This document shows positions 1 through 64,000 of a DNA stretch of 64,000 nucleotides, piece by piece (position 1 is the first letter of the stretch; each line of letters opens with the position of its first letter). Below the pieces are notes generated by a model. It searched no databases, was not told where the DNA came from, and saw only the letters and a list, made by a program, of their open reading frames with translations. The DNA comes from an uncultured Fodinibius sp. (lineage in GTDB: Bacteria > Bacteroidota > Rhodothermia > Balneolales > Balneolaceae), in contig CAJXOG010000001.1 of the NCBI GenBank assembly GCA_913057775.1, positions 186,001 to 250,000 of the forward strand, given 5' to 3'. The translations under genes were made by a program, and so were the position numbers.

Positions 1-734
1 AAACGTGCAAAGGGCCGGCGGCTAATCAATAACGTTTCAAACGGCCAAAAGGCCCAATATGGCACTACAACCACAAAATGATCGTTGGATACCACAATTC
101 GTTCATCCTGTTCCAATTCCAAATCCAGATAATCGGATAGCAATGTATTCCGATGTTTCTGGTAATAGTCGGTTTGTCGAGTCAGCTCCTTGGCCGGTTC
201 ATCAGGAATAGTATTCTGCGCCCAGATCTGTCCGTGCGGATGCGGGTTGCTGCATCCCATAATTTCCCCTTTATTCTCGAAAATCTGTACATAGTTGATA
301 TAATCTCGATTGCCTAGCTGCGTATATTCATTCACCCAGAGATCCACTACATCACGGATTTGTGAAAGCTCCATCTCGGGCAGCGTTAAATCGTGTCGGG
401 GCGAAAAGCAAATTACCCTACAAATGCCCTTTTCTCCCTTGGCCACCAGCAGGTCGTCAGTATTGACCTCTTCAGATGGTACCTCAGGCTTCAAAGCACT
501 AAAATCATTGGTAAATACAAAGGTCGATTCATACTCAGGATTGCTGGCATCTCCTGCACGATCATTGCCGGGACACAGATAACATTCGGGATCATATTCG
601 GGTTTTTCATCGCCCGGCGTTTCCTCTTCTTGTCCCTGCCACGGACGTTTGGCCCGGTGTGGAGATACCTGCACCCATTCTCCGGTTAATGGATTCCAGC
701 GGCGATGCGAATGATTATCAAGGTCAAGTGACAT
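1..734 (-). CDS. galT: Galactose-1-phosphate uridylyltransferase, C-terminus cut by window edge
   Basis: Leloir-pathway enzyme exchanging UDP between glucose and galactose-1-phosphate in the cytoplasm. An open frame runs from an ATG at 734 to the window edge with no stop, giving about 244 residues of a family usually near 340. The catalytic motif [10 protein letters not shown] is visible around residues 162-171, with the uridylylated histidine in HPH. An N-terminal CYLCPGN (residues 51-57) fits the zinc-binding pair of this family. It lies 25 bp downstream of galK on the same strand and is the last visible gene of the galactan/galactose operon. Identity is secure; the missing C-terminal third lies outside the window. 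Confidence 0.95.
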
Positions 735-759
735 AGACTTACTTTTTCTAATATGTTAA

Positions 760-1941
760 TTACGACGAAGTTACCTTCTGGCTGGATATCAAATGCGTGC
801 CGGAGGATACCTTTGTTTGATATACTCTTATCTGGTTGTCCATCTGCTGCTGATATTTTTCTTTGACCTGCTTGGTAAAGGACTCAACATGGTCTTCCTG
901 AACTACATTGATGGTACAACCGCCAAATCCCCCGCCCATCATGCGGGCGCCGAATACCCCTTTCAGATCACGGGCAATATCAACCAACACATCAAGCTCC
1001 TCGCAGCTTACCTCATATTCATGACGAAGGCCGGCATGCGACTGGTACATACGTTGCCCAAATGAATCCATTGCTCCCTGTCGTAAATCATTACAAGCCT
1101 GAATGACTCGTTTATTTTCTTCAACCACATATTTACATCGCTTGAAGATGGTCGGATCCATATCTTTTTCATGCTGAAAAAGTAGTGACAGTTCCACATC
1201 CCGAAGGCTCTCAATTTCGGAATCCCATTGCTGTAAAATTTCTACGCCCTGCTCGCATTGCTGCCGGCGCACGTTATATTCCGATGAAGCCAGCTCACGA
1301 CGCACCTGCGTATCACAGAGTACAATTTGTATGTCATCCCGGTTGAAAGGAAAATATTCATAATTGAGGCTGCGGCAATCCAGCTTCAACGCATATCCCT
1401 CCTTGCCATTTAAACTGGCAAATTGATCCATGATTCCACACTGTACGCCCACAAATTCGTTTTCTGCTTTCTGGGCAATCTTCGCCATTTCCACGGGCGG
1501 AATATCCCAGCCATTTAGCTCGACCAACCCAAAAAGTACGCCACCTTCTAACGCCGCCGACGACGACATCCCTGCCCCAATAGGCACATTGCCGCCAAAT
1601 ACACAATCAAATCCGTTAACCTCATAGCCTTGCTTCCGGAGCTGATCGACTATCCCTAATAAATAGTTGGGCCACCCTTGATCGCTTTTTTGAAGATCTC
1701 CGGTAATTTCCGTTTCAAACGATTCATTTTTATCCACTGCATAAAACCGACAAGTGTTCGTTTCGTTGGGATGTATCGCCAGTATAATACTTTTATCGAC
1801 CGCAGCGGGAAGCACAAATCCATCGTTATAATCGGTATGTTCGCCAATCAGATTTACCCGCCCCGGTGATTTGATCAGCTTATAACGGTCGCCAAAATGA
1901 TGTTGAAACTCTTCTTCAATCTGTTGAATCCATCGCTCCAT
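760..1941 (-). CDS. galK: Galactokinase
   Basis: ATP-dependent phosphorylation of alpha-D-galactose to galactose-1-phosphate, the first committed Leloir step. The 393 residues match normal family length. The GHMP-kinase signatures are all present: the substrate-binding GRVNLIGEHTDYN at residues 27-39, the glycine/serine-rich ATP loop PIGAGMSSSAAL in the first third, and GGGFGGCTI near the C-terminus. There is no signal peptide, so it is cytoplasmic. It lies between the sodium/galactose symporter (30 bp upstream) and galT (25 bp downstream), consistent with one transcript. No irregularity is seen. Confidence 0.97.
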   Translation of the reverse strand: MERWIQQIEEEFQHHFGDRYKLIKSPGRVNLIGEHTDYNDGFVLPAAVDKSIILAIHPNETNTCRFYAVDKNESFETEITGDLQKSDQGWPNYLLGIVDQLRKQGYEVNGFDCVFGGNVPIGAGMSSSAALEGGVLFGLVELNGWDIPPVEMAKIAQKAENEFVGVQCGIMDQFASLNGKEGYALKLDCRSLNYEYFPFNRDDIQIVLCDTQVRRELASSEYNVRRQQCEQGVEILQQWDSEIESLRDVELSLLFQHEKDMDPTIFKRCKYVVEENKRVIQACNDLRQGAMDSFGQRMYQSHAGLRHEYEVSCEELDVLVDIARDLKGVFGARMMGGGFGGCTINVVQEDHVESFTKQVKEKYQQQMDNQIRVYQTKVSSGTHLISSQKVTSS

Positions 1942-1971
1942 TAATCAAAATTTAAAACGTTAATATTCATC

Positions 1972-3609
1972 TTACCAGAAAACAGCGTATAACACAGCGA
2001 CAATAACCAAAATAATGTACGCCCCGATATTAAAGGCCGGACTGGTTTTAAACATCTCAGAAGTAGTGTGAATCGCTTTGGGATCTTCATCATGAGGATT
2101 GGTGGTCAAGCTTACGCCCATAATTATCACAATAGTGATTATGAGGGTATACAGCATCTGATCCAAAAACGGCAGCTGCACAGCAGGCGTTTTCAAAAAT
2201 ACGGCGATCACAATGGAAGAAAGCACGCCGTAGATAGCCCCTTTCGAGGTTGTTTTCTTCCAAAATAGTCCCATAAGGAATACAGCAAGTATTCCAGGAC
2301 TTACCATGCCTGTATACTCTTGGATGTACTGAAAAACCTGGGGTACATTATCGAGCTGAGGTGCCACAATAATTGCTGTGATCAAGGCGACAGAAGCCGA
2401 AATCCGTCCCATATTTACCGTCTGTTTATCGGTGGCATCGGGATTAAAATACGGAATATAAATATCCATCGTAAAAATAGTCGCAACGGAATTAAGCATC
2501 GAAGCCATGGACGAAACAATAGCCGCGGCAAGAGCAGCAACTACTAATCCCAAAAATCCCGGCGACAGAAATACCTTCATCAACCATGGGTAGGCATTAT
2601 CATATTGAATACTTCCATCTGCTTTGGTAAACACATCGACGACTCCGGAAATCTGAGTGGTTCCCTCAGGCTGGGTAAACAGGACGTACACAATAATACC
2701 GGGGATAACAACAATCAGGGGAATAATCAGTTTCAAAAAGCCGGCAAAAATAATCCCCTTTTGGGATTCCTTTAACGACTTTGCAGCCAACGTACGCTGG
2801 ATTATATACTGATTAAATCCCCAGTAGTACAAATTGGCCACCCACATCCCTCCGATTAATACTGCGATACCCGGCAGGTTACTAAATTCAGGATTCGATT
2901 GATCAAGAATCATATCAAACTTGTCCCCGGCCACCTCATAAAGATGTGTTATGCCATTAAAAATGCCTCCCTCGGGAGTTAGATTGTACAATCCGGCAAA
3001 GGTGACCACACAGCCTCCCAAAACCAGCAACCCAACCTGTATCACATCAGTCCAGGCTACGGCCGAAAGTCCACCGTACAGCGAATATGCAGCGGCAATA
3101 GCCGACAGACCTATAAGGGCATACATCATCAAGCTTCCATCCCCCGTACCCATAATGGTGTCCAGCGCTAATGCCCCCAAATAGAGCACGGTTGTAAGAT
3201 TGACAAAGACAAAGAGCGCAATCCAGAAAACGGCTAAAATCGTCTTTAAAGTCGTATTAAAGCGCTGTTCAACAAATTCCGGAATCGTAAAAATTTCTTT
3301 CTCAATAAAGATGGGCAATAAGTATTTACCGACAATAATCAGTGTGATCGCCGCCATCCATTCGTACGAAGCAATAGCCAGTCCTACGGCAAAGCCCGAA
3401 CCGGACATCCCGATAATTTGCTCGGCCGAAATATTAGCTGCAATGAGCGAAGCTCCTATGGCCCACCACGGTAGTGATTTGCCAGCCAAAAAGTAATCTT
3501 CAGCCGTCTTTTGGTGTCCTTTTTCATCCCGCGATACCCAAAGACCAATGGCAACAATCATTAAGGCATAGGAACAGAAAACAATGGTATCAACTAAAGT
3601 AAATTCCAT
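1972..3609 (-). CDS. sglT: Sodium/galactose (glucose) symporter, SGLT family (SSS)
   Basis: Inner-membrane Na+-driven sugar symporter of the solute:sodium symporter family, 545 residues with many hydrophobic helices. From memory, long stretches closely resemble the Vibrio parahaemolyticus Na+/galactose transporter vSGLT, for example DYFLAGKSLPWWAIGASLIA, SAEQIIGMSGSG, SYEWM, YYWGFNQYIIQRTLAAK and LAAAIVSSMASMLNS. These segments contain the Na+-site and sugar-contact residues known from vSGLT (the Asn and Gln of ANISAEQ, the Glu of YEW, the Ser pair in AIVSSM). Its place between a mutarotase-like gene and galK supports galactose as substrate. Specificity for galactose over glucose is inferred. 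Confidence 0.93.
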   Translation of the reverse strand: MEFTLVDTIVFCSYALMIVAIGLWVSRDEKGHQKTAEDYFLAGKSLPWWAIGASLIAANISAEQIIGMSGSGFAVGLAIASYEWMAAITLIIVGKYLLPIFIEKEIFTIPEFVEQRFNTTLKTILAVFWIALFVFVNLTTVLYLGALALDTIMGTGDGSLMMYALIGLSAIAAAYSLYGGLSAVAWTDVIQVGLLVLGGCVVTFAGLYNLTPEGGIFNGITHLYEVAGDKFDMILDQSNPEFSNLPGIAVLIGGMWVANLYYWGFNQYIIQRTLAAKSLKESQKGIIFAGFLKLIIPLIVVIPGIIVYVLFTQPEGTTQISGVVDVFTKADGSIQYDNAYPWLMKVFLSPGFLGLVVAALAAAIVSSMASMLNSVATIFTMDIYIPYFNPDATDKQTVNMGRISASVALITAIIVAPQLDNVPQVFQYIQEYTGMVSPGILAVFLMGLFWKKTTSKGAIYGVLSSIVIAVFLKTPAVQLPFLDQMLYTLIITIVIIMGVSLTTNPHDEDPKAIHTTSEMFKTSPAFNIGAYIILVIVAVLYAVFW

Positions 3610-3634
3610 AAAATTGTATTAAAGGATTAAATGT

Positions 3635-4618
3635 CTATAGATGTATTTTACCATTAGAAACAGATATATCCATTTCCCAACATTTGATGCTCAGGGGAAA
3701 TATTTGCTGCTGGTCGCCCCACTTACATGCTTCAGCAAGGGAATCTGGACGAGCACTACAAGGTTCTAAAGCCAAAGTATACTCTTTTTCTTTCGTATCT
3801 ACGGGCCATCCTCCATAGCACAGCCACACCCCTAAAAAGGGAACCTGTTCTGTATCGAATGAAAACAACAATGTTTCGTCAGTCTGCTGTTTATAAAATC
3901 CGGCTTTGCCATTTGCCAAACCGTCAGAAAATAGCTTTACCGCAAATTCCAGTGATTCATTCTGTACGTAATTAAAATCAATATTCGAACTATTCCCAAG
4001 TATTTTTGGCCATCCCAGCCGATCTCCCAAGTCACCGACATTAGAATCTGAAGCCCAATTTAAAACAACTTCTGATATCTCATCGGGCAGTATTAGCTGG
4101 TCGCCTTCTTCAATATCCAACAAGGGATGGGCAGACCAAATATAATCGAAGGGCATTTCTTCGAAACTTTCCATTTCATATACAATATGTATGTTTGGTC
4201 CATCCAGCTCAATATGTTTTGCAAAACGGTAGTTGAACTGCTCTCCGTGCGTCCATAATGAAATACCATTCTCCTGCTCTTCGTAATTCCATGACTTTGT
4301 CCATAGTTCGCCATGATCAGGGACCTCAAGCACCTCTCCTTTGAATTCATATTTCGAAGGAGAAACATTTGGGAAACACTCATCAAATCCGGCAGCATAT
4401 GGAGGCAGAAAATCTTCACCATAATTAGGTTGAGAATAAAAATCATAGTCTACAGCAGGTTCTTTTAAAAACTGAGTGCCTCCCTGCTTACTCTCAAGTT
4501 TGATCATCTTTCCACCGAAACCCGGAATAATGACAATACTAAGCTCTTCATTTTCGAGCTCTATAACTGACAAGGCTTGATGTTTGTTCTGTTCGATACT
4601 TTTAATATCTGAATTCAT
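3635..4618 (-). CDS. Aldose 1-epimerase-like (galactose mutarotase superfamily) protein
   Basis: Soluble 327-residue protein with a galactose-mutarotase-type beta-sandwich pattern. It has an N-terminal strand with PGFGGKMIKLESKQGG, a central FDYIWSAHPLLDIEEGD that places a histidine where the family has its general acid, and a late ALEPCSARPDSL whose glutamate fits the general base. Mutarotases interconvert alpha and beta anomers, which helps GalK receive alpha-galactose after beta-galactosidase action. There is no signal peptide, so a cytoplasmic site is likely. It lies 25 bp upstream of sglT in the galactose operon. The sequence departs from classical GalM, so substrate identity rests partly on context. 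Confidence 0.75.
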   Translation of the reverse strand: MNSDIKSIEQNKHQALSVIELENEELSIVIIPGFGGKMIKLESKQGGTQFLKEPAVDYDFYSQPNYGEDFLPPYAAGFDECFPNVSPSKYEFKGEVLEVPDHGELWTKSWNYEEQENGISLWTHGEQFNYRFAKHIELDGPNIHIVYEMESFEEMPFDYIWSAHPLLDIEEGDQLILPDEISEVVLNWASDSNVGDLGDRLGWPKILGNSSNIDFNYVQNESLEFAVKLFSDGLANGKAGFYKQQTDETLLFSFDTEQVPFLGVWLCYGGWPVDTKEKEYTLALEPCSARPDSLAEACKWGDQQQIFPLSIKCWEMDISVSNGKIHL

Positions 4619-4669
4619 AATAGTCGAGCCTTCAATTAAATAAATGTATTTATAGGACTAACTATCGTT

Positions 4670-5773
4670 TTAATCCGGTATACCCTGCTCTTCTTTTTGC
4701 CCCAGCCGATATTTGTTGAACACATCCATTACCGGTAAAGCGTTGCCTTCATCATCAAAATAACTCCGTGCACCCAATCCACCCTGTACCGCGGGCTCCC
4801 ACCAAAAAATACCCTTTATTTTGGGGGACGAGATATTGAGCAGTGTCTGGTTTACGGATTCCAAAAACTCGCGCTGGCCGTCCGGTGTTTCTAGATACGG
4901 AGCATTTGCATCTTCATATTCCGATGGCTTCCAGTGATACGCCGTTTCTACCAGAATAATATCCTTGGTAAAATTATTGACGAGCGACAATAGGTTTTCA
5001 CGAAACTCTAAAAGATTACCGTGCCACCAAGGATAGTACGAAAGACCAATAATATCATAAGGAATATTATAGGAGTTAAACTTATCATAGTATTTTTTTG
5101 TCCCCTCCGCATCAGCACCTTGGTCGTAATGAATCATAATCAGCGGACGTGCGGCCTGGCCTCGACCGGCATCCACACCGTCGACACCTGCTTTGACCAG
5201 CTTGGCAAAATTGTCCCAGTTATTTGGCAACTTACCAGTGGGCCAAAGCATGCCATTGCGCGTTTCATTACCAATTTGCACCATTTCGGGCATTACCCCG
5301 GCTTCACGAAAAGCTTCAATCGTATTCTTCGTGTAGTGGTAGACCGAATCAGCTAAAACATCTACCGATAACCCTTTCCAAGCGGCGGGAATAGGCTGTT
5401 TACCGGGATCAGCCCAGCTGTCGGCGTAGTGATAATCGAGCAAAAACTTATAGCCACGTTTCTCGGCTTCCTGTGCTAACTCGATGGTATATTCCAAGTC
5501 GTTAGGCAGCTCATCAGGAGAATGAAACAGACGAAGGCGAATCCAGTTGTATCCGTGAGCTTTAAAAATATCGAGCCCGGGCTTTACTTCTCCATTGTCT
5601 TTGAATTCCTTGCCATTATCTTCGGCGCTCTTTAGAAAAGACATATCCGCACCTACCGCATAGGTAATATCGACGGTGCCTTCGGCTTTAGTTGAGTCTT
5701 GTGCTGATAGCTTCTGTGTTGATAAAGCAAATCCAATAAGAAGTAATAATAGTAGTTTTACGTTATTCTTCAT
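4670..5773 (-). CDS. GH53 arabinogalactan endo-beta-1,4-galactanase (Sec-exported)
   Basis: Endo-acting hydrolase of beta-1,4-galactan side chains. The 367 residues begin with a Sec signal ending in LSAQ near residue 25 and no lipobox, so the product is probably periplasmic or released. GH53 hallmarks are GADMSF at 41-46, the barrel strand LLDYHYADSWADPGKQ (111-126), the acid/base glutamate in IGNETRNG (Glu170) and the nucleophile in LVETAY (Glu276). A second, divergent GH53 gene lies two genes upstream (8233-9456); this copy lacks its lipid anchor and acidic linker. It follows the GH2 gene by 47 bp. Confidence 0.94.
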   Translation of the reverse strand: MKNNVKLLLLLLIGFALSTQKLSAQDSTKAEGTVDITYAVGADMSFLKSAEDNGKEFKDNGEVKPGLDIFKAHGYNWIRLRLFHSPDELPNDLEYTIELAQEAEKRGYKFLLDYHYADSWADPGKQPIPAAWKGLSVDVLADSVYHYTKNTIEAFREAGVMPEMVQIGNETRNGMLWPTGKLPNNWDNFAKLVKAGVDGVDAGRGQAARPLIMIHYDQGADAEGTKKYYDKFNSYNIPYDIIGLSYYPWWHGNLLEFRENLLSLVNNFTKDIILVETAYHWKPSEYEDANAPYLETPDGQREFLESVNQTLLNISSPKIKGIFWWEPAVQGGLGARSYFDDEGNALPVMDVFNKYRLGQKEEQGIPD

Positions 5774-5820
5774 GAGTAACCCAATTTATTAGCTTGATAT
5801 GTTATTAATTCTGATCAATC

Positions 5821-8208
5821 TCATTCTATTTTAATTTCCTTTGCTGCCTGTTCTAAGTTTTCATTCGTTGCGGTAATAGTTACCGATCCCGATTGACCAT
5901 CAGCTCGAAGCAATATTGTTGCAATACCGGCTTCGGCACTGATGGGATTCTGCCCTATCAGATTTGCATTGCCATCAATTTCAAAACGGATTTCATTTTC
6001 AGCATCGGTTACCACGGTTCCATTTTTATCCACCACGGAGGCATAGATAAATACTACATCCTTTTGTCCGGCCTCGAGTGGCTTATTGCTGAGATCTACA
6101 TCCAACTGAATAGCAGAAGGATCACCGGGGGTAGTTTGACTATGCTCGGCAACCTCTTCCCCATCGATATAACCGACCGCACGAAGCGTACCCGGCTCAA
6201 ATTCGTCAATTTTAAAAGTAAAAGGCGGATGGATCAGATGACTGGAAACACGTCCGCTATCGGGCGATTTCCGTCCGAGTGATTGCCCGTTTAAAAACAG
6301 CTCCACTTTTTCAGTGTTGCTGTAAACTTTGGCCGTGGTGTAATTTTCATCGGACCAAAAATTTGCAGTGTAAACCATCGGTTTACCAAAATCAGCGCCC
6401 TTTTCTGTATTGGGTCCGGCCTGACTCCGATAGAAGTAATAGGTGAATTTAGGAATACGGAATATATCGCGAATGCCCGAAGCTTCCAGGTTATCGGCAT
6501 AGCCGCGGTTGTAGTCAAACATCACCCAGTTGGCATCCCCAAAAGAATTCCCTTTGAGATTACTATTATGGGCTTCTTGAAAATTCAAGGCCTGCTGTGC
6601 CAACCGCTTTTGTCCGTCGCCGCGTAGTTGACGAGAATTACGAGCTTGCTCGGTCAAATCTTCAAATTCATCTTGGTTAAATCCGGCGTTGTGGGCATAG
6701 TATTCCCAGTCGCCGTATTCTGCAATGAAATAAGGTTTGTCTGTTTTGTAGTTATTCCAGTATTCCGGTGGTTCGGCATGCTGACGTGCGGGAATAAACA
6801 GATCATAGGCGTAATCCATCCACCCGGAAGAATAAGTATTATCGAATGGCAACTCATTATGAACAATCGCATGGGCACTATCCATAAACGATTTAGACAT
6901 ATTTGACTCGTTAAGTGAGGCCTCCCAAAGCACAATACTGGGATGATTGCGGTCGCGTCGAATCATATATCGAATATCGCGGTACGCCAGCTGCTGGAAC
7001 TCTTCATCTCCAAAAAACTGCCAGCCGGGAATGGCGTTCATAAACAACAACCCAAGCTCATCGGCGGCATCCAGAAAAGCAGATGACGGCGGATAGTGAG
7101 CCGTTCGGATAAAGTTGAATCCTGCCTGTTTTATTTTATAAGCATCGCGATACTGGGCGTTATCCGACAGTGCATAGCCAATATACGGATATGATTGATG
7201 GCGATTGGTACCACGCAAATGAATAACTTCGCCATTTAATACAAACTGATTATCCTTATTGAAATGGAATGTGCGTATGCCAATCTTCTCCCGTTTAGAA
7301 TCAACCACATCTCCATCCTTCTCCAGCGCAACAGTAACGGAATACAAATAGGGATTATCCGGTGACCATAAGTTGGGATTAGAAACCGTAAATTCTTGCT
7401 CAATCTTTTTAAACTTCCCTGCCGAAATTTTTTCGGCGGATGCCTGAGCTTCTCCAATAACTTTGCCCTGTTCATCACGCAGTACCGTTTTGATCACTGC
7501 TGACTGCGTCTCATCTCCCGTATTCAGCAGATCAGTCTGTACATGAACCGTGGCGGACTCATCAGCAACTTCCGAACTTCGGACCAACAATCCTCCCCCG
7601 GCTATCCGATCAGCGGCAATGGGATCAGAAATATGAAGCTTGTCATCAATTAACAGATAGGCATTACGATAGAGGCCACTAAAATAGTTGAAATCGAGAT
7701 TTTCTATTGGCTTTCCGGGCGGAATTGTAGGATTGTCCTCGTTATTAAGCCTCATCAACACCACATTTTCCTGACCGAGCTGCACGTGATCGGTAATATC
7801 CAACACAAAAGGCAAATATCCCCCTTTATGCGTTGTCAGCTTCTCGCCATTCAAGTAAATATCAGCCTCGTGCATTGCCGCGCCAAATTTTACCGCAATC
7901 CGCTTATCATTGTTTTCGGATGGAATCTCAAAAAACTTGCGATAAAAAGCAGTGCCCTGCCACTGTTGATCTTCAATTACTAACGGCTCAATATACGCAG
8001 TATGCGGCAGTGAAATCGCTTCCCATTCTACCTCACTCTCTTTCTCAAAGTAATCAGCCACCACTGTGGTGTCAATGCCGCGTGCAAACTGCCAATCGTT
8101 GTTAAAATTGATTGTGGTATGATCCATATATTTATTTGAGGAACTTGATGGCGTGCATCCCCAAACCAAAGCAATACAAATAAAGACTAAGGAAATATGT
8201 TTTCTCAT
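5821..8208 (-). CDS. GH2 beta-galactosidase lipoprotein
   Basis: Exo-glycosidase expected to release galactose from galacto-oligosaccharides made by the neighbouring GH53 enzymes. The 795 residues start with a lipoprotein signal whose Cys18 lies in LVWGCTP, so it is membrane-anchored outside the cytoplasm. The domains follow the GH2 order: sugar-binding sandwich (about 35-190), immunoglobulin-like domain (200-310), TIM barrel (315-600) and a C-terminal Ig-like region. The acid/base is Glu434 in ASLNESN and the nucleophile is Glu497 in FIAEYGDW. The exact glycosidic preference (galactosidase against other GH2 activities) is inferred from the GH53 and gal gene context. The gene sits 24 bp after the second GH53 gene. 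Confidence 0.9.
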   Translation of the reverse strand: MRKHISLVFICIALVWGCTPSSSSNKYMDHTTINFNNDWQFARGIDTTVVADYFEKESEVEWEAISLPHTAYIEPLVIEDQQWQGTAFYRKFFEIPSENNDKRIAVKFGAAMHEADIYLNGEKLTTHKGGYLPFVLDITDHVQLGQENVVLMRLNNEDNPTIPPGKPIENLDFNYFSGLYRNAYLLIDDKLHISDPIAADRIAGGGLLVRSSEVADESATVHVQTDLLNTGDETQSAVIKTVLRDEQGKVIGEAQASAEKISAGKFKKIEQEFTVSNPNLWSPDNPYLYSVTVALEKDGDVVDSKREKIGIRTFHFNKDNQFVLNGEVIHLRGTNRHQSYPYIGYALSDNAQYRDAYKIKQAGFNFIRTAHYPPSSAFLDAADELGLLFMNAIPGWQFFGDEEFQQLAYRDIRYMIRRDRNHPSIVLWEASLNESNMSKSFMDSAHAIVHNELPFDNTYSSGWMDYAYDLFIPARQHAEPPEYWNNYKTDKPYFIAEYGDWEYYAHNAGFNQDEFEDLTEQARNSRQLRGDGQKRLAQQALNFQEAHNSNLKGNSFGDANWVMFDYNRGYADNLEASGIRDIFRIPKFTYYFYRSQAGPNTEKGADFGKPMVYTANFWSDENYTTAKVYSNTEKVELFLNGQSLGRKSPDSGRVSSHLIHPPFTFKIDEFEPGTLRAVGYIDGEEVAEHSQTTPGDPSAIQLDVDLSNKPLEAGQKDVVFIYASVVDKNGTVVTDAENEIRFEIDGNANLIGQNPISAEAGIATILLRADGQSGSVTITATNENLEQAAKEIKIE

Positions 8209-8232
8209 AAATTTGGCAATTACCTGTTACAT

Positions 8233-9456
8233 TTACTCACTACTGTAATCGCGATTGATAAAGTCAATGCCAATATGGACATTACCCTCAAAGTCAAAAA
8301 GCGTATTGTTTTCCCAAGCTGAACCTGTACCCCACTGGTTTTTCATATTTGATGTTATCCAGGCTGGCTCCCAGTATATGAGTCCCATTCCACCACCGTC
8401 TATAATTTCTTTGGTGAGATCAATCATGAAATCACGCTGACCTTCTTTTGTGGCCGGGTATCCATTGACAAGCGCATCCTGGGCAAATATATTGCTATAG
8501 TCATCCCCATATTCCATCGTCCACGGATAAGCCGCCTCCACGATCATCACTTCTTTATCAAGTCTATCCCGAAAATCAGAAATGTGATCACTAATCTTAT
8601 TCAGTGGTACATCCGACCACGGCGTGTAGTAGGAGAATCCAATAATATCAAAATCAGTAACATTACCGGTGCTTGTTATATTATCGAACCACCAGGATAC
8701 GTTTTCGGGCTGGGCAATATGCAATATGATTTTCGTATCTACTTCGGAATTGGAAGCAACATTCCGAACGGCCTGAATACCGCTGTTGATCACTTCTCCA
8801 GCGTTTGACCAGTTGCCATCACAGACATTAAGGTCCGGAAAATCTTGCGGAGCACTGCTGTACATCAGTCCACAATTGGTTTCATTGCCAATCTGAACAT
8901 ATTCGGGCATCAGCCCTTCCCCATCAAGATACTCGAGGGTTTCCCTGGTATAATTGTATACCGCATCATTTAGCTCATCCAAGCTGGTTATATCACGCCA
9001 CGCCTCGGGAATATTCTGCTGGCTGGGATCGGCCCAAGTATCGGAATAATGGAAATCCAGATTCACAGCCATACCATATTTCTTGGTCTCACGTATCGCC
9101 TCTGTTACATCATTCAGATCATTATACATGGAGTTATTTTCTCCTTCGTACACCGTGGCCGTCCACTCAGGGTTGTGCCACAGACGAAAGCGAGCCAGAT
9201 CGGTCCCATAATCGCTGAATATTTTATAAGGATTTTCTACTTCACCTGAATCACGATAAGTACCTCCATGATCTAAAATCTGGTTGACGTACGACAGATC
9301 GGCACCCATTACAAAATTATTAGTCGTTTCCTCTGGTGGAGGATTCGATCCATTGCCATCGTCTCCATTGTTATCTCCCGTATCGGTTGGAGAATCACTT
9401 CCGCAACCGATAATTACCAAACTTAACAAGGCAATAAATAAACTTCTTCGAAGCAT
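8233..9456 (-). CDS. GH53 endo-beta-1,4-galactanase lipoprotein
   Basis: Second GH53 galactanase and the first structural gene after the operator/promoter. The 407 residues carry a lipobox with Cys18 (IIGCGSD), then an Asp/Asn/Gly-rich linker to about residue 47, a type of tether and possible export signal seen on Bacteroidota surface lipoproteins. The catalytic domain shows GADLSY (51-56), LDFHYSDTWADP (133-144), the acid/base Glu192 in IGNETNCG and the nucleophile Glu307 in IVEAAY. It is clearly diverged from the 4670-5773 paralog and carries an insertion after IGNET. Together the two suggest surface and periplasmic steps; cell-surface display is inference. Confidence 0.94.
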   Translation of the reverse strand: MLRRSLFIALLSLVIIGCGSDSPTDTGDNNGDDGNGSNPPPEETTNNFVMGADLSYVNQILDHGGTYRDSGEVENPYKIFSDYGTDLARFRLWHNPEWTATVYEGENNSMYNDLNDVTEAIRETKKYGMAVNLDFHYSDTWADPSQQNIPEAWRDITSLDELNDAVYNYTRETLEYLDGEGLMPEYVQIGNETNCGLMYSSAPQDFPDLNVCDGNWSNAGEVINSGIQAVRNVASNSEVDTKIILHIAQPENVSWWFDNITSTGNVTDFDIIGFSYYTPWSDVPLNKISDHISDFRDRLDKEVMIVEAAYPWTMEYGDDYSNIFAQDALVNGYPATKEGQRDFMIDLTKEIIDGGGMGLIYWEPAWITSNMKNQWGTGSAWENNTLFDFEGNVHIGIDFINRDYSSE

Positions 9457-9492
9457 AGCCTATCTCATTTTAACGAAAGCGGAGATTGTTAT

Positions 9493-9508
9493 ATGTTAAC
9501 GATAACAT
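9493..9508. promoter_or_regulatory. Palindromic LacI-type operator before the galactan operon
   Basis: The 16-bp near-perfect palindrome ATGTTAACGATAACAT has a CG-containing centre typical of LacI-family operators. It lies 37-52 bp upstream of the GH53 start and 10-25 bp downstream of the putative -7 element, so it would cover the transcription start. The LacI regulator gene 9576-10619 immediately upstream is the obvious candidate ligand. Confidence 0.7.
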
Positions 9509-9517
9509 TTCTACTTA

Positions 9518-9548
9518 AAAATATAAGAGTATGTTTGAGTGAATCAAA
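9518..9548 (-). promoter_or_regulatory. Bacteroidota-type promoter of the galactan operon
   Basis: On the minus strand TTTG (9548-9545) is followed after exactly 19 nt by TATATTTT (9525-9518), close to the Bacteroidota -33/-7 consensus TTTG-N19-TAnnTTTG. The inferred start of transcription, near 9511, falls at the edge of the operator. This suggests that the GH53-GH2-GH53-mutarotase-sglT-galK-galT block starts here rather than reading through from the lacI gene. Confidence 0.6.
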
Positions 9549-9575
9549 TTGTTTTTAACTCTTTCTATTTAAAAA

Positions 9576-10619
9576 CTAATCTGTGTGGATTTGGTCGGAG
9601 CTACATCCACACGATGATCGAATCTGAAGCCTTGTAGGCACTTCAATTTTTTCCACTTCAGGATCCTCTTCTTCAATGGTTTGAATCAGTTTTTCTGCCG
9701 CCTTCTCTCCTATTTCGTAAGCAGGCTGATGGACGGTCGTCAGCGGTGGATCTAAAAGAGAGGAACGAATGTCGTCCGTAAAACCAACGATAGCAATATC
9801 TTCGGGGACGGATAAACCAAACTCCTGGATAGCATCGATAGCACCAATGGCGGTAGGATCGTTTAAAGCCACTACTGCTTCCGGTAAGTTATCCGCATGA
9901 TCCTGCAAAAGATTCCACATAGCCTCGTAGCCGGTATCTTCGCGAAAACCTGCCTGTACAATCCAGTCTTTATTAATGGGAATATCTTGTGCATTCATAG
10001 CATCCAAAAAGCCCTGTAAACGTTCTCGTCCAATTGATACTTTTTGTGGACCGCTCAGATGGGCTATTTTGCTATAATTATGCTCAAGAATGAGGTGTTC
10101 CGTTATTTTCTGTGAACTCTCCCGGTCATTTACGCTGACACAACTGGCACCGATATTTTCAATACATCGGTCAAAAAAGACAACCTTTGCCCCTCCCTCT
10201 ATAATTTTTTTATAAAAAGCATAATCTTCGCGAGTAAGAGATGAAGAGACCAAAAGCCCATCCACCCGCTGTGCCCTAAGTGTTTCGATGGCTTCTTTCT
10301 CCCGCTCAAACTGCTCGTTGGCATTCGTCAGAAACAGCTGATAACCCGAATTATAGACTACCTCCTCTATCCCCCGAACCACTTCCGGAAAAAAGGCGTG
10401 CGTAATTTCAGGAATAACTACCCCAATGGTGTGGGTTTTTCGGGATACCAGACTTTTTGCCACCCGATTGGGCGTATAGCCCATACTTTTAGCTTTTTCA
10501 CGAATACGCTGCTTAGTTTTCTCATCAACGTTGTCGCGATCGTTAAGAGCACGAGATACGGTCATCGCCGAAACATCCAGCACTTCGGCGATATGTTTTA
10601 GGGTTACATTAGAGCCCAA
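9576..10619 (-). CDS. LacI-family transcriptional regulator of the galactan/galactose operon
   Basis: DNA-binding repressor or activator of 347 residues. The N-terminal LacI helix-turn-helix covers residues 4-25 (VTLKHIAEVLDVSAMTVSRA), followed by the hinge helix region (NRVAKSLVSRKT) and a periplasmic-binding-protein-like sensor domain (THTIGVVIPEI onward). The start is TTG at 10619, because VTLKHIA must sit close to the N-terminus and no in-frame ATG is available there. It lies 119 bp upstream of the first GH53 gene, the space holding a promoter and palindromic operator, so control of the galactan operon is likely. The effector, perhaps galactose or a galacto-oligosaccharide, is unknown. 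Confidence 0.92.
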   Translation of the reverse strand: MGSNVTLKHIAEVLDVSAMTVSRALNDRDNVDEKTKQRIREKAKSMGYTPNRVAKSLVSRKTHTIGVVIPEITHAFFPEVVRGIEEVVYNSGYQLFLTNANEQFEREKEAIETLRAQRVDGLLVSSSLTREDYAFYKKIIEGGAKVVFFDRCIENIGASCVSVNDRESSQKITEHLILEHNYSKIAHLSGPQKVSIGRERLQGFLDAMNAQDIPINKDWIVQAGFREDTGYEAMWNLLQDHADNLPEAVVALNDPTAIGAIDAIQEFGLSVPEDIAIVGFTDDIRSSLLDPPLTTVHQPAYEIGEKAAEKLIQTIEEEDPEVEKIEVPTRLQIRSSCGCSSDQIHTD

Positions 10620-10710
10620 GAGAATAATATTACTTCTGGTTTGTGCTCATGCAATGTAATCAGATTTTGGCTTTTTTATTAGAAGAGATTAAAATTCAGT
10701 AAAACAGCAT

Positions 10711-11745
10711 CTAAAATTGCCAAAACAACGTCAATCTAGGGATAAGATCAGTATCGGGTGAAATCCCCTGGCTGTTTTCACCATAGATGATGGTTTCGAC
10801 ATTTGGCATCAGGTGGACTTGTTCGGAAAGGCTGAAATCTGCTCCCGCCACTAGAAAAGTAGATTCAACGTCCTCTGCAAAGGGTACATAGGAGTTATTA
10901 CTGCCACTGGGATGCCCGTCAAAAAGATGATCAGCTCGAATATATCCACTTACTTCTTCATTGATTTTGAAGTTGGTAAAAACAGAAACCAAATCCAGGT
11001 CTTGTGCCGGGACTCCTACTTCTGCTTCGCGATGTTGAGATGAATATAGCAATCCTGCATTAAATCGTTCAGATTCATATCCGCCAAAAACCTGCGCGGT
11101 ATAACGATCGGGATCATTCGTTCTGCTATTATAGTCGCCATAACCCTGAATAACTATTTTTTCAGTAAGTTGATATCCCAATGATAGCATCACCTTTTTA
11201 CCTTTATCAATTTCAGGTTTATTACTATTGCCATTACCTATAAAAAAGTGATACTTGAGATTCCCTGACTTTCCCAATTCTCCCTTGAAAGCCAATCCAA
11301 AATCCCGTGAACTGCCAAATCCATACAAGTCCTGCGGAGATTTTTCAACTGGCCGGTAGCCCCAAATATCTTCGACCAGCGACCAAGTTGGAGTTGATGA
11401 AATACCGGCAAAAATAGCATGATTATTATTTTGCCACTTTAGGTATGCATCCTTTACAGAGGCCGTCATGGCACGATCAGTTTGAAAATCACCCACCGAA
11501 CTCATTTCAAGGCGAACACGAGTGGAAAATCCGTTACTTAATCCACGTTCATAGGTAGCGTAAATTCGACGAAACCAAAAGCCATTTTTCCCTTCAATAT
11601 CTTCGTTATGATGCTGGGCCATCCAATAATAATCGGTGTATACCTGACCGCTAAAACTTGAATAATCACCCAGAGATATTTGAGCCTTTGTTTCAGAGAA
11701 CGAAACACATAGAAATAGTAAGCATATTAATGCAAAACGTTTCAT
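10711..11745 (-). CDS. Outer-membrane porin-like beta-barrel, probably phosphate-linked
   Basis: The 344-residue exported protein has a Sec signal ending near ETKAQ (residue 21). The rest is alternating amphipathic strands and turns rich in aromatic residues, ending in a terminal strand LIPRLTLFWQF with the C-terminal Phe typical of outer-membrane barrels. The opening GYxSxxxxVYTDYYWM-like pattern and FRRIYATYERGL resemble porins of the phosphate-selective O/P kind, though I cannot place it firmly. It is the last gene after pstSCAB-phoU on the same strand, 125 bp from phoU, which suggests outer-membrane phosphate entry. The phosphate link is context inference. Confidence 0.6.
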   Translation of the reverse strand: MKRFALICLLFLCVSFSETKAQISLGDYSSFSGQVYTDYYWMAQHHNEDIEGKNGFWFRRIYATYERGLSNGFSTRVRLEMSSVGDFQTDRAMTASVKDAYLKWQNNNHAIFAGISSTPTWSLVEDIWGYRPVEKSPQDLYGFGSSRDFGLAFKGELGKSGNLKYHFFIGNGNSNKPEIDKGKKVMLSLGYQLTEKIVIQGYGDYNSRTNDPDRYTAQVFGGYESERFNAGLLYSSQHREAEVGVPAQDLDLVSVFTNFKINEEVSGYIRADHLFDGHPSGSNNSYVPFAEDVESTFLVAGADFSLSEQVHLMPNVETIIYGENSQGISPDTDLIPRLTLFWQF

Positions 11746-11870
11746 ATCTGGTATTTTATTTATTTGTGCTAATCTACTTTGTCTAACTAAAAACAGCAGA
11801 ATTGGGCAAGCTGATTACCGATAGCTAATCCGTAAAAGTGCAGCTTAAATCACTTATTGTAAAATAAAAA

Positions 11871-12578
11871 CTACGAATTACCGGATTCTTCGTTGCCGTT
11901 GTTATTTTTTGACTTCATTTTTTTGTGCTTAAGCACTTTAGCCTCGATATAAAAGATAAGCTCTTCAGCAATATTTTTTGAAAGATCCCCTACCCGTTCC
12001 AGCTTTCTGACAATTGAAAACAAATATAAATAATTTTTGGTCTGACTCACATCATTCTCAATCAGACTGGCCGTTGATCCGGAAACCTCTCGATTAATTT
12101 GATTAAGGGTTTCATCCAGCCGAAACACCTTACGGGCCAAGTTGGTATCCTCAGTAATAAAAGCGTTAAAAATGTTGCTCACCATCTTGTTTGCTGTATC
12201 ATACATCTCATCAAGGCGCATGGTTTTCAAGGTCTCCTCATCAATTTTATGCCCAAAATCCACGATATATTTAGCAATACTATTGGCGTGATCACCAATT
12301 CGTTCTAAATCGGAATTAATCTTAAAAGAAGCCATCACAAAGCGTAAATCCACGGCTACCGGATTATGAAGAGCCAACAAATTCTCACAATCCCGATCAA
12401 TGGTTAGTTCCAAACTATCTACCCTCTTTTCGTTGGCCATAATCTCGTGAGCCAGCTCCTCGTCAAAATCGTGGAGGGCTTTTTGTCCCTTTTCGAGCTG
12501 ATTTTTAACCAAAAACATCAGCTCTAATACATTATCCTTTAATAATTTAAGTTCACTATCCAAGTGTTGTGGTGCCAT
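11871..12578 (-). CDS. phoU: PhoU phosphate-signalling protein
   Basis: Cytoplasmic negative modulator linking the Pst transporter to the phosphate-sensing kinase. The 235 residues form two repeats of a three-helix bundle, each with the metal-binding signature: DLERIGDHANSIA in the first and KLERVGDLSKNIAEE in the second. The C-terminus is a charged tail (KKMKSKNNNGNEESGN). The gene follows pstB by 37 bp, its usual position in pst operons. No PhoR/PhoB pair is present in the window, so the partner kinase is elsewhere. Confidence 0.96.
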   Translation of the reverse strand: MAPQHLDSELKLLKDNVLELMFLVKNQLEKGQKALHDFDEELAHEIMANEKRVDSLELTIDRDCENLLALHNPVAVDLRFVMASFKINSDLERIGDHANSIAKYIVDFGHKIDEETLKTMRLDEMYDTANKMVSNIFNAFITEDTNLARKVFRLDETLNQINREVSGSTASLIENDVSQTKNYLYLFSIVRKLERVGDLSKNIAEELIFYIEAKVLKHKKMKSKNNNGNEESGNS

Positions 12579-12615
12579 TTTAAATACTTTTTATTCGTTT
12601 ACAAGCTTATAAATT

Positions 12616-13455
12616 TTATCCGAATCGACCGGTAATATAATTTTGTGTGCGATCTTTTTTGGGATTCGTAAATATCTTTTGAGTATCACCATATTCTACC
12701 AAATTACCCATATATAGGAAAGCGGTATTATCACTCACGCGGGCCGCCTGCTGCATATTATGAGTTACTATAACAATGGTAAATTCCTTTTTAAGCTCAT
12801 GAATCAGGTCCTCAATTTTACCGGATGAGATGGGATCAAGCGCCGAAGTAGGTTCGTCCATCAGAATTACCGAGGGCTTTACTGCCAATGCCCGGGCAAT
12901 ACATAATCGCTGCTGCTGTCCTCCGGAAAGTGCCAACGCCTGCTTATCGAGACTATCCTCTATTTCACTGTAAAGTGTAGCTTGTTTCAGAGATTCAATG
13001 ACTCTGTTCTCAATATAATCTTCATCTTTAACGCCCTGTATTCGTAACCCATAGGCTACATTTTCATAAATAGATTTTGGAAAAGGATTTGGCTTTTGAA
13101 AAACCATTCCTACCCTCTTGCGAAGCTCTTCTACTTTAATCGACTCATCATAAATATTCTTATTGTCTATACGGATCTCACCATTCATCTGAAACCCATC
13201 AATATTATCATTCATCCGATTAAAAAGCCGCAAAAAAGTCGACTTACCACAGCCCGAGGGACCAATAAAAGCGGTGATTGAGTTTTCGACGATGTCTAAG
13301 CTAATATCCTTGATAGCCTGAAAATCATCATAAAATACATCAACATTCTTAGCCTGTAGTTTAAAAGATCGATTATTGGGATTCAGCTTTGGCTTTGTTT
13401 CCACTTGTGATGTTTTGGGTTGTTGACTTGTTATTTCTGAGTCCATGCTGATCAA
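12616..13455 (-). CDS. pstB: Phosphate ABC transporter ATP-binding protein PstB
   Basis: ATPase of the high-affinity phosphate importer, 279 residues. Walker A is GPSGCGKST, the ABC signature is LSGGQQQRL and Walker B is [12 protein letters not shown], with the downstream switch histidine in VTHNMQQA. About 30 extra N-terminal residues precede the core ([17 protein letters not shown]); they are polar, Gln/Lys-rich and may reflect an upstream start choice, Met4 being an alternative. It is spaced 23 bp from pstA and 37 bp from phoU. Confidence 0.97.
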
Positions 13456-13478
13456 AAAAAATTAAATAAAATTCGTTA

Positions 13479-14336
13479 TTACCACTCCATTTTGCTCTGC
13501 CACTTGTTCCGTAAATATACTGCGATGCCATTCATAATAAAGGTGATACCCAGCAGTACAATAATAGCAGCTGCTGCATTGATAATAAACTCCTCTTGCG
13601 GACGCGATACCCAGTTATAAATCTGTACCGGCAATACCGTAAATTCATCCAGTGGATTTTGCGGGGCAAACGGCACATATACAAGTGCACCAACAACAAT
13701 GAGAGGTGCTGTTTCTCCAATAGCTCGTGATAACGCCAGGATGACTCCGGTCAAAATGCCCCCGAAAGAAGCCGGCAAAATCTGATGCCAGATGGTTTGC
13801 CACTTAGATGCACCCAGAGCATTTGAGGCATCCCTGATAGAACTTGGAACCGCTTTTATGGCTTCTCTTGTAGAAACAATGATAATGGGTAAAATCAATA
13901 GCGACAGGGTAAGTGCACCAGCTAAAATACTGTTCCCCATCTGCATCATTCGTACAAAAACCCCTAATCCAAGTAAACCATAAATAATGGACGGTACGCT
14001 GGCAAGGTTGGAAATATTGATTTCAAGGAACATACTCCACCGATTTTGCCTAGCGTACTCCTCTAAATAAATGCCGGCGCCAACACCCAGCGGAAATGAG
14101 ATTAATGTGGTAAAGACCATAATCCAGACGGTTCCCATCCAGGCGGTATAAATGCCCGACTCCTCGGCAAATCGCGACGGCAACTGCACGATAAAGTCCC
14201 AGCTCAGGCGTTGAATGCCCATATAGATTACAAAACCGATAAAGATGGCAAGAACCACGATGCCACTGATACTGGCAATGATTCCCATGTACTTAAACGC
14301 CTTATCTTTGAGTCTGTTTTTCTTAGCGTTATTCAT
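13479..14336 (-). CDS. pstA: Phosphate ABC transporter permease PstA
   Basis: Inner-membrane permease subunit of the Pst importer, 285 residues with about six transmembrane helices. The cytoplasmic EAA-type loop is visible as DASNALGASKWQTIWHQILPA, followed by GGILTGVILALSRAIGETAPL, the conserved PstA/PstC signature. The start overlaps the end of pstC by 8 bp, which points to translational coupling of the two permeases. It works as a heterodimer with PstC. Confidence 0.96.
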   Translation of the reverse strand: MNNAKKNRLKDKAFKYMGIIASISGIVVLAIFIGFVIYMGIQRLSWDFIVQLPSRFAEESGIYTAWMGTVWIMVFTTLISFPLGVGAGIYLEEYARQNRWSMFLEINISNLASVPSIIYGLLGLGVFVRMMQMGNSILAGALTLSLLILPIIIVSTREAIKAVPSSIRDASNALGASKWQTIWHQILPASFGGILTGVILALSRAIGETAPLIVVGALVYVPFAPQNPLDEFTVLPVQIYNWVSRPQEEFIINAAAAIIVLLGITFIMNGIAVYLRNKWQSKMEW

Positions 14337-15204
14337 ACTTTTCCTGATACCTGTTTTTAATCCAGAAACTGATATTATTCAAGATGAAGGTAACCACAAA
14401 CAATGTGATACCGGCCGCGAATATTGTTTGATATGCCACCGTACCCTGCGGTACATCTCCCGAACTCACCTTTACAATGTAAGCAGTAATGGTCTCGATG
14501 GGTACGGTGGGATCAAAGGTAAACACAGGTGTTTGTCCCGCTGCAATGGCTACAATCATGGTTTCCCCGATGGCACGCGAAAGCGCCAAAATTATTGAGA
14601 CCATAATGCCCGATGAGGCCGCGGGAACCATCACACGAAAAGCTGTCTGAAAGCGCGTTGATCCCATCCCATATGAAGCCTGGCGCAATGAATCCGGAAC
14701 CGCTGCCAACGCATCTTCACTGAGTGATGACACAAAAGGAATAATCATAATACCCATCACAATACCCGGTGAAAGAGCATTGAATCCAGACAAGTCAGTA
14801 ATAAAAAGCTTTAGAAAAGGTGTTACAATCATCAGTGCAAAAAAGCCATATACTACAGTAGGAACTACCGCTAAAACTTCAAGTAGTGGCTTTAATACCT
14901 TTTTAAACCGTTTGGGGGCATATTCATTTAAATATATGGCAATAGTGAGTCCCACAGGCAAAGCAACCCCAATGGCAATAAAGGTGGTAAGTAAGGTTCC
15001 CGATACCAGCGGCAGAATACCATAGTTCTTATCTGCAAATAGTGGCGTCCACTCGGTACCGGTTAAAAAATCTATGATCGATACCTCTCTAAAGAAGCCG
15101 ACCGCCTCAACCAACAGCACCCCTATAATGCCAACAGTCGTGAGAATGGTTATCAGGGCACATAAGGCCAGAACCTTCTCAATGATTTTTTCTTTTATAT
15201 TCAT
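14329..15204 (-). CDS. pstC: Phosphate ABC transporter permease PstC
   Basis: Partner permease of PstA, 291 residues, with a first transmembrane helix directly at the N-terminus (LALCALITILTTVGIIGVLL) and about five more. The coupling loop reads QASYGMGSTRFQTAFRVMVPA, followed by ILALSRAIGETMIVAIAAG. It lies 66 bp after pstS. The gap contains a strong stem-loop that would separate abundant pstS message from the permease message. The reading frame overlaps pstA by 8 bp at its end. Confidence 0.96.
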   Translation of the reverse strand: MNIKEKIIEKVLALCALITILTTVGIIGVLLVEAVGFFREVSIIDFLTGTEWTPLFADKNYGILPLVSGTLLTTFIAIGVALPVGLTIAIYLNEYAPKRFKKVLKPLLEVLAVVPTVVYGFFALMIVTPFLKLFITDLSGFNALSPGIVMGIMIIPFVSSLSEDALAAVPDSLRQASYGMGSTRFQTAFRVMVPAASSGIMVSIILALSRAIGETMIVAIAAGQTPVFTFDPTVPIETITAYIVKVSSGDVPQGTVAYQTIFAAGITLFVVTFILNNISFWIKNRYQEKYE

Positions 15205-15223
15205 GAGCCTAAGTAATAGTTGC

Positions 15224-15261
15224 GTTCTCCGCCTATTTTCTAAGATAGGTAGGCGGAGAAC
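15224..15261 (-). promoter_or_regulatory. Stem-loop between pstS and pstC
   Basis: Perfect 12-bp inverted arms (GTTCTCCGCCTA at 15224-15235 and TAGGCGGAGAAC at 15250-15261) enclose a 14-nt loop, starting 10 nt after the pstS stop. No U-run follows on the minus strand, so this is more likely a processing or stabilising hairpin, or a weak attenuator, than a full terminator. Such elements commonly let the binding protein outnumber its permease. Confidence 0.65.
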
Positions 15262-15270
15262 ACCAGTGGA

Positions 15271-16200
15271 TTAGTTAGCAGCTACCGTGTCAGAAACAAA
15301 ACTGCGGAAGGCAGATTTTTGCGCTTCATAATCCTCATCCGGCATGGGCACATAACCAACATCCTGAGCCAACTCTCCGGCATTATTGAAATAAAATTCT
15401 ACAAATTTTTGTACGGCCGGACGTTGCGCAGCATTCTTAGCTACATAAATATATAGCGATCGCGACAGCGGCTTATAAGTGTTGTTCTTCACGGTTTGCA
15501 GCGAGGGCTCTACTGCACCGTCCCCGGCATCAATGCCAATAATTTTAAGCTTTTCAGCGTTTTCCTCGTAATAAGCCAATCCAAAATATCCAAGCGAATA
15601 TTTATCAGAGGAAATCCCTTGTACAGCTACGTTGTAATCAGCAACCGCATTATAATCCGTCCGGCTGGCTCCCGATTCTCCATTGATTGTCTCAGTAAAA
15701 AAGTCATAAGTACCGTGGGCCGTATTTGGTCCATATAAACGAATTTCTTCATCCGGCCATCCCTCACGGATATCACTCCATTGTTGTACTTCACTGTCAG
15801 CCTTCCAGATTTTATTCAACTCCTCGGGCGTAAGCGTGTTTACCCAATCATTATCGGGATGCACAACAATTGAAATACCGTCTAATGCAATTGAAAATTG
15901 CTGATACTCAGTGCCATTTTTTTCGGCCAGCTGTTTTTCTTCTTCTGAAATTTCACGGGATGAATTTGAAATATCAGTTTCCCCGCGAGTAAACTTCCTA
16001 AACCCGGCGCCCGAACCTGATGATCCGACAGAAACTCGAATGTCCGGTTCTACTTTTCGAAATTCCTCGGCCACGGCTTCGGTAATGGGATAAACGGTAC
16101 CGGAACCATCAATTTTAATTTCTTGCTGCGATCCGCCCGAACCACAGGAATACAGAAAGAGCCCACCAAACAGGATGAGAGTAAATATTTTTTTAACCAT
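15271..16200 (-). CDS. pstS: Phosphate-binding lipoprotein PstS
   Basis: High-affinity phosphate receptor feeding PstCAB. The 309 residues start with a lipoprotein signal, with Cys19 in LYSCGSGG. The phosphate-site segments typical of PstS are visible: IDGSGTVYPITEAVAEEF, SVGSSGSGAGFRKFTRGETD, SNSSREI and the later GPNTAHGTYDFF. The protein is strongly acidic. It is first in the pst operon, 88-104 bp downstream of a Pho-box-like direct repeat. The length is typical of the shorter, PstS-like class found outside enteric bacteria. Confidence 0.96.
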   Translation of the reverse strand: MVKKIFTLILFGGLFLYSCGSGGSQQEIKIDGSGTVYPITEAVAEEFRKVEPDIRVSVGSSGSGAGFRKFTRGETDISNSSREISEEEKQLAEKNGTEYQQFSIALDGISIVVHPDNDWVNTLTPEELNKIWKADSEVQQWSDIREGWPDEEIRLYGPNTAHGTYDFFTETINGESGASRTDYNAVADYNVAVQGISSDKYSLGYFGLAYYEENAEKLKIIGIDAGDGAVEPSLQTVKNNTYKPLSRSLYIYVAKNAAQRPAVQKFVEFYFNNAGELAQDVGYVPMPDEDYEAQKSAFRSFVSDTVAAN

Positions 16201-16516
16201 TATCTTGGTAATTTTGAATTGGCTGTTTTTATATGATTAGTGTGCTGAAATTTGATACATCAATGTATTCCAAAAATTTCAGACTTTTGTTAACTCAATG
16301 TTAATTCTTGAGTACCAATCCTTTCCTATCATCCCCAAAAAGCCATTTGCTGTTATCTCTCAATAAATTCCTGTGCTAATAAGTATTTCTAAGACTCTAC
16401 GTTTGGAAATCCTTATTTCCCTCCTCCTGTCTTGGAGTTAAGCGTGAATATCGTAACTTAATGATCTGCTTGACTTACAAGCATTATAAGAAATTTAATA
16501 TGAATAATTTCTATTT
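16201..16516. promoter_or_regulatory. Divergent regulatory gap between pstS and the NYN gene
   Basis: This 316-bp spacer separates pstS (minus) from the NYN gene (plus). It holds the Pho-box-like repeat (16288-16304) and a short palindrome ATACATCAATGTAT at 16255-16268. The rest is AT-rich, with no coding signal or RNA structure that I can support. Confidence 0.5.
16288..16304 (-). promoter_or_regulatory. Pho-box-like direct repeat before pstS
   Basis: On the minus strand TTAACA occurs twice, at 16304-16299 and 16293-16288, 11 bp apart start to start and separated by TTGAG. The TTAACA hexamer with an 11-bp period is the pattern of PhoP boxes in Bacillus, and one-turn spacing is general for PhoB-type regulators. 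It lies about 90-100 bp upstream of the pstS start codon. Confidence 0.6.
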
Positions 16517-17260
16517 ATGGATCAGGAAACATCACATAAATTAGCCGTGTTAATCGATGCCGATAACGCCCAACCTTCAATCGTAGAGGGACTCTTAGCA
16601 GAGATCGCAAAATATGGGACTGCTAATGTTAAACGTATTTATGGCGATTGGACTTCCACAAAACTGCGTGGATGGAAAGACCATCTGCTTGATCACTCCA
16701 TTCAACCGATACAACAATTTGGTTACACAACCGGCAAAAATGCTACCGATAGCGCTATGATTATTGATGCCATGGACTTGCTTTATACCAATCAATTTGA
16801 TGGTTTTTGCATTGTTTCAAGCGACAGTGATTTCACTAAATTGGCCGCCCGTATTCGCGAAGCCGGTTTATATGTTTATGGATTTGGAGAGCAAAAAACC
16901 CCGGACCCTTTTGTAGCAGCTTGCGACAAATTTATTTATACAGAGGTACTCCGCAGCGAGGAAGAAACAGACGAAGATTCTTCTATCCAACGCATGTCAA
17001 CAAATGAGCTCAAGCAGGATACCAAACTCGTTAATTTGACGCGCAACGCCATTGAGGCTTCATCCGATGAAAGCGGTTGGGCACATCTCGGTCAGGTTGG
17101 CAGTTATATCGCCAAGCAGTCTCCTGAATTTGATCCTCGCAATTATGGATACCGAAAGCTGGGCAATCTCGTTAAAGCCATAAAATTATTTGAGATTGAA
17201 GAACGCTCTACCGGCGAAGGGCAATCAAAAGCTATTTATGTAAAAGATAAGCGCAAGTAA
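16517..17260 (+). CDS. NYN-domain nuclease-like protein with C-terminal OST-HTH/LOTUS domain
   Basis: The 247-residue cytoplasmic protein has an N-terminal PIN-like NYN domain (about 8-150). The acidic metal-site residues are in LIDADNAQ, TDSAMIIDAMDLLY and IVSSDSDF. After a charged linker comes an OST-HTH-type RNA-binding domain (about 170-243), seen in WAHLGQVGSYI and DPRNYGYRKLGNLVKAI. NYN proteins are predicted RNases or RNA binders, and OST-HTH modules bind RNA. The gene stands alone, divergent from pstS and convergent with ftsX, so context gives no target. RNA processing is a family-level inference. Confidence 0.85.
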   Translation: MDQETSHKLAVLIDADNAQPSIVEGLLAEIAKYGTANVKRIYGDWTSTKLRGWKDHLLDHSIQPIQQFGYTTGKNATDSAMIIDAMDLLYTNQFDGFCIVSSDSDFTKLAARIREAGLYVYGFGEQKTPDPFVAACDKFIYTEVLRSEEETDEDSSIQRMSTNELKQDTKLVNLTRNAIEASSDESGWAHLGQVGSYIAKQSPEFDPRNYGYRKLGNLVKAIKLFEIEERSTGEGQSKAIYVKDKRK

Positions 17261-17683
17261 AGCACTGATTTTCTGATTACCATGAATTCAATGATGTCAT
17301 CTCAAGCGAAGTGAGGGATCTTCGTTTTTATCCAACAACAAACAAGGATTTTTCTTGGCGCTACGCTTGTTCGAAATGACACCGAAGTTCTAAAGTAGTA
17401 TCTTTTGACAATGCTCTGTGTCGTTACTTTAAAACTACTTTTTAGACCTATCAGGTTTCCAAAATTTGGTAGATTCTTCCCATCTAACACCCTACTGTTG
17501 CGAAGGAGTTATACTCCTGAGCATTCCAAAACCTATGTTAGATATTGATACTGAATTAGCCTGCGGATAAAACAATCCAAAAACTAATCCTCTATCAGTA
17601 GAACACCGGACGCCGTTTAATCATCAGATATCAACTATAGCTTTCCGATGAGGTTGGTAATATCAAATCTGATTTAAGTTCTA
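17261..17683. other. Convergent intergenic gap with a dispersed-repeat remnant
   Basis: These 423 bp lie between the ends of the NYN gene and ftsX. A degenerate inverted repeat occupies 17295-17381 and is listed separately. The rest has no open frame with coding character, no tRNA and no clear terminator with a U-run. Confidence 0.5.
17295..17381. repeat. Imperfect palindromic intergenic repeat
   Basis: The left half begins GTCATCTCAAGCGAAG and the right half, read on the other strand, begins GTCATTTCGAACAAGCG. The halves point at each other across about 40 bp. The left half matches the widespread GTCATnTCGAGCGnAGCGAG type of dispersed intergenic palindrome known from many bacterial genomes. 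It is degraded here and sits between two convergent genes. Confidence 0.55.
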
Positions 17684-18571
17684 TCACTCAGAAGAAATAG
17701 ATGTTTCTCTGATAAACTTTCGTGCCGCCCACTGGCTGCCCCAAAATCCCATAAATACCGCCGACAGTAACATTGCACCACTGAGGTAGTACCAGCGGCC
17801 AAAAGGCCATTCCAACACACCTAATTGCGGGATATACTCCGGAAGTAAGTAATGAAACCCAAGATACATTACCCCTACCGAAAGCAATCCGGCAATTAAT
17901 CCCTGAATAATTCCCTCTATAACAAACGGTCGCCGTATAAATCCATTGGTCGCACCCACAAGTTTCATCGCCTTAATAAGATCACGCTTGGCGTAAATTG
18001 TTAATCGGATGGTGTTGAAAACTAAAATCATTGAAGCCAGCAAAATAAGGATTCCTACCCCCCCGCCGACCATCGCTGCCGTCTGGAAGTTTGATTCTAT
18101 ACGCTTTAGCAGCTGTTGATTAAACCGTACTTCATCAACACCGCTATACGACTGGATCTGGTTAACGAGCGAATCCACTTGTGAAATTTGAGCATCGGGA
18201 TCTATATTCAACTTGAAAGAAGCAGGCAAGAATTTAAGATCTGCCAGTGAACTCCCTGCCGAGCCAAACTCCTCTTCAAAAACAGCTGCCGCACTATCCT
18301 TAGAAATATAAGTCACTTCTTGAACAAGCTCTTCCTTATTGAGCCGCTCCGATAGCTCATCGGTCGTCCGCTCATCCAAATCCAATAAAAATACTTCTAT
18401 ATCTATCGACTTTTTAAGCGACTGAGCCACTTCATATCCGTTGTAGCCAAGTCGAGCTAGTAGACCCAATAGCAAAACCGCAATAAACAGCGAAAATATC
18501 GAAGTAAATGCTGCAAGTTTTGCTCGGCCAATTCCGGCCATTCCTTCTTTAACTACGTAACCTAAACTCAT
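17684..18571 (-). CDS. ftsX: Cell-division ABC-transporter-like permease FtsX
   Basis: Inner-membrane partner of the FtsE ATPase that activates septal peptidoglycan hydrolases. The 295 residues show one N-terminal transmembrane helix (IFSLFIAVLLLGLLARLG), a large extracytoplasmic domain (about 45-165) and three C-terminal helices, the FtsX topology. The conserved segment VFNTIRLTIYAKRDLIKAMKL is the cytoplasmic region before helix 3. It follows an outer-membrane receptor-like gene by 14 bp. No ftsE is present in the window, so its ATPase must be encoded elsewhere. Confidence 0.93.
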   Translation of the reverse strand: MSLGYVVKEGMAGIGRAKLAAFTSIFSLFIAVLLLGLLARLGYNGYEVAQSLKKSIDIEVFLLDLDERTTDELSERLNKEELVQEVTYISKDSAAAVFEEEFGSAGSSLADLKFLPASFKLNIDPDAQISQVDSLVNQIQSYSGVDEVRFNQQLLKRIESNFQTAAMVGGGVGILILLASMILVFNTIRLTIYAKRDLIKAMKLVGATNGFIRRPFVIEGIIQGLIAGLLSVGVMYLGFHYLLPEYIPQLGVLEWPFGRWYYLSGAMLLSAVFMGFWGSQWAARKFIRETSISSE

Positions 18572-18585
18572 CTATCAGTGTTATT

Positions 18586-20673
18586 TTAATTTCTAAAAAG
18601 TGCCCGTACGCTAAAAATAAATCGGCGTTGCGACATGGGATATCGAGCAGTCTCAAAGTAGCCGAGTTGACTAACATCGTCAAGCACATTTTCCCACCGC
18701 AAAATAAACATAATAGAACGCACCCGAGCCGAAATATTCACATCCAGCCTGTTGAACATCGGCAATTGCTGATCGTTACTCACCGACTGCCAATAATTTA
18801 ATTCGGGATTATAATGGTCGGCTTGATAGCGGAACGGAGCTACCATCCCCGAAACCCCCGCTTTCACATAGGTCGCGCGATCAAACAGATAACCCTTCCA
18901 GTACGCGCTTCCCTTCAGCCAAACTCGCTCCTGCGAAGACATTGGGATGGTACCGGATGGCGATAAATAACTATCCGCAAAACGATGAAAAACAGCTGAA
19001 CCTTCAAATTCAAAGTGAGTCAAATCCCATTCAAAAAAGGCTGTTGCGGATTGCGATGCATACTTATTAACATTAGTAAAAAGGCTGTCGGCCATCATAA
19101 TACCGTCAGTAACCTCTTTATGCTGACCGCGAATGCCAATCCTGGCATCATTATTAAAATGATAACTCAGCGTTCCCCGGATATCCTGTATCTTTTCATT
19201 TTCAAGATCGGAATTGCCCTGGAACTGATCCGAATCCCAATACCCTTGTTGCGGTGTGGGCATAACGGTACCTGAGGATGCCCCACCCTTCAAGGTAAGT
19301 CCACCTACGGAAAGTACAACCTCAGCATTTATTTGATACGACTGGAATCCATCAGACCGCATTTGAACTTCAGCATCCCCCATCAAATCGATAACGGGTA
19401 TAAAATCCAATAACAAACTTCCATCTGCTTTTGCAGTAGCCCAATTATCAGCAGAAAAACTTCTGTGTTCCGGCGTTTTATTAAAGGAATAATCGGTCTT
19501 GGCTCCGGTTTCAAGCTGCAAGCCGCCCCACTGCCACCACTTTCGTGCATTGACTCCCACCGTTGTTAAGCTATATCCAGTACTGTCTCCCGGAAATGTT
19601 AAAAAGCGTTCATCACTTCTGTGAAAAAATCCAGCCCTAAAATTGTCTTCCGTTTGCGTACTGTCGGAATTACGCTGGTAATAATTTAAAGTTAAAATAT
19701 TATTTTTTCGGTTGGTTGTAGCCGAAGACTGAACCGCTGAAGCAGAGTAGCGATCAAAAGCAAAGGTTCGCAAATCCGACATGTTATATCCAAAAGGCTG
19801 ACCAATATCATAATTATTAGTAATGTAGTTCAGCTTCAGGTATTTATTTTGATCTAAATGATGACTAGCCTTTAGATAAATCTGGCGACCGGTAATTTCA
19901 GAATTGCTGTATTCACCTCCAGATCGTCGGTCCCAATAGCTTAACTCCACATTAGTCCGCTGGGACAAATTATGGCTGACCTCAAACTCCAGGTTGCGAT
20001 AGTTGAACTTGCTCTCACTGTAAATCAGCCTTGAAAGCGGTTTATTTATATAATACTGGTGATGATAAAATCTTGACTCGTGCACCGTTCCCAAATCATC
20101 AGTATAAAATTCAGATATTTTATTCTGGGGAATCAGTTCCCAGTTAACTATTCCCGAAACGGGATCATTTAAGGAAATATCCTCCCAGTACAATTGCTGA
20201 TGGCGCGGCTCATGAGCATGGCGCTGTACTGCATTTGAACGAATATTTGTCCCCAATCGATAACTGATAACACCCGGCTCTCGATTAAGCTTGTAGGTCC
20301 AGTCTGACCAATATTGCCATCTCAGCGTACTGTCGGTTTCTGTTCGCTCTGCTCCCACTGGTGCATGAAATTCCCAGGGATTCACCTTGAAAAGTTCCTT
20401 TTCCTCTTCTTGTGATGCAGGTTGATCGGTTGTTTCCTGGAGTGCTGTCACATTCAACGGAAAACGAAAAAGCGTATCTGTTACTGTGGTATCAAACGAA
20501 ACGGTATCAGTAGCTACCGTAGTAAATTGCGGGGGATACAAAAAAAGCGTATCCGTTGCGGCAGAATCCAATATTACCGAGTCAACCGTGGTAGAGTCGA
20601 CCTGTGCCACGGCCACCGACTGCCAACCCGCGAGTAGTATCAAAAGCAAGTATGTAATACGTGATAGTTTCAA
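18586..20673 (-). CDS. TonB-dependent-receptor-like outer-membrane beta-barrel of unknown role
   Basis: The 695-residue protein has a Sec signal (ending VAVAQ near residue 24), a Thr/Asp/Val-rich low-complexity stretch to about residue 75, and then a long series of amphipathic strands ending in RRFIFSVRALFRN. A short plug-like piece, WEDISLNDPVSGIVNWELIP, resembles the end of TonB-receptor plug domains, but no clear TonB box or complete plug is seen. The ligand is unknown. It overlaps cinA by 4 bp (ATGA type) and precedes ftsX by 14 bp, so the three are probably co-transcribed. It could equally be a degenerate receptor acting as a structural barrel. Confidence 0.65.
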   Translation of the reverse strand: MKLSRITYLLLILLAGWQSVAVAQVDSTTVDSVILDSAATDTLFLYPPQFTTVATDTVSFDTTVTDTLFRFPLNVTALQETTDQPASQEEEKELFKVNPWEFHAPVGAERTETDSTLRWQYWSDWTYKLNREPGVISYRLGTNIRSNAVQRHAHEPRHQQLYWEDISLNDPVSGIVNWELIPQNKISEFYTDDLGTVHESRFYHHQYYINKPLSRLIYSESKFNYRNLEFEVSHNLSQRTNVELSYWDRRSGGEYSNSEITGRQIYLKASHHLDQNKYLKLNYITNNYDIGQPFGYNMSDLRTFAFDRYSASAVQSSATTNRKNNILTLNYYQRNSDSTQTEDNFRAGFFHRSDERFLTFPGDSTGYSLTTVGVNARKWWQWGGLQLETGAKTDYSFNKTPEHRSFSADNWATAKADGSLLLDFIPVIDLMGDAEVQMRSDGFQSYQINAEVVLSVGGLTLKGGASSGTVMPTPQQGYWDSDQFQGNSDLENEKIQDIRGTLSYHFNNDARIGIRGQHKEVTDGIMMADSLFTNVNKYASQSATAFFEWDLTHFEFEGSAVFHRFADSYLSPSGTIPMSSQERVWLKGSAYWKGYLFDRATYVKAGVSGMVAPFRYQADHYNPELNYWQSVSNDQQLPMFNRLDVNISARVRSIMFILRWENVLDDVSQLGYFETARYPMSQRRFIFSVRALFRN

Positions 20674-21956
20674 GCCGGATATTTTTTAAGTCCGTATGGC
20701 ATTTCTTCAATTTTCAATATTGAGCGCCGCACTATTTCTAAGGCAATCGCTGCCGAACGCTCTTTATTGATCTGGCGGTCATTCGTGAAGCGAGCTTTCA
20801 GTGCAAAATGCTCATCTTGGCTCCAGAATCCAATCCATACTGTACCCACCGGTTTTTCTTCAGTTCCACCGCCCGGACCTGCAATACCCGTTGTTGAAAC
20901 GCCAATATCAGTATTCAGCTGTTGGGCAACGCCCTTGGCCATTTGCAGTGCCACCGGCTTGCTTACAGCCCCGTGGCGATTTAAATCATCCGACGACACA
21001 CCAAGCTGATTTACTTTTACTTGGTTTGCATACGCAATAAGGCCGCCCATCATATATCGGCTGCTGCCCGGTACATCCGTAATAGCATTGGCCAGATAAC
21101 CGCCGGTACAACTTTCTGCAACACTTATGGATAACTCTCGCTCTGCCAACAAATCACCAACCACTTTCGCCAGGTGAAGGTCTTTGCCTTCACCAATAAT
21201 ATATTTTTCGGCTTTCTGTTTGATGTGATTTCGAACAGGTTCTATTCGCTCATCAATTTCCCGATCCGAATTACCGTAAGCACTAATCCTGATCTTTGTA
21301 CCTTGTGTACTCGGCAGATAGGCTACGCTAACATGATTGGGCAACAAATCCCCAAGCGGACCAACAACCTCATCGCTGAGTGTACTTTCACCAATACCTG
21401 CCGTAGTGATATAGTGCGAGCGTCGAAATTCCGTATCCCCATTAATAGTTCTCACCTTCGGCATTACCTTTTCATTTATCAAGTGTTTCATCTCGTGCGG
21501 CACACCCGGCAGCACCGCCAACTTCACCGATTCGCGGTCGAACCACATGCCGGGTGCCGTACCCTGGGTATTAAAGAGTACTTCGCAACAATCGGGTACC
21601 TCGGCCTGATGATAATTCGACTTGCTAAAAGGGATATTACGCTTTTTAAAGACCTTTTTGATGAATTCCAGCACTGAATCTTCGAGTACCAGCTCACAAT
21701 CAAAGAGCTCAGAAACAGCTCGTTTGGTAATGTCATCGTGGGTGGGACCAAGTCCGCCGGTCGTAATAATAAGATCTGTTGATGACAATGCCTCTGATAA
21801 AATCTCCTTCATCGTATCCAGATCATCACCAATCGTATAAATATGGGTTACATCAAGTCCCGCCTCGGTAAGCACATCCCCCAACCAGCTGGCATTGGTA
21901 TTAACCGTATCACCGATAAGTAATTCATTTCCAATAGATATTATCCGGCACTGCAT
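20670..21956 (-). CDS. cinA: CinA: competence/damage-inducible protein with nicotinamide-nucleotide amidase domain
   Basis: The 428-residue cytoplasmic protein has two domains. The N-terminal MoCF/COG1058 domain (about 1-170) includes ISIGNELLIGDTVNTNASWL and TTGGLGPTHDD. The C-terminal CinA/PncC amidase (about 265-415) includes SVAESCTGGYLANAITDVPG and GVSTTGIAGPGGGTEEKPVG. Known family members deamidate nicotinamide mononucleotide and hydrolyse ADP-ribose in NAD repair and recycling. It is the first gene of a three-gene block with the receptor-like barrel and ftsX. Its start faces pgsA divergently. Confidence 0.95.
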   Translation of the reverse strand: MQCRIISIGNELLIGDTVNTNASWLGDVLTEAGLDVTHIYTIGDDLDTMKEILSEALSSTDLIITTGGLGPTHDDITKRAVSELFDCELVLEDSVLEFIKKVFKKRNIPFSKSNYHQAEVPDCCEVLFNTQGTAPGMWFDRESVKLAVLPGVPHEMKHLINEKVMPKVRTINGDTEFRRSHYITTAGIGESTLSDEVVGPLGDLLPNHVSVAYLPSTQGTKIRISAYGNSDREIDERIEPVRNHIKQKAEKYIIGEGKDLHLAKVVGDLLAERELSISVAESCTGGYLANAITDVPGSSRYMMGGLIAYANQVKVNQLGVSSDDLNRHGAVSKPVALQMAKGVAQQLNTDIGVSTTGIAGPGGGTEEKPVGTVWIGFWSQDEHFALKARFTNDRQINKERSAAIALEIVRRSILKIEEMPYGLKKYPA

Positions 21957-22071
21957 GTAACATCAATATTTAACATTTAGCAAAAATCGTTGATCAAAAT
22001 ATCAAACTCTGGCAGCTTTTCGAAGCTAATTATTGCATCACAAAAAAGATTTAATTCTCTATAACAATTAC

Positions 22072-22079
22072 TATCTTTG
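22072..22079 (+). promoter_or_regulatory. Bacteroidota-type -7 element before pgsA
   Basis: TATCTTTG matches the TAnnTTTG -7 consensus exactly. It ends only 5 nt before the GTG at 22084, so a start of transcription about 6-8 nt downstream would give a leaderless or nearly leaderless message. No good -33 TTTG is present, which lowers confidence. Confidence 0.4.
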
Positions 22080-22083
22080 GGCC

Positions 22084-22695
22084 GTGCGTCAAATACCCAA
22101 CATATTAAGTACAATTCGTATTATTTTGGCTCCCATCTTCTTAATCCTGTATGTGCAGGATGAAGTAGTATGGCGTGCCCTAAGTGTAGGCATTTTTGCC
22201 GTGGCCGTCGTCACCGACTTTTTTGACGGCTATATTGCCCGCATGTACAGCGCCGAAACGGAATACGGGGTGTTTTTAGATCCCCTGGCCGACAAGTTTT
22301 TAACCTTTGCAGGTTTTATCTGTTTACCCTTTATTGATCCCGCACAATTTCCATGGTGGGCTATTGGTGTAATTGTTTTTCGGGATATTTTAGTTACTGC
22401 AATGCGCGTCCTGGCAGATTACCGCAACATCACGATGGATACCCGCCTGACAGCCAAAGCAAAAACACTAAGCCAGATGTTCTTCCTTTACCTGGTACTT
22501 ATGGTGGGCGTTTTTATCGAAACAAATGTATGGCTCAGCAGCTACTGTGTACAACTTCTTCAATCAGGAATATTAGGCTGGCTGATGATAATTATCGTGG
22601 CCATCACCGTTTATTCGGGAATAGAATACGTTTTTATTAATAGAAAAATATTTTCACTACATAAAGATGCCAAAACTGAAACCGATACTCGGTAG
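22084..22695 (+). CDS. pgsA: CDP-diacylglycerol-glycerol-3-phosphate 3-phosphatidyltransferase
   Basis: Inner-membrane enzyme making phosphatidylglycerophosphate. With the GTG start at 22084 the product is 203 residues beginning VRQIPNILSTIRII, the typical N-terminus. An ATG at 22033 would add 17 atypical residues and lie upstream of the -7 element. The CDP-alcohol phosphotransferase motif DxxDGxxAR...GxxxDxxxD is seen as DFFDGYIARMYSAETEYGVF then LDPLADK. Several hydrophobic helices follow. It overlaps pgpA by 29 bp, giving consecutive pathway enzymes from one message. Confidence 0.93.
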   Translation: MRQIPNILSTIRIILAPIFLILYVQDEVVWRALSVGIFAVAVVTDFFDGYIARMYSAETEYGVFLDPLADKFLTFAGFICLPFIDPAQFPWWAIGVIVFRDILVTAMRVLADYRNITMDTRLTAKAKTLSQMFFLYLVLMVGVFIETNVWLSSYCVQLLQSGILGWLMIIIVAITVYSGIEYVFINRKIFSLHKDAKTETDTR

Positions 22696-23140
22696 TTTTT
22701 TTAACGCCGGTTTTTTACCAAACGCCCCGGGAACCTGGGGCAGCTTTTTTGCACTTTTCCCCATCTATGTTGTGGGACTATATAGCCCATGGTACGGAAT
22801 GGCTTTTTTAACAGTGCTATTTTCGTTTATCACCGTGTGGGTATCCGAAGAGTGCGAAAAGGAATGGGGCGGCGATCCTTCTCCCCTGGTGATGGATGAG
22901 TTTGCCGGTCAGGCTATGGCATTTATTGCTATACCCTTTAGCGGAGTTCTTTCACAAGATCTGCTCTTGCTACTCGTTGGATTTATCTTTTTTCGCTTTT
23001 TTGATATCCAAAAACCACTTGGGGTTAATAAATTACAAAATCTACCCGGGGGATGGGGCATTCTGGCTGATGATCTGTTAGCCGGAGTCTATGCGCTGAT
23101 ATGTATGCAAGGACTTTTATATATTTTGGAAATCATTTAA
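22667..23140 (+). CDS. pgpA: Phosphatidylglycerophosphatase A
   Basis: Membrane phosphatase removing the phosphate from phosphatidylglycerophosphate to give phosphatidylglycerol. The 157 residues fit the family. The N-terminal FLPNAPGTWGSFFALF and the conserved DPSPLVMDEFAGQ, which supplies acidic active-site residues, are present, as is the later FRFFDIQKPLG and GGWGILADDLLAG. The start lies inside the last 29 bp of pgsA in another frame, implying translational coupling. Confidence 0.95.
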   Translation: MPKLKPILGSFFNAGFLPNAPGTWGSFFALFPIYVVGLYSPWYGMAFLTVLFSFITVWVSEECEKEWGGDPSPLVMDEFAGQAMAFIAIPFSGVLSQDLLLLLVGFIFFRFFDIQKPLGVNKLQNLPGGWGILADDLLAGVYALICMQGLLYILEII

Positions 23141-23174
23141 CAATATGCTAATCAATCAGTAACGACATTTTTAT

Positions 23175-23182
23175 TATCTTTA
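23175..23182 (+). promoter_or_regulatory. Putative -7 element before pyrE
   Basis: TATCTTTA, one base from the TAnnTTTG consensus, lies 35 nt before the pyrE start in the 76-bp gap after pgpA. No convincing -33 partner is visible. Confidence 0.3.
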
Positions 23183-23216
23183 ACATTGATCAACCCCGAA
23201 CTATTAACAACTGTAT

Positions 23217-23858
23217 ATGATTATTGATCAAACATTCTCAAAAGAAATTGCGCTTGATTTACTGGACATTAATGCGGTTATCCTCCGCCCTAACGATCCC
23301 TTTACATGGTCATCGGGATGGCATTCGCCTATCTATTGCGATAACCGGCTTACGATGCGTTATCCTAAAATCCGCAAGAAAATTGCCAAGAAATTCGTCG
23401 ATTTTATTTCACAGGAATATCCCGAGGTAGAAGTCATTACAGGTACGGCAACAGCTGGTATTCCCCACGCCGCCTGGGTTGCCGAGAATATGGACAAGCC
23501 GATGTCGTATGTACGCGCCAAAGCAAAAGCATACGGACTCGGCAACCAAATCGAGGGCGGCATCCAGAAAGGAGAAACAACGATTGTTATTGAGGATCTT
23601 ATTTCTACCGGAGGTTCAGCTATTTCGGTGGTTGAAGCGCTGCAGTTTATTGGCGCTGAAATTGAAGCGGTTCTCAGCATTTTTACCTATGGGTTCGACA
23701 AAGCCAACAAGCGCTTTGACAAAGCAGGCGTGCCCATGTTTACGCTCACCGATTATGCTACGCTTATCGATGTTGCCAGCAAAAACGACTATGTAAACGA
23801 ATCAGATTTAGAAACGCTGGCCGAATGGCGGATAACACCCGATACCTGGCCCAATTAG
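23217..23858 (+). CDS. pyrE: Orotate phosphoribosyltransferase
   Basis: Pyrimidine biosynthesis enzyme joining orotate and PRPP to give orotidine monophosphate. The 213 residues are the standard length. The PRPP-binding loop TIVIEDLISTGGSAI (about 120-136) and the flexible loop YVRAKAKAYGLGNQIEGG (about 100-117) are clear. It sits 76 bp after pgpA with its own putative -7 element and is followed by a strong intrinsic terminator, so it may be a single-gene unit. Confidence 0.96.
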   Translation: MIIDQTFSKEIALDLLDINAVILRPNDPFTWSSGWHSPIYCDNRLTMRYPKIRKKIAKKFVDFISQEYPEVEVITGTATAGIPHAAWVAENMDKPMSYVRAKAKAYGLGNQIEGGIQKGETTIVIEDLISTGGSAISVVEALQFIGAEIEAVLSIFTYGFDKANKRFDKAGVPMFTLTDYATLIDVASKNDYVNESDLETLAEWRITPDTWPN

Positions 23859-23893
23859 AATCGAATTCGTGATTAGTTAATAGTTAAGAGTTT

Positions 23894-23932
23894 AAGACTC
23901 GCAGAGTTCCAAAACTTTGTGAGTCTTTTTTT
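23894..23932 (+). terminator. Intrinsic terminator after pyrE
   Basis: The 15-bp arms AAGACTCGCAGAGTT (23894-23908) and AACTTTGTGAGTCTT (23913-23927) pair throughout, with two G-U wobbles, around a CCAA loop. A run of T follows (23926-23932). Confidence 0.85.
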
Positions 23933-24021
23933 AGTCTTACCCTCAACTTCCCGCAACATCAGCTTCATAAAGAGCGAATCTCTTCTTATATTCACTAGTC
24001 TAAATAATCACGAATAAAACA

Positions 24022-25398
24022 TTGTCCACAGTGGATCAACGCAACTTTTATATTGAGACGTACGGCTGTCAAATGAACGTATCTGACACCGAAATCGTCA
24101 ACTCCATTTTGATGGAGGAAGGCATGCAACCGGTGAATGAGCCTGAAGATGCCGAAGTCATTTTTATCAATACCTGTTCGATTCGTGAAAATGCCGAGGA
24201 GCGCGTCTGGAATCGCCTCAAAGAATTCAAAGCGATGAAACGCGAGCGTAAAACTCGCGATATGACGGTGGGCGTTCTGGGCTGTATGGCTGAGCGCATT
24301 CGCGAAGAAATTATGGAAAAAGAAGAGCTTGTCGATTTGGTTGTGGGTCCTGACGCCTATCGCGATCTGCCCAAATTGCTTTCCGATGTTGAGGATGGGC
24401 AAAAGGCCGCAAACACTATTCTCTCGCTTGAAGAAACCTACGCCGACATCAAGCCGGTGCGTCGGAATGATAATGGCGTTAGCGCTTTTGTCACTATTAT
24501 GAGAGGCTGTGATAATATGTGCGCGTTTTGTGTGGTACCCTTTACCCGCGGACGTGAGCGAAGCCGTACGGCCGAAAGTATTATTGAAGAATTGCAAGAA
24601 CTTAGTGATCAGGGATACAAAGAAGTTACCCTACTTGGACAAAATGTTAATTCGTATGATGACGGGGAGAACTCTTTTGCCGACCTGATGTACAAGGCCA
24701 GCCAGGTTGATCCCGAAATGCGCATTCGCTTCTCATCTCCACACCCCAAAGATTTTCCCGAAGAACTGCTCGAAATTATTGCTGAGCAGCCGAATCTGTG
24801 TAATTATATCCACATCCCGGCACAATCCGGAAATAATGAAGTTCTGGAACGCATGCGACGACCCTACACCCGCGAGCAGTATTTAGATCTTGTTGAGAAG
24901 ATGCGCGATATAATCCCAGGTGTTACGCTTTCTACCGATATCATTACCGGATTTTGCGGCGAAACGGAAGATGAACACGAAGATACGATGTCGCTCATGG
25001 CCGAGGTTAAATATGACTTGGCTTATATGTTTGCTTACTCCGAACGCGGACGTACCCTGGCGCAGCGCAAATATGAAGATGATGTGCCCGAAGAGGTCAA
25101 AAAACGCCGCCTCTCTGAGATCATCGAGCAGCAAATGAACATTCAGGAAGAACTCAACAAAAAAGAAATTGGGCGCCGACATCTCGTACTGGTTGAAGGC
25201 ACCAGTAAACGATCTGATGAACAGCTATGCGGACGTACTGATACCAATAAAATGGTCGTTTTTGATCGCCCCGATCACATTGAAAAAGGTGATTATGTTG
25301 AAGTTACAATTACTGATTGTACATCGGCTACGCTGATGGGAGACTTCATCAAAAAGAGTAGCATTCAAGAATTTAGCCAAGAAACAGTAGCTGCATAA
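24022..25398 (+). CDS. miaB: tRNA-2-methylthio-N6-dimethylallyladenosine synthase MiaB
   Basis: Radical-SAM methylthiotransferase modifying A37 of tRNAs. The 458 residues contain the N-terminal UPF0004 domain ([27 protein letters not shown], giving three cluster cysteines), the radical-SAM CxxxCxxC in [15 protein letters not shown], and a C-terminal TRAM domain (about 375-440). The start is TTG at 24022; GTG at 24031 is an in-frame alternative three codons later. The pyrE terminator lies upstream, so it needs its own promoter, which I could not place. In related bacteria miaB often precedes the sigma-54 activator and lptE, as here. Confidence 0.95.
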
Positions 25399-25487
25399 GA
25401 TTTTTGATTAGGTTATTTCAATCAATCAGGCTGTATAAATAAGCAACAAATAATTCCTGAGAAACGCTTATAAAGCAGCTCTCGTTA

Positions 25488-25531
25488 AATAATTACTGTT
25501 GAATCTTTATGTATCTAAAGCAGTAATTATT
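25488..25531. repeat. Perfect 11-bp inverted repeat before the sigma-54 activator gene
   Basis: AATAATTACTG at 25488-25498 and its exact complement CAGTAATTATT at 25521-25531 flank a 22-nt spacer. The right arm abuts TACCTTTA (25531-25538), a possible -7 element, and lies about 57 bp before the activator gene. Spacing of 33 bp arm to arm (about three helical turns) would suit two bound protein units; there is no U-run for a terminator. Confidence 0.5.
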
Positions 25532-25588
25532 ACCTTTACTTATACAAAACAGTTTTAACACAAATACTTTTAAACGAGCTTCTCCCCT

Positions 25589-26893
25589 ATGGATCGTGAA
25601 GCATTTCAAGAACGATTTGGACTTATTGGAGAATCTGCCGCGCTCAAGCAGGTTATTGACAAAGTTATACAAGTGGCCGATACCGATATCACCGTGCTAT
25701 TGGAAGGTGAAAGTGGCGTGGGTAAAGATATTACTGCAAAAGCTATCCACGAAATAAGTCACCGCAGCAAGAACAACATGGTGATCGTCAACTGCGGTGC
25801 CATCCCCGAAGGAATTATCGAAAGTGAGCTGTTTGGTCACGAAAAAGGTGCTTTTACCGGGGCTCATGAAGCACGCGAAGGATATTTTGAGAAAGCAAAC
25901 GGAGGTACTATTTTTCTGGATGAAATTGGCGATACCCCTCCCAACATTCAGGTAAAATTGTTGCGGGTACTCGAAACCGGAGAATACTTTCGAGTTGGAT
26001 CAAGCAGCGTCCGAAAAACCGATGTACGGGTATTAGCTGCTACCAATAAGGATTTATGGCAGCTGGTTCAGGACGATGATTTTCGCGAGGATCTGTATTA
26101 CCGGCTCGATACCGTAAAAGTTAAACTGCCCCCTCTCCGCGAGCGACCCGATGACATCATACCCATCTTTAGAAAGTTTGTTACTGAATTTTCTGCTAAG
26201 TACGACTCTGTTTTCAAGGGGTTTTCGGATGATGCCAAAGAGCTTTTAATATCGTACCGCTGGCCGGGTAACGTCCGCGAACTACGCAATGTGGCAGAAC
26301 AGCTGGTGGTGCTTGAAAAATCTCAATTTATTGACACTGAAAAGCTCCAGAAATATCTCAAGGGACGACAACACGAAGGCTCGGCCGATAACCTTCCTGT
26401 ACTTGCTGACAAAGACTCCCAAAGAGAATCAAACGGGGCATTCGGAAATGACGATCAGCGGCTCATCTACAGAGCACTTGTTGAACTGCAAAGCGATATT
26501 GGGGACCTGAAAAAGATGCTGGGTACTTTCCTCTACTCAACATTTTCGCAAAAAAATATGAAGGCTCTTCCTCAAAATATTCAGGATGAGTTTAGTCAGG
26601 ATAATATGTCTGACGTTAACATGGATGTAGATATCGGCAATGCTGCTGATGAGGAGATTGGCGGTGTTGAATCTTTTGCCGAAGCCGATATTTCGGAAGA
26701 AGAATCCAATGAAGACAATATATTCTATCGGTTTTTTAACGATAATGAGGTTCCCTCAATAGAAAAAGCAGAGCAGTTTTTAATTGAACAAGCCCTCAAG
26801 AAATTTGACGGTAATCGCCGCAAGGCATCCGAAGCACTGGGCGTCAGCGAACGAACTCTTTATCGCAAACTGGACCAATATGATTTGCAATAA
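25589..26893 (+). CDS. Sigma-54-dependent transcriptional activator without receiver domain
   Basis: The 434-residue enhancer-binding protein begins directly with the AAA+ domain (about 10-245) and has no N-terminal sensor. Walker A is GESGVGKD (40-47), the sigma-54 contact loop is GAFTGA (87-92) and Walker B is IFLDEIGD. The region from about 265 to 385 is a long acidic linker rich in Asp, Glu and Asn. The Fis-type helix-turn-helix closes the protein (EQALKKFDGNRRKASEALGV, SERTLYRKL). Without a receiver it may be constitutively competent or controlled through the linker. It overlaps lptE by 14 bp. Targets are unknown, and no TGGCAC-N5-TTGC promoter was found in the window. Confidence 0.92.
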   Translation: MDREAFQERFGLIGESAALKQVIDKVIQVADTDITVLLEGESGVGKDITAKAIHEISHRSKNNMVIVNCGAIPEGIIESELFGHEKGAFTGAHEAREGYFEKANGGTIFLDEIGDTPPNIQVKLLRVLETGEYFRVGSSSVRKTDVRVLAATNKDLWQLVQDDDFREDLYYRLDTVKVKLPPLRERPDDIIPIFRKFVTEFSAKYDSVFKGFSDDAKELLISYRWPGNVRELRNVAEQLVVLEKSQFIDTEKLQKYLKGRQHEGSADNLPVLADKDSQRESNGAFGNDDQRLIYRALVELQSDIGDLKKMLGTFLYSTFSQKNMKALPQNIQDEFSQDNMSDVNMDVDIGNAADEEIGGVESFAEADISEEESNEDNIFYRFFNDNEVPSIEKAEQFLIEQALKKFDGNRRKASEALGVSERTLYRKLDQYDLQ

Positions 26894-27398
26894 AAAAAGG
26901 GGGATTCTTGCTGTACTATTTATCGCTTTTATTCTAAGCGGTTGTTTTAGATATAGCTTTACGGGGACTTCCATTCCCGAGGATGTAAACTCAGTTTATA
27001 TTCCCTTCTTTGCTGATCAGTCATCGGGTGGTATTGGGAACCTGAGTGATCAGTTAAATACAGCTTTGGTTGATCGATTTATCAATCAAACAAAACTGCA
27101 GCTTTCGAATTCACGAAATGCCGCTGATGCCGTTCTGGAGGGATCTATTGTCGGTTATGCCAATGAACCTTTTAGTGTAACCGGCGAAGGCCAAAGCAGT
27201 TTAAACGAAGTTTCCATCTCGGTACGGGCTACCTTTCAATATACTGATAAAGAGCAAGCCGAATGGAGTAGCACATTCAATGGATCAGACACCTATGATA
27301 CCAACGAAAATCCTATTGAGGGCGAAACAAACGCGGCCGTTGAAGCCCTCAACCAAATAGCTGACAACATGTTTAATGATGCAGTTAGCGGCTGGTAG
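26880..27398 (+). CDS. lptE: LptE-like LPS-assembly lipoprotein
   Basis: The 172-residue outer-membrane lipoprotein has a signal with Cys22 in ILSGCFRYSFTG. The GCFRYSFTGTSIP start and PFFADQSSGG match the Bacteroidota LptE-like family, which plugs the LptD translocon during lipopolysaccharide insertion. The start at 26880 is chosen because it sits just before the signal peptide; an upstream in-frame ATG at 26784 would only add residues overlapping the activator gene. The 14-bp overlap with the sigma-54 activator implies coupling. LptD is not in the window. Confidence 0.85.
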   Translation: MICNKKRGILAVLFIAFILSGCFRYSFTGTSIPEDVNSVYIPFFADQSSGGIGNLSDQLNTALVDRFINQTKLQLSNSRNAADAVLEGSIVGYANEPFSVTGEGQSSLNEVSISVRATFQYTDKEQAEWSSTFNGSDTYDTNENPIEGETNAAVEALNQIADNMFNDAVSGW

Positions 27399-27483
27399 TA
27401 TTGAAGAATATTTTGATGAGCAACACAAATCTATTTATATGATAAGCGTAAAAATTTGGTCGGGAATCAGTAAGTATTAACAA

Positions 27484-28122
27484 ATGCCTCAGTTACCGTT
27501 TAAAATTCCAAAATCGCTGGCTTCTTATGCCGAACATTTTGACAAGGAGCCAATCGAAGCTACAAAGCGACTCAAAAAACAGCTCAAAAAACGAGGGCCC
27601 GATGCCGTAGGGCATTTTTTGTTGGCATGGTTTTACCACTTAGAAGGAATGGATGACCAGGCTGTTGATGAAGCTGTTAAAGCCCGAATTTTTGCCCCGG
27701 GCAGCCCATTTTTCGAGAAACTGCACTATTACCTGAGTCATCCCAATACCTTTGAAGCGTGGACACCTGATTCTAAAACGGTATCATCTAAAAACAATCC
27801 TCAATCATTAGATGAACCCGGACCTGTTTTAAACTTGGATTCGCTTATTCAAAAGCTTGCCTCGGTTGAATCAAAGCGGATACGTCCGGACAAAAAAGAA
27901 GAAACGAAGGACAAAAACAATAAGAAGGTCTCGGTCGATAATGTTGATGATATTGTCTCGGTAACGCTGGCCCAAATCCATGAGCGGCAGGGTAAGCTGG
28001 ATGCCGCCATTCGCACCTATGAACAACTCAAAGAATTGAGGCCCAATAAAAGAGAACAATACCAGAAAGAGATTATTCGGCTCAAAGCCTCAAAAGAGCA
28101 AGGCAACAGCGAAGAAGAGTAA
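27484..28122 (+). CDS. TPR-like protein of unknown function
   Basis: The 212-residue protein has no signal peptide. Helical repeat segments at the N-terminus (about 15-75: DAVGHFLLAWFYHLEGMDDQ) and C-terminus (about 160-205: VTLAQIHERQGKLDAAIRTY) look like tetratricopeptide repeats. They are separated by a long, low-complexity Ser/Lys/Asp-rich linker (about 95-155). It follows lptE by 85 bp on the same strand. In related genomes a TPR gene often trails lptE; the function is unknown, perhaps scaffolding. Confidence 0.6.
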   Translation: MPQLPFKIPKSLASYAEHFDKEPIEATKRLKKQLKKRGPDAVGHFLLAWFYHLEGMDDQAVDEAVKARIFAPGSPFFEKLHYYLSHPNTFEAWTPDSKTVSSKNNPQSLDEPGPVLNLDSLIQKLASVESKRIRPDKKEETKDKNNKKVSVDNVDDIVSVTLAQIHERQGKLDAAIRTYEQLKELRPNKREQYQKEIIRLKASKEQGNSEEE

Positions 28123-28147
28123 CGTCCTGCCCTATCTACTCTTTTAA

Positions 28148-28792
28148 TTACTCTTTCACAAAAGGATTGGCCTTCTTTTCATGCCCAACCGTTGTTTTTT
28201 CTCCGTGACCCGGATATACGACCGTATCATCCGGCAGCGAATATAACTGCTCCCGAATGGATTTTTCCAACACTTTGAAATCTCCTTTATATAAATCAGT
28301 ACGACCTATACCCTCTCTAAAAAGAGCATCACCTGCAATCACCATGCCATCGGATTTGCTGTAGAGCGAAACGTGATCAGGAGCGTGACCGGGGGTATAT
28401 CGAACATCAAAAGAAAAATTACCAATGTTCCACTCATCAATAATAGGTAAAACCTCAGGATCAAAAGAAAAACCATCGGATGTAAATCCAAACATGGCTG
28501 CCTGCGAACCAAAGTTATTCCACAAGTGGCGATCCTTATCGCTTAAATAAACAGGAATATTATAATCATCGACCACCCTTTGCAATCCCAACACATGATC
28601 TACATGAGCATGTGTCAATACTATAGCAAATAGATCTAAATCCTGATCATCAATCTGTTTTATTACTTTTTGAAATTCTGAATCTTCCAAAAAACCGGGA
28701 TCAATGATCAAGGCCTCTTTCCCTTCAGTCAGCAGGTAGGTATTTTCAGCAAATGGACCGACAGTATATTTAGTAACCTTCATATGTAACAC
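28148..28792 (-). CDS. MBL-fold metallo-hydrolase (glyoxalase II-like)
   Basis: The 214-residue cytoplasmic metallo-beta-lactamase-fold enzyme has the metal motif LTHAHVDHVLG (HxHxDH). Further ligands appear in RYTPGHAPDHVSLYS, IAGDALFREGIGRTDL and VVYPGHGEKTT. This arrangement matches the YcbL/glyoxalase II-like group that hydrolyses S-acyl-glutathione or related thioesters, though the substrate cannot be read from sequence. It lies downstream of rpmE2 on the same strand, beyond that gene's terminator, and converges with the TPR gene. Confidence 0.88.
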   Translation of the reverse strand: MLHMKVTKYTVGPFAENTYLLTEGKEALIIDPGFLEDSEFQKVIKQIDDQDLDLFAIVLTHAHVDHVLGLQRVVDDYNIPVYLSDKDRHLWNNFGSQAAMFGFTSDGFSFDPEVLPIIDEWNIGNFSFDVRYTPGHAPDHVSLYSKSDGMVIAGDALFREGIGRTDLYKGDFKVLEKSIREQLYSLPDDTVVYPGHGEKTTVGHEKKANPFVKE

Positions 28793-28815
28793 TCATCCAT
28801 TAAAAATAATCAAAT

Positions 28816-28850
28816 AAAAAAGGGATGCATCTCATAGCGAAATGCATCCC
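28816..28850 (-). terminator. Intrinsic terminator after rpmE2
   Basis: Read on the minus strand, GGGATGCAT and ATGCATCCC form a 9-bp stem around an 11-nt loop, directly followed by TTTTTT (complement of 28816-28821). It lies 26 nt after the rpmE2 stop. Confidence 0.85.
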
Positions 28851-28876
28851 CAAACTCCTTAATCTTCCAAAAAGGC

Positions 28877-29095
28877 TTAGTCGTCTTGTTTACCGTAACG
28901 CTTCTTAAAGCGATCGATACGACCAGCTTTCTTCTGGAAGTTCATGTTGCCGGTATAGAAAGGATGGTTCTTAGAATCAACCTCGCTGCGATACACATCG
29001 TCTTTGGTATCTATCGTGCTGCGAGTTTTAAATTCGGTACCATCGCTCATCACAACCGTAATCTCTTTGTAATCTGGGTGAATTCCGTCTTTCAT
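28877..29095 (-). CDS. rpmE2: Ribosomal protein bL31, zinc-free type B
   Basis: The 72-residue large-subunit ribosomal protein shows the L31 N-terminus (GIHPDYKEITVVMSDG) and the signature HPFYTG with a basic tail (RIDRFKKRYGKQ). There is no cysteine, so the zinc ribbon of type A L31 is absent. This C-minus form is often induced under zinc limitation in species with both paralogs. A well-spaced promoter lies upstream and an intrinsic terminator downstream, so it is a monocistronic unit. Confidence 0.96.
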   Translation of the reverse strand: MKDGIHPDYKEITVVMSDGTEFKTRSTIDTKDDVYRSEVDSKNHPFYTGNMNFQKKAGRIDRFKKRYGKQDD

Positions 29096-29132
29096 GGGAT
29101 TATTAAATTTCTTTATTGCTTAATTCGGTCGA

Positions 29133-29163
29133 TAAATATAAGGGCTTCCTAGCCTACTTGCAA
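29133..29163 (-). promoter_or_regulatory. Bacteroidota-type promoter of rpmE2
   Basis: On the minus strand TTG (29163-29161) is followed after 20 nt by TATATTTA (29140-29133), close to TTTG-N19-TAnnTTTG. The inferred transcript would start near 29126, about 30 nt before the rpmE2 start codon. Confidence 0.55.
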
Positions 29164-29169
29164 TCACAA

Positions 29170-30693
29170 TCATTGCTCAAAATCCTCGAAATCATCCAGA
29201 TCGTCAATAGATCCGAGCATGCTTCCCAACATATCGGAATAGCTTCGAGCATTATCCAAATCCTCCTTACCTACCATCGAATGCTGGTGTAGTGCCTCGA
29301 TAACAAAGTCCATAAGTACATACTGATTGTTATCTTTGTCGATCAACGAATTTTTCTCCACCAATGATGAGAGCCCATCAACACGATCAAGCAATTCTTC
29401 ATATTCTTTTCGACTCATGTTATCACTGATATCCAATGTGTTGCCATCGGCAAACCAATCGAGCACCGGCTGATAGATATTCTCATCACTTTTTTTCTGT
29501 TCAGCAGGATCGGGAAAATACCGGGCAAACGTTTTTTTGATCCCCTGCCCAATAAGGTGTTTAGCAACATTCAATGCTCCTTCCTGCTCACCTTCATAAA
29601 CCAACTCCAGCTTTCCGGTAAGTGCAGGCACAATATGAAATACATCCGTGATCCGTGCCACCGTTTCCGACTCGTCATTCACCAGTGCCCGGCGTTCAGC
29701 TGCAGAAATAAGCTGCTCCATTGCTGTGATTGTCATCCGGGTAGACACCCCACTCTTTTGATCGATGTATTCCGATTCTCTGGCTTCAAAAGCAATCTGC
29801 TCCAGTAATTTCTTAATCACCATTGGAATCGTCACATCCACAGCGCCATCACGCGAAATCCAGGCTTCCTGCTGGGTGATTTTCATTCCTGTTTCTAACT
29901 CCTTGGGATAATGCGTTAAAATCTGAGAATCGATACGATCTTTAAGCGGGGTAATAATACTTCCCCGGTTGGTATAGTCCTCAGGATTGGCGGAAAACAC
30001 CATCAGCACATCCAGCGGAATACGAATATTAAATCCTCGAATCTGGATATCGCGCTCCTGCATGATATTAAGAAGTGCTACCTGAATACGCGGCTGTAGG
30101 TCGGGTAACTCATTAATCGCAAAAATTCCGCGATTTGTTCGTGGTACCAATCCAAAATTTATGACATTCTCATCAGCCAGCGTAAGTTTTTGGGCCGCTG
30201 CCTTAATGGGATCGATATCTCCGATCAGATCGGCCACGGCCGTATCGGGCGTCGCGAGCTTTTCTCCATACCGTTCACTGCGATGGATCCAGCGAATGGG
30301 TGTGTCGTCTCCTTTTTCTTCAACCAATTCCCTGGCATGCTTTGATACGGGATTAAATGGATCGTCATTGATCTCCGAACCCTCAACAACGGGCATGTAC
30401 TCATCCAAAAAAGAAGTTAGCTGGCGCAATATTTTAGTCTTTGCCTGTCCCCGTAACCCAAGTAAAATAATATCGTGTCTGGCAAGCAACGCATGCTGCA
30501 GCTGTGGAATAACAGATTTGTCGTATCCCATAATATCAGGAAAAAGGGTTTCTCCTGATTTTATTTTCTCGATTACGTTTTGTCTTATTTCTTCCTTAAC
30601 CGAAATAGACTCCCAGCCTGATTCCTTTAATTCACCTAATGTATGAACAGTACTTTGCAATTTTCCCATTTTCCTCATTAATAATTTTTGCAA
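29170..30693 (-). CDS. Magnesium-chelatase subunit I-like (MoxR-related) AAA+ ATPase
   Basis: The 507-residue cytoplasmic ATPase has an AAA+ core at about 55-360 with the ChlI pattern: an altered Walker A loop in LLGLRGQAKTKI, the Walker B region GIFAINELPDLQP and sensor 1 in VLMVFSANPEDYTNRG. A C-terminal helical region with acidic residues follows. Such ATPases normally work with a von Willebrand A-domain partner in metal insertion or complex remodelling, but none is adjacent. The last 20 or so residues are Asp/Glu-rich. Met9 is an alternative start. No chlorophyll-type genes are present, so a true chelatase role is unlikely. Confidence 0.85.
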   Translation of the reverse strand: MQKLLMRKMGKLQSTVHTLGELKESGWESISVKEEIRQNVIEKIKSGETLFPDIMGYDKSVIPQLQHALLARHDIILLGLRGQAKTKILRQLTSFLDEYMPVVEGSEINDDPFNPVSKHARELVEEKGDDTPIRWIHRSERYGEKLATPDTAVADLIGDIDPIKAAAQKLTLADENVINFGLVPRTNRGIFAINELPDLQPRIQVALLNIMQERDIQIRGFNIRIPLDVLMVFSANPEDYTNRGSIITPLKDRIDSQILTHYPKELETGMKITQQEAWISRDGAVDVTIPMVIKKLLEQIAFEARESEYIDQKSGVSTRMTITAMEQLISAAERRALVNDESETVARITDVFHIVPALTGKLELVYEGEQEGALNVAKHLIGQGIKKTFARYFPDPAEQKKSDENIYQPVLDWFADGNTLDISDNMSRKEYEELLDRVDGLSSLVEKNSLIDKDNNQYVLMDFVIEALHQHSMVGKEDLDNARSYSDMLGSMLGSIDDLDDFEDFEQ

Positions 30694-30864
30694 TTCGGAA
30701 TAATTAACAACCCATTAAGAAGCAGAATCATTTCATAAATAATGGATATAATTTTTATCGCGAACCTTGCTAAAGTAAACGACTTATTTATAGTATAAAA
30801 AAATTACCGATTGAGTACGTATTTACTTGAATCTCTCCTTATAAATTGTTAGATATCAGAAGAT

Positions 30865-30880
30865 ATGAAAGCGCTTACAT
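30865..30880. promoter_or_regulatory. LacI-type operator O1 before susC
   Basis: ATGAAAGCGCTTACAT is a near-palindrome with the central CG typical of LacI-family sites. It is the mirror image of the second site (30913-30928), centre-to-centre distance 48 bp. The maltose-locus LacI (49216-50235) is the likely binder because the same motif precedes its own gene. Confidence 0.75.
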
Positions 30881-30912
30881 ATCCTACTGAGGATTAAAAT
30901 TTTTTATACGTC

Positions 30913-30928
30913 ATGTAAGCGCTTTCAT
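30913..30928. promoter_or_regulatory. LacI-type operator O2 before susC
   Basis: ATGTAAGCGCTTTCAT is the exact reverse complement of O1 (30865-30880) and lies 90 bp before the susC start. Two facing sites suggest cooperative or looped binding. Confidence 0.75.
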
Positions 30929-31017
30929 ACATAATGCAAATTGAAAATGGTCAACACATTTATCCTCTATTAAAGAGTATGTTCAAGACTTATCCACAAT
31001 AATCTAAACCAACCTTT

Positions 31018-33990
31018 ATGATACCAATCAAAAAGCTACTCATTACATCGTGCCTGATTCTGGGGTTCACGCTTCCCGGGTTAGCACAGACTTCTGTATC
31101 GGGAACAGTAACAGACGCACAGTCAGGAGAAACGCTGCCGGGTGTTAATATTACTATTAAAAATATGCCCGAACGCGGAACTGCTACCAATGCAAACGGA
31201 ACCTATAGCTTAAATGTACCATCGTTGCAAGATACACTGGTATTTTCTTTTGTAGGATTCGTCAGGCAAGAAGTCCCAATCAATGGACGAACAACCATTG
31301 ATGTTGCTCTTTCACCCGATGTGCAACAACTCGAAGATGTTGTTGTTATCGGTTACGGTACGCAGGATGTGGACGATAATACCGGATCAATTACATCCGT
31401 AAGTTCTGAAGATTTTAACGAAGGAGCGGTCACATCGCCCGAAGAACTATTCCAGGGTAAAGCGGCCGGTGTTACTGTAACATCAAATGACGGTGCACCC
31501 GGTAGCGGAGCTACTATCCGTATTCGAGGAGGGTCTTCCCTGTCGGCCAGCAACGATCCCCTCTTTGTAATTGATGGTGTGCCTTTGGATGGTGGAGGCA
31601 TTTCGGGAATGAGAAACCCACTCAATACAATTAACCCGAATGATATCGAGTCCATCTCTATATTAAAGGATGCTTCCGCAACAGCCATTTACGGCTCTCG
31701 TGCTTCGAATGGTGTTATCCTTATTGAAACCAAAAAAGGAGAAGTTGGCCAAAATTTTGCAGTTAATTACACTGGTAAAGCATCGTACCAAACAAATGCT
31801 AAAGAGCTTGAATTGCTTTCCATCGATGAGTTTCGGAATACTATTGAAGAACAATTCGGTCAAAATGGTACTCAATATCTTGGAAATACCAATACAGACT
31901 GGCAGGACAGAATTTATGAGAATGCTGTCAGCCAAGAACATAATCTAAGCTTTACGGGAGCCTATAATGATCTCCCCTATCGTGTTTCGCTAGGATTTGC
32001 AGGCAATGAAGGCATTTTGAAGACTTCTCAGATGAATCGGCTAACCGGTTCTATTAATCTAAATCCTACATTTTTAGATAATGCTCTGAAAGTAAATATG
32101 AATATCAAAGGTATGCAGGTGAAAAATCAATTTGCCAATCAAGGAGCAATTGGTAACGCAATAAGATTTGATCCTACTAAACCAGTAAAAATTGATACTT
32201 CAGGTGCCCCTTATGGCGGTTATTATACCTGGGTCGATAATGCCGGTAATAGAATACCCGTTGCTCCGTCCAATCCAGTGGCTCTTCTTGAACAAACAAA
32301 CGATGAATCTACTGTCTACCGTTCTATTGGTAATCTTAAATTAGATTATTCCTTGCCTTTTATTCCTAACTTAAGTGCAAATCTTAACTTAGGATATGAT
32401 TATTCAAATGTCGGTAACGGTCTTTACAGTGTTCAAGATAATGCAGCGTTTGAAGATGACGGATCAGCTGCTACAGGTATTCGCAGAAATTATGATCAGA
32501 ATAAGGAAAATGAACTCTTAGATTTTTATGTAAACTATGATAAAGAGTTCGAATCCATCGAAAGCACAATAGATTTTACCGGTGGGTATTCTTGGGAACA
32601 TCACTATTCACAAGGTTCAACATATGAAACAAACTATGATCGAGCAGATACAGTGGTGGTAGATCAAGATACTGATTATGAAACTGAACACTATATAGTT
32701 TCCTTTTTTGGTCGAGCGAATTATACCTTTAAAGATAAATACTTATTAACCGTAACACTTCGTCAGGATGGTACTTCCAGATTTTCGGAAGATAATCGGT
32801 GGGGACTCTTCCCTTCTGCTGCCCTGGCATGGAAGGTTCACGAAGAATCATTCTTTTCAGGAGTAGATGAACTTAACCAATTTAAGTTAAGACTTGGATA
32901 TGGCGTTACCGGACAACAGCGTATAAATCAAGGTGACTACCCTTATCTAGGAACATATACTTATAGTGAACCCAATGCTCGATACCAATTCGGAGATGAC
33001 TTTGTTCAAACCCTTCGTCCTGAAGGTTATAATGCCAACTTAAAATGGGAAGAAACCACAACCTATAATATTGGTTTGGATTATGGCTTGTTTGATGACC
33101 GAATTTTTGGTTCGTTTGAAGCTTACTACCGCGAAACAAATGACCTCCTAAACGAAGTGCCCGTTTCTGCAGGAACAAACTTTACCAATCGTATTTTATC
33201 CAATATCGGTACGCTAGAAGTTAAAGGAGTAGAATTTAATATTACCGGACGACCAATATCTACAGAAGACACATATTGGGAGATAGGGTTAAATGCTACT
33301 CATAATGTAGATGAGATAACTAAACTCACTACTGTAGATGATCCTGACTACATCGGAGTAGAAACCGGCGGTATTGCAGGTGGCGTCGGTAACACGATAC
33401 AAATTCATAGTGTGGGACATCCCCGAAGTTCTTTTTATGTGTATGAACAAGTTTATAATGAGAGCGGTGATCCCATTGAAGGAGTTTATGTAGATCGGAA
33501 TGGCGATGGACAAATAACAGCTGATGATAAATACAGGCATGAAAGTCCCAATGCAGATCTTACACTTGGTCTCTCTTCCCGCTTTGAGTATAAAAATTGG
33601 GATGCTTCATTTTCTGCCCGCGCGAATTTGGGAAACTATGTGTATAATAACGTAGCCTCAAGCAATGGATTTTATAGTGATATGCTCTATAACCAGTATA
33701 TTCGTAATGCACCAGCTTCCATTAAAGAGACCAATTTCTATAATGCACAATTTCACTCTGATCATTATGTCGAAAATGCATCTTTCCTTCGCATGGATAA
33801 CATTTCTATGGGATACACCCTCAATAATGTGTTTGATCAAGTTAAGTCCCTCAGAGTGTCTGCAACTATTCAAAATGCATTTGTAATTTCTAACTACAGT
33901 GGGCTTGATCCCGAGGTGTTCAGCGGTATTGATAACAATATATATCCCCGCCCTCGTACCTTTGTACTTGGATTGAACCTCAATTTTTAA
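31018..33990 (+). CDS. susC: SusC/RagA-type TonB-dependent outer-membrane transporter
   Basis: The 990-residue outer-membrane transporter is expected to import malto-oligosaccharides. A signal peptide (ending near LPGLAQ) is followed by a carboxypeptidase-regulatory-like domain (about 25-105: SGTVTDAQSGETLPGVNI), the SusC linker with TonB-box-like VVIGYGTQ, a plug domain (about 120-240: GAPGSGATIRIRGGSSLSAS, LFVIDGVPLD, KDASATAIYGSRASNGVIL) and a 22-stranded barrel to the end. It is followed by susD after 25 bp and susE, the normal order for a polysaccharide locus. Starch is inferred from the amylases and maltose phosphorylase nearby. Expression should answer to the two operators upstream. 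Confidence 0.95.
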   Translation: MIPIKKLLITSCLILGFTLPGLAQTSVSGTVTDAQSGETLPGVNITIKNMPERGTATNANGTYSLNVPSLQDTLVFSFVGFVRQEVPINGRTTIDVALSPDVQQLEDVVVIGYGTQDVDDNTGSITSVSSEDFNEGAVTSPEELFQGKAAGVTVTSNDGAPGSGATIRIRGGSSLSASNDPLFVIDGVPLDGGGISGMRNPLNTINPNDIESISILKDASATAIYGSRASNGVILIETKKGEVGQNFAVNYTGKASYQTNAKELELLSIDEFRNTIEEQFGQNGTQYLGNTNTDWQDRIYENAVSQEHNLSFTGAYNDLPYRVSLGFAGNEGILKTSQMNRLTGSINLNPTFLDNALKVNMNIKGMQVKNQFANQGAIGNAIRFDPTKPVKIDTSGAPYGGYYTWVDNAGNRIPVAPSNPVALLEQTNDESTVYRSIGNLKLDYSLPFIPNLSANLNLGYDYSNVGNGLYSVQDNAAFEDDGSAATGIRRNYDQNKENELLDFYVNYDKEFESIESTIDFTGGYSWEHHYSQGSTYETNYDRADTVVVDQDTDYETEHYIVSFFGRANYTFKDKYLLTVTLRQDGTSRFSEDNRWGLFPSAALAWKVHEESFFSGVDELNQFKLRLGYGVTGQQRINQGDYPYLGTYTYSEPNARYQFGDDFVQTLRPEGYNANLKWEETTTYNIGLDYGLFDDRIFGSFEAYYRETNDLLNEVPVSAGTNFTNRILSNIGTLEVKGVEFNITGRPISTEDTYWEIGLNATHNVDEITKLTTVDDPDYIGVETGGIAGGVGNTIQIHSVGHPRSSFYVYEQVYNESGDPIEGVYVDRNGDGQITADDKYRHESPNADLTLGLSSRFEYKNWDASFSARANLGNYVYNNVASSNGFYSDMLYNQYIRNAPASIKETNFYNAQFHSDHYVENASFLRMDNISMGYTLNNVFDQVKSLRVSATIQNAFVISNYSGLDPEVFSGIDNNIYPRPRTFVLGLNLNF

Positions 33991-34015
33991 TTGAAATTCT
34001 TTAAAACCAAAAATT

Positions 34016-35599
34016 ATGTTTACCAATAAATATAAAATATTATCGATAGCATTAGTTGCTATCTTGGTTTCCTTTGCTACTACCTCTTGTGTGGATGATT
34101 TAAATACTAGTCCACTGGATGATGATGTAGTGACTTCAAAAGCTGTTTATGAAACTCCCGAGGACTACCGGCAAGTATTAGCAAAATTATATGCCGGATT
34201 TGCTGCAACCGGACAACAAGGCCCGGCTGGTGATCCTGATATTCAAGGTATTGATGAGGGATTTTCAAGCTATGTACGAATGTACTGGGTTTCCCAACAA
34301 ATTCCGACTGATGAAGCAGTAGTTGGATGGACAGATCCCGGACTTCCCCAGTTTAACTTTCAAACTTGGGGAGCTTCAAATGACTTCGTCATGGGAATGT
34401 ACAGCCGTATTTATTACGAAATTGCACTCACCAATGAGTTTATTCGCAATGCACAAGGAAATGATAACGCAGATGTTCAAACTTATAATGCCGAAGCTCG
34501 TTTCTTACGAGCCCTAAGTTATTGGCATGCTCTTGATCTCTTTGGCGGTGGAGTTCCTTTCGTCACTGAAGAAGATGGGGTTGGCGCTTATAATCCTGAA
34601 CCTATCAGTAATCAAGAACTCTTTACCTACATTGAGGACGAATTGTTAGCAATTATAGGCGAAAATGGTGATGCCAGTGAATTAGCAGACCCGGGTCAAG
34701 CAGAATATGGAAGAGCTGACAAAGGAGCTGCATGGATGCTACTGGCAAAGCTTTATCTCAATGCCGAAGTTTATATTGGAGAAGATCGTTATAGCGATGC
34801 ACTTACTTATGCCGATAAAGTTATCGAAGAAGGTGGATACACACTTGAAGAAGACTATGACCACCTTTTCCTTGCCGATAATCATACGGCCAACGGTATC
34901 ATATTTCCCATCACCTTCGACGGCAACAATACCAAAACCTACGGTGGTACCAGTTTTATTATACATGCTGCAATTGGTGGCGATATGAGTGCGGCAAATT
35001 TCGGAGTTGATGGCGGTTGGTCCGGGCACCGTGTTACACCACAATTTGTAGATAAGTTTGATACTGATAATGATGGACGAGCCATGTTTTATACCAATGG
35101 TCAAAGTCTTGAAATAGATGATCTTGCTGACTTTACCAATGGTTACGCCGTAACTAAATGGAAAAACATTACTTCTGACGGACAAACGGGTTCAGTTCCT
35201 GAATTCCCGGATACCGACTTCCCTATGTTCCGCCTTGCTGATGCATATCTTATGTATGCGGAAGCCCATGTCCGTGGCGGTGGCGGCGACCAAACTAAAG
35301 CTGTAAACTTACTCAATGATTTACGAGAACGAGCATTCGGTGATAACTCTGGAGATGTTTCAGCATCAGATTTAAATCCTGATTTTATCATGAATGAACG
35401 TGCTCGCGAGCTTTATTGGGAAGGTCATCGTCGTACCGACTTAATTCGAAACGGTGATTTTACAGGTTCTGATTATGTTTGGGCTTATAAAGGTGGCGAT
35501 CAATCAGGATCAGGAACTTCGGAAATCTATAACGTCTTTCCCATCCCTGCTTCTGAAGTAAATTCCAATACTAACCTGTCACAGAACGATGGTTATTAA
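34016..35599 (+). CDS. susD: SusD/RagB-type glycan-binding surface lipoprotein
   Basis: The 527-residue lipoprotein (Cys25 in ATTSCVDDLN) forms the lid of the SusC transporter. The SusD-like helical fold with TPR elements is indicated by NAEARFLRALSYWHALDLFGG, KGAAWMLLAKLYLNAEVYIG and the C-terminal NERARELYWEGHRRTDLIR, all standard for the family. Length is typical. It lies 25 bp after susC and 45 bp before the susE start. The glycan is probably starch or malto-oligosaccharide, by context. Confidence 0.95.
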   Translation: MFTNKYKILSIALVAILVSFATTSCVDDLNTSPLDDDVVTSKAVYETPEDYRQVLAKLYAGFAATGQQGPAGDPDIQGIDEGFSSYVRMYWVSQQIPTDEAVVGWTDPGLPQFNFQTWGASNDFVMGMYSRIYYEIALTNEFIRNAQGNDNADVQTYNAEARFLRALSYWHALDLFGGGVPFVTEEDGVGAYNPEPISNQELFTYIEDELLAIIGENGDASELADPGQAEYGRADKGAAWMLLAKLYLNAEVYIGEDRYSDALTYADKVIEEGGYTLEEDYDHLFLADNHTANGIIFPITFDGNNTKTYGGTSFIIHAAIGGDMSAANFGVDGGWSGHRVTPQFVDKFDTDNDGRAMFYTNGQSLEIDDLADFTNGYAVTKWKNITSDGQTGSVPEFPDTDFPMFRLADAYLMYAEAHVRGGGGDQTKAVNLLNDLRERAFGDNSGDVSASDLNPDFIMNERARELYWEGHRRTDLIRNGDFTGSDYVWAYKGGDQSGSGTSEIYNVFPIPASEVNSNTNLSQNDGY

Positions 35600-35644
35600 T
35601 GACTAATGATATTCAAATCACTAATTTCTAAAGAGGAAAATAAG

Positions 35645-36685
35645 ATGAAGAAATTTAACCTAATACTTTTATCAATACTGGGGATTTTCGCCTTTACTTC
35701 TTGCGATGAAGGAGAAGTGGGGCCTGTAGCTAGCTCTGATCCAGGTTCTCCTGAAATAACGGCTCCTGAATCCGGGCAAAATTATGTTCTCACTGAAGAG
35801 CAAGCAGATGATACATTAATGACAATAGAGTGGACAACACCAGATTATGGTTTCCCCTCTGCTCCGGAATTTATTATTCAAATGGATTCCGCAGGAAATG
35901 ATTTCTCTGATCCTATGGAGTTAGGATCTGTACAGGATAATTCATATTCCCTTACAGTAGGAGGCATGAATGGCATATTACTGGGTGCCGATTTTCCCGG
36001 TGGAGAAGAGGTCGGCATGGATGTAAGAGTGCAGGCTTCTCTATCTGATTCTATGGAGACCCAAGTATCAGAAGCGATTTCATTGGCCTTTACACCGTAT
36101 TCGACCTGTAATTTCTGCCCCGCAATTTATGTCCCTGGTGGCTATCAGGGATGGGATCCGGCAACAGCCCCTGCCCTGAATACAGTCAGTGGTAAGGATG
36201 TCTATGAAGGCTATGTTAATATTGCAGATGCCAATAGTGAGTTTAAGTTTACCGCAGAACGAAATTGGGCTAACGGCGACTGGGGAACCAGTGGAACCGA
36301 GGGTGAGCTTGAATCTCCTGGAAATAATATTGTAGCCGAAGAAGCGGGCTACTATAAAATAAACGTTGACATCAATAACATGTCATATGAACTCCTTAAC
36401 ACCCAATGGGGTATTATTGGAGATGCTACAGCTAATGGCTGGGATTCTGACCAAGATATGACTTATGATTCTGAAACTCAGGTTTGGACTATTACTGCAG
36501 ACCTTACTGTAGGTGAAATGAAGTTCCGAGCTAATGATGCCTGGAACCTTGACTATGGTGATGATGAAGGAGATGGTACACTTGAACAAGGTGGTGGAAA
36601 TATTCCCGTAGATCAAGCCGGCAATTATACTATTACACTTGACTTAAGTGAAGCACCCTATTCGTATGAGCTCAATCAAAACTAA
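35645..36685 (+). CDS. susE: SusE/SusF-like outer-membrane starch-binding lipoprotein
   Basis: The 346-residue lipoprotein has Cys20 in FAFTSCDEGEVG. The start at 35645 is preferred over an in-frame ATG at 35606 because it begins the signal peptide and follows AGAGGAAAATAAG, one of the few good Shine-Dalgarno sites here. An N-terminal SusE domain (about 25-150) is followed by two SusE/F-type carbohydrate-binding modules: about 160-245 (AIYVPGGYQGWDPATA) and 250-345 (WGIIGDATANGWDSDQDM). These modules hold starch at the surface. A terminator follows, closing the susCDE transcript. Confidence 0.88.
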   Translation: MKKFNLILLSILGIFAFTSCDEGEVGPVASSDPGSPEITAPESGQNYVLTEEQADDTLMTIEWTTPDYGFPSAPEFIIQMDSAGNDFSDPMELGSVQDNSYSLTVGGMNGILLGADFPGGEEVGMDVRVQASLSDSMETQVSEAISLAFTPYSTCNFCPAIYVPGGYQGWDPATAPALNTVSGKDVYEGYVNIADANSEFKFTAERNWANGDWGTSGTEGELESPGNNIVAEEAGYYKINVDINNMSYELLNTQWGIIGDATANGWDSDQDMTYDSETQVWTITADLTVGEMKFRANDAWNLDYGDDEGDGTLEQGGGNIPVDQAGNYTITLDLSEAPYSYELNQN

Positions 36686-36706
36686 CCTTTACTAACTCTC
36701 ATTACC

Positions 36707-36741
36707 AAAAGCCCACTCATCCATTTGATGGGTGGGCTTTT
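36707..36741 (+). terminator. Intrinsic terminator after susE
   Basis: AAAAGCCCACTCATC (36707-36721) and GATGGGTGGGCTTTT (36727-36741) pair over 15 positions with one G-U wobble around a 5-nt loop, ending in TTTTATT. The amylase start codon follows only 20 nt later, so the hairpin probably sets a susCDE to amylase expression step-down. Confidence 0.85.
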
Positions 36742-36760
36742 ATTAATTCATCAATTTCTT

Positions 36761-39700
36761 ATGCGACGTATAGCCATTACTCTTCTGTTCATACTGGGAT
36801 TTTTCTCGCTCGTAAATGCCCAGGTTGTTACTACCTCTCCTGAATTCCCCACTCCGGGCGAATCGGTAACTATCACGTTTGATGCTACCGAAGGCACCGG
36901 CGGACTGGAAGGCTATACCGGTGACGTCTATGCCCATACCGGTGTTATTACTGATGAAAGCACTGGTAGCTCAGACTGGAAATATGTCATTGCCGATTGG
37001 GGCGAAAATATTCCCAAAGCACAAATGGAGCGCGATGCAGATAATCCGAATCTTTATACCCTCGAAATAACACCTTCTATCCGAGAATACTACGGCGTAC
37101 CCGAAAGAGAAACTATCGAGCAAATGGCCTTTGTATTTCGAAGCAGTGACGGATCGCAAGAAGGAAAAGCAACGGGCGGCGAAGATATCTTTGCCGAAGT
37201 CTATCAAAATGAATTTAATGTGAGTATTACTTCTCCTGCAGACGATCCCGCCTTTATTTCACAAAACAGTACTGTAACTATTGAAGGTACAGCATCAACT
37301 GATACCGGAAATGAGCAGCTCACGCTTTTTATCGATAATCAGCAGGTAGCTCAAAGCAGTAGCAATTCTATTCAGTATGATTATCAGGCCCAAACCGAAG
37401 GCAATTTGGAATTAAGGCTGGAAGGCACCGACGGCACAAATACCGACCAGGTAACGCAGCAACTTATTGTAAACCCGGAAGTTACCCAACAAGCTCGTCC
37501 ACAGGGTTTGCAAGACGGTATCACCTATGTGGATGACAATACGGTTCGCCTCTCCCTTTTTGCACCCAATAAAGAGTTTGTATACGTAATCGGAGATTTT
37601 ACGAATTGGGAAGTAGACCCCAATTATTTTATGAACAAAGAAGTAGTTAATGATGGCAGTACTTATTTCTGGATTGAACTTGATAAGTCTGATGGCATTT
37701 CTGCAGGTCAAGAATATGGATTCCAATATTTTGTGGATGGCGAAATTCGCGTGGCTGATCCCTACTCCGAAAAGGTACTGCAACCCGACGACCAGTATAT
37801 TAGTGAAGAAACCTATCCGAATTTAAAACCCTATCCAGGTGATCAAACGGATTTTTCGGTGGGCGTTCTACAACCCGGAAAAACGGAGTACCAATGGCAG
37901 CACGGAAACTATGATCGTCCTGACAAAGAAAACCTAGTTGTCTATGAATTACTGGTTCGGGATTTTGTCGAAAATCACAATTACCAAACCTTAACTGACA
38001 CCCTCGATTACCTCGATCGGCTGGGCGTTAATGCTATTGAACTGATGCCGGTGATGGAGTTTGAGGGCAACATCAGCTGGGGCTATAATTCGGCCTTCCT
38101 GTTTGCTACCGACAAGTATTACGGTCCGGCAGATGATCTCAAAAGATTTATAGACGAGGCCCACTCTCGCGGCATGGCGGTCATTTTGGATATCGTGCTA
38201 AACCACGTATATGGACAGTCGCCGTTGGTGCGACTGTGGAACCAGGGTGATTACGGACAACCTACTACCGAAAACCCGTATCTCAATGTCGAATCTCCTA
38301 ATCAAACCTATTCGTGGGGTTATGATTTTAACCACGAGTCACAAGCTACCAAGTACTATGTAGACCGCGTAACCCGCTATTGGCTCGAAGAGTTTAATGC
38401 TGATGGCTACCGGTTCGATTTTACAAAAGGATTTACTCAAAACACCGGGGATGGCTGGGCAAGAGATGAAGACCGCATCCAGCTGCTAAAACGCATGGCA
38501 GATCAGCAGTGGGCCGTGGATGATTCCTCCTATGTAATTCTTGAACACCTAACCGCAAACAGTGAAGAACAAGAGTTGGCTAATTACGGTATGCTGCTTT
38601 GGGGTAATATGCATCACAGTTACAAACAAGCCTCCATGGGATACGAGAGTGACAGTAATTTCTCAGGAGTCTATCATGAGAATAGAAACTGGAATAATGC
38701 TCATTTGGTGGGATATATGGAGAGCCATGATGAGCAGCGTATTATGTACGAAAACCTTAATTTTGGTAATAGTAACAGAAGCGACTCTTATATTTTTTAT
38801 GATATTAAGAGATTAAATACGGCCCTGAACCGCATCAAACTCTCCTCAGCTTTCTTTTTCACCGTGCCCGGACCAAAAATGTTTTGGCAGTTTGGTGAGC
38901 TTGGGTATGAAGTTGATATCAATGAAAACGGTCGTACGGGTGAAAAACCAATACGCTGGGAGTATTTGCAGGATGAAAATAGAAAGAAACTTTACGATAC
39001 CTATAAAGCCCTCATCCGGCTTCGCAATTCGCACGAGGCTTTTACCTCGGAAACCTCCGATGTTACCATGGATGTAAATGGAACCACAAAACGTATATCA
39101 ATCAGCCACCCGAATTTAGAAGTAAGTATAGCCGGTAATTTTGGTGTTTCTGATACCGAAATGCACCCGCAATTTACTCAATCCGGCGACTGGTATGATT
39201 TCTTTTCCGGGGATACGCTGTCGGTAAACAACACCGATACAACGATTGCCATGAGCGCCGGTGAATTTCATATCTATACCACCCAAAAGTTTGAGGCGCC
39301 TGCCGGGGATCTGCTAAGCTTTGTCCCAACACAGATCAATTTGGATATTTCAATGTCGTTTGATAATGCATCTTCACCAGAGGATTACCGATTGGTTGCC
39401 CTGCCCGGCCAAACAGATGAAGCACTTGCGGATGTTTTAAATGGCGATCAAAGTGTTGACTGGCAAGCATACTGGGATAACGGGCAACAAGAAAACTACT
39501 GGGTTAAATATGATGGAAGTTCTACCTTCAACATGAATTCCGGGAATGGCTTTTGGGTCACCAGCAAAGAAGATTTTACCTATAATCAAACGGTTCCAAC
39601 CGTAGAGCTCAATGAAAATAATCAGACTTCTATTCCCCTGCACGATGGATGGAATATTATATCAAATCCCCTGCATACCGATGTGGCATGGAGTCAAGTA

Positions 39701-40600
39701 TCGGCAGCAAACGGTGGCAATCTACAGCCTATATGGAGATTTGACGGATCCTACAGCGAAGCTTCCGATTTTATATCGGCTCGTTCCGGAGAGGCTTTTT
39801 ACTTTTTAAATGACCAAGGGTTAAATGAACTGCTGATACCGTACGAGGAGACTTCATCCAAGAAAAAAACAGAGGTTAAGCAAAATGAAGTTCAGCTCGT
39901 TACCCGAAAGGATGGAGAAAAAACATCTTCAAGTAGTATTACTTTTGTTGACTCCGAACAACCCCATACTGATGCAGTAGCTCCGCCTTCAAGGTTTGAA
40001 GGTACTTCACTGCGGTTTGCTATGGATAAAAATGAGAGGAAATCCTCTCGCATCAGTTCTTTAGCTCATATCTACCGCAACAAAAACAAGCAGGAACATC
40101 AATTAAAAGTCACTCTTTCGGCTACACCCGGAGAACCGGTTTCCATTAGTACGGAAGGATGGAACAACAATCCGGATATACAATTGGCGCTGCTAAATAC
40201 GGATTCCGGCCGTAAATACAATTTAGGGAATGAAAATGAAATAACGATTATCCCCGACAAAGAAAAAACATCAATGCTATTAGTAATTGGGGATACGCGA
40301 TATATCAACGAACAGCAAGAAGAACTTCTGCCCAAGGAAATAACAATAAATCCTAACTATCCCAATCCATTTAATCCATCTACCACCTTGCGATTTTCAC
40401 TGCCGGAACAAACCGAGGTACAAGTACAGGTATATAATGTTCTGGGCCAGCGGGTCAGCACGTTAATCAATAACGAAACCCGTCAAGCCGGTCTGCATAC
40501 TGTTACATTTGATGGGAGTCAACGGGCCAGCGGGATGTATTTCGCTGTTTTCGAGATCGGAAACCGACGGTTTATCCAAAAGATGACTTTAATCAAATAA
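36761..40600 (+). CDS. Large secreted GH13 alpha-amylase with type IX secretion sorting domain
   Basis: The 1279-residue exported amylase starts at 36761, where the signal peptide MRRIAITLLF begins (cleavage near VNAQ). In order: an N-terminal carbohydrate-binding sandwich (about 22-150), an Ig-like domain (155-238), a CBM48-type module (255-350, VYVIGDFTNWE) and a GH13 barrel (about 385-770). The nucleophile is Asp553 (YRFDFTKGF), the acid/base Glu595 (VILEHL) and the stabiliser Asp657 (ESHDEQR). After a linker comes a Por-type sorting domain (about 1195-1279) opening NPNYPNPFNPSTTLRFSLP. It should pass through the outer membrane by T9SS and digest starch outside the cell. It sits 76 bp after susE, past a terminator. 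Confidence 0.92.
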   Translation: MRRIAITLLFILGFFSLVNAQVVTTSPEFPTPGESVTITFDATEGTGGLEGYTGDVYAHTGVITDESTGSSDWKYVIADWGENIPKAQMERDADNPNLYTLEITPSIREYYGVPERETIEQMAFVFRSSDGSQEGKATGGEDIFAEVYQNEFNVSITSPADDPAFISQNSTVTIEGTASTDTGNEQLTLFIDNQQVAQSSSNSIQYDYQAQTEGNLELRLEGTDGTNTDQVTQQLIVNPEVTQQARPQGLQDGITYVDDNTVRLSLFAPNKEFVYVIGDFTNWEVDPNYFMNKEVVNDGSTYFWIELDKSDGISAGQEYGFQYFVDGEIRVADPYSEKVLQPDDQYISEETYPNLKPYPGDQTDFSVGVLQPGKTEYQWQHGNYDRPDKENLVVYELLVRDFVENHNYQTLTDTLDYLDRLGVNAIELMPVMEFEGNISWGYNSAFLFATDKYYGPADDLKRFIDEAHSRGMAVILDIVLNHVYGQSPLVRLWNQGDYGQPTTENPYLNVESPNQTYSWGYDFNHESQATKYYVDRVTRYWLEEFNADGYRFDFTKGFTQNTGDGWARDEDRIQLLKRMADQQWAVDDSSYVILEHLTANSEEQELANYGMLLWGNMHHSYKQASMGYESDSNFSGVYHENRNWNNAHLVGYMESHDEQRIMYENLNFGNSNRSDSYIFYDIKRLNTALNRIKLSSAFFFTVPGPKMFWQFGELGYEVDINENGRTGEKPIRWEYLQDENRKKLYDTYKALIRLRNSHEAFTSETSDVTMDVNGTTKRISISHPNLEVSIAGNFGVSDTEMHPQFTQSGDWYDFFSGDTLSVNNTDTTIAMSAGEFHIYTTQKFEAPAGDLLSFVPTQINLDISMSFDNASSPEDYRLVALPGQTDEALADVLNGDQSVDWQAYWDNGQQENYWVKYDGSSTFNMNSGNGFWVTSKEDFTYNQTVPTVELNENNQTSIPLHDGWNIISNPLHTDVAWSQVSAANGGNLQPIWRFDGSYSEASDFISARSGEAFYFLNDQGLNELLIPYEETSSKKKTEVKQNEVQLVTRKDGEKTSSSSITFVDSEQPHTDAVAPPSRFEGTSLRFAMDKNERKSSRISSLAHIYRNKNKQEHQLKVTLSATPGEPVSISTEGWNNNPDIQLALLNTDSGRKYNLGNENEITIIPDKEKTSMLLVIGDTRYINEQQEELLPKEITINPNYPNPFNPSTTLRFSLPEQTEVQVQVYNVLGQRVSTLINNETRQAGLHTVTFDGSQRASGMYFAVFEIGNRRFIQKMTLIK

Positions 40601-40611
40601 CCAAGAATTTT

Positions 40612-41049
40612 ATGAAACACACGTTCCTAATAACATCAATTGTTTTAACACTCTGTGGATTCTTGATGCTTGTATCCTGTGGTGGTTCATCCACAGGCCC
40701 GGGCAATGGCGGAAATGGTAACGGCAGTGATGAAGCACCTTCCGCGCCTGCGAATTTGGATGGAAATTCCGGAGATCAGGAAATAGAACTAACTTGGGAT
40801 GCTAATAATGAAGATAACCCGGCGGGATATAATCTATACCGTTCTACCAGCGATATCTCTAGCATCTCGGGAATGGATCCCGTCAATGGATCAGATTTGA
40901 TTCAGACTGCTGATTTTACTGACAGCAATTTGGAAAACGGAACTACCTACTACTATCGACTTACAGCCGTTGACGACAACGACAACGAAAGTAGCATGTC
41001 TTCTCAATTGGAGATTACTCCTTTTTCAAATCCACCCGACCACCCATAG
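40612..41049 (+). CDS. Small fibronectin type III lipoprotein
   Basis: The 145-residue lipoprotein has Cys23 in MLVSCGGSS, a Gly/Asn-rich spacer (about 28-40) and one fibronectin type III domain (about 42-138: PSAPANLDGNSGDQEIELTW, AGYNLYRSTS, TTYYYRLTAVDDNDNES). It has no catalytic motif. It follows the amylase by 11 bp and precedes the SusA-like GH13, so it is likely part of the starch locus, perhaps as a surface spacer or binding partner. Its function is unknown. Confidence 0.75.
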   Translation: MKHTFLITSIVLTLCGFLMLVSCGGSSTGPGNGGNGNGSDEAPSAPANLDGNSGDQEIELTWDANNEDNPAGYNLYRSTSDISSISGMDPVNGSDLIQTADFTDSNLENGTTYYYRLTAVDDNDNESSMSSQLEITPFSNPPDHP

Positions 41050-41181
41050 TTGGTATTTCCATAGTTAAAATTGGCACTACTCGTAATCTGTTTTAAAAAA
41101 GTGGGTTCAAAGATGTTGTATATTTTTATATCAAGATCATTTTTGGTAAGTATAAACTCATCAAACTTGTCCGGTAATATT

Positions 41182-43035
41182 ATGAAAACCAATATTCGCT
41201 CTTTATTTATATCATTTTTCTTCACACTCTTTTTTTTCGGATCCCTCAGCGCCCAAGATTACGCCATCGAGCGCGTGGAACCCCTACACTGGTGGGTCGG
41301 AATGGAAAATCCCGAACTTCAGGTTTTGATCTACGGGGAAGATATTGGCGACCTCTCTCCCGCCGTTGATTATGAGGGAGTGACAATAAAACGTATCCAA
41401 AAAGTTGAAAACGACAACTACCTGTTTGTCTATCTGAATATCTCCCACCAAACAGAACCTGGTACTTTTGATATAACCTTGTCCAAAGACGGGCAACAAA
41501 TACTAAGTTATGACTACGAGCTCAAAGAGCGGAAAAAGAACTCCACTTCACGCGAAGGATTCAATTCTTCTGATGTGATATATCTGATTACTCCGGATCG
41601 ATTTGCCAATGGAAATCCTCAAAATGATGAGCTTGAAGGTTATGCCGACTCCCTGGATCTTGAAGATGATTACGGACGTCACGGCGGGGATATTCAAGGC
41701 ATTATTGATCATCTGGATTATATCGAACAAATGGGATTTACGGCTATTTGGCTAAATCCTATCTTGGAAAATGCCATGCCGGAAGCTTCCTATCACGGTT
41801 ATGCCACTACCGATTATTACAAAGTGGATCCACGGTTTGGCAGCAATGAGCTCTATAAAAAGCTAAGTGAAGAAGCTGAAAAACGGGGTATCAAGCTTAT
41901 CAAGGATATGATTACAAATCACTCCGGTTCCAATCACTGGTGGATGGATGACCTGCCGACGGACGATTGGGTGCATCATTCTGATGATTACCAGGAAACG
42001 ACTCACCGACGGGTGACTTTACAGGATCCCTATGCTTCGAATATTGATAAAAAGAGATTTACTAATGGGTGGTTTGTACGATCAATGCCGGACCTTAACC
42101 AAAGCAATCCACTGCTGGCTGACTACCTGATCTACAATAGCATTTGGTGGATTGAATATGCTAATCTCGACGGTATCCGTCACGATACGCATCCCTACCC
42201 CGGACAAGAATTTACCGAGAAGTGGACCTGCCGCATTATGGAAGAATATCCGAACTTCAATATCGTGGGCGAAGAATGGAGCGTAGATCCGCTTGTGATC
42301 TCGAAATGGCAGCGTGGAAATGATATGCCTACTGATTTTGGATCCTGTCTGCCAAGCCTGATGGACTTTCCCATCCAGACCTCCCTCGTTGAGTCTCTAA
42401 CTGAAGAGAATGGCAGCTTTCAAAATGTTTACGAAACGCTGACATTTGACTATGCCTATGCTGATCCATTTAACATGGTATTATTTCCCGATAATCATGA
42501 CATGGATCGCTTCTATCGACAGGTAAATAAGGATTTTGACCTGTATAAAATGGGATTGGCTTATATTATGACCATGCGCGGTATCCCCCAATTTTATTAT
42601 GGTACAGAGCTATTAATGAGCAACGAAAAGGAACACGATCACGGGCAGATCCGCGAGGATTTCCCAGGTGGATGGGAAAATGATACCAAAAATGGCTTTA
42701 CTGGGGAAGGATTATCTGATAAACAAAAAGAAGCCCAATCATATGTAAAAAAGTTGGTCAACTGGCGGAAAGATAATCCCGTTATTCACGACGGAAAACT
42801 GATGCAGTACGCTCCTAAGCATGATGGCGTTTATGTGTATTTCCGTTACAACGAAGAAAAATCGGTAATGGTAGCATTTAATAAAAGCGAAGATACTGCT
42901 CCATTAAATACCGATTACTACTACGAGAGACTGGATGGTTATACAGCAGGAACTGATGTGATTACGAATAACACTTATCAACTGGATGCTCTCAAAATTC
43001 CTGCTCGTTCGGTTCTGATACTGGAATTAGAATAA
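41182..43035 (+). CDS. susA: GH13 neopullulanase/cyclomaltodextrinase-like enzyme (SusA-like)
   Basis: The 617-residue exported enzyme starts at 41182, where the signal peptide begins (ending SLSAQ near residue 25); upstream in-frame ATGs add no signal-like sequence. An N-terminal CBM34/CMD-type domain (about 26-115: HWWVGMENPELQVLIYG) is followed by the GH13 barrel. The nucleophile is Asp335 (GIRHDTHPYP), the acid/base Glu364 (IVGEEWS) and the stabiliser Asp440 (PDNHDMDRF). This combination with HWWVGM is typical of SusA-like periplasmic enzymes that split imported malto-oligosaccharides. It is last in the plus arm of the locus. Confidence 0.92.
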   Translation: MKTNIRSLFISFFFTLFFFGSLSAQDYAIERVEPLHWWVGMENPELQVLIYGEDIGDLSPAVDYEGVTIKRIQKVENDNYLFVYLNISHQTEPGTFDITLSKDGQQILSYDYELKERKKNSTSREGFNSSDVIYLITPDRFANGNPQNDELEGYADSLDLEDDYGRHGGDIQGIIDHLDYIEQMGFTAIWLNPILENAMPEASYHGYATTDYYKVDPRFGSNELYKKLSEEAEKRGIKLIKDMITNHSGSNHWWMDDLPTDDWVHHSDDYQETTHRRVTLQDPYASNIDKKRFTNGWFVRSMPDLNQSNPLLADYLIYNSIWWIEYANLDGIRHDTHPYPGQEFTEKWTCRIMEEYPNFNIVGEEWSVDPLVISKWQRGNDMPTDFGSCLPSLMDFPIQTSLVESLTEENGSFQNVYETLTFDYAYADPFNMVLFPDNHDMDRFYRQVNKDFDLYKMGLAYIMTMRGIPQFYYGTELLMSNEKEHDHGQIREDFPGGWENDTKNGFTGEGLSDKQKEAQSYVKKLVNWRKDNPVIHDGKLMQYAPKHDGVYVYFRYNEEKSVMVAFNKSEDTAPLNTDYYYERLDGYTAGTDVITNNTYQLDALKIPARSVLILELE

Positions 43036-43064
43036 AAGTATAGTTCTCAAAACCTCTTTGAATA

Positions 43065-43087
43065 CCCGGAACCTGCAAAGTTCCGGG
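43065..43087. terminator. Stem-loop between convergent GH13 and MFS genes
   Basis: CCCGGAAC (43065-43072) and GTTCCGGG (43080-43087) form a perfect 8-bp stem with a 7-nt loop, 30 nt after the plus-strand stop and 44 nt after the minus-strand stop. No T-run follows on either strand, so terminator function is only likely by position. Confidence 0.45.
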
Positions 43088-43130
43088 CAACGGCGTTACC
43101 CTTCAATTAAATATAATATCTTCAGGATTA

Positions 43131-44693
43131 TTACGCCGGTTCAACGGCCTCCGGTTCATTCATTTCCCGAGCAGCTTTATCATCCACAAAAATCATCATT
43201 AGAGCGGCAAATGCCATTGCTCCTCCTCCTGCTATCAGTGCGAAAATAGCTTCGCCGTTAAATAGATTTCTGAGCATAGTTCCCAAAATACTGGCTGCCA
43301 CAATTTGGGGTATTACGATAAAGAAATTAAACAATCCCATATAAACGCCCATCTTCTTGGCTGGAATTGCTCCCGAAAGAATAGCATAAGGCATGGCCAA
43401 TATACTGCCCCAGGCAACACCGATTCCCAGCATCGGCAGAATAAGCATCATGGGATCGCTTATTAAATAAATACTTGCCAGACTTGCTCCACCAATCAAC
43501 AACGAAACTGCATGCACAATCTTACGGCTTGTCAGTTTTGCAAAATATGGCAATGCAAAAGCTATAATGGCAGCAAAACCATTGTATATAGCAAAAAGAA
43601 TGCCTACCCAATCAGCCCCTTCATTATAGAGCACTGAAGTCGTATCACTTGTACCATACACATGGGATGTTACCGCAGCAGTGGTATAGATCCACATCGC
43701 AAAAAGGGCAAACCAAGAAAAGAACTGTACGGCAGAAAGTTGAACCATGGTCTTGGGCATACTTAAAAAATCGGAAACCACTACCACTAATCCATGTTCA
43801 TTTTTACCCAACGTCTTTTGCATAAACCCGGCCACGGCCATTACCAATCCGAATACCGCTACGCCAATGCTGAATATATATAACTCTTGCTCAAAATTAG
43901 CCCCATAAATATAATAGGTCAATGCAAGTCCAACAGCAATTAAGATGCCACCAATCGTATATTTACGTCGGGCATTACCAGTATCAACCTCCCCCTTTTT
44001 AGCAGCATCAATAATTGATCCTTCTCCGGGCTCATTTTCTGAATACCGCTCAAGCTCTTCGGGCGGATACTCTTCAGTAGTCCAAACGGTCCATAAAACG
44101 GCTCCCAAGAAGGTAGCGGCACCGATGTAAAACGACCACTGTACTGCCGATGGGATTTCACCGGGAGCAGCGGTATTTGCCAATCCCACCCAGTTTGTCA
44201 TGATATACGGTAATGCTGATGCAATAACAGCTCCCGTACCAATAAAGAAAGTCTGCATGGCAAAGCCCTTGGTATGCTGATCGGCAGGAAGCATATCGCC
44301 AACAAAAGCACGAAAAGGCTCCATCGAAATGTTGATAGAGGCATCCATTATCCACAGCATACCAGCCGCCACCCATAGTACTGGAGAGTTGGGCATAATA
44401 ATCAGCGCCAGTGACGCAAATATGGCTCCAAACAAGAAATACGGTCTTCGACGTCCCAGACTGTTCCAGGTTCTATCACTAAGATGACCAATAATCGGCT
44501 GCACCACCAGACCCGTAACTGGAGCAGCAATCCAGAGAATAGGAATATCATCTACACTGGCACCCAGAGTTTCGAAGATACGGCTGACGTTCGCGTTTTG
44601 TAGGGCAAATCCAAATTGAATGCCTAAAAACCCAAAACTCATATTCCATATTTCCCAAAAACTCAGTTTGGGCTTTTCGTTTTTCTTATTCAT
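43131..44693 (-). CDS. MFS sugar transporter, SLC45/GPH-like (probably maltose)
   Basis: The 520-residue inner-membrane carrier has about 12 transmembrane helices. The cytoplasmic loop HLSDRTWNSLGRRRPY is the hallmark of the sucrose/maltose-type branch of the major facilitator superfamily, which drives uptake with protons. A large charged central loop (about 200-240: EEYPPEELERYSENEPGEG) separates the halves. As last gene of the lacI-pgmB-GH65-GH13-MFS arm, it most likely brings maltose or short malto-oligosaccharides into the cytoplasm for phosphorolysis. The substrate is inferred. Confidence 0.88.
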   Translation of the reverse strand: MNKKNEKPKLSFWEIWNMSFGFLGIQFGFALQNANVSRIFETLGASVDDIPILWIAAPVTGLVVQPIIGHLSDRTWNSLGRRRPYFLFGAIFASLALIIMPNSPVLWVAAGMLWIMDASINISMEPFRAFVGDMLPADQHTKGFAMQTFFIGTGAVIASALPYIMTNWVGLANTAAPGEIPSAVQWSFYIGAATFLGAVLWTVWTTEEYPPEELERYSENEPGEGSIIDAAKKGEVDTGNARRKYTIGGILIAVGLALTYYIYGANFEQELYIFSIGVAVFGLVMAVAGFMQKTLGKNEHGLVVVVSDFLSMPKTMVQLSAVQFFSWFALFAMWIYTTAAVTSHVYGTSDTTSVLYNEGADWVGILFAIYNGFAAIIAFALPYFAKLTSRKIVHAVSLLIGGASLASIYLISDPMMLILPMLGIGVAWGSILAMPYAILSGAIPAKKMGVYMGLFNFFIVIPQIVAASILGTMLRNLFNGEAIFALIAGGGAMAFAALMMIFVDDKAAREMNEPEAVEPA

Positions 44694-44737
44694 AGCATCA
44701 CTATTTAAATATCAAATTAGCGTAACCCCAAAGGAAA

Positions 44738-46120
44738 TTATTTTTCAAGCACCAAATAACTATGAGCATCGAGCGTTACTCCTTCACCGTTCACTGTAAT
44801 ATTTTCTCCGCCAAATACATCGGTATAATCAGCAGTACCATCAAGGTTCGGGAACGAAATATTCTGCTCGCTATCTTCGAAATTAAGGATCACAAAAACT
44901 TCATAGTCTCCTTTTACTCGTTTATAAGCATATGTTTGTCCCGCTGATTCGGTAGGTACAGCAACAAATTCACCGCCATACTGACCATTCCAGAGTGCTT
45001 CATTGCTATCTTTCAGCTCAAAAAGCGTCCGATAGAAATCCTCATACTCATAATCCCCCCATTCAATGGGATCTTTTTCAAAAAACTCCAAACGCTTATC
45101 GAGACCATCTTCCTGTCCACTGTAAACCAACGGCATACCATCAATAGTAGCAGCCATAACAGCAAAGTTTTCGAAATTATCACCGAATAGTTCCTCATCT
45201 GTTCCATTCCAAGAATTTTCATCATGATTGGAAGTAAAATAAAGTCGGTAGGCATGGGCCGGGAAACGCTCCTCTTCTTGGGCCATATACTCCGTAATAA
45301 CACCAACAGAGGTATCGCCCTGGGCAATCTCAGTTGATAGATGAAAGTATTCCCAAGTGTATGTTGCATCAAACCAAGGGTGCATATCGGGTGTATTCCA
45401 CTCGGCCAGCCAGAAGAAATCTTCTTTTGAGTCATTGACTTCCGGAATAGCTTTTTTCCAGAAATCCAGCGGAATATCATGTCCTGCGTGATCTACCCGA
45501 TAGCCGTCGATATTGGCCTCTTCTATCCAGAACTTCATTCTGTCGATCATTTTATCCCAGAGCTCCTTGTTTTCGTAATTAAGCTGGGCAATATCGGTCC
45601 AATCGGCCTCATAGGTAATCGCACCAGTAGAATCTTTCATATAATACTCGGGATGCTCGTCTACCCATTCATGATCCCACGCGGTATGATTTGGAACCCA
45701 ATCTAAAAAGAGTTTCATATCATGCGCGTGAGTCGCCTCAACCAGATCCTTAAAGTCCTGCATAGTCCCAAAATTGGGATTCACCGCTTTGTAGTCCTGA
45801 ATAGAATAGTAGCTTCCGAGCTCCCCTTTTCGCTTTTCTTTGCCGATGGGATGAATAGGCATTAGCCAGAGGATATCAACGCCCATTTCCTTTAGACGCG
45901 GAATATGCTCTTCAAACGCTTTGAATGTGCCCTCTTCGGTATATTGACGGATATTAACCTCATACATGTTGGCGCTTTTCGACCATTCGGGGTGTTCAAT
46001 ATGATTTCGAGCCTGAACATCCTCTTCTATCGATTCAGTGCATCCCAACGTTAGTAACGATACGGAAAGCAATAAAAAAACTGATAATATCCTGATATAA
46101 AATGGTGAACGATTATTCAT
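44738..46120 (-). CDS. GH13 alpha-amylase-family lipoprotein
   Basis: The 460-residue GH13 enzyme is anchored by a lipid at Cys27 (LLTLGCTES). It has a compact barrel without an N-terminal binding module. The catalytic triad is Asp210 (GYRVDHAGHD), Glu240 (FFWLAEWN) and Asp300 (FTSNHDENSWN); a C-terminal beta domain ends the protein. With the MFS carrier downstream (44 bp) and maltose phosphorylase upstream (30 bp) it probably trims oligosaccharides on the periplasmic side. Product specificity cannot be read from sequence. Confidence 0.92.
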   Translation of the reverse strand: MNNRSPFYIRILSVFLLLSVSLLTLGCTESIEEDVQARNHIEHPEWSKSANMYEVNIRQYTEEGTFKAFEEHIPRLKEMGVDILWLMPIHPIGKEKRKGELGSYYSIQDYKAVNPNFGTMQDFKDLVEATHAHDMKLFLDWVPNHTAWDHEWVDEHPEYYMKDSTGAITYEADWTDIAQLNYENKELWDKMIDRMKFWIEEANIDGYRVDHAGHDIPLDFWKKAIPEVNDSKEDFFWLAEWNTPDMHPWFDATYTWEYFHLSTEIAQGDTSVGVITEYMAQEEERFPAHAYRLYFTSNHDENSWNGTDEELFGDNFENFAVMAATIDGMPLVYSGQEDGLDKRLEFFEKDPIEWGDYEYEDFYRTLFELKDSNEALWNGQYGGEFVAVPTESAGQTYAYKRVKGDYEVFVILNFEDSEQNISFPNLDGTADYTDVFGGENITVNGEGVTLDAHSYLVLEK

Positions 46121-46150
46121 TGCGGTGTGATTTTAGTTGATCTTAAAATA

Positions 46151-48472
46151 TTATTTACTCAATACAGGTGTTGATATTACAATTTCTTTATCTTGAGATA
46201 TCTCGTATTTATCTCCATAAACATAACATGTTGATCCACTGCCCTTTTCACAGGTTATAATAACTTTTTCCGATTCAACACGAACATTGAGTCGATTACC
46301 CTTGTGTAGAATCTTAAACGAATAGGCCTTCCACTCCTCAGGCAGTGATGGTGAAAAATGGAGCTGTCCTTCTTTGGCACGTTTTCCGGCAAACCCCTCC
46401 ACTATCGACATCCAAGTACCCGCCATACTCGTGATATGCAACCCCTGGTGTACCTCCTTGTTGTAATCGTCCAGATCGAGGCGTGCGGTACGCAAATACA
46501 GCTGATAGGCCTTTTCACCATAACCAAGCTTTGAGGCAATTATAGCGTGAATACAGGGCGAAAGCGATGATTCATGCACCGTTCGGGGCTCATAGAAATC
46601 AAAATTGCGACGAATGGTATCTTCATCAAAGTGATCCTCAAAAAAGTACAGTCCTTGTACCACATCACCTTGTTTAATAAAACACGAACGCAAAATTCGA
46701 TCCCAAGACCAATGCTGGTTAATTGGGCGCTCGCTCTTGTCAAGCTCGCTGGCCGTTCGCTGGACTTTATCAAGGTAGTTATCCTGTTGCAGGAAAATTC
46801 CGAGATCCTCATCTTCTCCGAGATAAACCCGATCCAGAATATCTTTCCAGCGTTCGGTTTCGGCACCTTTGTAAGAGGTTTTTTGTCGGATTTCTTCAAA
46901 CCGTTCCGGAGATTCATCGCGCACTTTTGCAATGGCTTCTATCGTGTAGCGCATACACCAGCAGGCGATGTACGAGGTGTACCAGTTATTATTGATATTG
47001 TTTTCATACTCATTAGGTCCGGTAACGCCCAGCATAACGTACTGCTGGCGCTTTTCGGAGAAGTTAAACCGCTGGCTCCAAAATCTTGAAATGGCAATTA
47101 ATACCTCGAGTCCGGCTTCTTTGAGGTACGAGTCGTCGCCGGTATGACGGATATAGTTGTAAATAGCATAAGCGATAGCGCCATTACGGTGGACTTCCTC
47201 AAATGTAATTTCCCATTCGTTATGGCACTCCTCTCCGTTCATCGTTACCATCGGATACAACGCTGCCCCATCGGTAAAACCGAGTTTTTCAGCGTTTTCA
47301 ATCGCTTTTGGCAAATGACGATAGCGGTACCATAACAGTTGTCGAGCCACCTCATTGGGAGCTGTATTCAGATAAAAAGGCAAACAGTATGCTTCAGTAT
47401 CCCAATACGTACATCCGCCATATTTTTCGCCCGTAAATCCTTTAGGACCAATGTTCAGGCGTTCATCTTCACCGGTATAAGTTTGGTACAGCTGGAAAAT
47501 ATTGAACCGGATCCCCTGCTGGGCATCCTTGTCACCATCGATATGCACATCGCTACCTTTCCAAATGTCGTCCCAGCGATCGGTATGTTCCTTCTGTAAC
47601 TGTTGATAACCGACTTTTGCTGTATCACCCACTGCTTGCTTAGCATGCACATGTAAGCGCTTACGATCATGATTCAAAGAAGAAGCAATAACTGCATATT
47701 TGTGGAGTTGAACTTCGTCATTCTCTTCGACTGGAATTTCATACGATTGGTCAACATACATCGAAGAAACAGAAGTCGTTGTATTAATATCCAGGGACTC
47801 ACCATTTTTTTGAATAGCATTTTTCATCGCTGCCGACACATGAAAATCAAGTTTTTTCGTTTGTGTTGTTACCACTCCGCCATTTTCAAAAGAACCCTGA
47901 GTTCCCTCATCCCAAAATATCTCATCATAGTTGGCATCCTCATTGTACACTTCTCCGTTGATATAGGGCGTTAGCGTAATAGTACCCGAAAAGTTCAGAG
48001 CTTTAATACAGTATTCTATAGCTCCTATCTCAGTGCGTTCCATGCTCACAAATCGACATGCTTCCACCGCAACTTTATTTCCGTTTTGCAGTTCAGCAAC
48101 AAAGCTGCGTTGCAACAAGCCATGTTTCATATCCAAGGTACGGGTAAAATCGGTGACCGTACATTCAGCAAGATCTAATTGCTCACCGTTGATGTAAACA
48201 TCAATACCGATCCAATTGACAGAATTGAGAACTTTTGCGAAATACTCGGGATAACCGTTCTTCCACCACCCTACTTTTGTGGGATCAGGATAATAAATTC
48301 CCCCGATATAGCTGCCCTGCAGCGAATCGCCACTGTAATGCTCTTCAAAGTTGGCCCGCTGCCCCATATGTCCATTACCAATACTGAAAATACTTTCTGA
48401 TGATCGCTGGCGCTCCGGATCAAACCCTTCTTCAATAATTTTCCATTCGTCAGTTTCCAGATACTTATCCAT
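46151..48472 (-). CDS. GH65 maltose phosphorylase
   Basis: The 773-residue cytoplasmic inverting phosphorylase converts maltose and phosphate to glucose and beta-glucose-1-phosphate. GH65 landmarks are an N-terminal super-sandwich (about 1-270), a linker and the (alpha/alpha)6 barrel. The barrel contains KYGGCTYWDTEAYCLPFYL (350-368) and the catalytic acid segment EECHNEWEITFEE (414-426; Glu419 or Glu421), plus a phosphate-loop region near HESSLSPCIHA. The partner beta-phosphoglucomutase lies 25 bp upstream. GH65 also includes trehalose and kojibiose phosphorylases; maltose is favoured by the starch context. An exact operator-like core lies inside the gene at 47651-47666. Confidence 0.9.
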   Translation of the reverse strand: MDKYLETDEWKIIEEGFDPERQRSSESIFSIGNGHMGQRANFEEHYSGDSLQGSYIGGIYYPDPTKVGWWKNGYPEYFAKVLNSVNWIGIDVYINGEQLDLAECTVTDFTRTLDMKHGLLQRSFVAELQNGNKVAVEACRFVSMERTEIGAIEYCIKALNFSGTITLTPYINGEVYNEDANYDEIFWDEGTQGSFENGGVVTTQTKKLDFHVSAAMKNAIQKNGESLDINTTTSVSSMYVDQSYEIPVEENDEVQLHKYAVIASSLNHDRKRLHVHAKQAVGDTAKVGYQQLQKEHTDRWDDIWKGSDVHIDGDKDAQQGIRFNIFQLYQTYTGEDERLNIGPKGFTGEKYGGCTYWDTEAYCLPFYLNTAPNEVARQLLWYRYRHLPKAIENAEKLGFTDGAALYPMVTMNGEECHNEWEITFEEVHRNGAIAYAIYNYIRHTGDDSYLKEAGLEVLIAISRFWSQRFNFSEKRQQYVMLGVTGPNEYENNINNNWYTSYIACWCMRYTIEAIAKVRDESPERFEEIRQKTSYKGAETERWKDILDRVYLGEDEDLGIFLQQDNYLDKVQRTASELDKSERPINQHWSWDRILRSCFIKQGDVVQGLYFFEDHFDEDTIRRNFDFYEPRTVHESSLSPCIHAIIASKLGYGEKAYQLYLRTARLDLDDYNKEVHQGLHITSMAGTWMSIVEGFAGKRAKEGQLHFSPSLPEEWKAYSFKILHKGNRLNVRVESEKVIITCEKGSGSTCYVYGDKYEISQDKEIVISTPVLSK
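47651..47666. promoter_or_regulatory. Operator-like palindrome inside the GH65 gene
   Basis: ATGTAAGCGCTTACGA contains the perfect 12-bp palindrome GTAAGCGCTTAC, the idealised centre of the two susC operators and the lacI upstream site. It encodes part of HDRKRLHVH in the GH65 enzyme, so it may be chance or an internal roadblock or looping site. Other AAGCGCTT cores in the window (in pyrE and glnN) lack the flanking bases. Confidence 0.4.
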
Positions 48473-48497
48473 AAATCGTAATCTTGTTACTTATCCG

Positions 48498-49160
48498 TTA
48501 ATTCTCATTAAGTTTTTTAAATAGCTTTTCAGGGGTCAGGCCAATAAAGTTAGTAATAACGAGATCAGCATCACCCAAATACTCTTCGGAACCAACACCC
48601 ACGCTAATAAATCCTCCATTATTAGCCGCTTTAACGCCCGAAGCGGCATCTTCAAAGACAATTGTTTTTGAGGGATCTGCATGCAATGCTTTTGCCCCTT
48701 TCAAAAACACTTCCGGATCAGGCTTCGTGTTATTTACTTTATTTCCGTCGATAATTATACCGAAAGTATCGTTCAGCTGGAGATAATCAATTATATAAGG
48801 GGCATTTTTACTTGATGATCCGATTCCCAGCGGGATATTCATTTCTTGCAATGATTCTAAAAACTCCGGCACACCCTCCAGGATATCATCGGGCGTTAAT
48901 TCGGCAATAGCATCTTGGTACCAGCCATTCTTTTTATCCATCAGCCGTTGAATCTCCTCCTCGGGCAATTGACGGTCATCAAGAGCTAAAATCTTTTCAA
49001 TAGATTTTCGCCGACTCACCCCTTTGAGCTGCTCATTAAATTCTTTACCGAAGGATATTCCCAGGGATTCAGCAAGTCGCTGCCAGGCTTTAAAATGAGC
49101 GTCAGATGTTTCAACGATAACGCCATCCAAATCAAAAATACATGCGTCAGGGCTGATCAT
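48498..49160 (-). CDS. pgmB: Beta-phosphoglucomutase
   Basis: The 220-residue HAD-superfamily enzyme interconverts beta-glucose-1-phosphate and glucose-6-phosphate. The nucleophile motif FDLDGVIVETSD supplies Asp10 and Asp12. The phosphate-binding SSSKNAP, Lys in NTKPDPEVFL and the acidic EDAASGVKAA complete the HAD motifs, and the helical cap carries the family's QLKGVSRRKSIEKIL. It sits between lacI (55 bp) and GH65 (25 bp), the normal partnership that feeds maltose phosphorylase product into glycolysis. Confidence 0.95.
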   Translation of the reverse strand: MISPDACIFDLDGVIVETSDAHFKAWQRLAESLGISFGKEFNEQLKGVSRRKSIEKILALDDRQLPEEEIQRLMDKKNGWYQDAIAELTPDDILEGVPEFLESLQEMNIPLGIGSSSKNAPYIIDYLQLNDTFGIIIDGNKVNNTKPDPEVFLKGAKALHADPSKTIVFEDAASGVKAANNGGFISVGVGSEEYLGDADLVITNFIGLTPEKLFKKLNEN

Positions 49161-49215
49161 AAATCACAAAAAATAATTTAACATTCTCTTTCTTAAACAG
49201 CAGATAAAAACCTTA

Positions 49216-50235
49216 TCAATTTTCTTTTTTTGCTTCTGTTTCAGTAGAAGAGCGCAGAATAAGCTCAGGTGCAAAAACCTTATGCTCTGGCTCTGACTCC
49301 CGATTTTTCATTCTATTCATTAGTTTTTTGGTAGCCAGCGTGCCCATATCGTACATAGGTTGACGGATAGTCGACAAGCCAATAAAATTCGAAATCGTTA
49401 TATCATCATAGCCTATTATAGGTATCTCCATCCCTTTTTCATCCATTGCTTTCATTGCACCAACAGCTTGGATATCAGAAGTGCAAAAACAGGCATGGGG
49501 CGGATTGGGCAGCTCCAACAATTTAATCATCGCCTCGTAGCCGTTCTGTTCCGAAAAGCCATCGCGATACATGGAATCTCCCGTTACAATAAGATCTTCA
49601 TCAACTGAGACACCCGCCTCGTTAAGTGCCTTTTTATAACCTTCTATGCGCTGCCTTCCGGGTTTTGAGGTCTTCATGGCACTTATCATAGCAATGCGGG
49701 TCATCCCGTTATCCAGAAAATAGTGCATTGCTTTTTCAATGCCCTTTTCGTTATCGACGGAAACAGAATCCATTCCGGGATAGGATTCATCAATAAGTGT
49801 AATTGGCATATCATAATTTTGCAGCTGCTCAAGTTCGGTATCCCGCAAATGGGTCGAAATAAAGAGATAACCATCGGCCCACTGGCGCTTGATAATATTT
49901 TCCACTTGGGAAAACATATTATCATTCCCATTGCTTTGCACATTAAAAATATTCAGATCATAATTGTACTTGGATATTTCATCCTGGATACCTGCCAACA
50001 CCTCCATAAAAAAGTAATTGGACAAAACCGGCACCACCACCATAATAATATTCTTTTTCTTTCGCGCCAGTCCCTGTGCGTAAGCCTGTGGATAATATCC
50101 AAGCTCGTCAGCTACTTTTAATACTTTCTCTCTCGTTTTATCCGCAATACCAGCACTATCATTAACAACGCGTGAAACAGTGGCTATACTTACACCCGCT
50201 TTTTTTGCAATGTCATATATTGTACTTCCAGCCAA
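49216..50235 (-). CDS. LacI-family transcriptional regulator of the starch/maltose locus
   Basis: The 339-residue regulator has an N-terminal helix-turn-helix (about 4-25: STIYDIAKKAGVSIATVSRV), a hinge and a sugar-sensing domain. Translation starts at TTG (50235), with AAGAGGAAT as ribosome site about 8 nt upstream; TTG is needed because STIYDIAKKAG must lie at the extreme N-terminus. A palindromic operator sits 46-65 bp upstream, implying autoregulation. The related operators before susC suggest it controls both arms of the locus. Maltose or a maltose derivative is the expected effector, by context only. Confidence 0.92.
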   Translation of the reverse strand: MAGSTIYDIAKKAGVSIATVSRVVNDSAGIADKTREKVLKVADELGYYPQAYAQGLARKKKNIIMVVVPVLSNYFFMEVLAGIQDEISKYNYDLNIFNVQSNGNDNMFSQVENIIKRQWADGYLFISTHLRDTELEQLQNYDMPITLIDESYPGMDSVSVDNEKGIEKAMHYFLDNGMTRIAMISAMKTSKPGRQRIEGYKKALNEAGVSVDEDLIVTGDSMYRDGFSEQNGYEAMIKLLELPNPPHACFCTSDIQAVGAMKAMDEKGMEIPIIGYDDITISNFIGLSTIRQPMYDMGTLATKKLMNRMKNRESEPEHKVFAPELILRSSTETEAKKEN

Positions 50236-50280
50236 TTGATTATTCCTCTTAAATCCAGATTAAAATGAAAGTTTATATAA

Positions 50281-50300
50281 AAATGTAAGGGCTTACATTT
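50281..50300. promoter_or_regulatory. Palindromic operator before the maltose lacI gene
   Basis: AAATGTAAGGGCTTACATTT has 9-bp perfect arms around a GG centre. Outer bases ATGTAAG/CTTACAT match the susC operators; only the centre differs (GG for CG). It lies 46-65 bp before the TTG start. A weak promoter just upstream on the minus strand (TTG, 19 nt, TATTATTA) would place the transcription start at or within this site. Confidence 0.75.
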
Positions 50301-50402
50301 CTAATAATAACTAATTTCAAGGATTTCGCAACTTCTCATTCATACCCCAAAAATAAGCCTGCAGAGTTGTAAAACGGCATTTTTGAAAAGTGCTATCTCT
50401 TT

Positions 50403-51674
50403 TTAAAAATTCTCAAACACATGCACGAGCGCGCGAGCTTTAATTTGGGTTTCTTCCCACTCTTTTTCTGGATCTGAATCACCGGTAATTGCGCCCCCTA
50501 CTGCGTAATACAAATAATTATTTTTTATGATCGCTGTTCTAATTATCACATTAAAATCAAAATCTCCGGAAGGAGTTATATATCCTATCGCACCGGAGTA
50601 TATACCCCTCTTATAGTCCTCAAGTTCTTCAATTGAATTCATTGCACTTATTTTAGGAGCTCCTGTCATCGAGCCCATCGGGAAGCAGGCCCGCAGAATA
50701 TTGACAGGATCTTTTTCTTTTGCTTTGGCAGCAACAGTAGATACCATCTGATGCACCGTACCAAATGACTGAATATCAAAAAGAGCTGGCACTTTCACGG
50801 TACCCTTTTCAGCAATTTTATTTAAATCATTCCGAACCAAATCAACAATCATCAGGTTTTCAGCTTGCTCTTTCTCGGATGAAATCAACTCTTTCTTTAA
50901 AAACTCATCTTCATCGGTGGTTACCCCCCGTTTTGATGTTCCTTTAATCGGCTGCGAATAAACGGTTTTTTTCTCCTTTCGAAGAAATCGCTCCGGTGAC
51001 TGACAGCAAATCGAAATGTCAGCAAGTTGTAAAAAGCTTCCAAACGGTACGGGACCTATTTCCCGCATCTTTTGATACAACTGAAGCGCAGAACCTTTAA
51101 AAGGTGCTTTCATTTGATGCGAAAGAGTAATTTCATAAAAATCTCCCTCCGTAATCAAAAACTGCGACTTTCTAATTTTTTGAGTATAGGATTCTCGACT
51201 TGTCTGTGATTGCATGCTTTCAAGCTCACATTCTTCTTTAGCTGAAATTCCCTGTTCAATTTCAGCCTCTTTGGGAATTTCGCCACGCATTACCTCTACC
51301 TTTTCAGATTGATGATCGTATCGCAACAAAAATCCGGGTACCATAAAATACATATCCGGAGCTCCCACCGGGTCTGCATTAGATGAGCTTAACCGTTCGA
51401 TATGATTCTTTAAATCATATCCCAAATATCCAAATAACCAGTCATCCACCCGGTTTCTAAATGCCTGCAATGCTTGCCAAGGATTTTGGCTGTACTGCTT
51501 TTTTTTAGTACCGCTGATCTCAAAAATCTGACCGTCATACGCTTTAATTATTCTCTCCGGCTGCGCTGCCAAATATGAAATCTGGGATGAAGGGTGATCT
51601 TTAGACTGTGACTCCAACAAAATTACATCACCCTGAGAGGCAAAATAATTTATCAATGAAAGCAGATCAGCCAT
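50403..51674 (-). CDS. pabB: Aminodeoxychorismate synthase component I
   Basis: The 423-residue chorismate-utilising enzyme makes 4-amino-4-deoxychorismate for folate. The key motif YSQPIKGTSKRG carries the PIKGT lysine that distinguishes PabB from anthranilate synthase (PIAGT). Other conserved parts are GDFYEITLSHQ, CFPMGSMTGAPKI and YAVGGAITGDSDPEKEW. It is 5 bp after pabC in one operon. The glutamine amidotransferase subunit PabA is not in the window. Length is typical for a stand-alone PabB lacking the long N-terminal tail. Confidence 0.93.
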   Translation of the reverse strand: MADLLSLINYFASQGDVILLESQSKDHPSSQISYLAAQPERIIKAYDGQIFEISGTKKKQYSQNPWQALQAFRNRVDDWLFGYLGYDLKNHIERLSSSNADPVGAPDMYFMVPGFLLRYDHQSEKVEVMRGEIPKEAEIEQGISAKEECELESMQSQTSRESYTQKIRKSQFLITEGDFYEITLSHQMKAPFKGSALQLYQKMREIGPVPFGSFLQLADISICCQSPERFLRKEKKTVYSQPIKGTSKRGVTTDEDEFLKKELISSEKEQAENLMIVDLVRNDLNKIAEKGTVKVPALFDIQSFGTVHQMVSTVAAKAKEKDPVNILRACFPMGSMTGAPKISAMNSIEELEDYKRGIYSGAIGYITPSGDFDFNVIIRTAIIKNNYLYYAVGGAITGDSDPEKEWEETQIKARALVHVFENF

Positions 51675-51679
51675 CCCAT

Positions 51680-52558
51680 CTACGATTTTAAAAATTTTGT
51701 GTTAGCTTCACGAAAAGCAGTATACCGATTTTGTAATTCTTCTATGGCAGAATGATCAATATCAAACTTTTCATCCTCGATTGTTTCCACAGCTAAGACC
51801 TCTCGGACTGAGTTGCATATCCAAACGGCATCGGCGTCCAAAACATGATCAAGGGAATATTTCCCCTCTCGACACTTCCATCTATTACTTTCTTCTATGA
51901 TATCCAAAATAATTTTTCGAGTAATACCGGGAATAAGATCACATTCTTCATCGGGCGTAAATATTACATCACCCTTAATCCAAAAAATATTAGCAATGGT
52001 TGTCTCTGATATAAAACCATCGATCGTTTGCATCAGGGCATCATCCCCTCCCTTGTCCGCGGCTTGCTGAGCAGCCAAGATGTAGTTAATTCCGTTTGTA
52101 AACTTTGTTGATGACGGCATCGATTGGGAAGGGATGCGCCTTTGATCAACAATAGTTAATTTTGGGGGAGAAAAATCATCGGGACAAGCTGAAGCAGTTA
52201 TAGAGTAATGTGTGCTATTATCATCTTTTGGATGATAGCCCCGCTGCCCATCTCGCCACACTTGTAAACGGATGATAGCATCTTTATGTATCAGCTGTTG
52301 CTTTTCCAGGAGCTTCCATAGCTGATCTCTGAGTACTTCAATCTCTAAATCGGGTTCTGCTGCCATCCCAAGTATATGCATTCCGGAATGCAAGCGAGCA
52401 ATATGGTCTTCAAGGAGAAAAGTTTTTCCATGATAGGTTCGCAAAGTCTCAAAAACGCCATCCCCGTACATTAGTCCGCGCGAAACCACAGGCACAACCG
52501 GCTGGTCCGCCGGAGTGATCCTGCCATCAAAAATAAGCCAGTTATTGTTGGTTTCCAT
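51680..52558 (-). CDS. pabC: Aminodeoxychorismate lyase / class IV aminotransferase
   Basis: The 292-residue PLP enzyme of fold type IV likely releases pyruvate from aminodeoxychorismate to give p-aminobenzoate. The N-terminal SRGLMYGDGVFETLRTYHGK and LEDHIARLHSGM, the PLP lysine in SSTKFTNGINYILA, and the C-terminal ISETTIANIFWIKG with LIPGITRKIIL fit the family. D-amino-acid or branched-chain transaminases share the fold; adjacency to pabB decides the call. Its start overlaps the preceding thioredoxin-fold gene by 17 bp. Confidence 0.85.
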   Translation of the reverse strand: METNNNWLIFDGRITPADQPVVPVVSRGLMYGDGVFETLRTYHGKTFLLEDHIARLHSGMHILGMAAEPDLEIEVLRDQLWKLLEKQQLIHKDAIIRLQVWRDGQRGYHPKDDNSTHYSITASACPDDFSPPKLTIVDQRRIPSQSMPSSTKFTNGINYILAAQQAADKGGDDALMQTIDGFISETTIANIFWIKGDVIFTPDEECDLIPGITRKIILDIIEESNRWKCREGKYSLDHVLDADAVWICNSVREVLAVETIEDEKFDIDHSAIEELQNRYTAFREANTKFLKS

Positions 52559-53090
52559 TGTTTATAAGTACCCGTAAGCTGTCGTATTGACGGTCATCCG
52601 AATATCCTAAGAACACATGCTTTAGGTCAAGCTGTTGATCATACACAAATTGAACAGGTAATCCGGGCATATTGAATTCTGAAAACTGTCTCGATCCTGC
52701 CACAAAATGAAAGGGAAACTGATGCTTCTGGATATACTGCTCCACCTCTTGCTTTTGAAGTCCAACAGCGGCCGCCAAAACCTGGACGTCATCTGGATGT
52801 TGCTGCTTAATTTGGGCCAGTTCGGTATGCGATTTCAGCGAAGCATTCGACCAGTTCGACCATAAATCCAAGACAATATACATTCCTTTGTAATCGGATA
52901 CTTTTACGCTATCATCTGACTGAATATTAGTCCACCAGGTTGCCTGAAGGGAATCTTGGGCAAACATGCGCTGCTTAAAATCAGATTTTTCGGCGGTGCG
53001 GTTGCTAACAATAAAATAGGCAATCAGGGAGGCGGCCACTATGGCAACGATCAGCAAAAAGGTATTAAAATATTTGGGATCTATACGCAT
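52542..53090 (-). CDS. Membrane-anchored thioredoxin-fold (TlpA/redoxin-like) protein lacking all cysteines
   Basis: The 182-residue protein has one N-terminal transmembrane helix (about 9-28) and a thioredoxin-like domain on the far side of the membrane. The strand VLDLWSNWSNASLKSHTEL corresponds to the TlpA-type WATWCxxCRxxxPxL, but both active-site cysteines are serine (Ser81 and Ser84) and the whole protein has no cysteine. The cis-proline loop is kept (MPGLPVQFVYD). It therefore cannot do dithiol exchange and may instead bind or chaperone a partner. It lies 2 bp after a GH13 gene and overlaps pabC by 17 bp. Function unknown. Confidence 0.8.
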   Translation of the reverse strand: MRIDPKYFNTFLLIVAIVAASLIAYFIVSNRTAEKSDFKQRMFAQDSLQATWWTNIQSDDSVKVSDYKGMYIVLDLWSNWSNASLKSHTELAQIKQQHPDDVQVLAAAVGLQKQEVEQYIQKHQFPFHFVAGSRQFSEFNMPGLPVQFVYDQQLDLKHVFLGYSDDRQYDSLRVLINNGNQQ

Positions 53091-53092
53091 AA

Positions 53093-54868
53093 TTAGTTCT
53101 CTTCAGGGGATAATACAGCACCGGAAATGGGCGGGAGCGTAATTACAGCTTCACTATTTGCTATCTCTGTCCGATTACCCGTAACAATATTTTCAAGATG
53201 CTTCCCTTCTTCAACTTCAAAATGATCTAGTGGTATTCTGATTTTCTGCGTCCGACCTGAGCGGTTCACGGCCACCAAACAAAACATATGCTTGTTTAAA
53301 AAACGGGCAAACACAAATACATTCCGATCATTCTCAGTAAGCAATTCCTGGAATTTACCTTTTCGTAATGCTAAATGTTTATTCCTTATCCCACCTAATT
53401 TCTTATACCAGTTAAACAGTTCCTCATCAAATGAATTTTCATCAACAGGACGATCTTTGTCTAACGGATGGGTAGCCTCTGGCTCATAATCGAATTCTGG
53501 CCACACCATTGGTTTCCGATCATCGGGATCGTCAGCCCCCCACATGCCCGCCTCCGTACCGTAAAAAATCATAGGAGCACCCACATACGTATATTGAAAT
53601 AGCGAAATGAGCCTTTGCAGACGACGTTCTTTGGTCGTGGGTTTACGCACGTCAAAACCTTCCTCGGGCTTAGTTTCGGTATCAAATTCACGGTCGGGAT
53701 TCACAATCATCGATGCCAGACGCGGCGTATCGTGACTATCCATCAGGTTCTGTTGCACCAATTCGGCTCCATCCGGCAATCCTTCCCGAATGGATCGCAA
53801 TCTTTTCATAAAATCAGACGGTGTCAACAGTTGATCAATCATATAATCCTGCACCGCTTCGGTAAATGGATAATTCATAGCAGCGGTAAAGAGCTCGCTA
53901 TTAACCCACTCACGCCCTTTATCCGTCCAAATTTCTCCCACGGTATAAGCATCGGAATTCATATTTCGAACCACAGAATTCCATTCTTTCCAAAATTTTT
54001 GTCCGACCTCTTCGGGGACATCCAGCCGCCAGCCATCAATACCGTCCGACGGATCACCATCTCCATCGGGATCCATCCAACGTCGCGTAATTGCAAAAAT
54101 GTGCTCCCGAACAGGTTTTACCAGAGTGCCATGAACTTCCTTTAATTCAGGTAGGCTTTTAACCCCCCACCAGCCGTCGTAATCAAATTTCTGACCGTTG
54201 CCATCAGCAAATGATTTGATGGAATACCAGTTTTTATATTTGGATTTCGACTGGTTCTCTTTCACATCTTGAAAGGCCCAAAAATCAGTTCCTGTGTGGT
54301 TAAAAACCCCATCAATGATAATCTTCATGTCTCTTTTATGGACCTCTTCGATCAGCTTCAAAAATAACTCATCTGCTGATGTCCACTGCCATGTATCCGG
54401 ATCTTCGGGATCTTCCTGCTTCATAATTTCCACATCACCTTCGGGATCGGGACCAAAGAAGCGATCAATATGGTGATAGTAACTGGTATCGTATTTATGT
54501 AGCGATACTGCATCAAAAACAGGATTCAGATAGATTCCACCGATACCCAACTCTTGCAAATAATCCAGCTTATCGATAACACCCTGCAGATCACCTCCGT
54601 AACGGCGCTTAAAAACGCCATCGCGAAAAGTATCGCCCAATGATTGTTCCCAGTCAGCCCGTTTATACCAGTCACCTGTCCAAGGTGATATTTGCCACCC
54701 CTTGGGACCGCCTACTCTTTCGCGTGTAGGATCATTGGAAGGATCTCCATTCCGAAAACGCTCGGGAAAAATTTGATACCAGATTACATGCTTAGACCAA
54801 TCCGGTGCATGATAAGATGTGTTAACAGGATTTCCATTGTTTGATGTGTGATCGAGAGGGTGTTCCAT
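53093..54868 (-). CDS. Cytoplasmic GH13 neopullulanase/alpha-glucosidase-like enzyme
   Basis: The 591-residue GH13 enzyme has no signal peptide and so acts in the cytoplasm. The barrel begins with VIWYQIFPERFRNGDPSNDP and carries Asp283 (GWRLDVPEEV), Glu312 (YTVGEIWT) and Asp380 (LMDSHDTPRL). The GGDLQGVIDKLDYLQELGI region is typical of the cyclomaltodextrinase/neopullulanase branch, but the CBM34 domain is missing, so it could be an alpha-glucosidase-like hydrolase. It follows pfkA by 24 bp, pairing malto-oligosaccharide hydrolysis with glycolysis. Confidence 0.9.
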   Translation of the reverse strand: MEHPLDHTSNNGNPVNTSYHAPDWSKHVIWYQIFPERFRNGDPSNDPTRERVGGPKGWQISPWTGDWYKRADWEQSLGDTFRDGVFKRRYGGDLQGVIDKLDYLQELGIGGIYLNPVFDAVSLHKYDTSYYHHIDRFFGPDPEGDVEIMKQEDPEDPDTWQWTSADELFLKLIEEVHKRDMKIIIDGVFNHTGTDFWAFQDVKENQSKSKYKNWYSIKSFADGNGQKFDYDGWWGVKSLPELKEVHGTLVKPVREHIFAITRRWMDPDGDGDPSDGIDGWRLDVPEEVGQKFWKEWNSVVRNMNSDAYTVGEIWTDKGREWVNSELFTAAMNYPFTEAVQDYMIDQLLTPSDFMKRLRSIREGLPDGAELVQQNLMDSHDTPRLASMIVNPDREFDTETKPEEGFDVRKPTTKERRLQRLISLFQYTYVGAPMIFYGTEAGMWGADDPDDRKPMVWPEFDYEPEATHPLDKDRPVDENSFDEELFNWYKKLGGIRNKHLALRKGKFQELLTENDRNVFVFARFLNKHMFCLVAVNRSGRTQKIRIPLDHFEVEEGKHLENIVTGNRTEIANSEAVITLPPISGAVLSPEEN

Positions 54869-54892
54869 TACATTATATCAGCATGCAAACTT

Positions 54893-55867
54893 TTAAATAG
54901 AAATAATATCGGCAGTACGAAGCAACTCTTTATCCATTTTGGGATTTTGTTTCGTTGCCTTTTCAAAATCGGTATAATAAATTTCCCGATTTCGGATACC
55001 AACCATAATGTCTTTTTTTCCATCTTTCAACGCCTCCACAACAATCACACCAAGCCTGCTTGCCAATACCCGGTCGGCACAGCTCGGACGTCCACCCCGC
55101 TGTACATGCCCTAGAATAGTTACTTTTGTTTCGTAGCGATCACCAAATTCTTCTTTTACTTTTTCCTCGAGATCATAAACACTTCCATTATTATCTCCTT
55201 CAGCAACAATAACCAGCCGTGATGTTTTATTCCGTTTTGATGTTCTTGCCAGCGATTCAAAAAGCTTTTCAACACCACGATCTTCTTCGGGAATCAAGAC
55301 CTCCTCAGAACCCGCGGCAATACCTGAATACACAGCAATAAATCCGGCATCACGACCCATAACCTCGATAAAAAACAGCCGATTGTGAGAAGTTGCGGTA
55401 TCACGAATTTTATCAACAGCATCAACGACCGTATTTACAGCTGTATCAAATCCCACGGTAAAGTCAGTACCATAAATATCGTTGTCGATGGTTCCCGGAA
55501 TACCCACAATGGGTAGATCAAACTTTTCACCAAATTCCATAGCACCGGTGAACGTTCCGTCCCCCCCGATCACTACGAGACCATCAAGCTCGTGCTTCTG
55601 AATATTCTCCCAAGCCTTTTGCATACCTTCTTCCGTTTTAAAATCGAGACTGCGGGCAGATTTTAAAATCGTCCCCCCCTGGTGAATGATATGCTTTACC
55701 GAGCCCGCATCCATTTTTTCTATGTCATTCTGGATCAGTCCCTCATATCCATGGCAAATTCCATAGGGAGTTATATTATAGTACACACAAGTTCGCACGA
55801 CCGCACGTATGGCGGCATTCATGCCCGGCGCATCTCCACCGGATGTTAATACACCTATTCGTTCCAT
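54893..55867 (-). CDS. pfkA: ATP-dependent 6-phosphofructokinase
   Basis: The 324-residue glycolytic enzyme phosphorylates fructose-6-phosphate. Signatures are TSGGDAPGMNAAIRAVVR (nucleotide site), GGDGTFTGAM (ATP-binding Gly and catalytic Asp region), GTIDNDIYGTDFTVGFDTA (catalytic aspartates) and the effector or substrate region GRDAGFIAVYSGIAAG. The Gly of GGDGT indicates ATP rather than pyrophosphate as donor. It precedes the GH13 gene by 24 bp; a putative promoter lies in the 86-bp gap after the TPR gene. Confidence 0.96.
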   Translation of the reverse strand: MERIGVLTSGGDAPGMNAAIRAVVRTCVYYNITPYGICHGYEGLIQNDIEKMDAGSVKHIIHQGGTILKSARSLDFKTEEGMQKAWENIQKHELDGLVVIGGDGTFTGAMEFGEKFDLPIVGIPGTIDNDIYGTDFTVGFDTAVNTVVDAVDKIRDTATSHNRLFFIEVMGRDAGFIAVYSGIAAGSEEVLIPEEDRGVEKLFESLARTSKRNKTSRLVIVAEGDNNGSVYDLEEKVKEEFGDRYETKVTILGHVQRGGRPSCADRVLASRLGVIVVEALKDGKKDIMVGIRNREIYYTDFEKATKQNPKMDKELLRTADIISI

Positions 55868-55953
55868 TATTTACTGAAAATTGTAATTCTTAATTATTTC
55901 GATGTGCTAAATACAAATATCAAATGTCCAATTTTGACCGCTTAAGATAACGA

Positions 55954-56724
55954 TTATTGCAGATCAAAAATAAGTTTTCTGCACTGTTCTTTTAACATGG
56001 GATCATCGGGGGTTCGACTTTCCAACTCCACTGCATTTTCACATACTGAAATAGCTTGCTGGTCGTGTCCCATCTCTTCGTACACCTTGGCCAAATCATA
56101 GTAGTACAAGATGTTATTATCGTTAAAATCTATAGCTTTTTGGATAGCATCGGCAGCTTTTTGATTACTTGCATCACCGGGAATACCGCCAAATAATGTA
56201 TTGGCTGCCGCGCGCTCAACCCAGCTCAAGTTCGCCACCTTAAAATGCCAGCGTCCAAGTACGTGCCATACACCCGCGTGGTTTTCGTCGTATTCCAATG
56301 CCTTATCAGCGTATTTTTTAATGGCGCGGGAAGCGGCAACACGTTCACGAGCTCCCGATATAAGTGCCTTACGTCCCATTGCGACCGCCATCACAAAATG
56401 AGATTGGGCATCAGTTGAATCTACTTCAAGCGCGCGTTCCGCAAGGTCAATTCCACGATTAAAATATTCTTTTTGATCACCCTCATCATTAAATCTATTA
56501 CCGATCCGAGAATACAAGAAGCTGGCCCGCCAAAGCGCCTTATAATTTTCAGGTTCTTCTTCTAGAATATCACGATAAAGTTCCAGCGCCTCTTTTTCCT
56601 CAAAAGATTCATAAAGGGAGTCGGCCCGCTGTTTTTGATCCACAAGATCTTGCTGGGCAAATAGCAGAAATGGAAATACAAAAAATGCAAAAGTAGCTAT
56701 AATGCTTTTTTCAAGTACGCTCAT
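55954..56724 (-). CDS. Exported TPR protein, RMDN-like
   Basis: The 256-residue protein has a Sec signal (ending LLFAQ near residue 24) and at least four tetratricopeptide-type repeats, for example ALELYRDILEEEPENYKALW, GIDLAERALEVDSTDAQSHF and AIKKYADKALEYDENHAGVW. The spacing and GRWHFKVANLSWVERAAANT segment recall the regulator-of-microtubule-dynamics-like TPR family found in Bacteroidota. The likely location is the periplasm. It lies between a small lipoprotein gene (57 bp) and pfkA (86 bp). Partners are unknown. Confidence 0.7.
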   Translation of the reverse strand: MSVLEKSIIATFAFFVFPFLLFAQQDLVDQKQRADSLYESFEEKEALELYRDILEEEPENYKALWRASFLYSRIGNRFNDEGDQKEYFNRGIDLAERALEVDSTDAQSHFVMAVAMGRKALISGARERVAASRAIKKYADKALEYDENHAGVWHVLGRWHFKVANLSWVERAAANTLFGGIPGDASNQKAADAIQKAIDFNDNNILYYYDLAKVYEEMGHDQQAISVCENAVELESRTPDDPMLKEQCRKLIFDLQ

Positions 56725-56781
56725 AAAGATAAAATTGTGTCAAACCTATTGTTTATTGAATGCAGCGGGATAATATATTTA

Positions 56782-57414
56782 TCACAACTCATTGATACCA
56801 CCGTTGGCATCAATTTCATATTCGGTTGTGATAGTGTTTTTTTGCTCTAACGGATACTTGATGTCACGAATAGTCTCCGATCGTATAAAAATACTATTCT
56901 CTTTACTATTCACGGATATATCTGTTTGGATACTACGTGCCGGAATCTGTTCATATATTCCAACGGTATCAAAGCTTCGTAACTCTTTACCGCTAAAGGT
57001 AGCAACAATAACTTCTGCATCACGATAAGCTGAAGGGTACTCTAACAAAAACCATCGCACCGTTTGTAACTCCAAAGATTGTTCGCCCACCAGCGTTAAC
57101 CTTTGACTTTCTTCCTCAATATAACATGATTCTGCTTTTGCTTTTAACCCTTCCAAAACCTCCCAATCAAGAAACAAAGGAGATTCCAAGATAGACTTGG
57201 AGCTACAATACGATATTTCGATTAAATCATCCGCTAAATTTTCAGAATGGTCGTTACTTTTTAATTCCTCATCCGTACTTTTTTTAAAGGAGGAATAATC
57301 TTGTGAATTAAGATACTGTTGATCAACTTTTCGTTCCTGCTCTTCAGAACACGAAGCAGAACTTACAACAACAGCAAATACAATGAACAAATAAAGGAAC
57401 TTTCCTTTAGCCAT
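56782..57414 (-). CDS. Hypothetical lipoprotein
   Basis: The 210-residue protein has a lipobox with Cys22 (VSSASCSEEQ). The remainder is mixed alpha/beta with a Ser/Lys/Asp-rich N-terminal part; a stretch WFLLEYPSAYRDAEVIVATF and a later SETIRDIKYPLEQKNTITTEY suggest a compact beta-rich domain. I recognise no family. It lies 19 bp after ispG and 57 bp before the TPR gene, so it belongs to the same transcript. The two exported proteins may work together at the envelope, which is speculation. Confidence 0.6.
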   Translation of the reverse strand: MAKGKFLYLFIVFAVVVSSASCSEEQERKVDQQYLNSQDYSSFKKSTDEELKSNDHSENLADDLIEISYCSSKSILESPLFLDWEVLEGLKAKAESCYIEEESQRLTLVGEQSLELQTVRWFLLEYPSAYRDAEVIVATFSGKELRSFDTVGIYEQIPARSIQTDISVNSKENSIFIRSETIRDIKYPLEQKNTITTEYEIDANGGINEL

Positions 57415-57433
57415 GACAGCTACTTAATTGCAA

Positions 57434-58696
57434 TTATTTAGAAGCACCTTCTTGTACCGGTTCATTTTCCTCTTTCCCGTTGGTGTCTCCATAATTCCGC
57501 ATCACGTAATCATCCAAGATACTTCGAAATTCTTCGCCAATGCCTTCACCGCGGAGCGTAGTATAATGCTCACCATCCATATAAACAGGGGCTTTAGGTT
57601 CTTCAAAGGTACCGGGCAGCGAAATACCGATGTTCGCATTACGAGATTCACCCGGGCCATTTACTACACATCCCATTACTGCAACATTCATTGTCTCAAC
57701 TCCCGGATATACATCGCGCCAGATCGGCATCATTTCACGCAGGTAGTCTTGAATTTCATCAGCAAGCTCCTGAAAATAGGTGCTGTTTGTACGACCACAT
57801 CCCGGACAGGCTGTTACTTGCGGCACAAAGTTACGGATGCCGAGCGATTGCAAAATCTGTTGGCATATTCGGACTTCCTTAGCCCGATCCCCACCCGGTT
57901 TAGGCGTCAGCGAAACGCGGATCGTATCGCCGATTCCCTGCTGTAATAAAACCGACAGTGCAGCCGTACTAGACACTGTTCCTTTCATGCCCATACCCGC
58001 TTCGGTAAGGCCCACATGCAGCGGATAATCGAGTAATTCGGCTATCCGTTCGTATACATGTACAACATCCTGCACATGAGACATTTTACAGCTGATAACA
58101 ATTTTATTGGATGCAAGTCCCACACTTTCAGCCAGCTCAGCAGACCGTCGCGCGCTTTCAACCATGGTGTCCAGCATAACCTGCTTGGACGACTTGGGAG
58201 TTTCGAGTTCACTGTTGGCATCCATTTTCTTGGCTAATAACTTCTGATCGAGCGATCCCCAGTTAACACCAATACGCACCGGCTTGTCATGTTTTATCGC
58301 TTGCTCTACAATAGTGCAAAAGTTTTCATCCCGGGTTTTAGTTCCGGTATTGCCGGGATTGATGCGAAATTTGGATAAGGCTTGTGCCGCCTCGGGGTAA
58401 TCGACCAGCAGCTTGTGGCCGTTGTAATGAAAGTCACCGACAATAGGTACCGTTACATCATCTGCAAGCAGTTTTTCCTTGATCTCGGGGACGGCCTTTG
58501 CCGCAGCGTCATTATTTACGGTAATACGGACAATTTCCGATCCTTCTCTATGCAAGTACTTAATCTGTTCTGCCGTAGCATCAACGTCCGACGTATCGGT
58601 GTTCGTCATCGACTGCACCACAATAGGTGCACCACCGCCTACCGGCACATCACCAACCATTACTTGTATAGAATCTCGTCGTTTAATGTGAGACAT
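57434..58696 (-). CDS. ispG: 4-hydroxy-3-methylbut-2-en-1-yl diphosphate synthase
   Basis: The 420-residue iron-sulfur enzyme of the MEP isoprenoid pathway acts on MEcPP. The TIM barrel begins [20 protein letters not shown]; the [4Fe-4S] ligands are in [12 protein letters not shown] and [20 protein letters not shown] (three Cys and the Glu). The compact length fits the bacterial two-domain form rather than the long three-domain form common in many Bacteroidetes. It sits 74 bp after a rhomboid gene and heads a short run with the lipoprotein and TPR genes. Confidence 0.96.
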
Positions 58697-58770
58697 AATA
58701 TCTTTGTTTGTTTTTCTGATCGTACCCTAATGAACCACAGGTACGATAAAAATCATTCAAATTTTCGCAA

Positions 58771-59637
58771 TTAATTTTTATTACTCAGCTCAAAGAGTTT
58801 TTGTTTTTCTTTATCAGTGAGACCATCATATCCTTTTTGAGAAATCTTCTCCAAGATAGCATCAAGCTCAGTCTGATCCGATTCATCAACAACCTCCACA
58901 TCAGAAACGGAATACATATTTTTATTTTTAGGGCTGGATTTCTTCTTCTGATAGGTCCCCTTTAAGCGATACCAAAACTGTTCAACAGGTAACACCCAGC
59001 GGCTTAAATCATTGCCCTGGCGGTGATATTTCATCAACAAATAGCCAATGCCGGCTCCCGCAAGGTGTACAATTCTCGCTGTTCCATCTGATGATCCCAA
59101 CAGCAATGCATCAATGGCAATAAGTCCAGCTACCAGATAACGTGCCTGGATGGGTGGAAGTAAAATCAGCATAATAGGCATGGTGGGATAAAGCATCGCA
59201 AATGCAACCATGATGCCATAAACAGCACCCGATGCTCCAATTACGGGATTAAATCCCAGCACTGGAGCCGCAACAATATTGAACAACGCTCCACCAATAC
59301 CGGCGCCAAAAAAGAGGACCGAAAATGTCCGAGGTCCCATCGACTCTTCAACCGAACGTCCCAGCCACCAGAGCCAGAGCATATTAAAAAGCAGGTGAAA
59401 TGCGCCACCATGTAAAAACATATAGGTAACGGCTCTCCATGGTTGAAAAAGCGCTGTCTGCCACTCAGGATAAAACGCAAATGCATCAATAAATAAATTG
59501 CTATAGGCAGGACTGAAGATACTCAGCAGCGTTTGTATGATAAAAACGGCTACGTTGATCGTAATAATCACACGAATTGCCACCGGCAATCCCCAATAAC
59601 CGCGCTTTACTGAGTTACCGAAAGAGTCGTTATACAT
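58771..59637 (-). CDS. Rhomboid-family intramembrane serine protease with C-terminal extension
   Basis: The 288-residue membrane protein has a six-helix rhomboid core (about 15-215). The catalytic serine is in NPVIGASGAVYGI (GxSG) and the histidine in IVHLAGAGIGYLL; the HGGAFHLLFNMLWLWWLG segment is the conserved helix 2 with His and Asn. A hydrophilic cytoplasmic tail (about 225-288) contains a conserved small motif region (ELDAILEKISQKGYDGLTDKEK). It lies 60 bp after a second, shorter rhomboid. Substrates are unknown. Confidence 0.92.
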   Translation of the reverse strand: MYNDSFGNSVKRGYWGLPVAIRVIITINVAVFIIQTLLSIFSPAYSNLFIDAFAFYPEWQTALFQPWRAVTYMFLHGGAFHLLFNMLWLWWLGRSVEESMGPRTFSVLFFGAGIGGALFNIVAAPVLGFNPVIGASGAVYGIMVAFAMLYPTMPIMLILLPPIQARYLVAGLIAIDALLLGSSDGTARIVHLAGAGIGYLLMKYHRQGNDLSRWVLPVEQFWYRLKGTYQKKKSSPKNKNMYSVSDVEVVDESDQTELDAILEKISQKGYDGLTDKEKQKLFELSNKN

Positions 59638-59696
59638 ATTGGTAGTCCACCATTAATGCTGTTGCTGCATTGCGTAAAGTTAACAAAAATTTCCTG

Positions 59697-60326
59697 TTAG
59701 TAGTAAGATTCTTCACTTTTTAATCCCCAATATTTTATCAGGATAAAGCCTACAAGCATTCCTCCCAAGTGGGCAAAATGCGCTACCCCAGAGTTAGCCC
59801 TGGTTAAGCCGCTGATGAGTTCAATAGCTCCAAAAATAGCAACAAAATACTTGGCTTTTATGGGGATAGGTGGAAAAAGAAGCATTATTGGACGGTTGGG
59901 AAACATCATCCCGAAAGCCAGCAGAATACCATAAACGGCTCCCGAAGCACCCAATGTAGGAGCACCACCTCCGCCAATCAGCATGTGCAGTAAAGCAGCT
60001 CCAATACCGGTTAAAAAGTAGTAGATTACAAAACGATTAGTACCCCAGAAATTTTCAATGGCCTGCCCAAACATCCATAAAGCAAACAGGTTGAAAAAGA
60101 TATGTCCAAAGCCGGCATGCAGAAACATATAAGAGATCAGTTGCCAAACACCAAAACGTCCGGAATCGATAGGCCAAAGCGCTCCATAAGTAAATAAATA
60201 CTCTGAAACCACTGGTGTACTAAGAGCTACAAAAGCCAGTAAGTTTATAATCAGCAAGTGTTTTACTGCCGGAGGAAATATCGAAAGTTGCGTATTGGGA
60301 CTGTATTGCGGGGATTGATAATTCAA
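59697..60326 (-). CDS. Rhomboid-family intramembrane serine protease
   Basis: The 209-residue integral membrane protease has the catalytic pair in APTLGASGAVYGIL (Ser) and HFAHLGGMLVGFI (His), and the helix-2 motif HAGFGHIFFNLFALWMFG. It lacks the cytoplasmic tail of the adjacent paralog (58771-59637), which is 60 bp downstream. The tandem pair looks like a duplication followed by divergence. Bacteroidota-type genomes commonly carry this pair. It is the first gene of the ispG block. Confidence 0.92.
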   Translation of the reverse strand: MNYQSPQYSPNTQLSIFPPAVKHLLIINLLAFVALSTPVVSEYLFTYGALWPIDSGRFGVWQLISYMFLHAGFGHIFFNLFALWMFGQAIENFWGTNRFVIYYFLTGIGAALLHMLIGGGGAPTLGASGAVYGILLAFGMMFPNRPIMLLFPPIPIKAKYFVAIFGAIELISGLTRANSGVAHFAHLGGMLVGFILIKYWGLKSEESYY

Positions 60327-60555
60327 GAATAAATAATATTTATTAGTAATTTATTTTGGTGGAATATACGGTTCCTGTCCGTCAATTCTAATAGCTCATA
60401 TCAGTCGAAATTTGTCTACTAATAGATACGAACTTAGATGCTTTTTGTTGTCTTTTATGGCCAGTGAATTGATCAATGCGGAAATAACTGTTAATGCCAC
60501 TGAGCCAGAAATAGTTATCATGAGATTCTGGAAACGTACCCGAACTACATTTCAA

Positions 60556-61884
60556 CTATTTGCTGCTATATGCTCTCATATAATCAACGGTCAATCCAAC
60601 CATCGATTTAACCCCCAGCTTCATCCCTTCTTCCTCAATATAAAAGTCTGGTGTATGATGGGGAGGTGCCTCAGACGGATCCATTCCTTTGGGCATTCCA
60701 CCGACAAACCAGTATAAGCCTGGGACTTCCTTTTGAAAAAACGAAAAATCCTCAGCTCCGGTAATAGCATCTGATAGGATTACATCTTCTGAACCGGCAA
60801 TACCCTGCAAGGTAGGCAGCATCTGCTCAGTAAGCTCCGGATCATTATACGTCACCGGGTATCCTTTTTCAATTTTAACCTCAGCTGTGGCACCCATGCT
60901 TTCGGCCGTCTTTGTAGCAACATGACGTATTTTTCTGTGGATAATATCCTGCATTTTGGAATCAAGTGTACGAATGGTACCAATCATCTCTGCTTCTTCC
61001 GGTATAATGTTATTGCGAACACCGGCCTCAATTTTCCCAACCGATATTACTGCAGCAGCTTTCGTAAGTTCGGTTTGACGACTGATAATAGATTGCAATC
61101 CCTCAATTATTTTCGCTGACGTTACTATGGGATCAACGCCAGTCCACGGCGTAGACCCGTGAGTTTGCTCCCCCTTCACCGTAATCACAAAACGATCGGA
61201 GGCCGCCATGGTACCTTCGGGACGATATCGGATTTTTCCCACCTCGGTTTGTGAGTTAATATGCTGACCAAAAATTACATCCACATCAGGATTCTCAAGT
61301 ACTCCTTCCTCTACCATCAATTCTGCCCCACCTTCCTCGCCTGGAGGCGCGCCCTCTTCGGCCGGCTGAAAGATAAATTTTACCGTGCCTTGAAGCTCAT
61401 CTTTCATATCGGTAAGAATTTTTGCCGCGCCCATCAGCATCGCAATATGCGTATCATGTCCACATGCATGGCTAACGCCCACCTTTTTACCGAGGTAGGT
61501 TGTTGTTTTCATTGATTTAAAAGGTACTTCAGTCCGTTCCTTTACCGGCAGAGCATCAATATCAGCTCGTAAACCTACCACCGGTCCCTCTTTACCGCCT
61601 TCCAAAACTCCAACTACGCCAGTGTGTGCAACACCGGTTTCCACTTTTATTCCCAAATCACGCAAGTAGTCAGCAATATATTCGGCGGTTTCCTCTTCCC
61701 TATTCGAAAGCTCCGGATTTTTGTGAAAATGTCGCCGCCATTCCACAACCTGATCAAAGATTTCTTCAGTCTGTTCATTAATCTGCTTATATACTTTCTG
61801 GGGATCTTCTTGCTGTGCCAATGCCGGCCATTGCAATCCCAATAAAAGTAAAGTGATGAGTAAACCCGTTCCTATCCTATCCAT
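60556..61884 (-). CDS. Exported M20 family amidohydrolase
   Basis: The 442-residue metallopeptidase-like hydrolase has a Sec signal (ending WPALAQ near residue 24), so it is extracytoplasmic. It shows the M20D pattern: RRHFHKNPELSNREEETAEY, GLRADIDALPV, SHACGHDTHIAMLMGAAKIL (metal-binding Cys/His), IFQPAEEGAPPGEEGGAELM (catalytic Glu pair) and GAEDFSFFQKEVPG. Members hydrolyse N-acyl amino acids such as hippurate or N-acetyl compounds; the precise substrate is unknown. It stands alone between the rhomboid genes and the glutamine synthetase. Confidence 0.9.
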   Translation of the reverse strand: MDRIGTGLLITLLLLGLQWPALAQQEDPQKVYKQINEQTEEIFDQVVEWRRHFHKNPELSNREEETAEYIADYLRDLGIKVETGVAHTGVVGVLEGGKEGPVVGLRADIDALPVKERTEVPFKSMKTTTYLGKKVGVSHACGHDTHIAMLMGAAKILTDMKDELQGTVKFIFQPAEEGAPPGEEGGAELMVEEGVLENPDVDVIFGQHINSQTEVGKIRYRPEGTMAASDRFVITVKGEQTHGSTPWTGVDPIVTSAKIIEGLQSIISRQTELTKAAAVISVGKIEAGVRNNIIPEEAEMIGTIRTLDSKMQDIIHRKIRHVATKTAESMGATAEVKIEKGYPVTYNDPELTEQMLPTLQGIAGSEDVILSDAITGAEDFSFFQKEVPGLYWFVGGMPKGMDPSEAPPHHTPDFYIEEEGMKLGVKSMVGLTVDYMRAYSSK

Positions 61885-62015
61885 AATATTCTGAGTTAAT
61901 TAAAGCAGTAGTTATCCAAACTTTCTAATTTTGTTGAAATAAATACAGATCTGCAAAAAACATATTCATTATTCTGTTAATGGTAATGGATATGAATGTG
62001 TACCAAGTACCAAAT

Positions 62016-62048
62016 ATAAAACCCTCAGGGATTTGAGTACCCTGAGGG
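62016..62048 (-). terminator. Intrinsic terminator after the glutamine synthetase
   Basis: Read on the minus strand, CCCTCAGGG and CCCTGAGGG form a 9-bp perfect stem with a 9-nt loop (62022-62048), followed by TTTTAT. It lies 30 nt after the gene's stop. Confidence 0.8.
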
Positions 62049-62078
62049 CTAAAATATATAACCGATAATTAAATGCCG

Positions 62079-64000
62079 TTATTTAACAAACAGCATTTCC
62101 CGATAGATGGGTAACGGCCAGTAGTCATCGGCTACATGACGCTCCAGATAATCAACCGAATCACGAATCTTTACCATTGCCGGTCGTACGTTATCCTTCA
62201 CATAACTAGCACTTTCCAAGACCGATTCTCCGTTACCTTGAAGAACAATCTCTCGAAGCTCCTCCAAAGCATCGTTGAGATCATTTAATCCGGTATTCAC
62301 CTTTTTAAGCATCTCAAGTGATCCTCTGTTTTCAAGGCCCAATCCATCAATGCGCTCTACATTATCAGCAAGCTCATTCATGTATCGCACGGCAGCCGGA
62401 AATATCATAGTTTTTGCCATCGCTTCGGTAGTATCCGCTTCAATATTAAGCGTGGTTAAATATTGTTCGGCCCAGATTTCTTGTCGTGAATGTATCTCCC
62501 GCTTGTTAAGTACCTGGTGCTTCTCAAACAGATCGATATTTTTATCATCTGTTAACATTGGAAGCGCATCCATGGTAGTAGGAAGGTTAAGTAATCCGCG
62601 CTCTTCTGCTTCTTTTTCCCACTCCTCTGAGTATCCATCACCATTAAATATGATATCTTTGGAATCGGAAAGTGCTTCTCGAATCACTTCACCCAGCGAT
62701 TCTTCCAAAGGTTCGCCATCTTCGACTTTCTCCTCAAGGTCAGTGCAAAGTTTATCAATAGCATCGGCCACAATTGTATTTAATACAACAATGGGGAATG
62801 AGATCGACTGACTGGAACCTACAGCACGGAACTCAAACTTGTTGCCAGTAAACGCAAAAGGTGATGTTCGGTTACGATCGCCAGCATGCTTGGGCAGCGA
62901 AGGCAGTACAGGTGTTCCCAATCCAAGTAGACCGCCTTGTTTGGATTCCTTTGCCCCACCGTTGAGCAGTTGATCAATCACATCTGCCAACTGCTCACCG
63001 ATATAAGCAGAAATAATGGCCGGAGGTGCCTCATTGGCTCCAAGACGATGATCGTTACCTGCATGTGCAATGCTAATTCGTAGCAGATCCTGATGTTCAT
63101 ACACTGCTTTCAAAATAGCGGTAAAGAAAAACAGAAACTGCATATTGTCGTGCGGATTGTCACCCGGCTCAAGCAGATTCATTCCATCACTGGTACTAAG
63201 CGACCAGTTAAGGTGTTTGCCACTCCCATTCAAACCGTCAAAAGGTTTTTCATGCAGCAGACATTCAAAGCCATAATTACGTGCTATTCGCTTTAATGTA
63301 ATCATCATCAACTGCTGATGATCGGCTGCAATATTGCATGTTTCAAAAATGGGTGCAATTTCAAATTGTCCCGGCGCCACTTCATTATGACGCGTTTTAA
63401 CGGGAATACCGAGCTTATAAAGTTCTTTCTCAGCTTCAAGCATAAACGATAATACCCGCTCTTGGATAGTGCCAAAATAATGATCATCAAGTTCTTGGCC
63501 TCGCGGTGGTTTAGCTCCAACAAGCGTTCTGCCGGATGTCATTAAATCAGGACGACGATAGAAAAATTCCTGGTCAATTAAGAAATACTCCTGCTCACAA
63601 CCTACGGTCGACGAAACCCGCTTGGCATCAACATTAAAAAGCTTAAGTGCCCTTTTGGTTTGTTTATCCAGCGTTTCATTGGAACGCAAAATAGGCGTTT
63701 TATGATCAAGCGCTTCGCCGGACCATGAAGCAAAAGCAGTAGGAATACACAGGTAACAGCCATTATCATTCTCCATAATAAAGGCCGGCGATGTAGGATC
63801 CCAGGCAGTATAACCACGGGCTTCAAACGTCTGCCGCAATCCACCACTGGGAAAACTGGAAGCATCAGGTTCACCTTGAATAAGATCTGACCCCGAAAAT
63901 TCGGCGATCGCTCCCCCTCCCTGGTTAGGAGTAATAAAACTGTCATGTTTTTCAGCAGTTAATCCTGTCAACGGCTGAAACCAGTGCGTAAAGTGAGTAG
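62079..64000 (-). CDS. glnN: Type III glutamine synthetase, N-terminus beyond window edge
   Basis: ATP-dependent ligation of ammonia to glutamate. About 640 residues of a roughly 700-residue enzyme are visible; the frame stays open through 64000, and the last readable part (THWFQPLTG) is already the conserved GSIII region before TAEKHDSF. Signatures of the GSIII class include [46 protein letters not shown] and [15 protein letters not shown]. The TTG at 63971 is not a likely start. GSIII is common in Bacteroidota and cyanobacteria. An intrinsic terminator follows the stop. Confidence 0.95.

Follow-up and report, generated by a model that had tools for sequence, protein, structure and literature searches.

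What work is left for a thioredoxin-fold protein that has lost every cysteine, and why should its gene lie between a GH13 alpha-amylase-family gene and genes resembling pabC and pabB? Both questions are raised by one ORF of the window (the whole stretch of 64,000 nucleotides analysed here), whose TlpA/ResA-like product we designate TlpA-S (Table 1). The ORF starts with ATG and encodes 182 residues with zero Cys; Ser81 and Ser84, each encoded by TCG, sit within DLWSNWSNASL. The translation thus confirms a sequence-only reading of this DNA, which had reported serine in place of both active-site cysteines and a complete lack of Cys. That reading had also described the retention of Trp80, the helix start (residue 82) and the cis-Pro, which the orthologs and the structural model bear out, as well as a 2-bp gap to GH13 and an overlap with pabC, and both are indeed present (the GH13 gene ends at 53093; the pabC-like gene starts at 52558 and overlaps the TlpA-S stop by 17 nt). 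Because the domain is devoid of any cysteine, no thiol-disulfide chemistry is possible in TlpA-S.

Table 1. Coordinates of TlpA-S, its conserved elements and its neighbours in the window
Feature	Position	Strand	Basis
TlpA-S gene (cysteine-free TlpA/ResA-like protein, 182 aa)	52542..53090	(-)	ORF, model, orthologs in 107/128 order genomes
W80-S81-N-A-S84, replaces W-C-x-x-C	52839..52853	(-)	W80 66/66, S81 65/66, S84 58/66
Pro145, cis-Pro position (MPGLPVQF)	52656..52658	(-)	66/66 orthologs
N-terminal tail, residues 1-11 (MRIDPKYFNTF)	53058..53090	(-)	conserved; low column entropy
TlpA-S transmembrane segment, ~residues 10-29	53004..53063	(-)	hydropathy; helix 5-44 in model
GH13 alpha-amylase-family gene, 2 bp upstream of TlpA-S	53093..54868	(-)	Alpha-amylase 3.6e-53
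pabC-like gene (class IV aminotransferase fold, probable 4-amino-4-deoxychorismate lyase)	51680..52558	(-)	Aminotran_4 2e-51
pabB-like gene (chorismate-binding enzyme)	50403..51674	(-)	Chorismate_bind 5.7e-85

TlpA-S has a ResA-type thioredoxin fold

AlphaFold prediction and structure comparison indicate that TlpA-S consists of an N-terminal membrane segment followed by a thioredoxin fold of the ResA/TlpA type. The model, obtained from the ortholog alignment with a mean pLDDT of 86.5 and a pTM of 0.75, shows a long helix at residues 5-44, the hydrophobic portion of which spans approximately residues 10-29. Its best structural matches in Foldseek and VIA-align comparisons were ResA structures (Z 18.1, rmsd 2.3 Å, 134 residues), and the Cys-less ResA C74A/C77A structure 2h1g also matched at Z 18.1; structure prediction, proposed earlier as a check, therefore yielded a ResA-type fold. 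Likewise, the matches of a profile of 65 orthologs to structurally solved proteins of the ResA and Etrx types reached about 1e-12.

The window protein alone scored below the Pfam gathering cut-offs for AhpC-TSA (23.6 versus 26 bits), Redoxin (21.1 versus 26.6) and Thioredoxin_8 (23.6 versus 27), its best single-protein match being the sub-threshold one to AhpC-TSA (5.4e-05); Thioredoxin_8 was matched at E 0.01 or better by 46 of the 65 orthologs. It did not reach the NCBIfam ResA model NF002854 either (35.9 bits versus a cut-off of 170). The TPR domain that characterizes CnoX/YbbN is absent from this 182-aa protein, and the model ends after the thioredoxin domain.

TlpA-S is widely distributed in the order Balneolales

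When 244 genomes of the class were searched with a profile, we counted TlpA-S orthologs in 107 of the 128 genomes of the order Balneolales, divergent members with insertions among them. The order is so named after its nearest named records, Aliifodinibius and Fodinibius, which the NCBI taxonomy assigns to Balneolales. These were picked manually from the search list by score and coverage of the N-terminus, and a possible 108th, found in G071 only as a fragment at a contig end, was excluded from the count. A first search had covered 97 relatives and found matches in 90; CxxC paralogs made up many of these matches, and 65 orthologs were taken from the search besides the window copy. From the 67 initial candidates, G046_L068 and G086_L086 were dropped as CxxC paralogs; G061_L049, which has a long C-terminus, was excluded from alignment A1 (65 rows) and retained in the counts on 66 orthologs. 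ORFs in the fetched loci were called with a simple longest-ORF script, which missed the target ORF in G069, G075 and G080, and were grouped by single-linkage BLAST.

In the same class but outside the order, we read 30 loci from 15 genomes, out of 46 listed matches, and all of them contained WCxxC. Phylum-wide, among 394 genomes, the best match outside the order (2.1e-17) spanned profile positions 38-168 only, and 14 high-scoring relatives from outside the order likewise showed WCxxC in every case. Plasmid records contained four distant matches only, at most 28% identical; two of these weak matches are annotated as TlpA-type disulfide reductases. Beyond the phylum, coverage was limited to one genome collection, in which a pattern scan returned four loci, of the Fodinibius type. 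Since the 44 relatives read outside the order (30 + 14; those whose loci were retrieved, not strictly the top 44) all possess CxxC, and plasmid matches are few and distant, the loss of the cysteines looks like a property of the order Balneolales.

The first active-site position is serine or threonine in every ortholog read

Of the 66 orthologs, including the window copy, 65 have Ser and one has Thr at position 81, and position 84 is Ser in 58, Gly in four, Ala in three and Thr in one, with Trp80, Pro145, Gly162, Phe8 and Ile23 invariant. A further 26 orthologs that we read for the motif had W-S-x-x-S in every case, so that the first active-site position is Ser in 91 and Thr in one of the 92 sequences read out of the 107 counted; the motif was not read in the other 15 (G097, G099, G101, G105, G106, G107, G112, G114, G116, G118, G119, G120, G121, G123 and G124). 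Intact CxxC in close orthologs, which would have spoken for simple local decay, was looked for in the 128 order genomes and was not found among these 92 orthologs. The redox-inactive, membrane-tethered role advanced in the sequence-only reading is supported, with Ser or Thr at the first position of all 92. The conservation of Ser-x-x-Ser itself, also put forward for checking, stood at the first position and failed at the second; we consequently rejected a strict Ser-x-x-Ser as the conserved unit. The groove is likewise not exactly retained, because position 84 differs from Ser in 8/66. Divergent orthologs of genus g5 (loci L144-L147 and L154-L156) show an insertion after the motif and FAARWS replacing FWATWS.

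The serine codons are TCN nearly throughout, with AGY in one sequence at each position. Cys is absent from the whole protein in the window copy and in 38/66 orthologs; a single Cys confined to residues 1-29 occurs in 26 of the 65 A1 rows, and two rows have one Cys further on. After position 29, the alignment-based count on A1 gave two Cys in 9,690 residues; a second count, on unaligned ORFs cut at residue 30, gave seven in 9,539.

A conserved N-terminal tail precedes the membrane helix

The tail in front of the helix follows the consensus M[RK][LI]DxKYFxxF, and its residues 1-11 have the lowest mean column entropy of the seven stretches compared (1.01 bits), followed by the cis-Pro loop (1.19), residues 75-91 (1.83), 12-28 (1.92) and 58-165 (2.23); the most variable are the linker (2.76) and the C-tail (2.95). 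When the 128 genomes were scanned with a degenerate DNA pattern for residues 1-8, 74 gave one match each, 71 of these matches being the start of TlpA-S, and the reversed control matched in two genomes. On these counts we rejected the idea that other proteins share the tail as an anchor. The three matches away from TlpA-S are G025:C138:5399, G031:C84:10851 and G040:C39:47933. This constant tail, which would be cytoplasmic should the domain face outward, gives the best indication of a specific contact.

The hydrophobic helix is present in all 66 orthologs, with a mean hydropathy in a 19-residue window of 2.74 for the window copy and 2.0-3.2 overall. Mean net charge is +1.09 before the helix (without the terminal amine) and +0.86 in the 15 residues after it, a weak difference, and the number of K/R alone points the opposite way, being higher after the helix (2.98) than before it (2.06). 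Proteins of the neighbouring PabC cluster contain 1.60% Cys. Low Cys content is nevertheless no proof of export, because other neighbours are also Cys-poor, namely the Rho- and MoxR-like cytoplasmic proteins (ca. 0.20%), the GH13 cluster (0.26%) and the sugar transporters (0.14%). Taken with a probable exported ancestry (see below), the near-absence of Cys and the slight bias in net charge suggest that the domain may face outward.

TlpA-S is an ancient paralog under purifying selection

An 82-row tree placed the serine proteins in one clade (support 100/97), which was recovered (100/99) with both motif positions masked and fewer rows. In the first tree this clade lay next to a group (93/73) that comprised 14 of the 15 CxxC paralogs from Balneolales, with a joint node at 100/90 after midpoint rooting. 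Both trees used every second A1 row, the second one without two long-branch rows and the divergent rows; they rest on few columns, and some members have long branches. By eye, the 13 printed N-termini of the CxxC paralogs comprised ten lipoprotein-like, one secreted-like and two without a start. Because 10/13 begin like lipoproteins, the common ancestor of TlpA-S and these paralogs was probably exported.

Three close pairs of orthologs gave dN/dS of 0.065/0.749, 0.060/0.776 and 0.064/1.042 (range 0.06-0.09); wider pairs were saturated or not computable. TlpA-S is under purifying selection, and its single clade is restricted, within the searches described, to this order. It is a paralog of the TlpA/ResA thiol-disulfide oxidoreductases whose redox chemistry was lost long ago and has stayed lost.

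TlpA-S is nearly always paired with pabC

Upstream neighbours of TlpA-S vary, and include GH13 as well as ispG-, small-heat-shock-, pfkA- and sugar-transporter-like genes (folC, rho, ispG, pfkA, MoxR, rpmE, small heat-shock and PIN are names given from reading the sequences, without a family search). GH13 ends within 450 nt upstream in 25/66 orthologs, as counted by a search that used one third of the sequences in the GH13 cluster, and is the preceding ORF, at any distance, in 29/66, which weakens it as a functional partner. Of the two neighbours with which the sequence-only reading had implied co-translation, pabC is coupled to TlpA-S nearly order-wide, whereas GH13 lies close to it in a minority of the orthologs. 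Elsewhere in the window, two tandem genes for rhomboid-like membrane proteins, read from the sequence, lie near an ispG-like gene (58771-60326(-)), and other genera also carry this rhomboid-like/ispG-like block upstream of TlpA-S. Also read from the sequence, a sugar cluster at 44738-50235(-) contains a GH13-like gene whose product has a lipoprotein-like N-terminus, a GH65-like phosphorylase gene, a beta-phosphoglucomutase-like gene and a gene for a LacI-type regulator with a TTG start.

The best NCBIfam matches of the pabC-like protein are aminodeoxychorismate lyases, below their cut-offs; the pabB-like protein scores 326.4 bits on TIGR00553 pabB (cut-off 328.4) and 339.4 on trpE_most (cut-off 517.7). 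Because these cut-offs are missed, and because the pabB-like protein scores more on trpE, the names pabC and pabB are probable, not certain.

A same-strand pabC-like gene lies within 400 nt downstream of TlpA-S in 92 of the 100 genomes in which both were found (the ends of five split matches, in G015, G026, G054, G079 and G128, were set by hand, three of them approximately). The remaining eight comprise three partial matches to the next gene, three contig ends, one PIN-like ORF between the two genes, and G076, where they are truly apart and TlpA-S is beside GH13. The downstream ORF overlaps the end of TlpA-S by 1-17 nt in 49/66 orthologs and does not overlap it in nine, the script having found no long downstream ORF in the other eight. 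Genes further downstream alternate between pabB-like and folC-rho-like. A PIN-domain-like ORF, read from the sequence, is found next to or inside the TlpA-S/pabC pair in L051 (G022; 7341-7889(+)); several f1 genomes have such an ORF upstream of TlpA-S, and elsewhere it occurs with a small partner-like ORF.

Seven genomes contain TlpA-S without a good PabC match. Four of them (G061, G064, G069 and G080) have an ORF of the pabC cluster following it and in G125 the gene is at a contig end, which leaves G015 and G025 without intact pabC. In G025 (L143, 6354-6935(-)), TlpA-S directly precedes a folC-like gene and no pabC match is better than 4.7e-11; G015 (L154, 5542-6051(-)), a genome 98% complete that keeps DHPS, has a pabC remnant of 169 aa that lacks approximately residues 31-156. 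Conversely, PabC occurs without TlpA-S in four genomes, three at contig ends (including G071, with its TlpA-S fragment) and G074, of the same genus as G076, where pabC is present and a TlpA-S ortholog was not detected. TlpA-S is thus not an obligate subunit of PabC, because it is kept in two genomes without intact pabC and stands apart from it in a third; the solitary pabC of G074 further weakens that idea.

Neither gene was found in at most 17 order genomes. These are drafts of 51-92% completeness, and no empty site was readable in the eight flank contigs fetched (for one of these, G071, both genes are on another contig), so we drew nothing about co-function from joint loss. DHPS is present in all 83 near-complete genomes and in 121/128 overall, indicating that folate synthesis is general in the order. 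The PabC of the order finds a best match of 2.2e-23 in 30 class genomes outside it, and may be lineage-specific or acquired; because of this low match, the TlpA-S/pabC pairing has no clear outgroup.

A proposed binding role for a redox-dead fold

Because the serine motif is kept across the order and the place before pabC is nearly constant, a non-redox binding job is probable for TlpA-S. We favour, with moderate confidence, the explanation that it is a redox-dead, partner-binding protein of the envelope, a function that we infer from sequence comparisons and the model. The N-terminal helix would fix it to the inner membrane, and the thioredoxin domain would face the periplasm. In the relatives of TlpA-S, the parts of the fold that it keeps are those that bind peptides, and its retained groove (Trp80, the helix N-terminus and the cis-Pro loop) could hold a protein partner without thiol chemistry, so that TlpA-S may act as a non-catalytic assembly factor, adaptor or holdase. 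Its constant tail would contact something at the cytoplasmic face or within the membrane, and the overlap with pabC would probably set co-expression with the pABA/folate operon, without making TlpA-S an obligate PabC subunit. Several results sit uneasily with this envelope role. A protein that is wholly periplasmic would not be expected to be linked to pabC almost everywhere; the topology is deduced from a weak charge difference, with more K/R after the helix; and variation at position 84 makes the groove inexact.

The same data might describe an operon passenger that serves some unrelated task in the envelope, for which the place before pabC supplies expression only and the overlap is frozen gene order. 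This departs from the favoured explanation only in the weight given to pabC. Survival of TlpA-S after loss of intact pabC (G015, G025) and after separation (G076), and the varied upstream neighbours, agree with a passenger, which we regard as possible but unlikely: the pair is held in at least 92/100 genomes and, since the surrounding gene order is otherwise much rearranged, seems more than the usual passenger.

Less likely still, TlpA-S could work directly with PabC, tying it (together with PabB or FolC) to the membrane, with the domain or the tail in the cytoplasm. Such a tether explains the gene pairing better than an envelope role does, given the frequency of the downstream pabC (seven of the eight exceptions fit or are uninformative), the common overlap of the frames, the constancy of the pair while genes further downstream switch between pabB-like and folC-rho-like, and a tail that is the best-conserved stretch compared. 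It does not explain the unpaired cases, that is, TlpA-S without intact pabC in G025 and G015, the separation in G076 and the pabC alone in G074; exported ancestry and avoidance of Cys also suggest the periplasm. A more elaborate version, which we consider improbable, makes TlpA-S the dedicated membrane partner in an order-wide, membrane-tethered pABA/folate assembly: it would dock through its tail, be produced at a constant ratio to PabC through overlapping translation, and bring PabC to the membrane. If true, membrane-tethered PabC would represent a localisation of folate synthesis that is not known from bacteria. Finally, simple decay of a redox enzyme into a functionless pseudo-enzyme, with which the loss of both catalytic cysteines and the sub-threshold Pfam scores would agree, is a most improbable origin and is refuted in practice by conservation, as judged from the single clade, the order-wide retention, the dN/dS of 0.06-0.09 and the invariance of Trp80, Pro145 and Gly162.

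Comparison with known thioredoxin-fold proteins

ResA and CcmG have a membrane anchor followed by a thioredoxin domain, as does TlpA-S, which also shares with ResA/CcmG/TlpA (ResA structures 1st9, 2h1g and 2h1b) the fold, the Trp before the motif, the helix start and the cis-Pro loop. Unlike them, it has no CxxC, shows a first-position serine order-wide, and has a conserved N-terminal tail and a location before pabC. The CxxC TlpA-like paralogs of Balneolales (e.g. G000:C5:164397-164903, L100) occur in the same order, often in the same genome, and differ in their CxxC, mostly within WETWCxPC, and in the lipoprotein-like N-terminus of most of those printed. They constitute a built-in control for TlpA-S.

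HupG/HyaE proteins belong to the hydrogenase operon, have no CxxC and have an assembly role; in contrast to TlpA-S, they come from another operon and have no membrane anchor. This hydrogenase accessory family has been listed as thioredoxin-fold (PMC2757866). CnoX/YbbN from E. coli, also a bacterial thioredoxin-fold protein, is described as having the motif SXXC and acting as a holdase (PMC8129009), but its holding TPR domain and reactive Cys are missing from TlpA-S, which has a membrane anchor instead. For plastid thioredoxin z, of the RNA polymerase complex, a redox-inactive variant is reported still to work, and the protein is seen as a structural component (PMC4036507); this is a plant plastid protein with native cysteines, and an analogy only. 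As these accounts of CnoX and thioredoxin z indicate, redox-inactive thioredoxin-fold proteins are an already known kind.

We did not find the TlpA-S family described in the open-licence literature searched, and what appears to be new is an order-wide family of cysteine-free, ResA-like proteins that has an anchor motif of its own and occupies a near-fixed place overlapping pabC. Name-based annotation risks calling these proteins TlpA-type disulfide reductases, a chemistry that their sequence rules out. In all, TlpA-S is a clear example from nature of a redox fold whose chemistry disappeared, apparently in a single event, and which was afterwards retained in more than 100 species; its near-fixed pairing with pabC provides a concrete first hypothesis for its partner.
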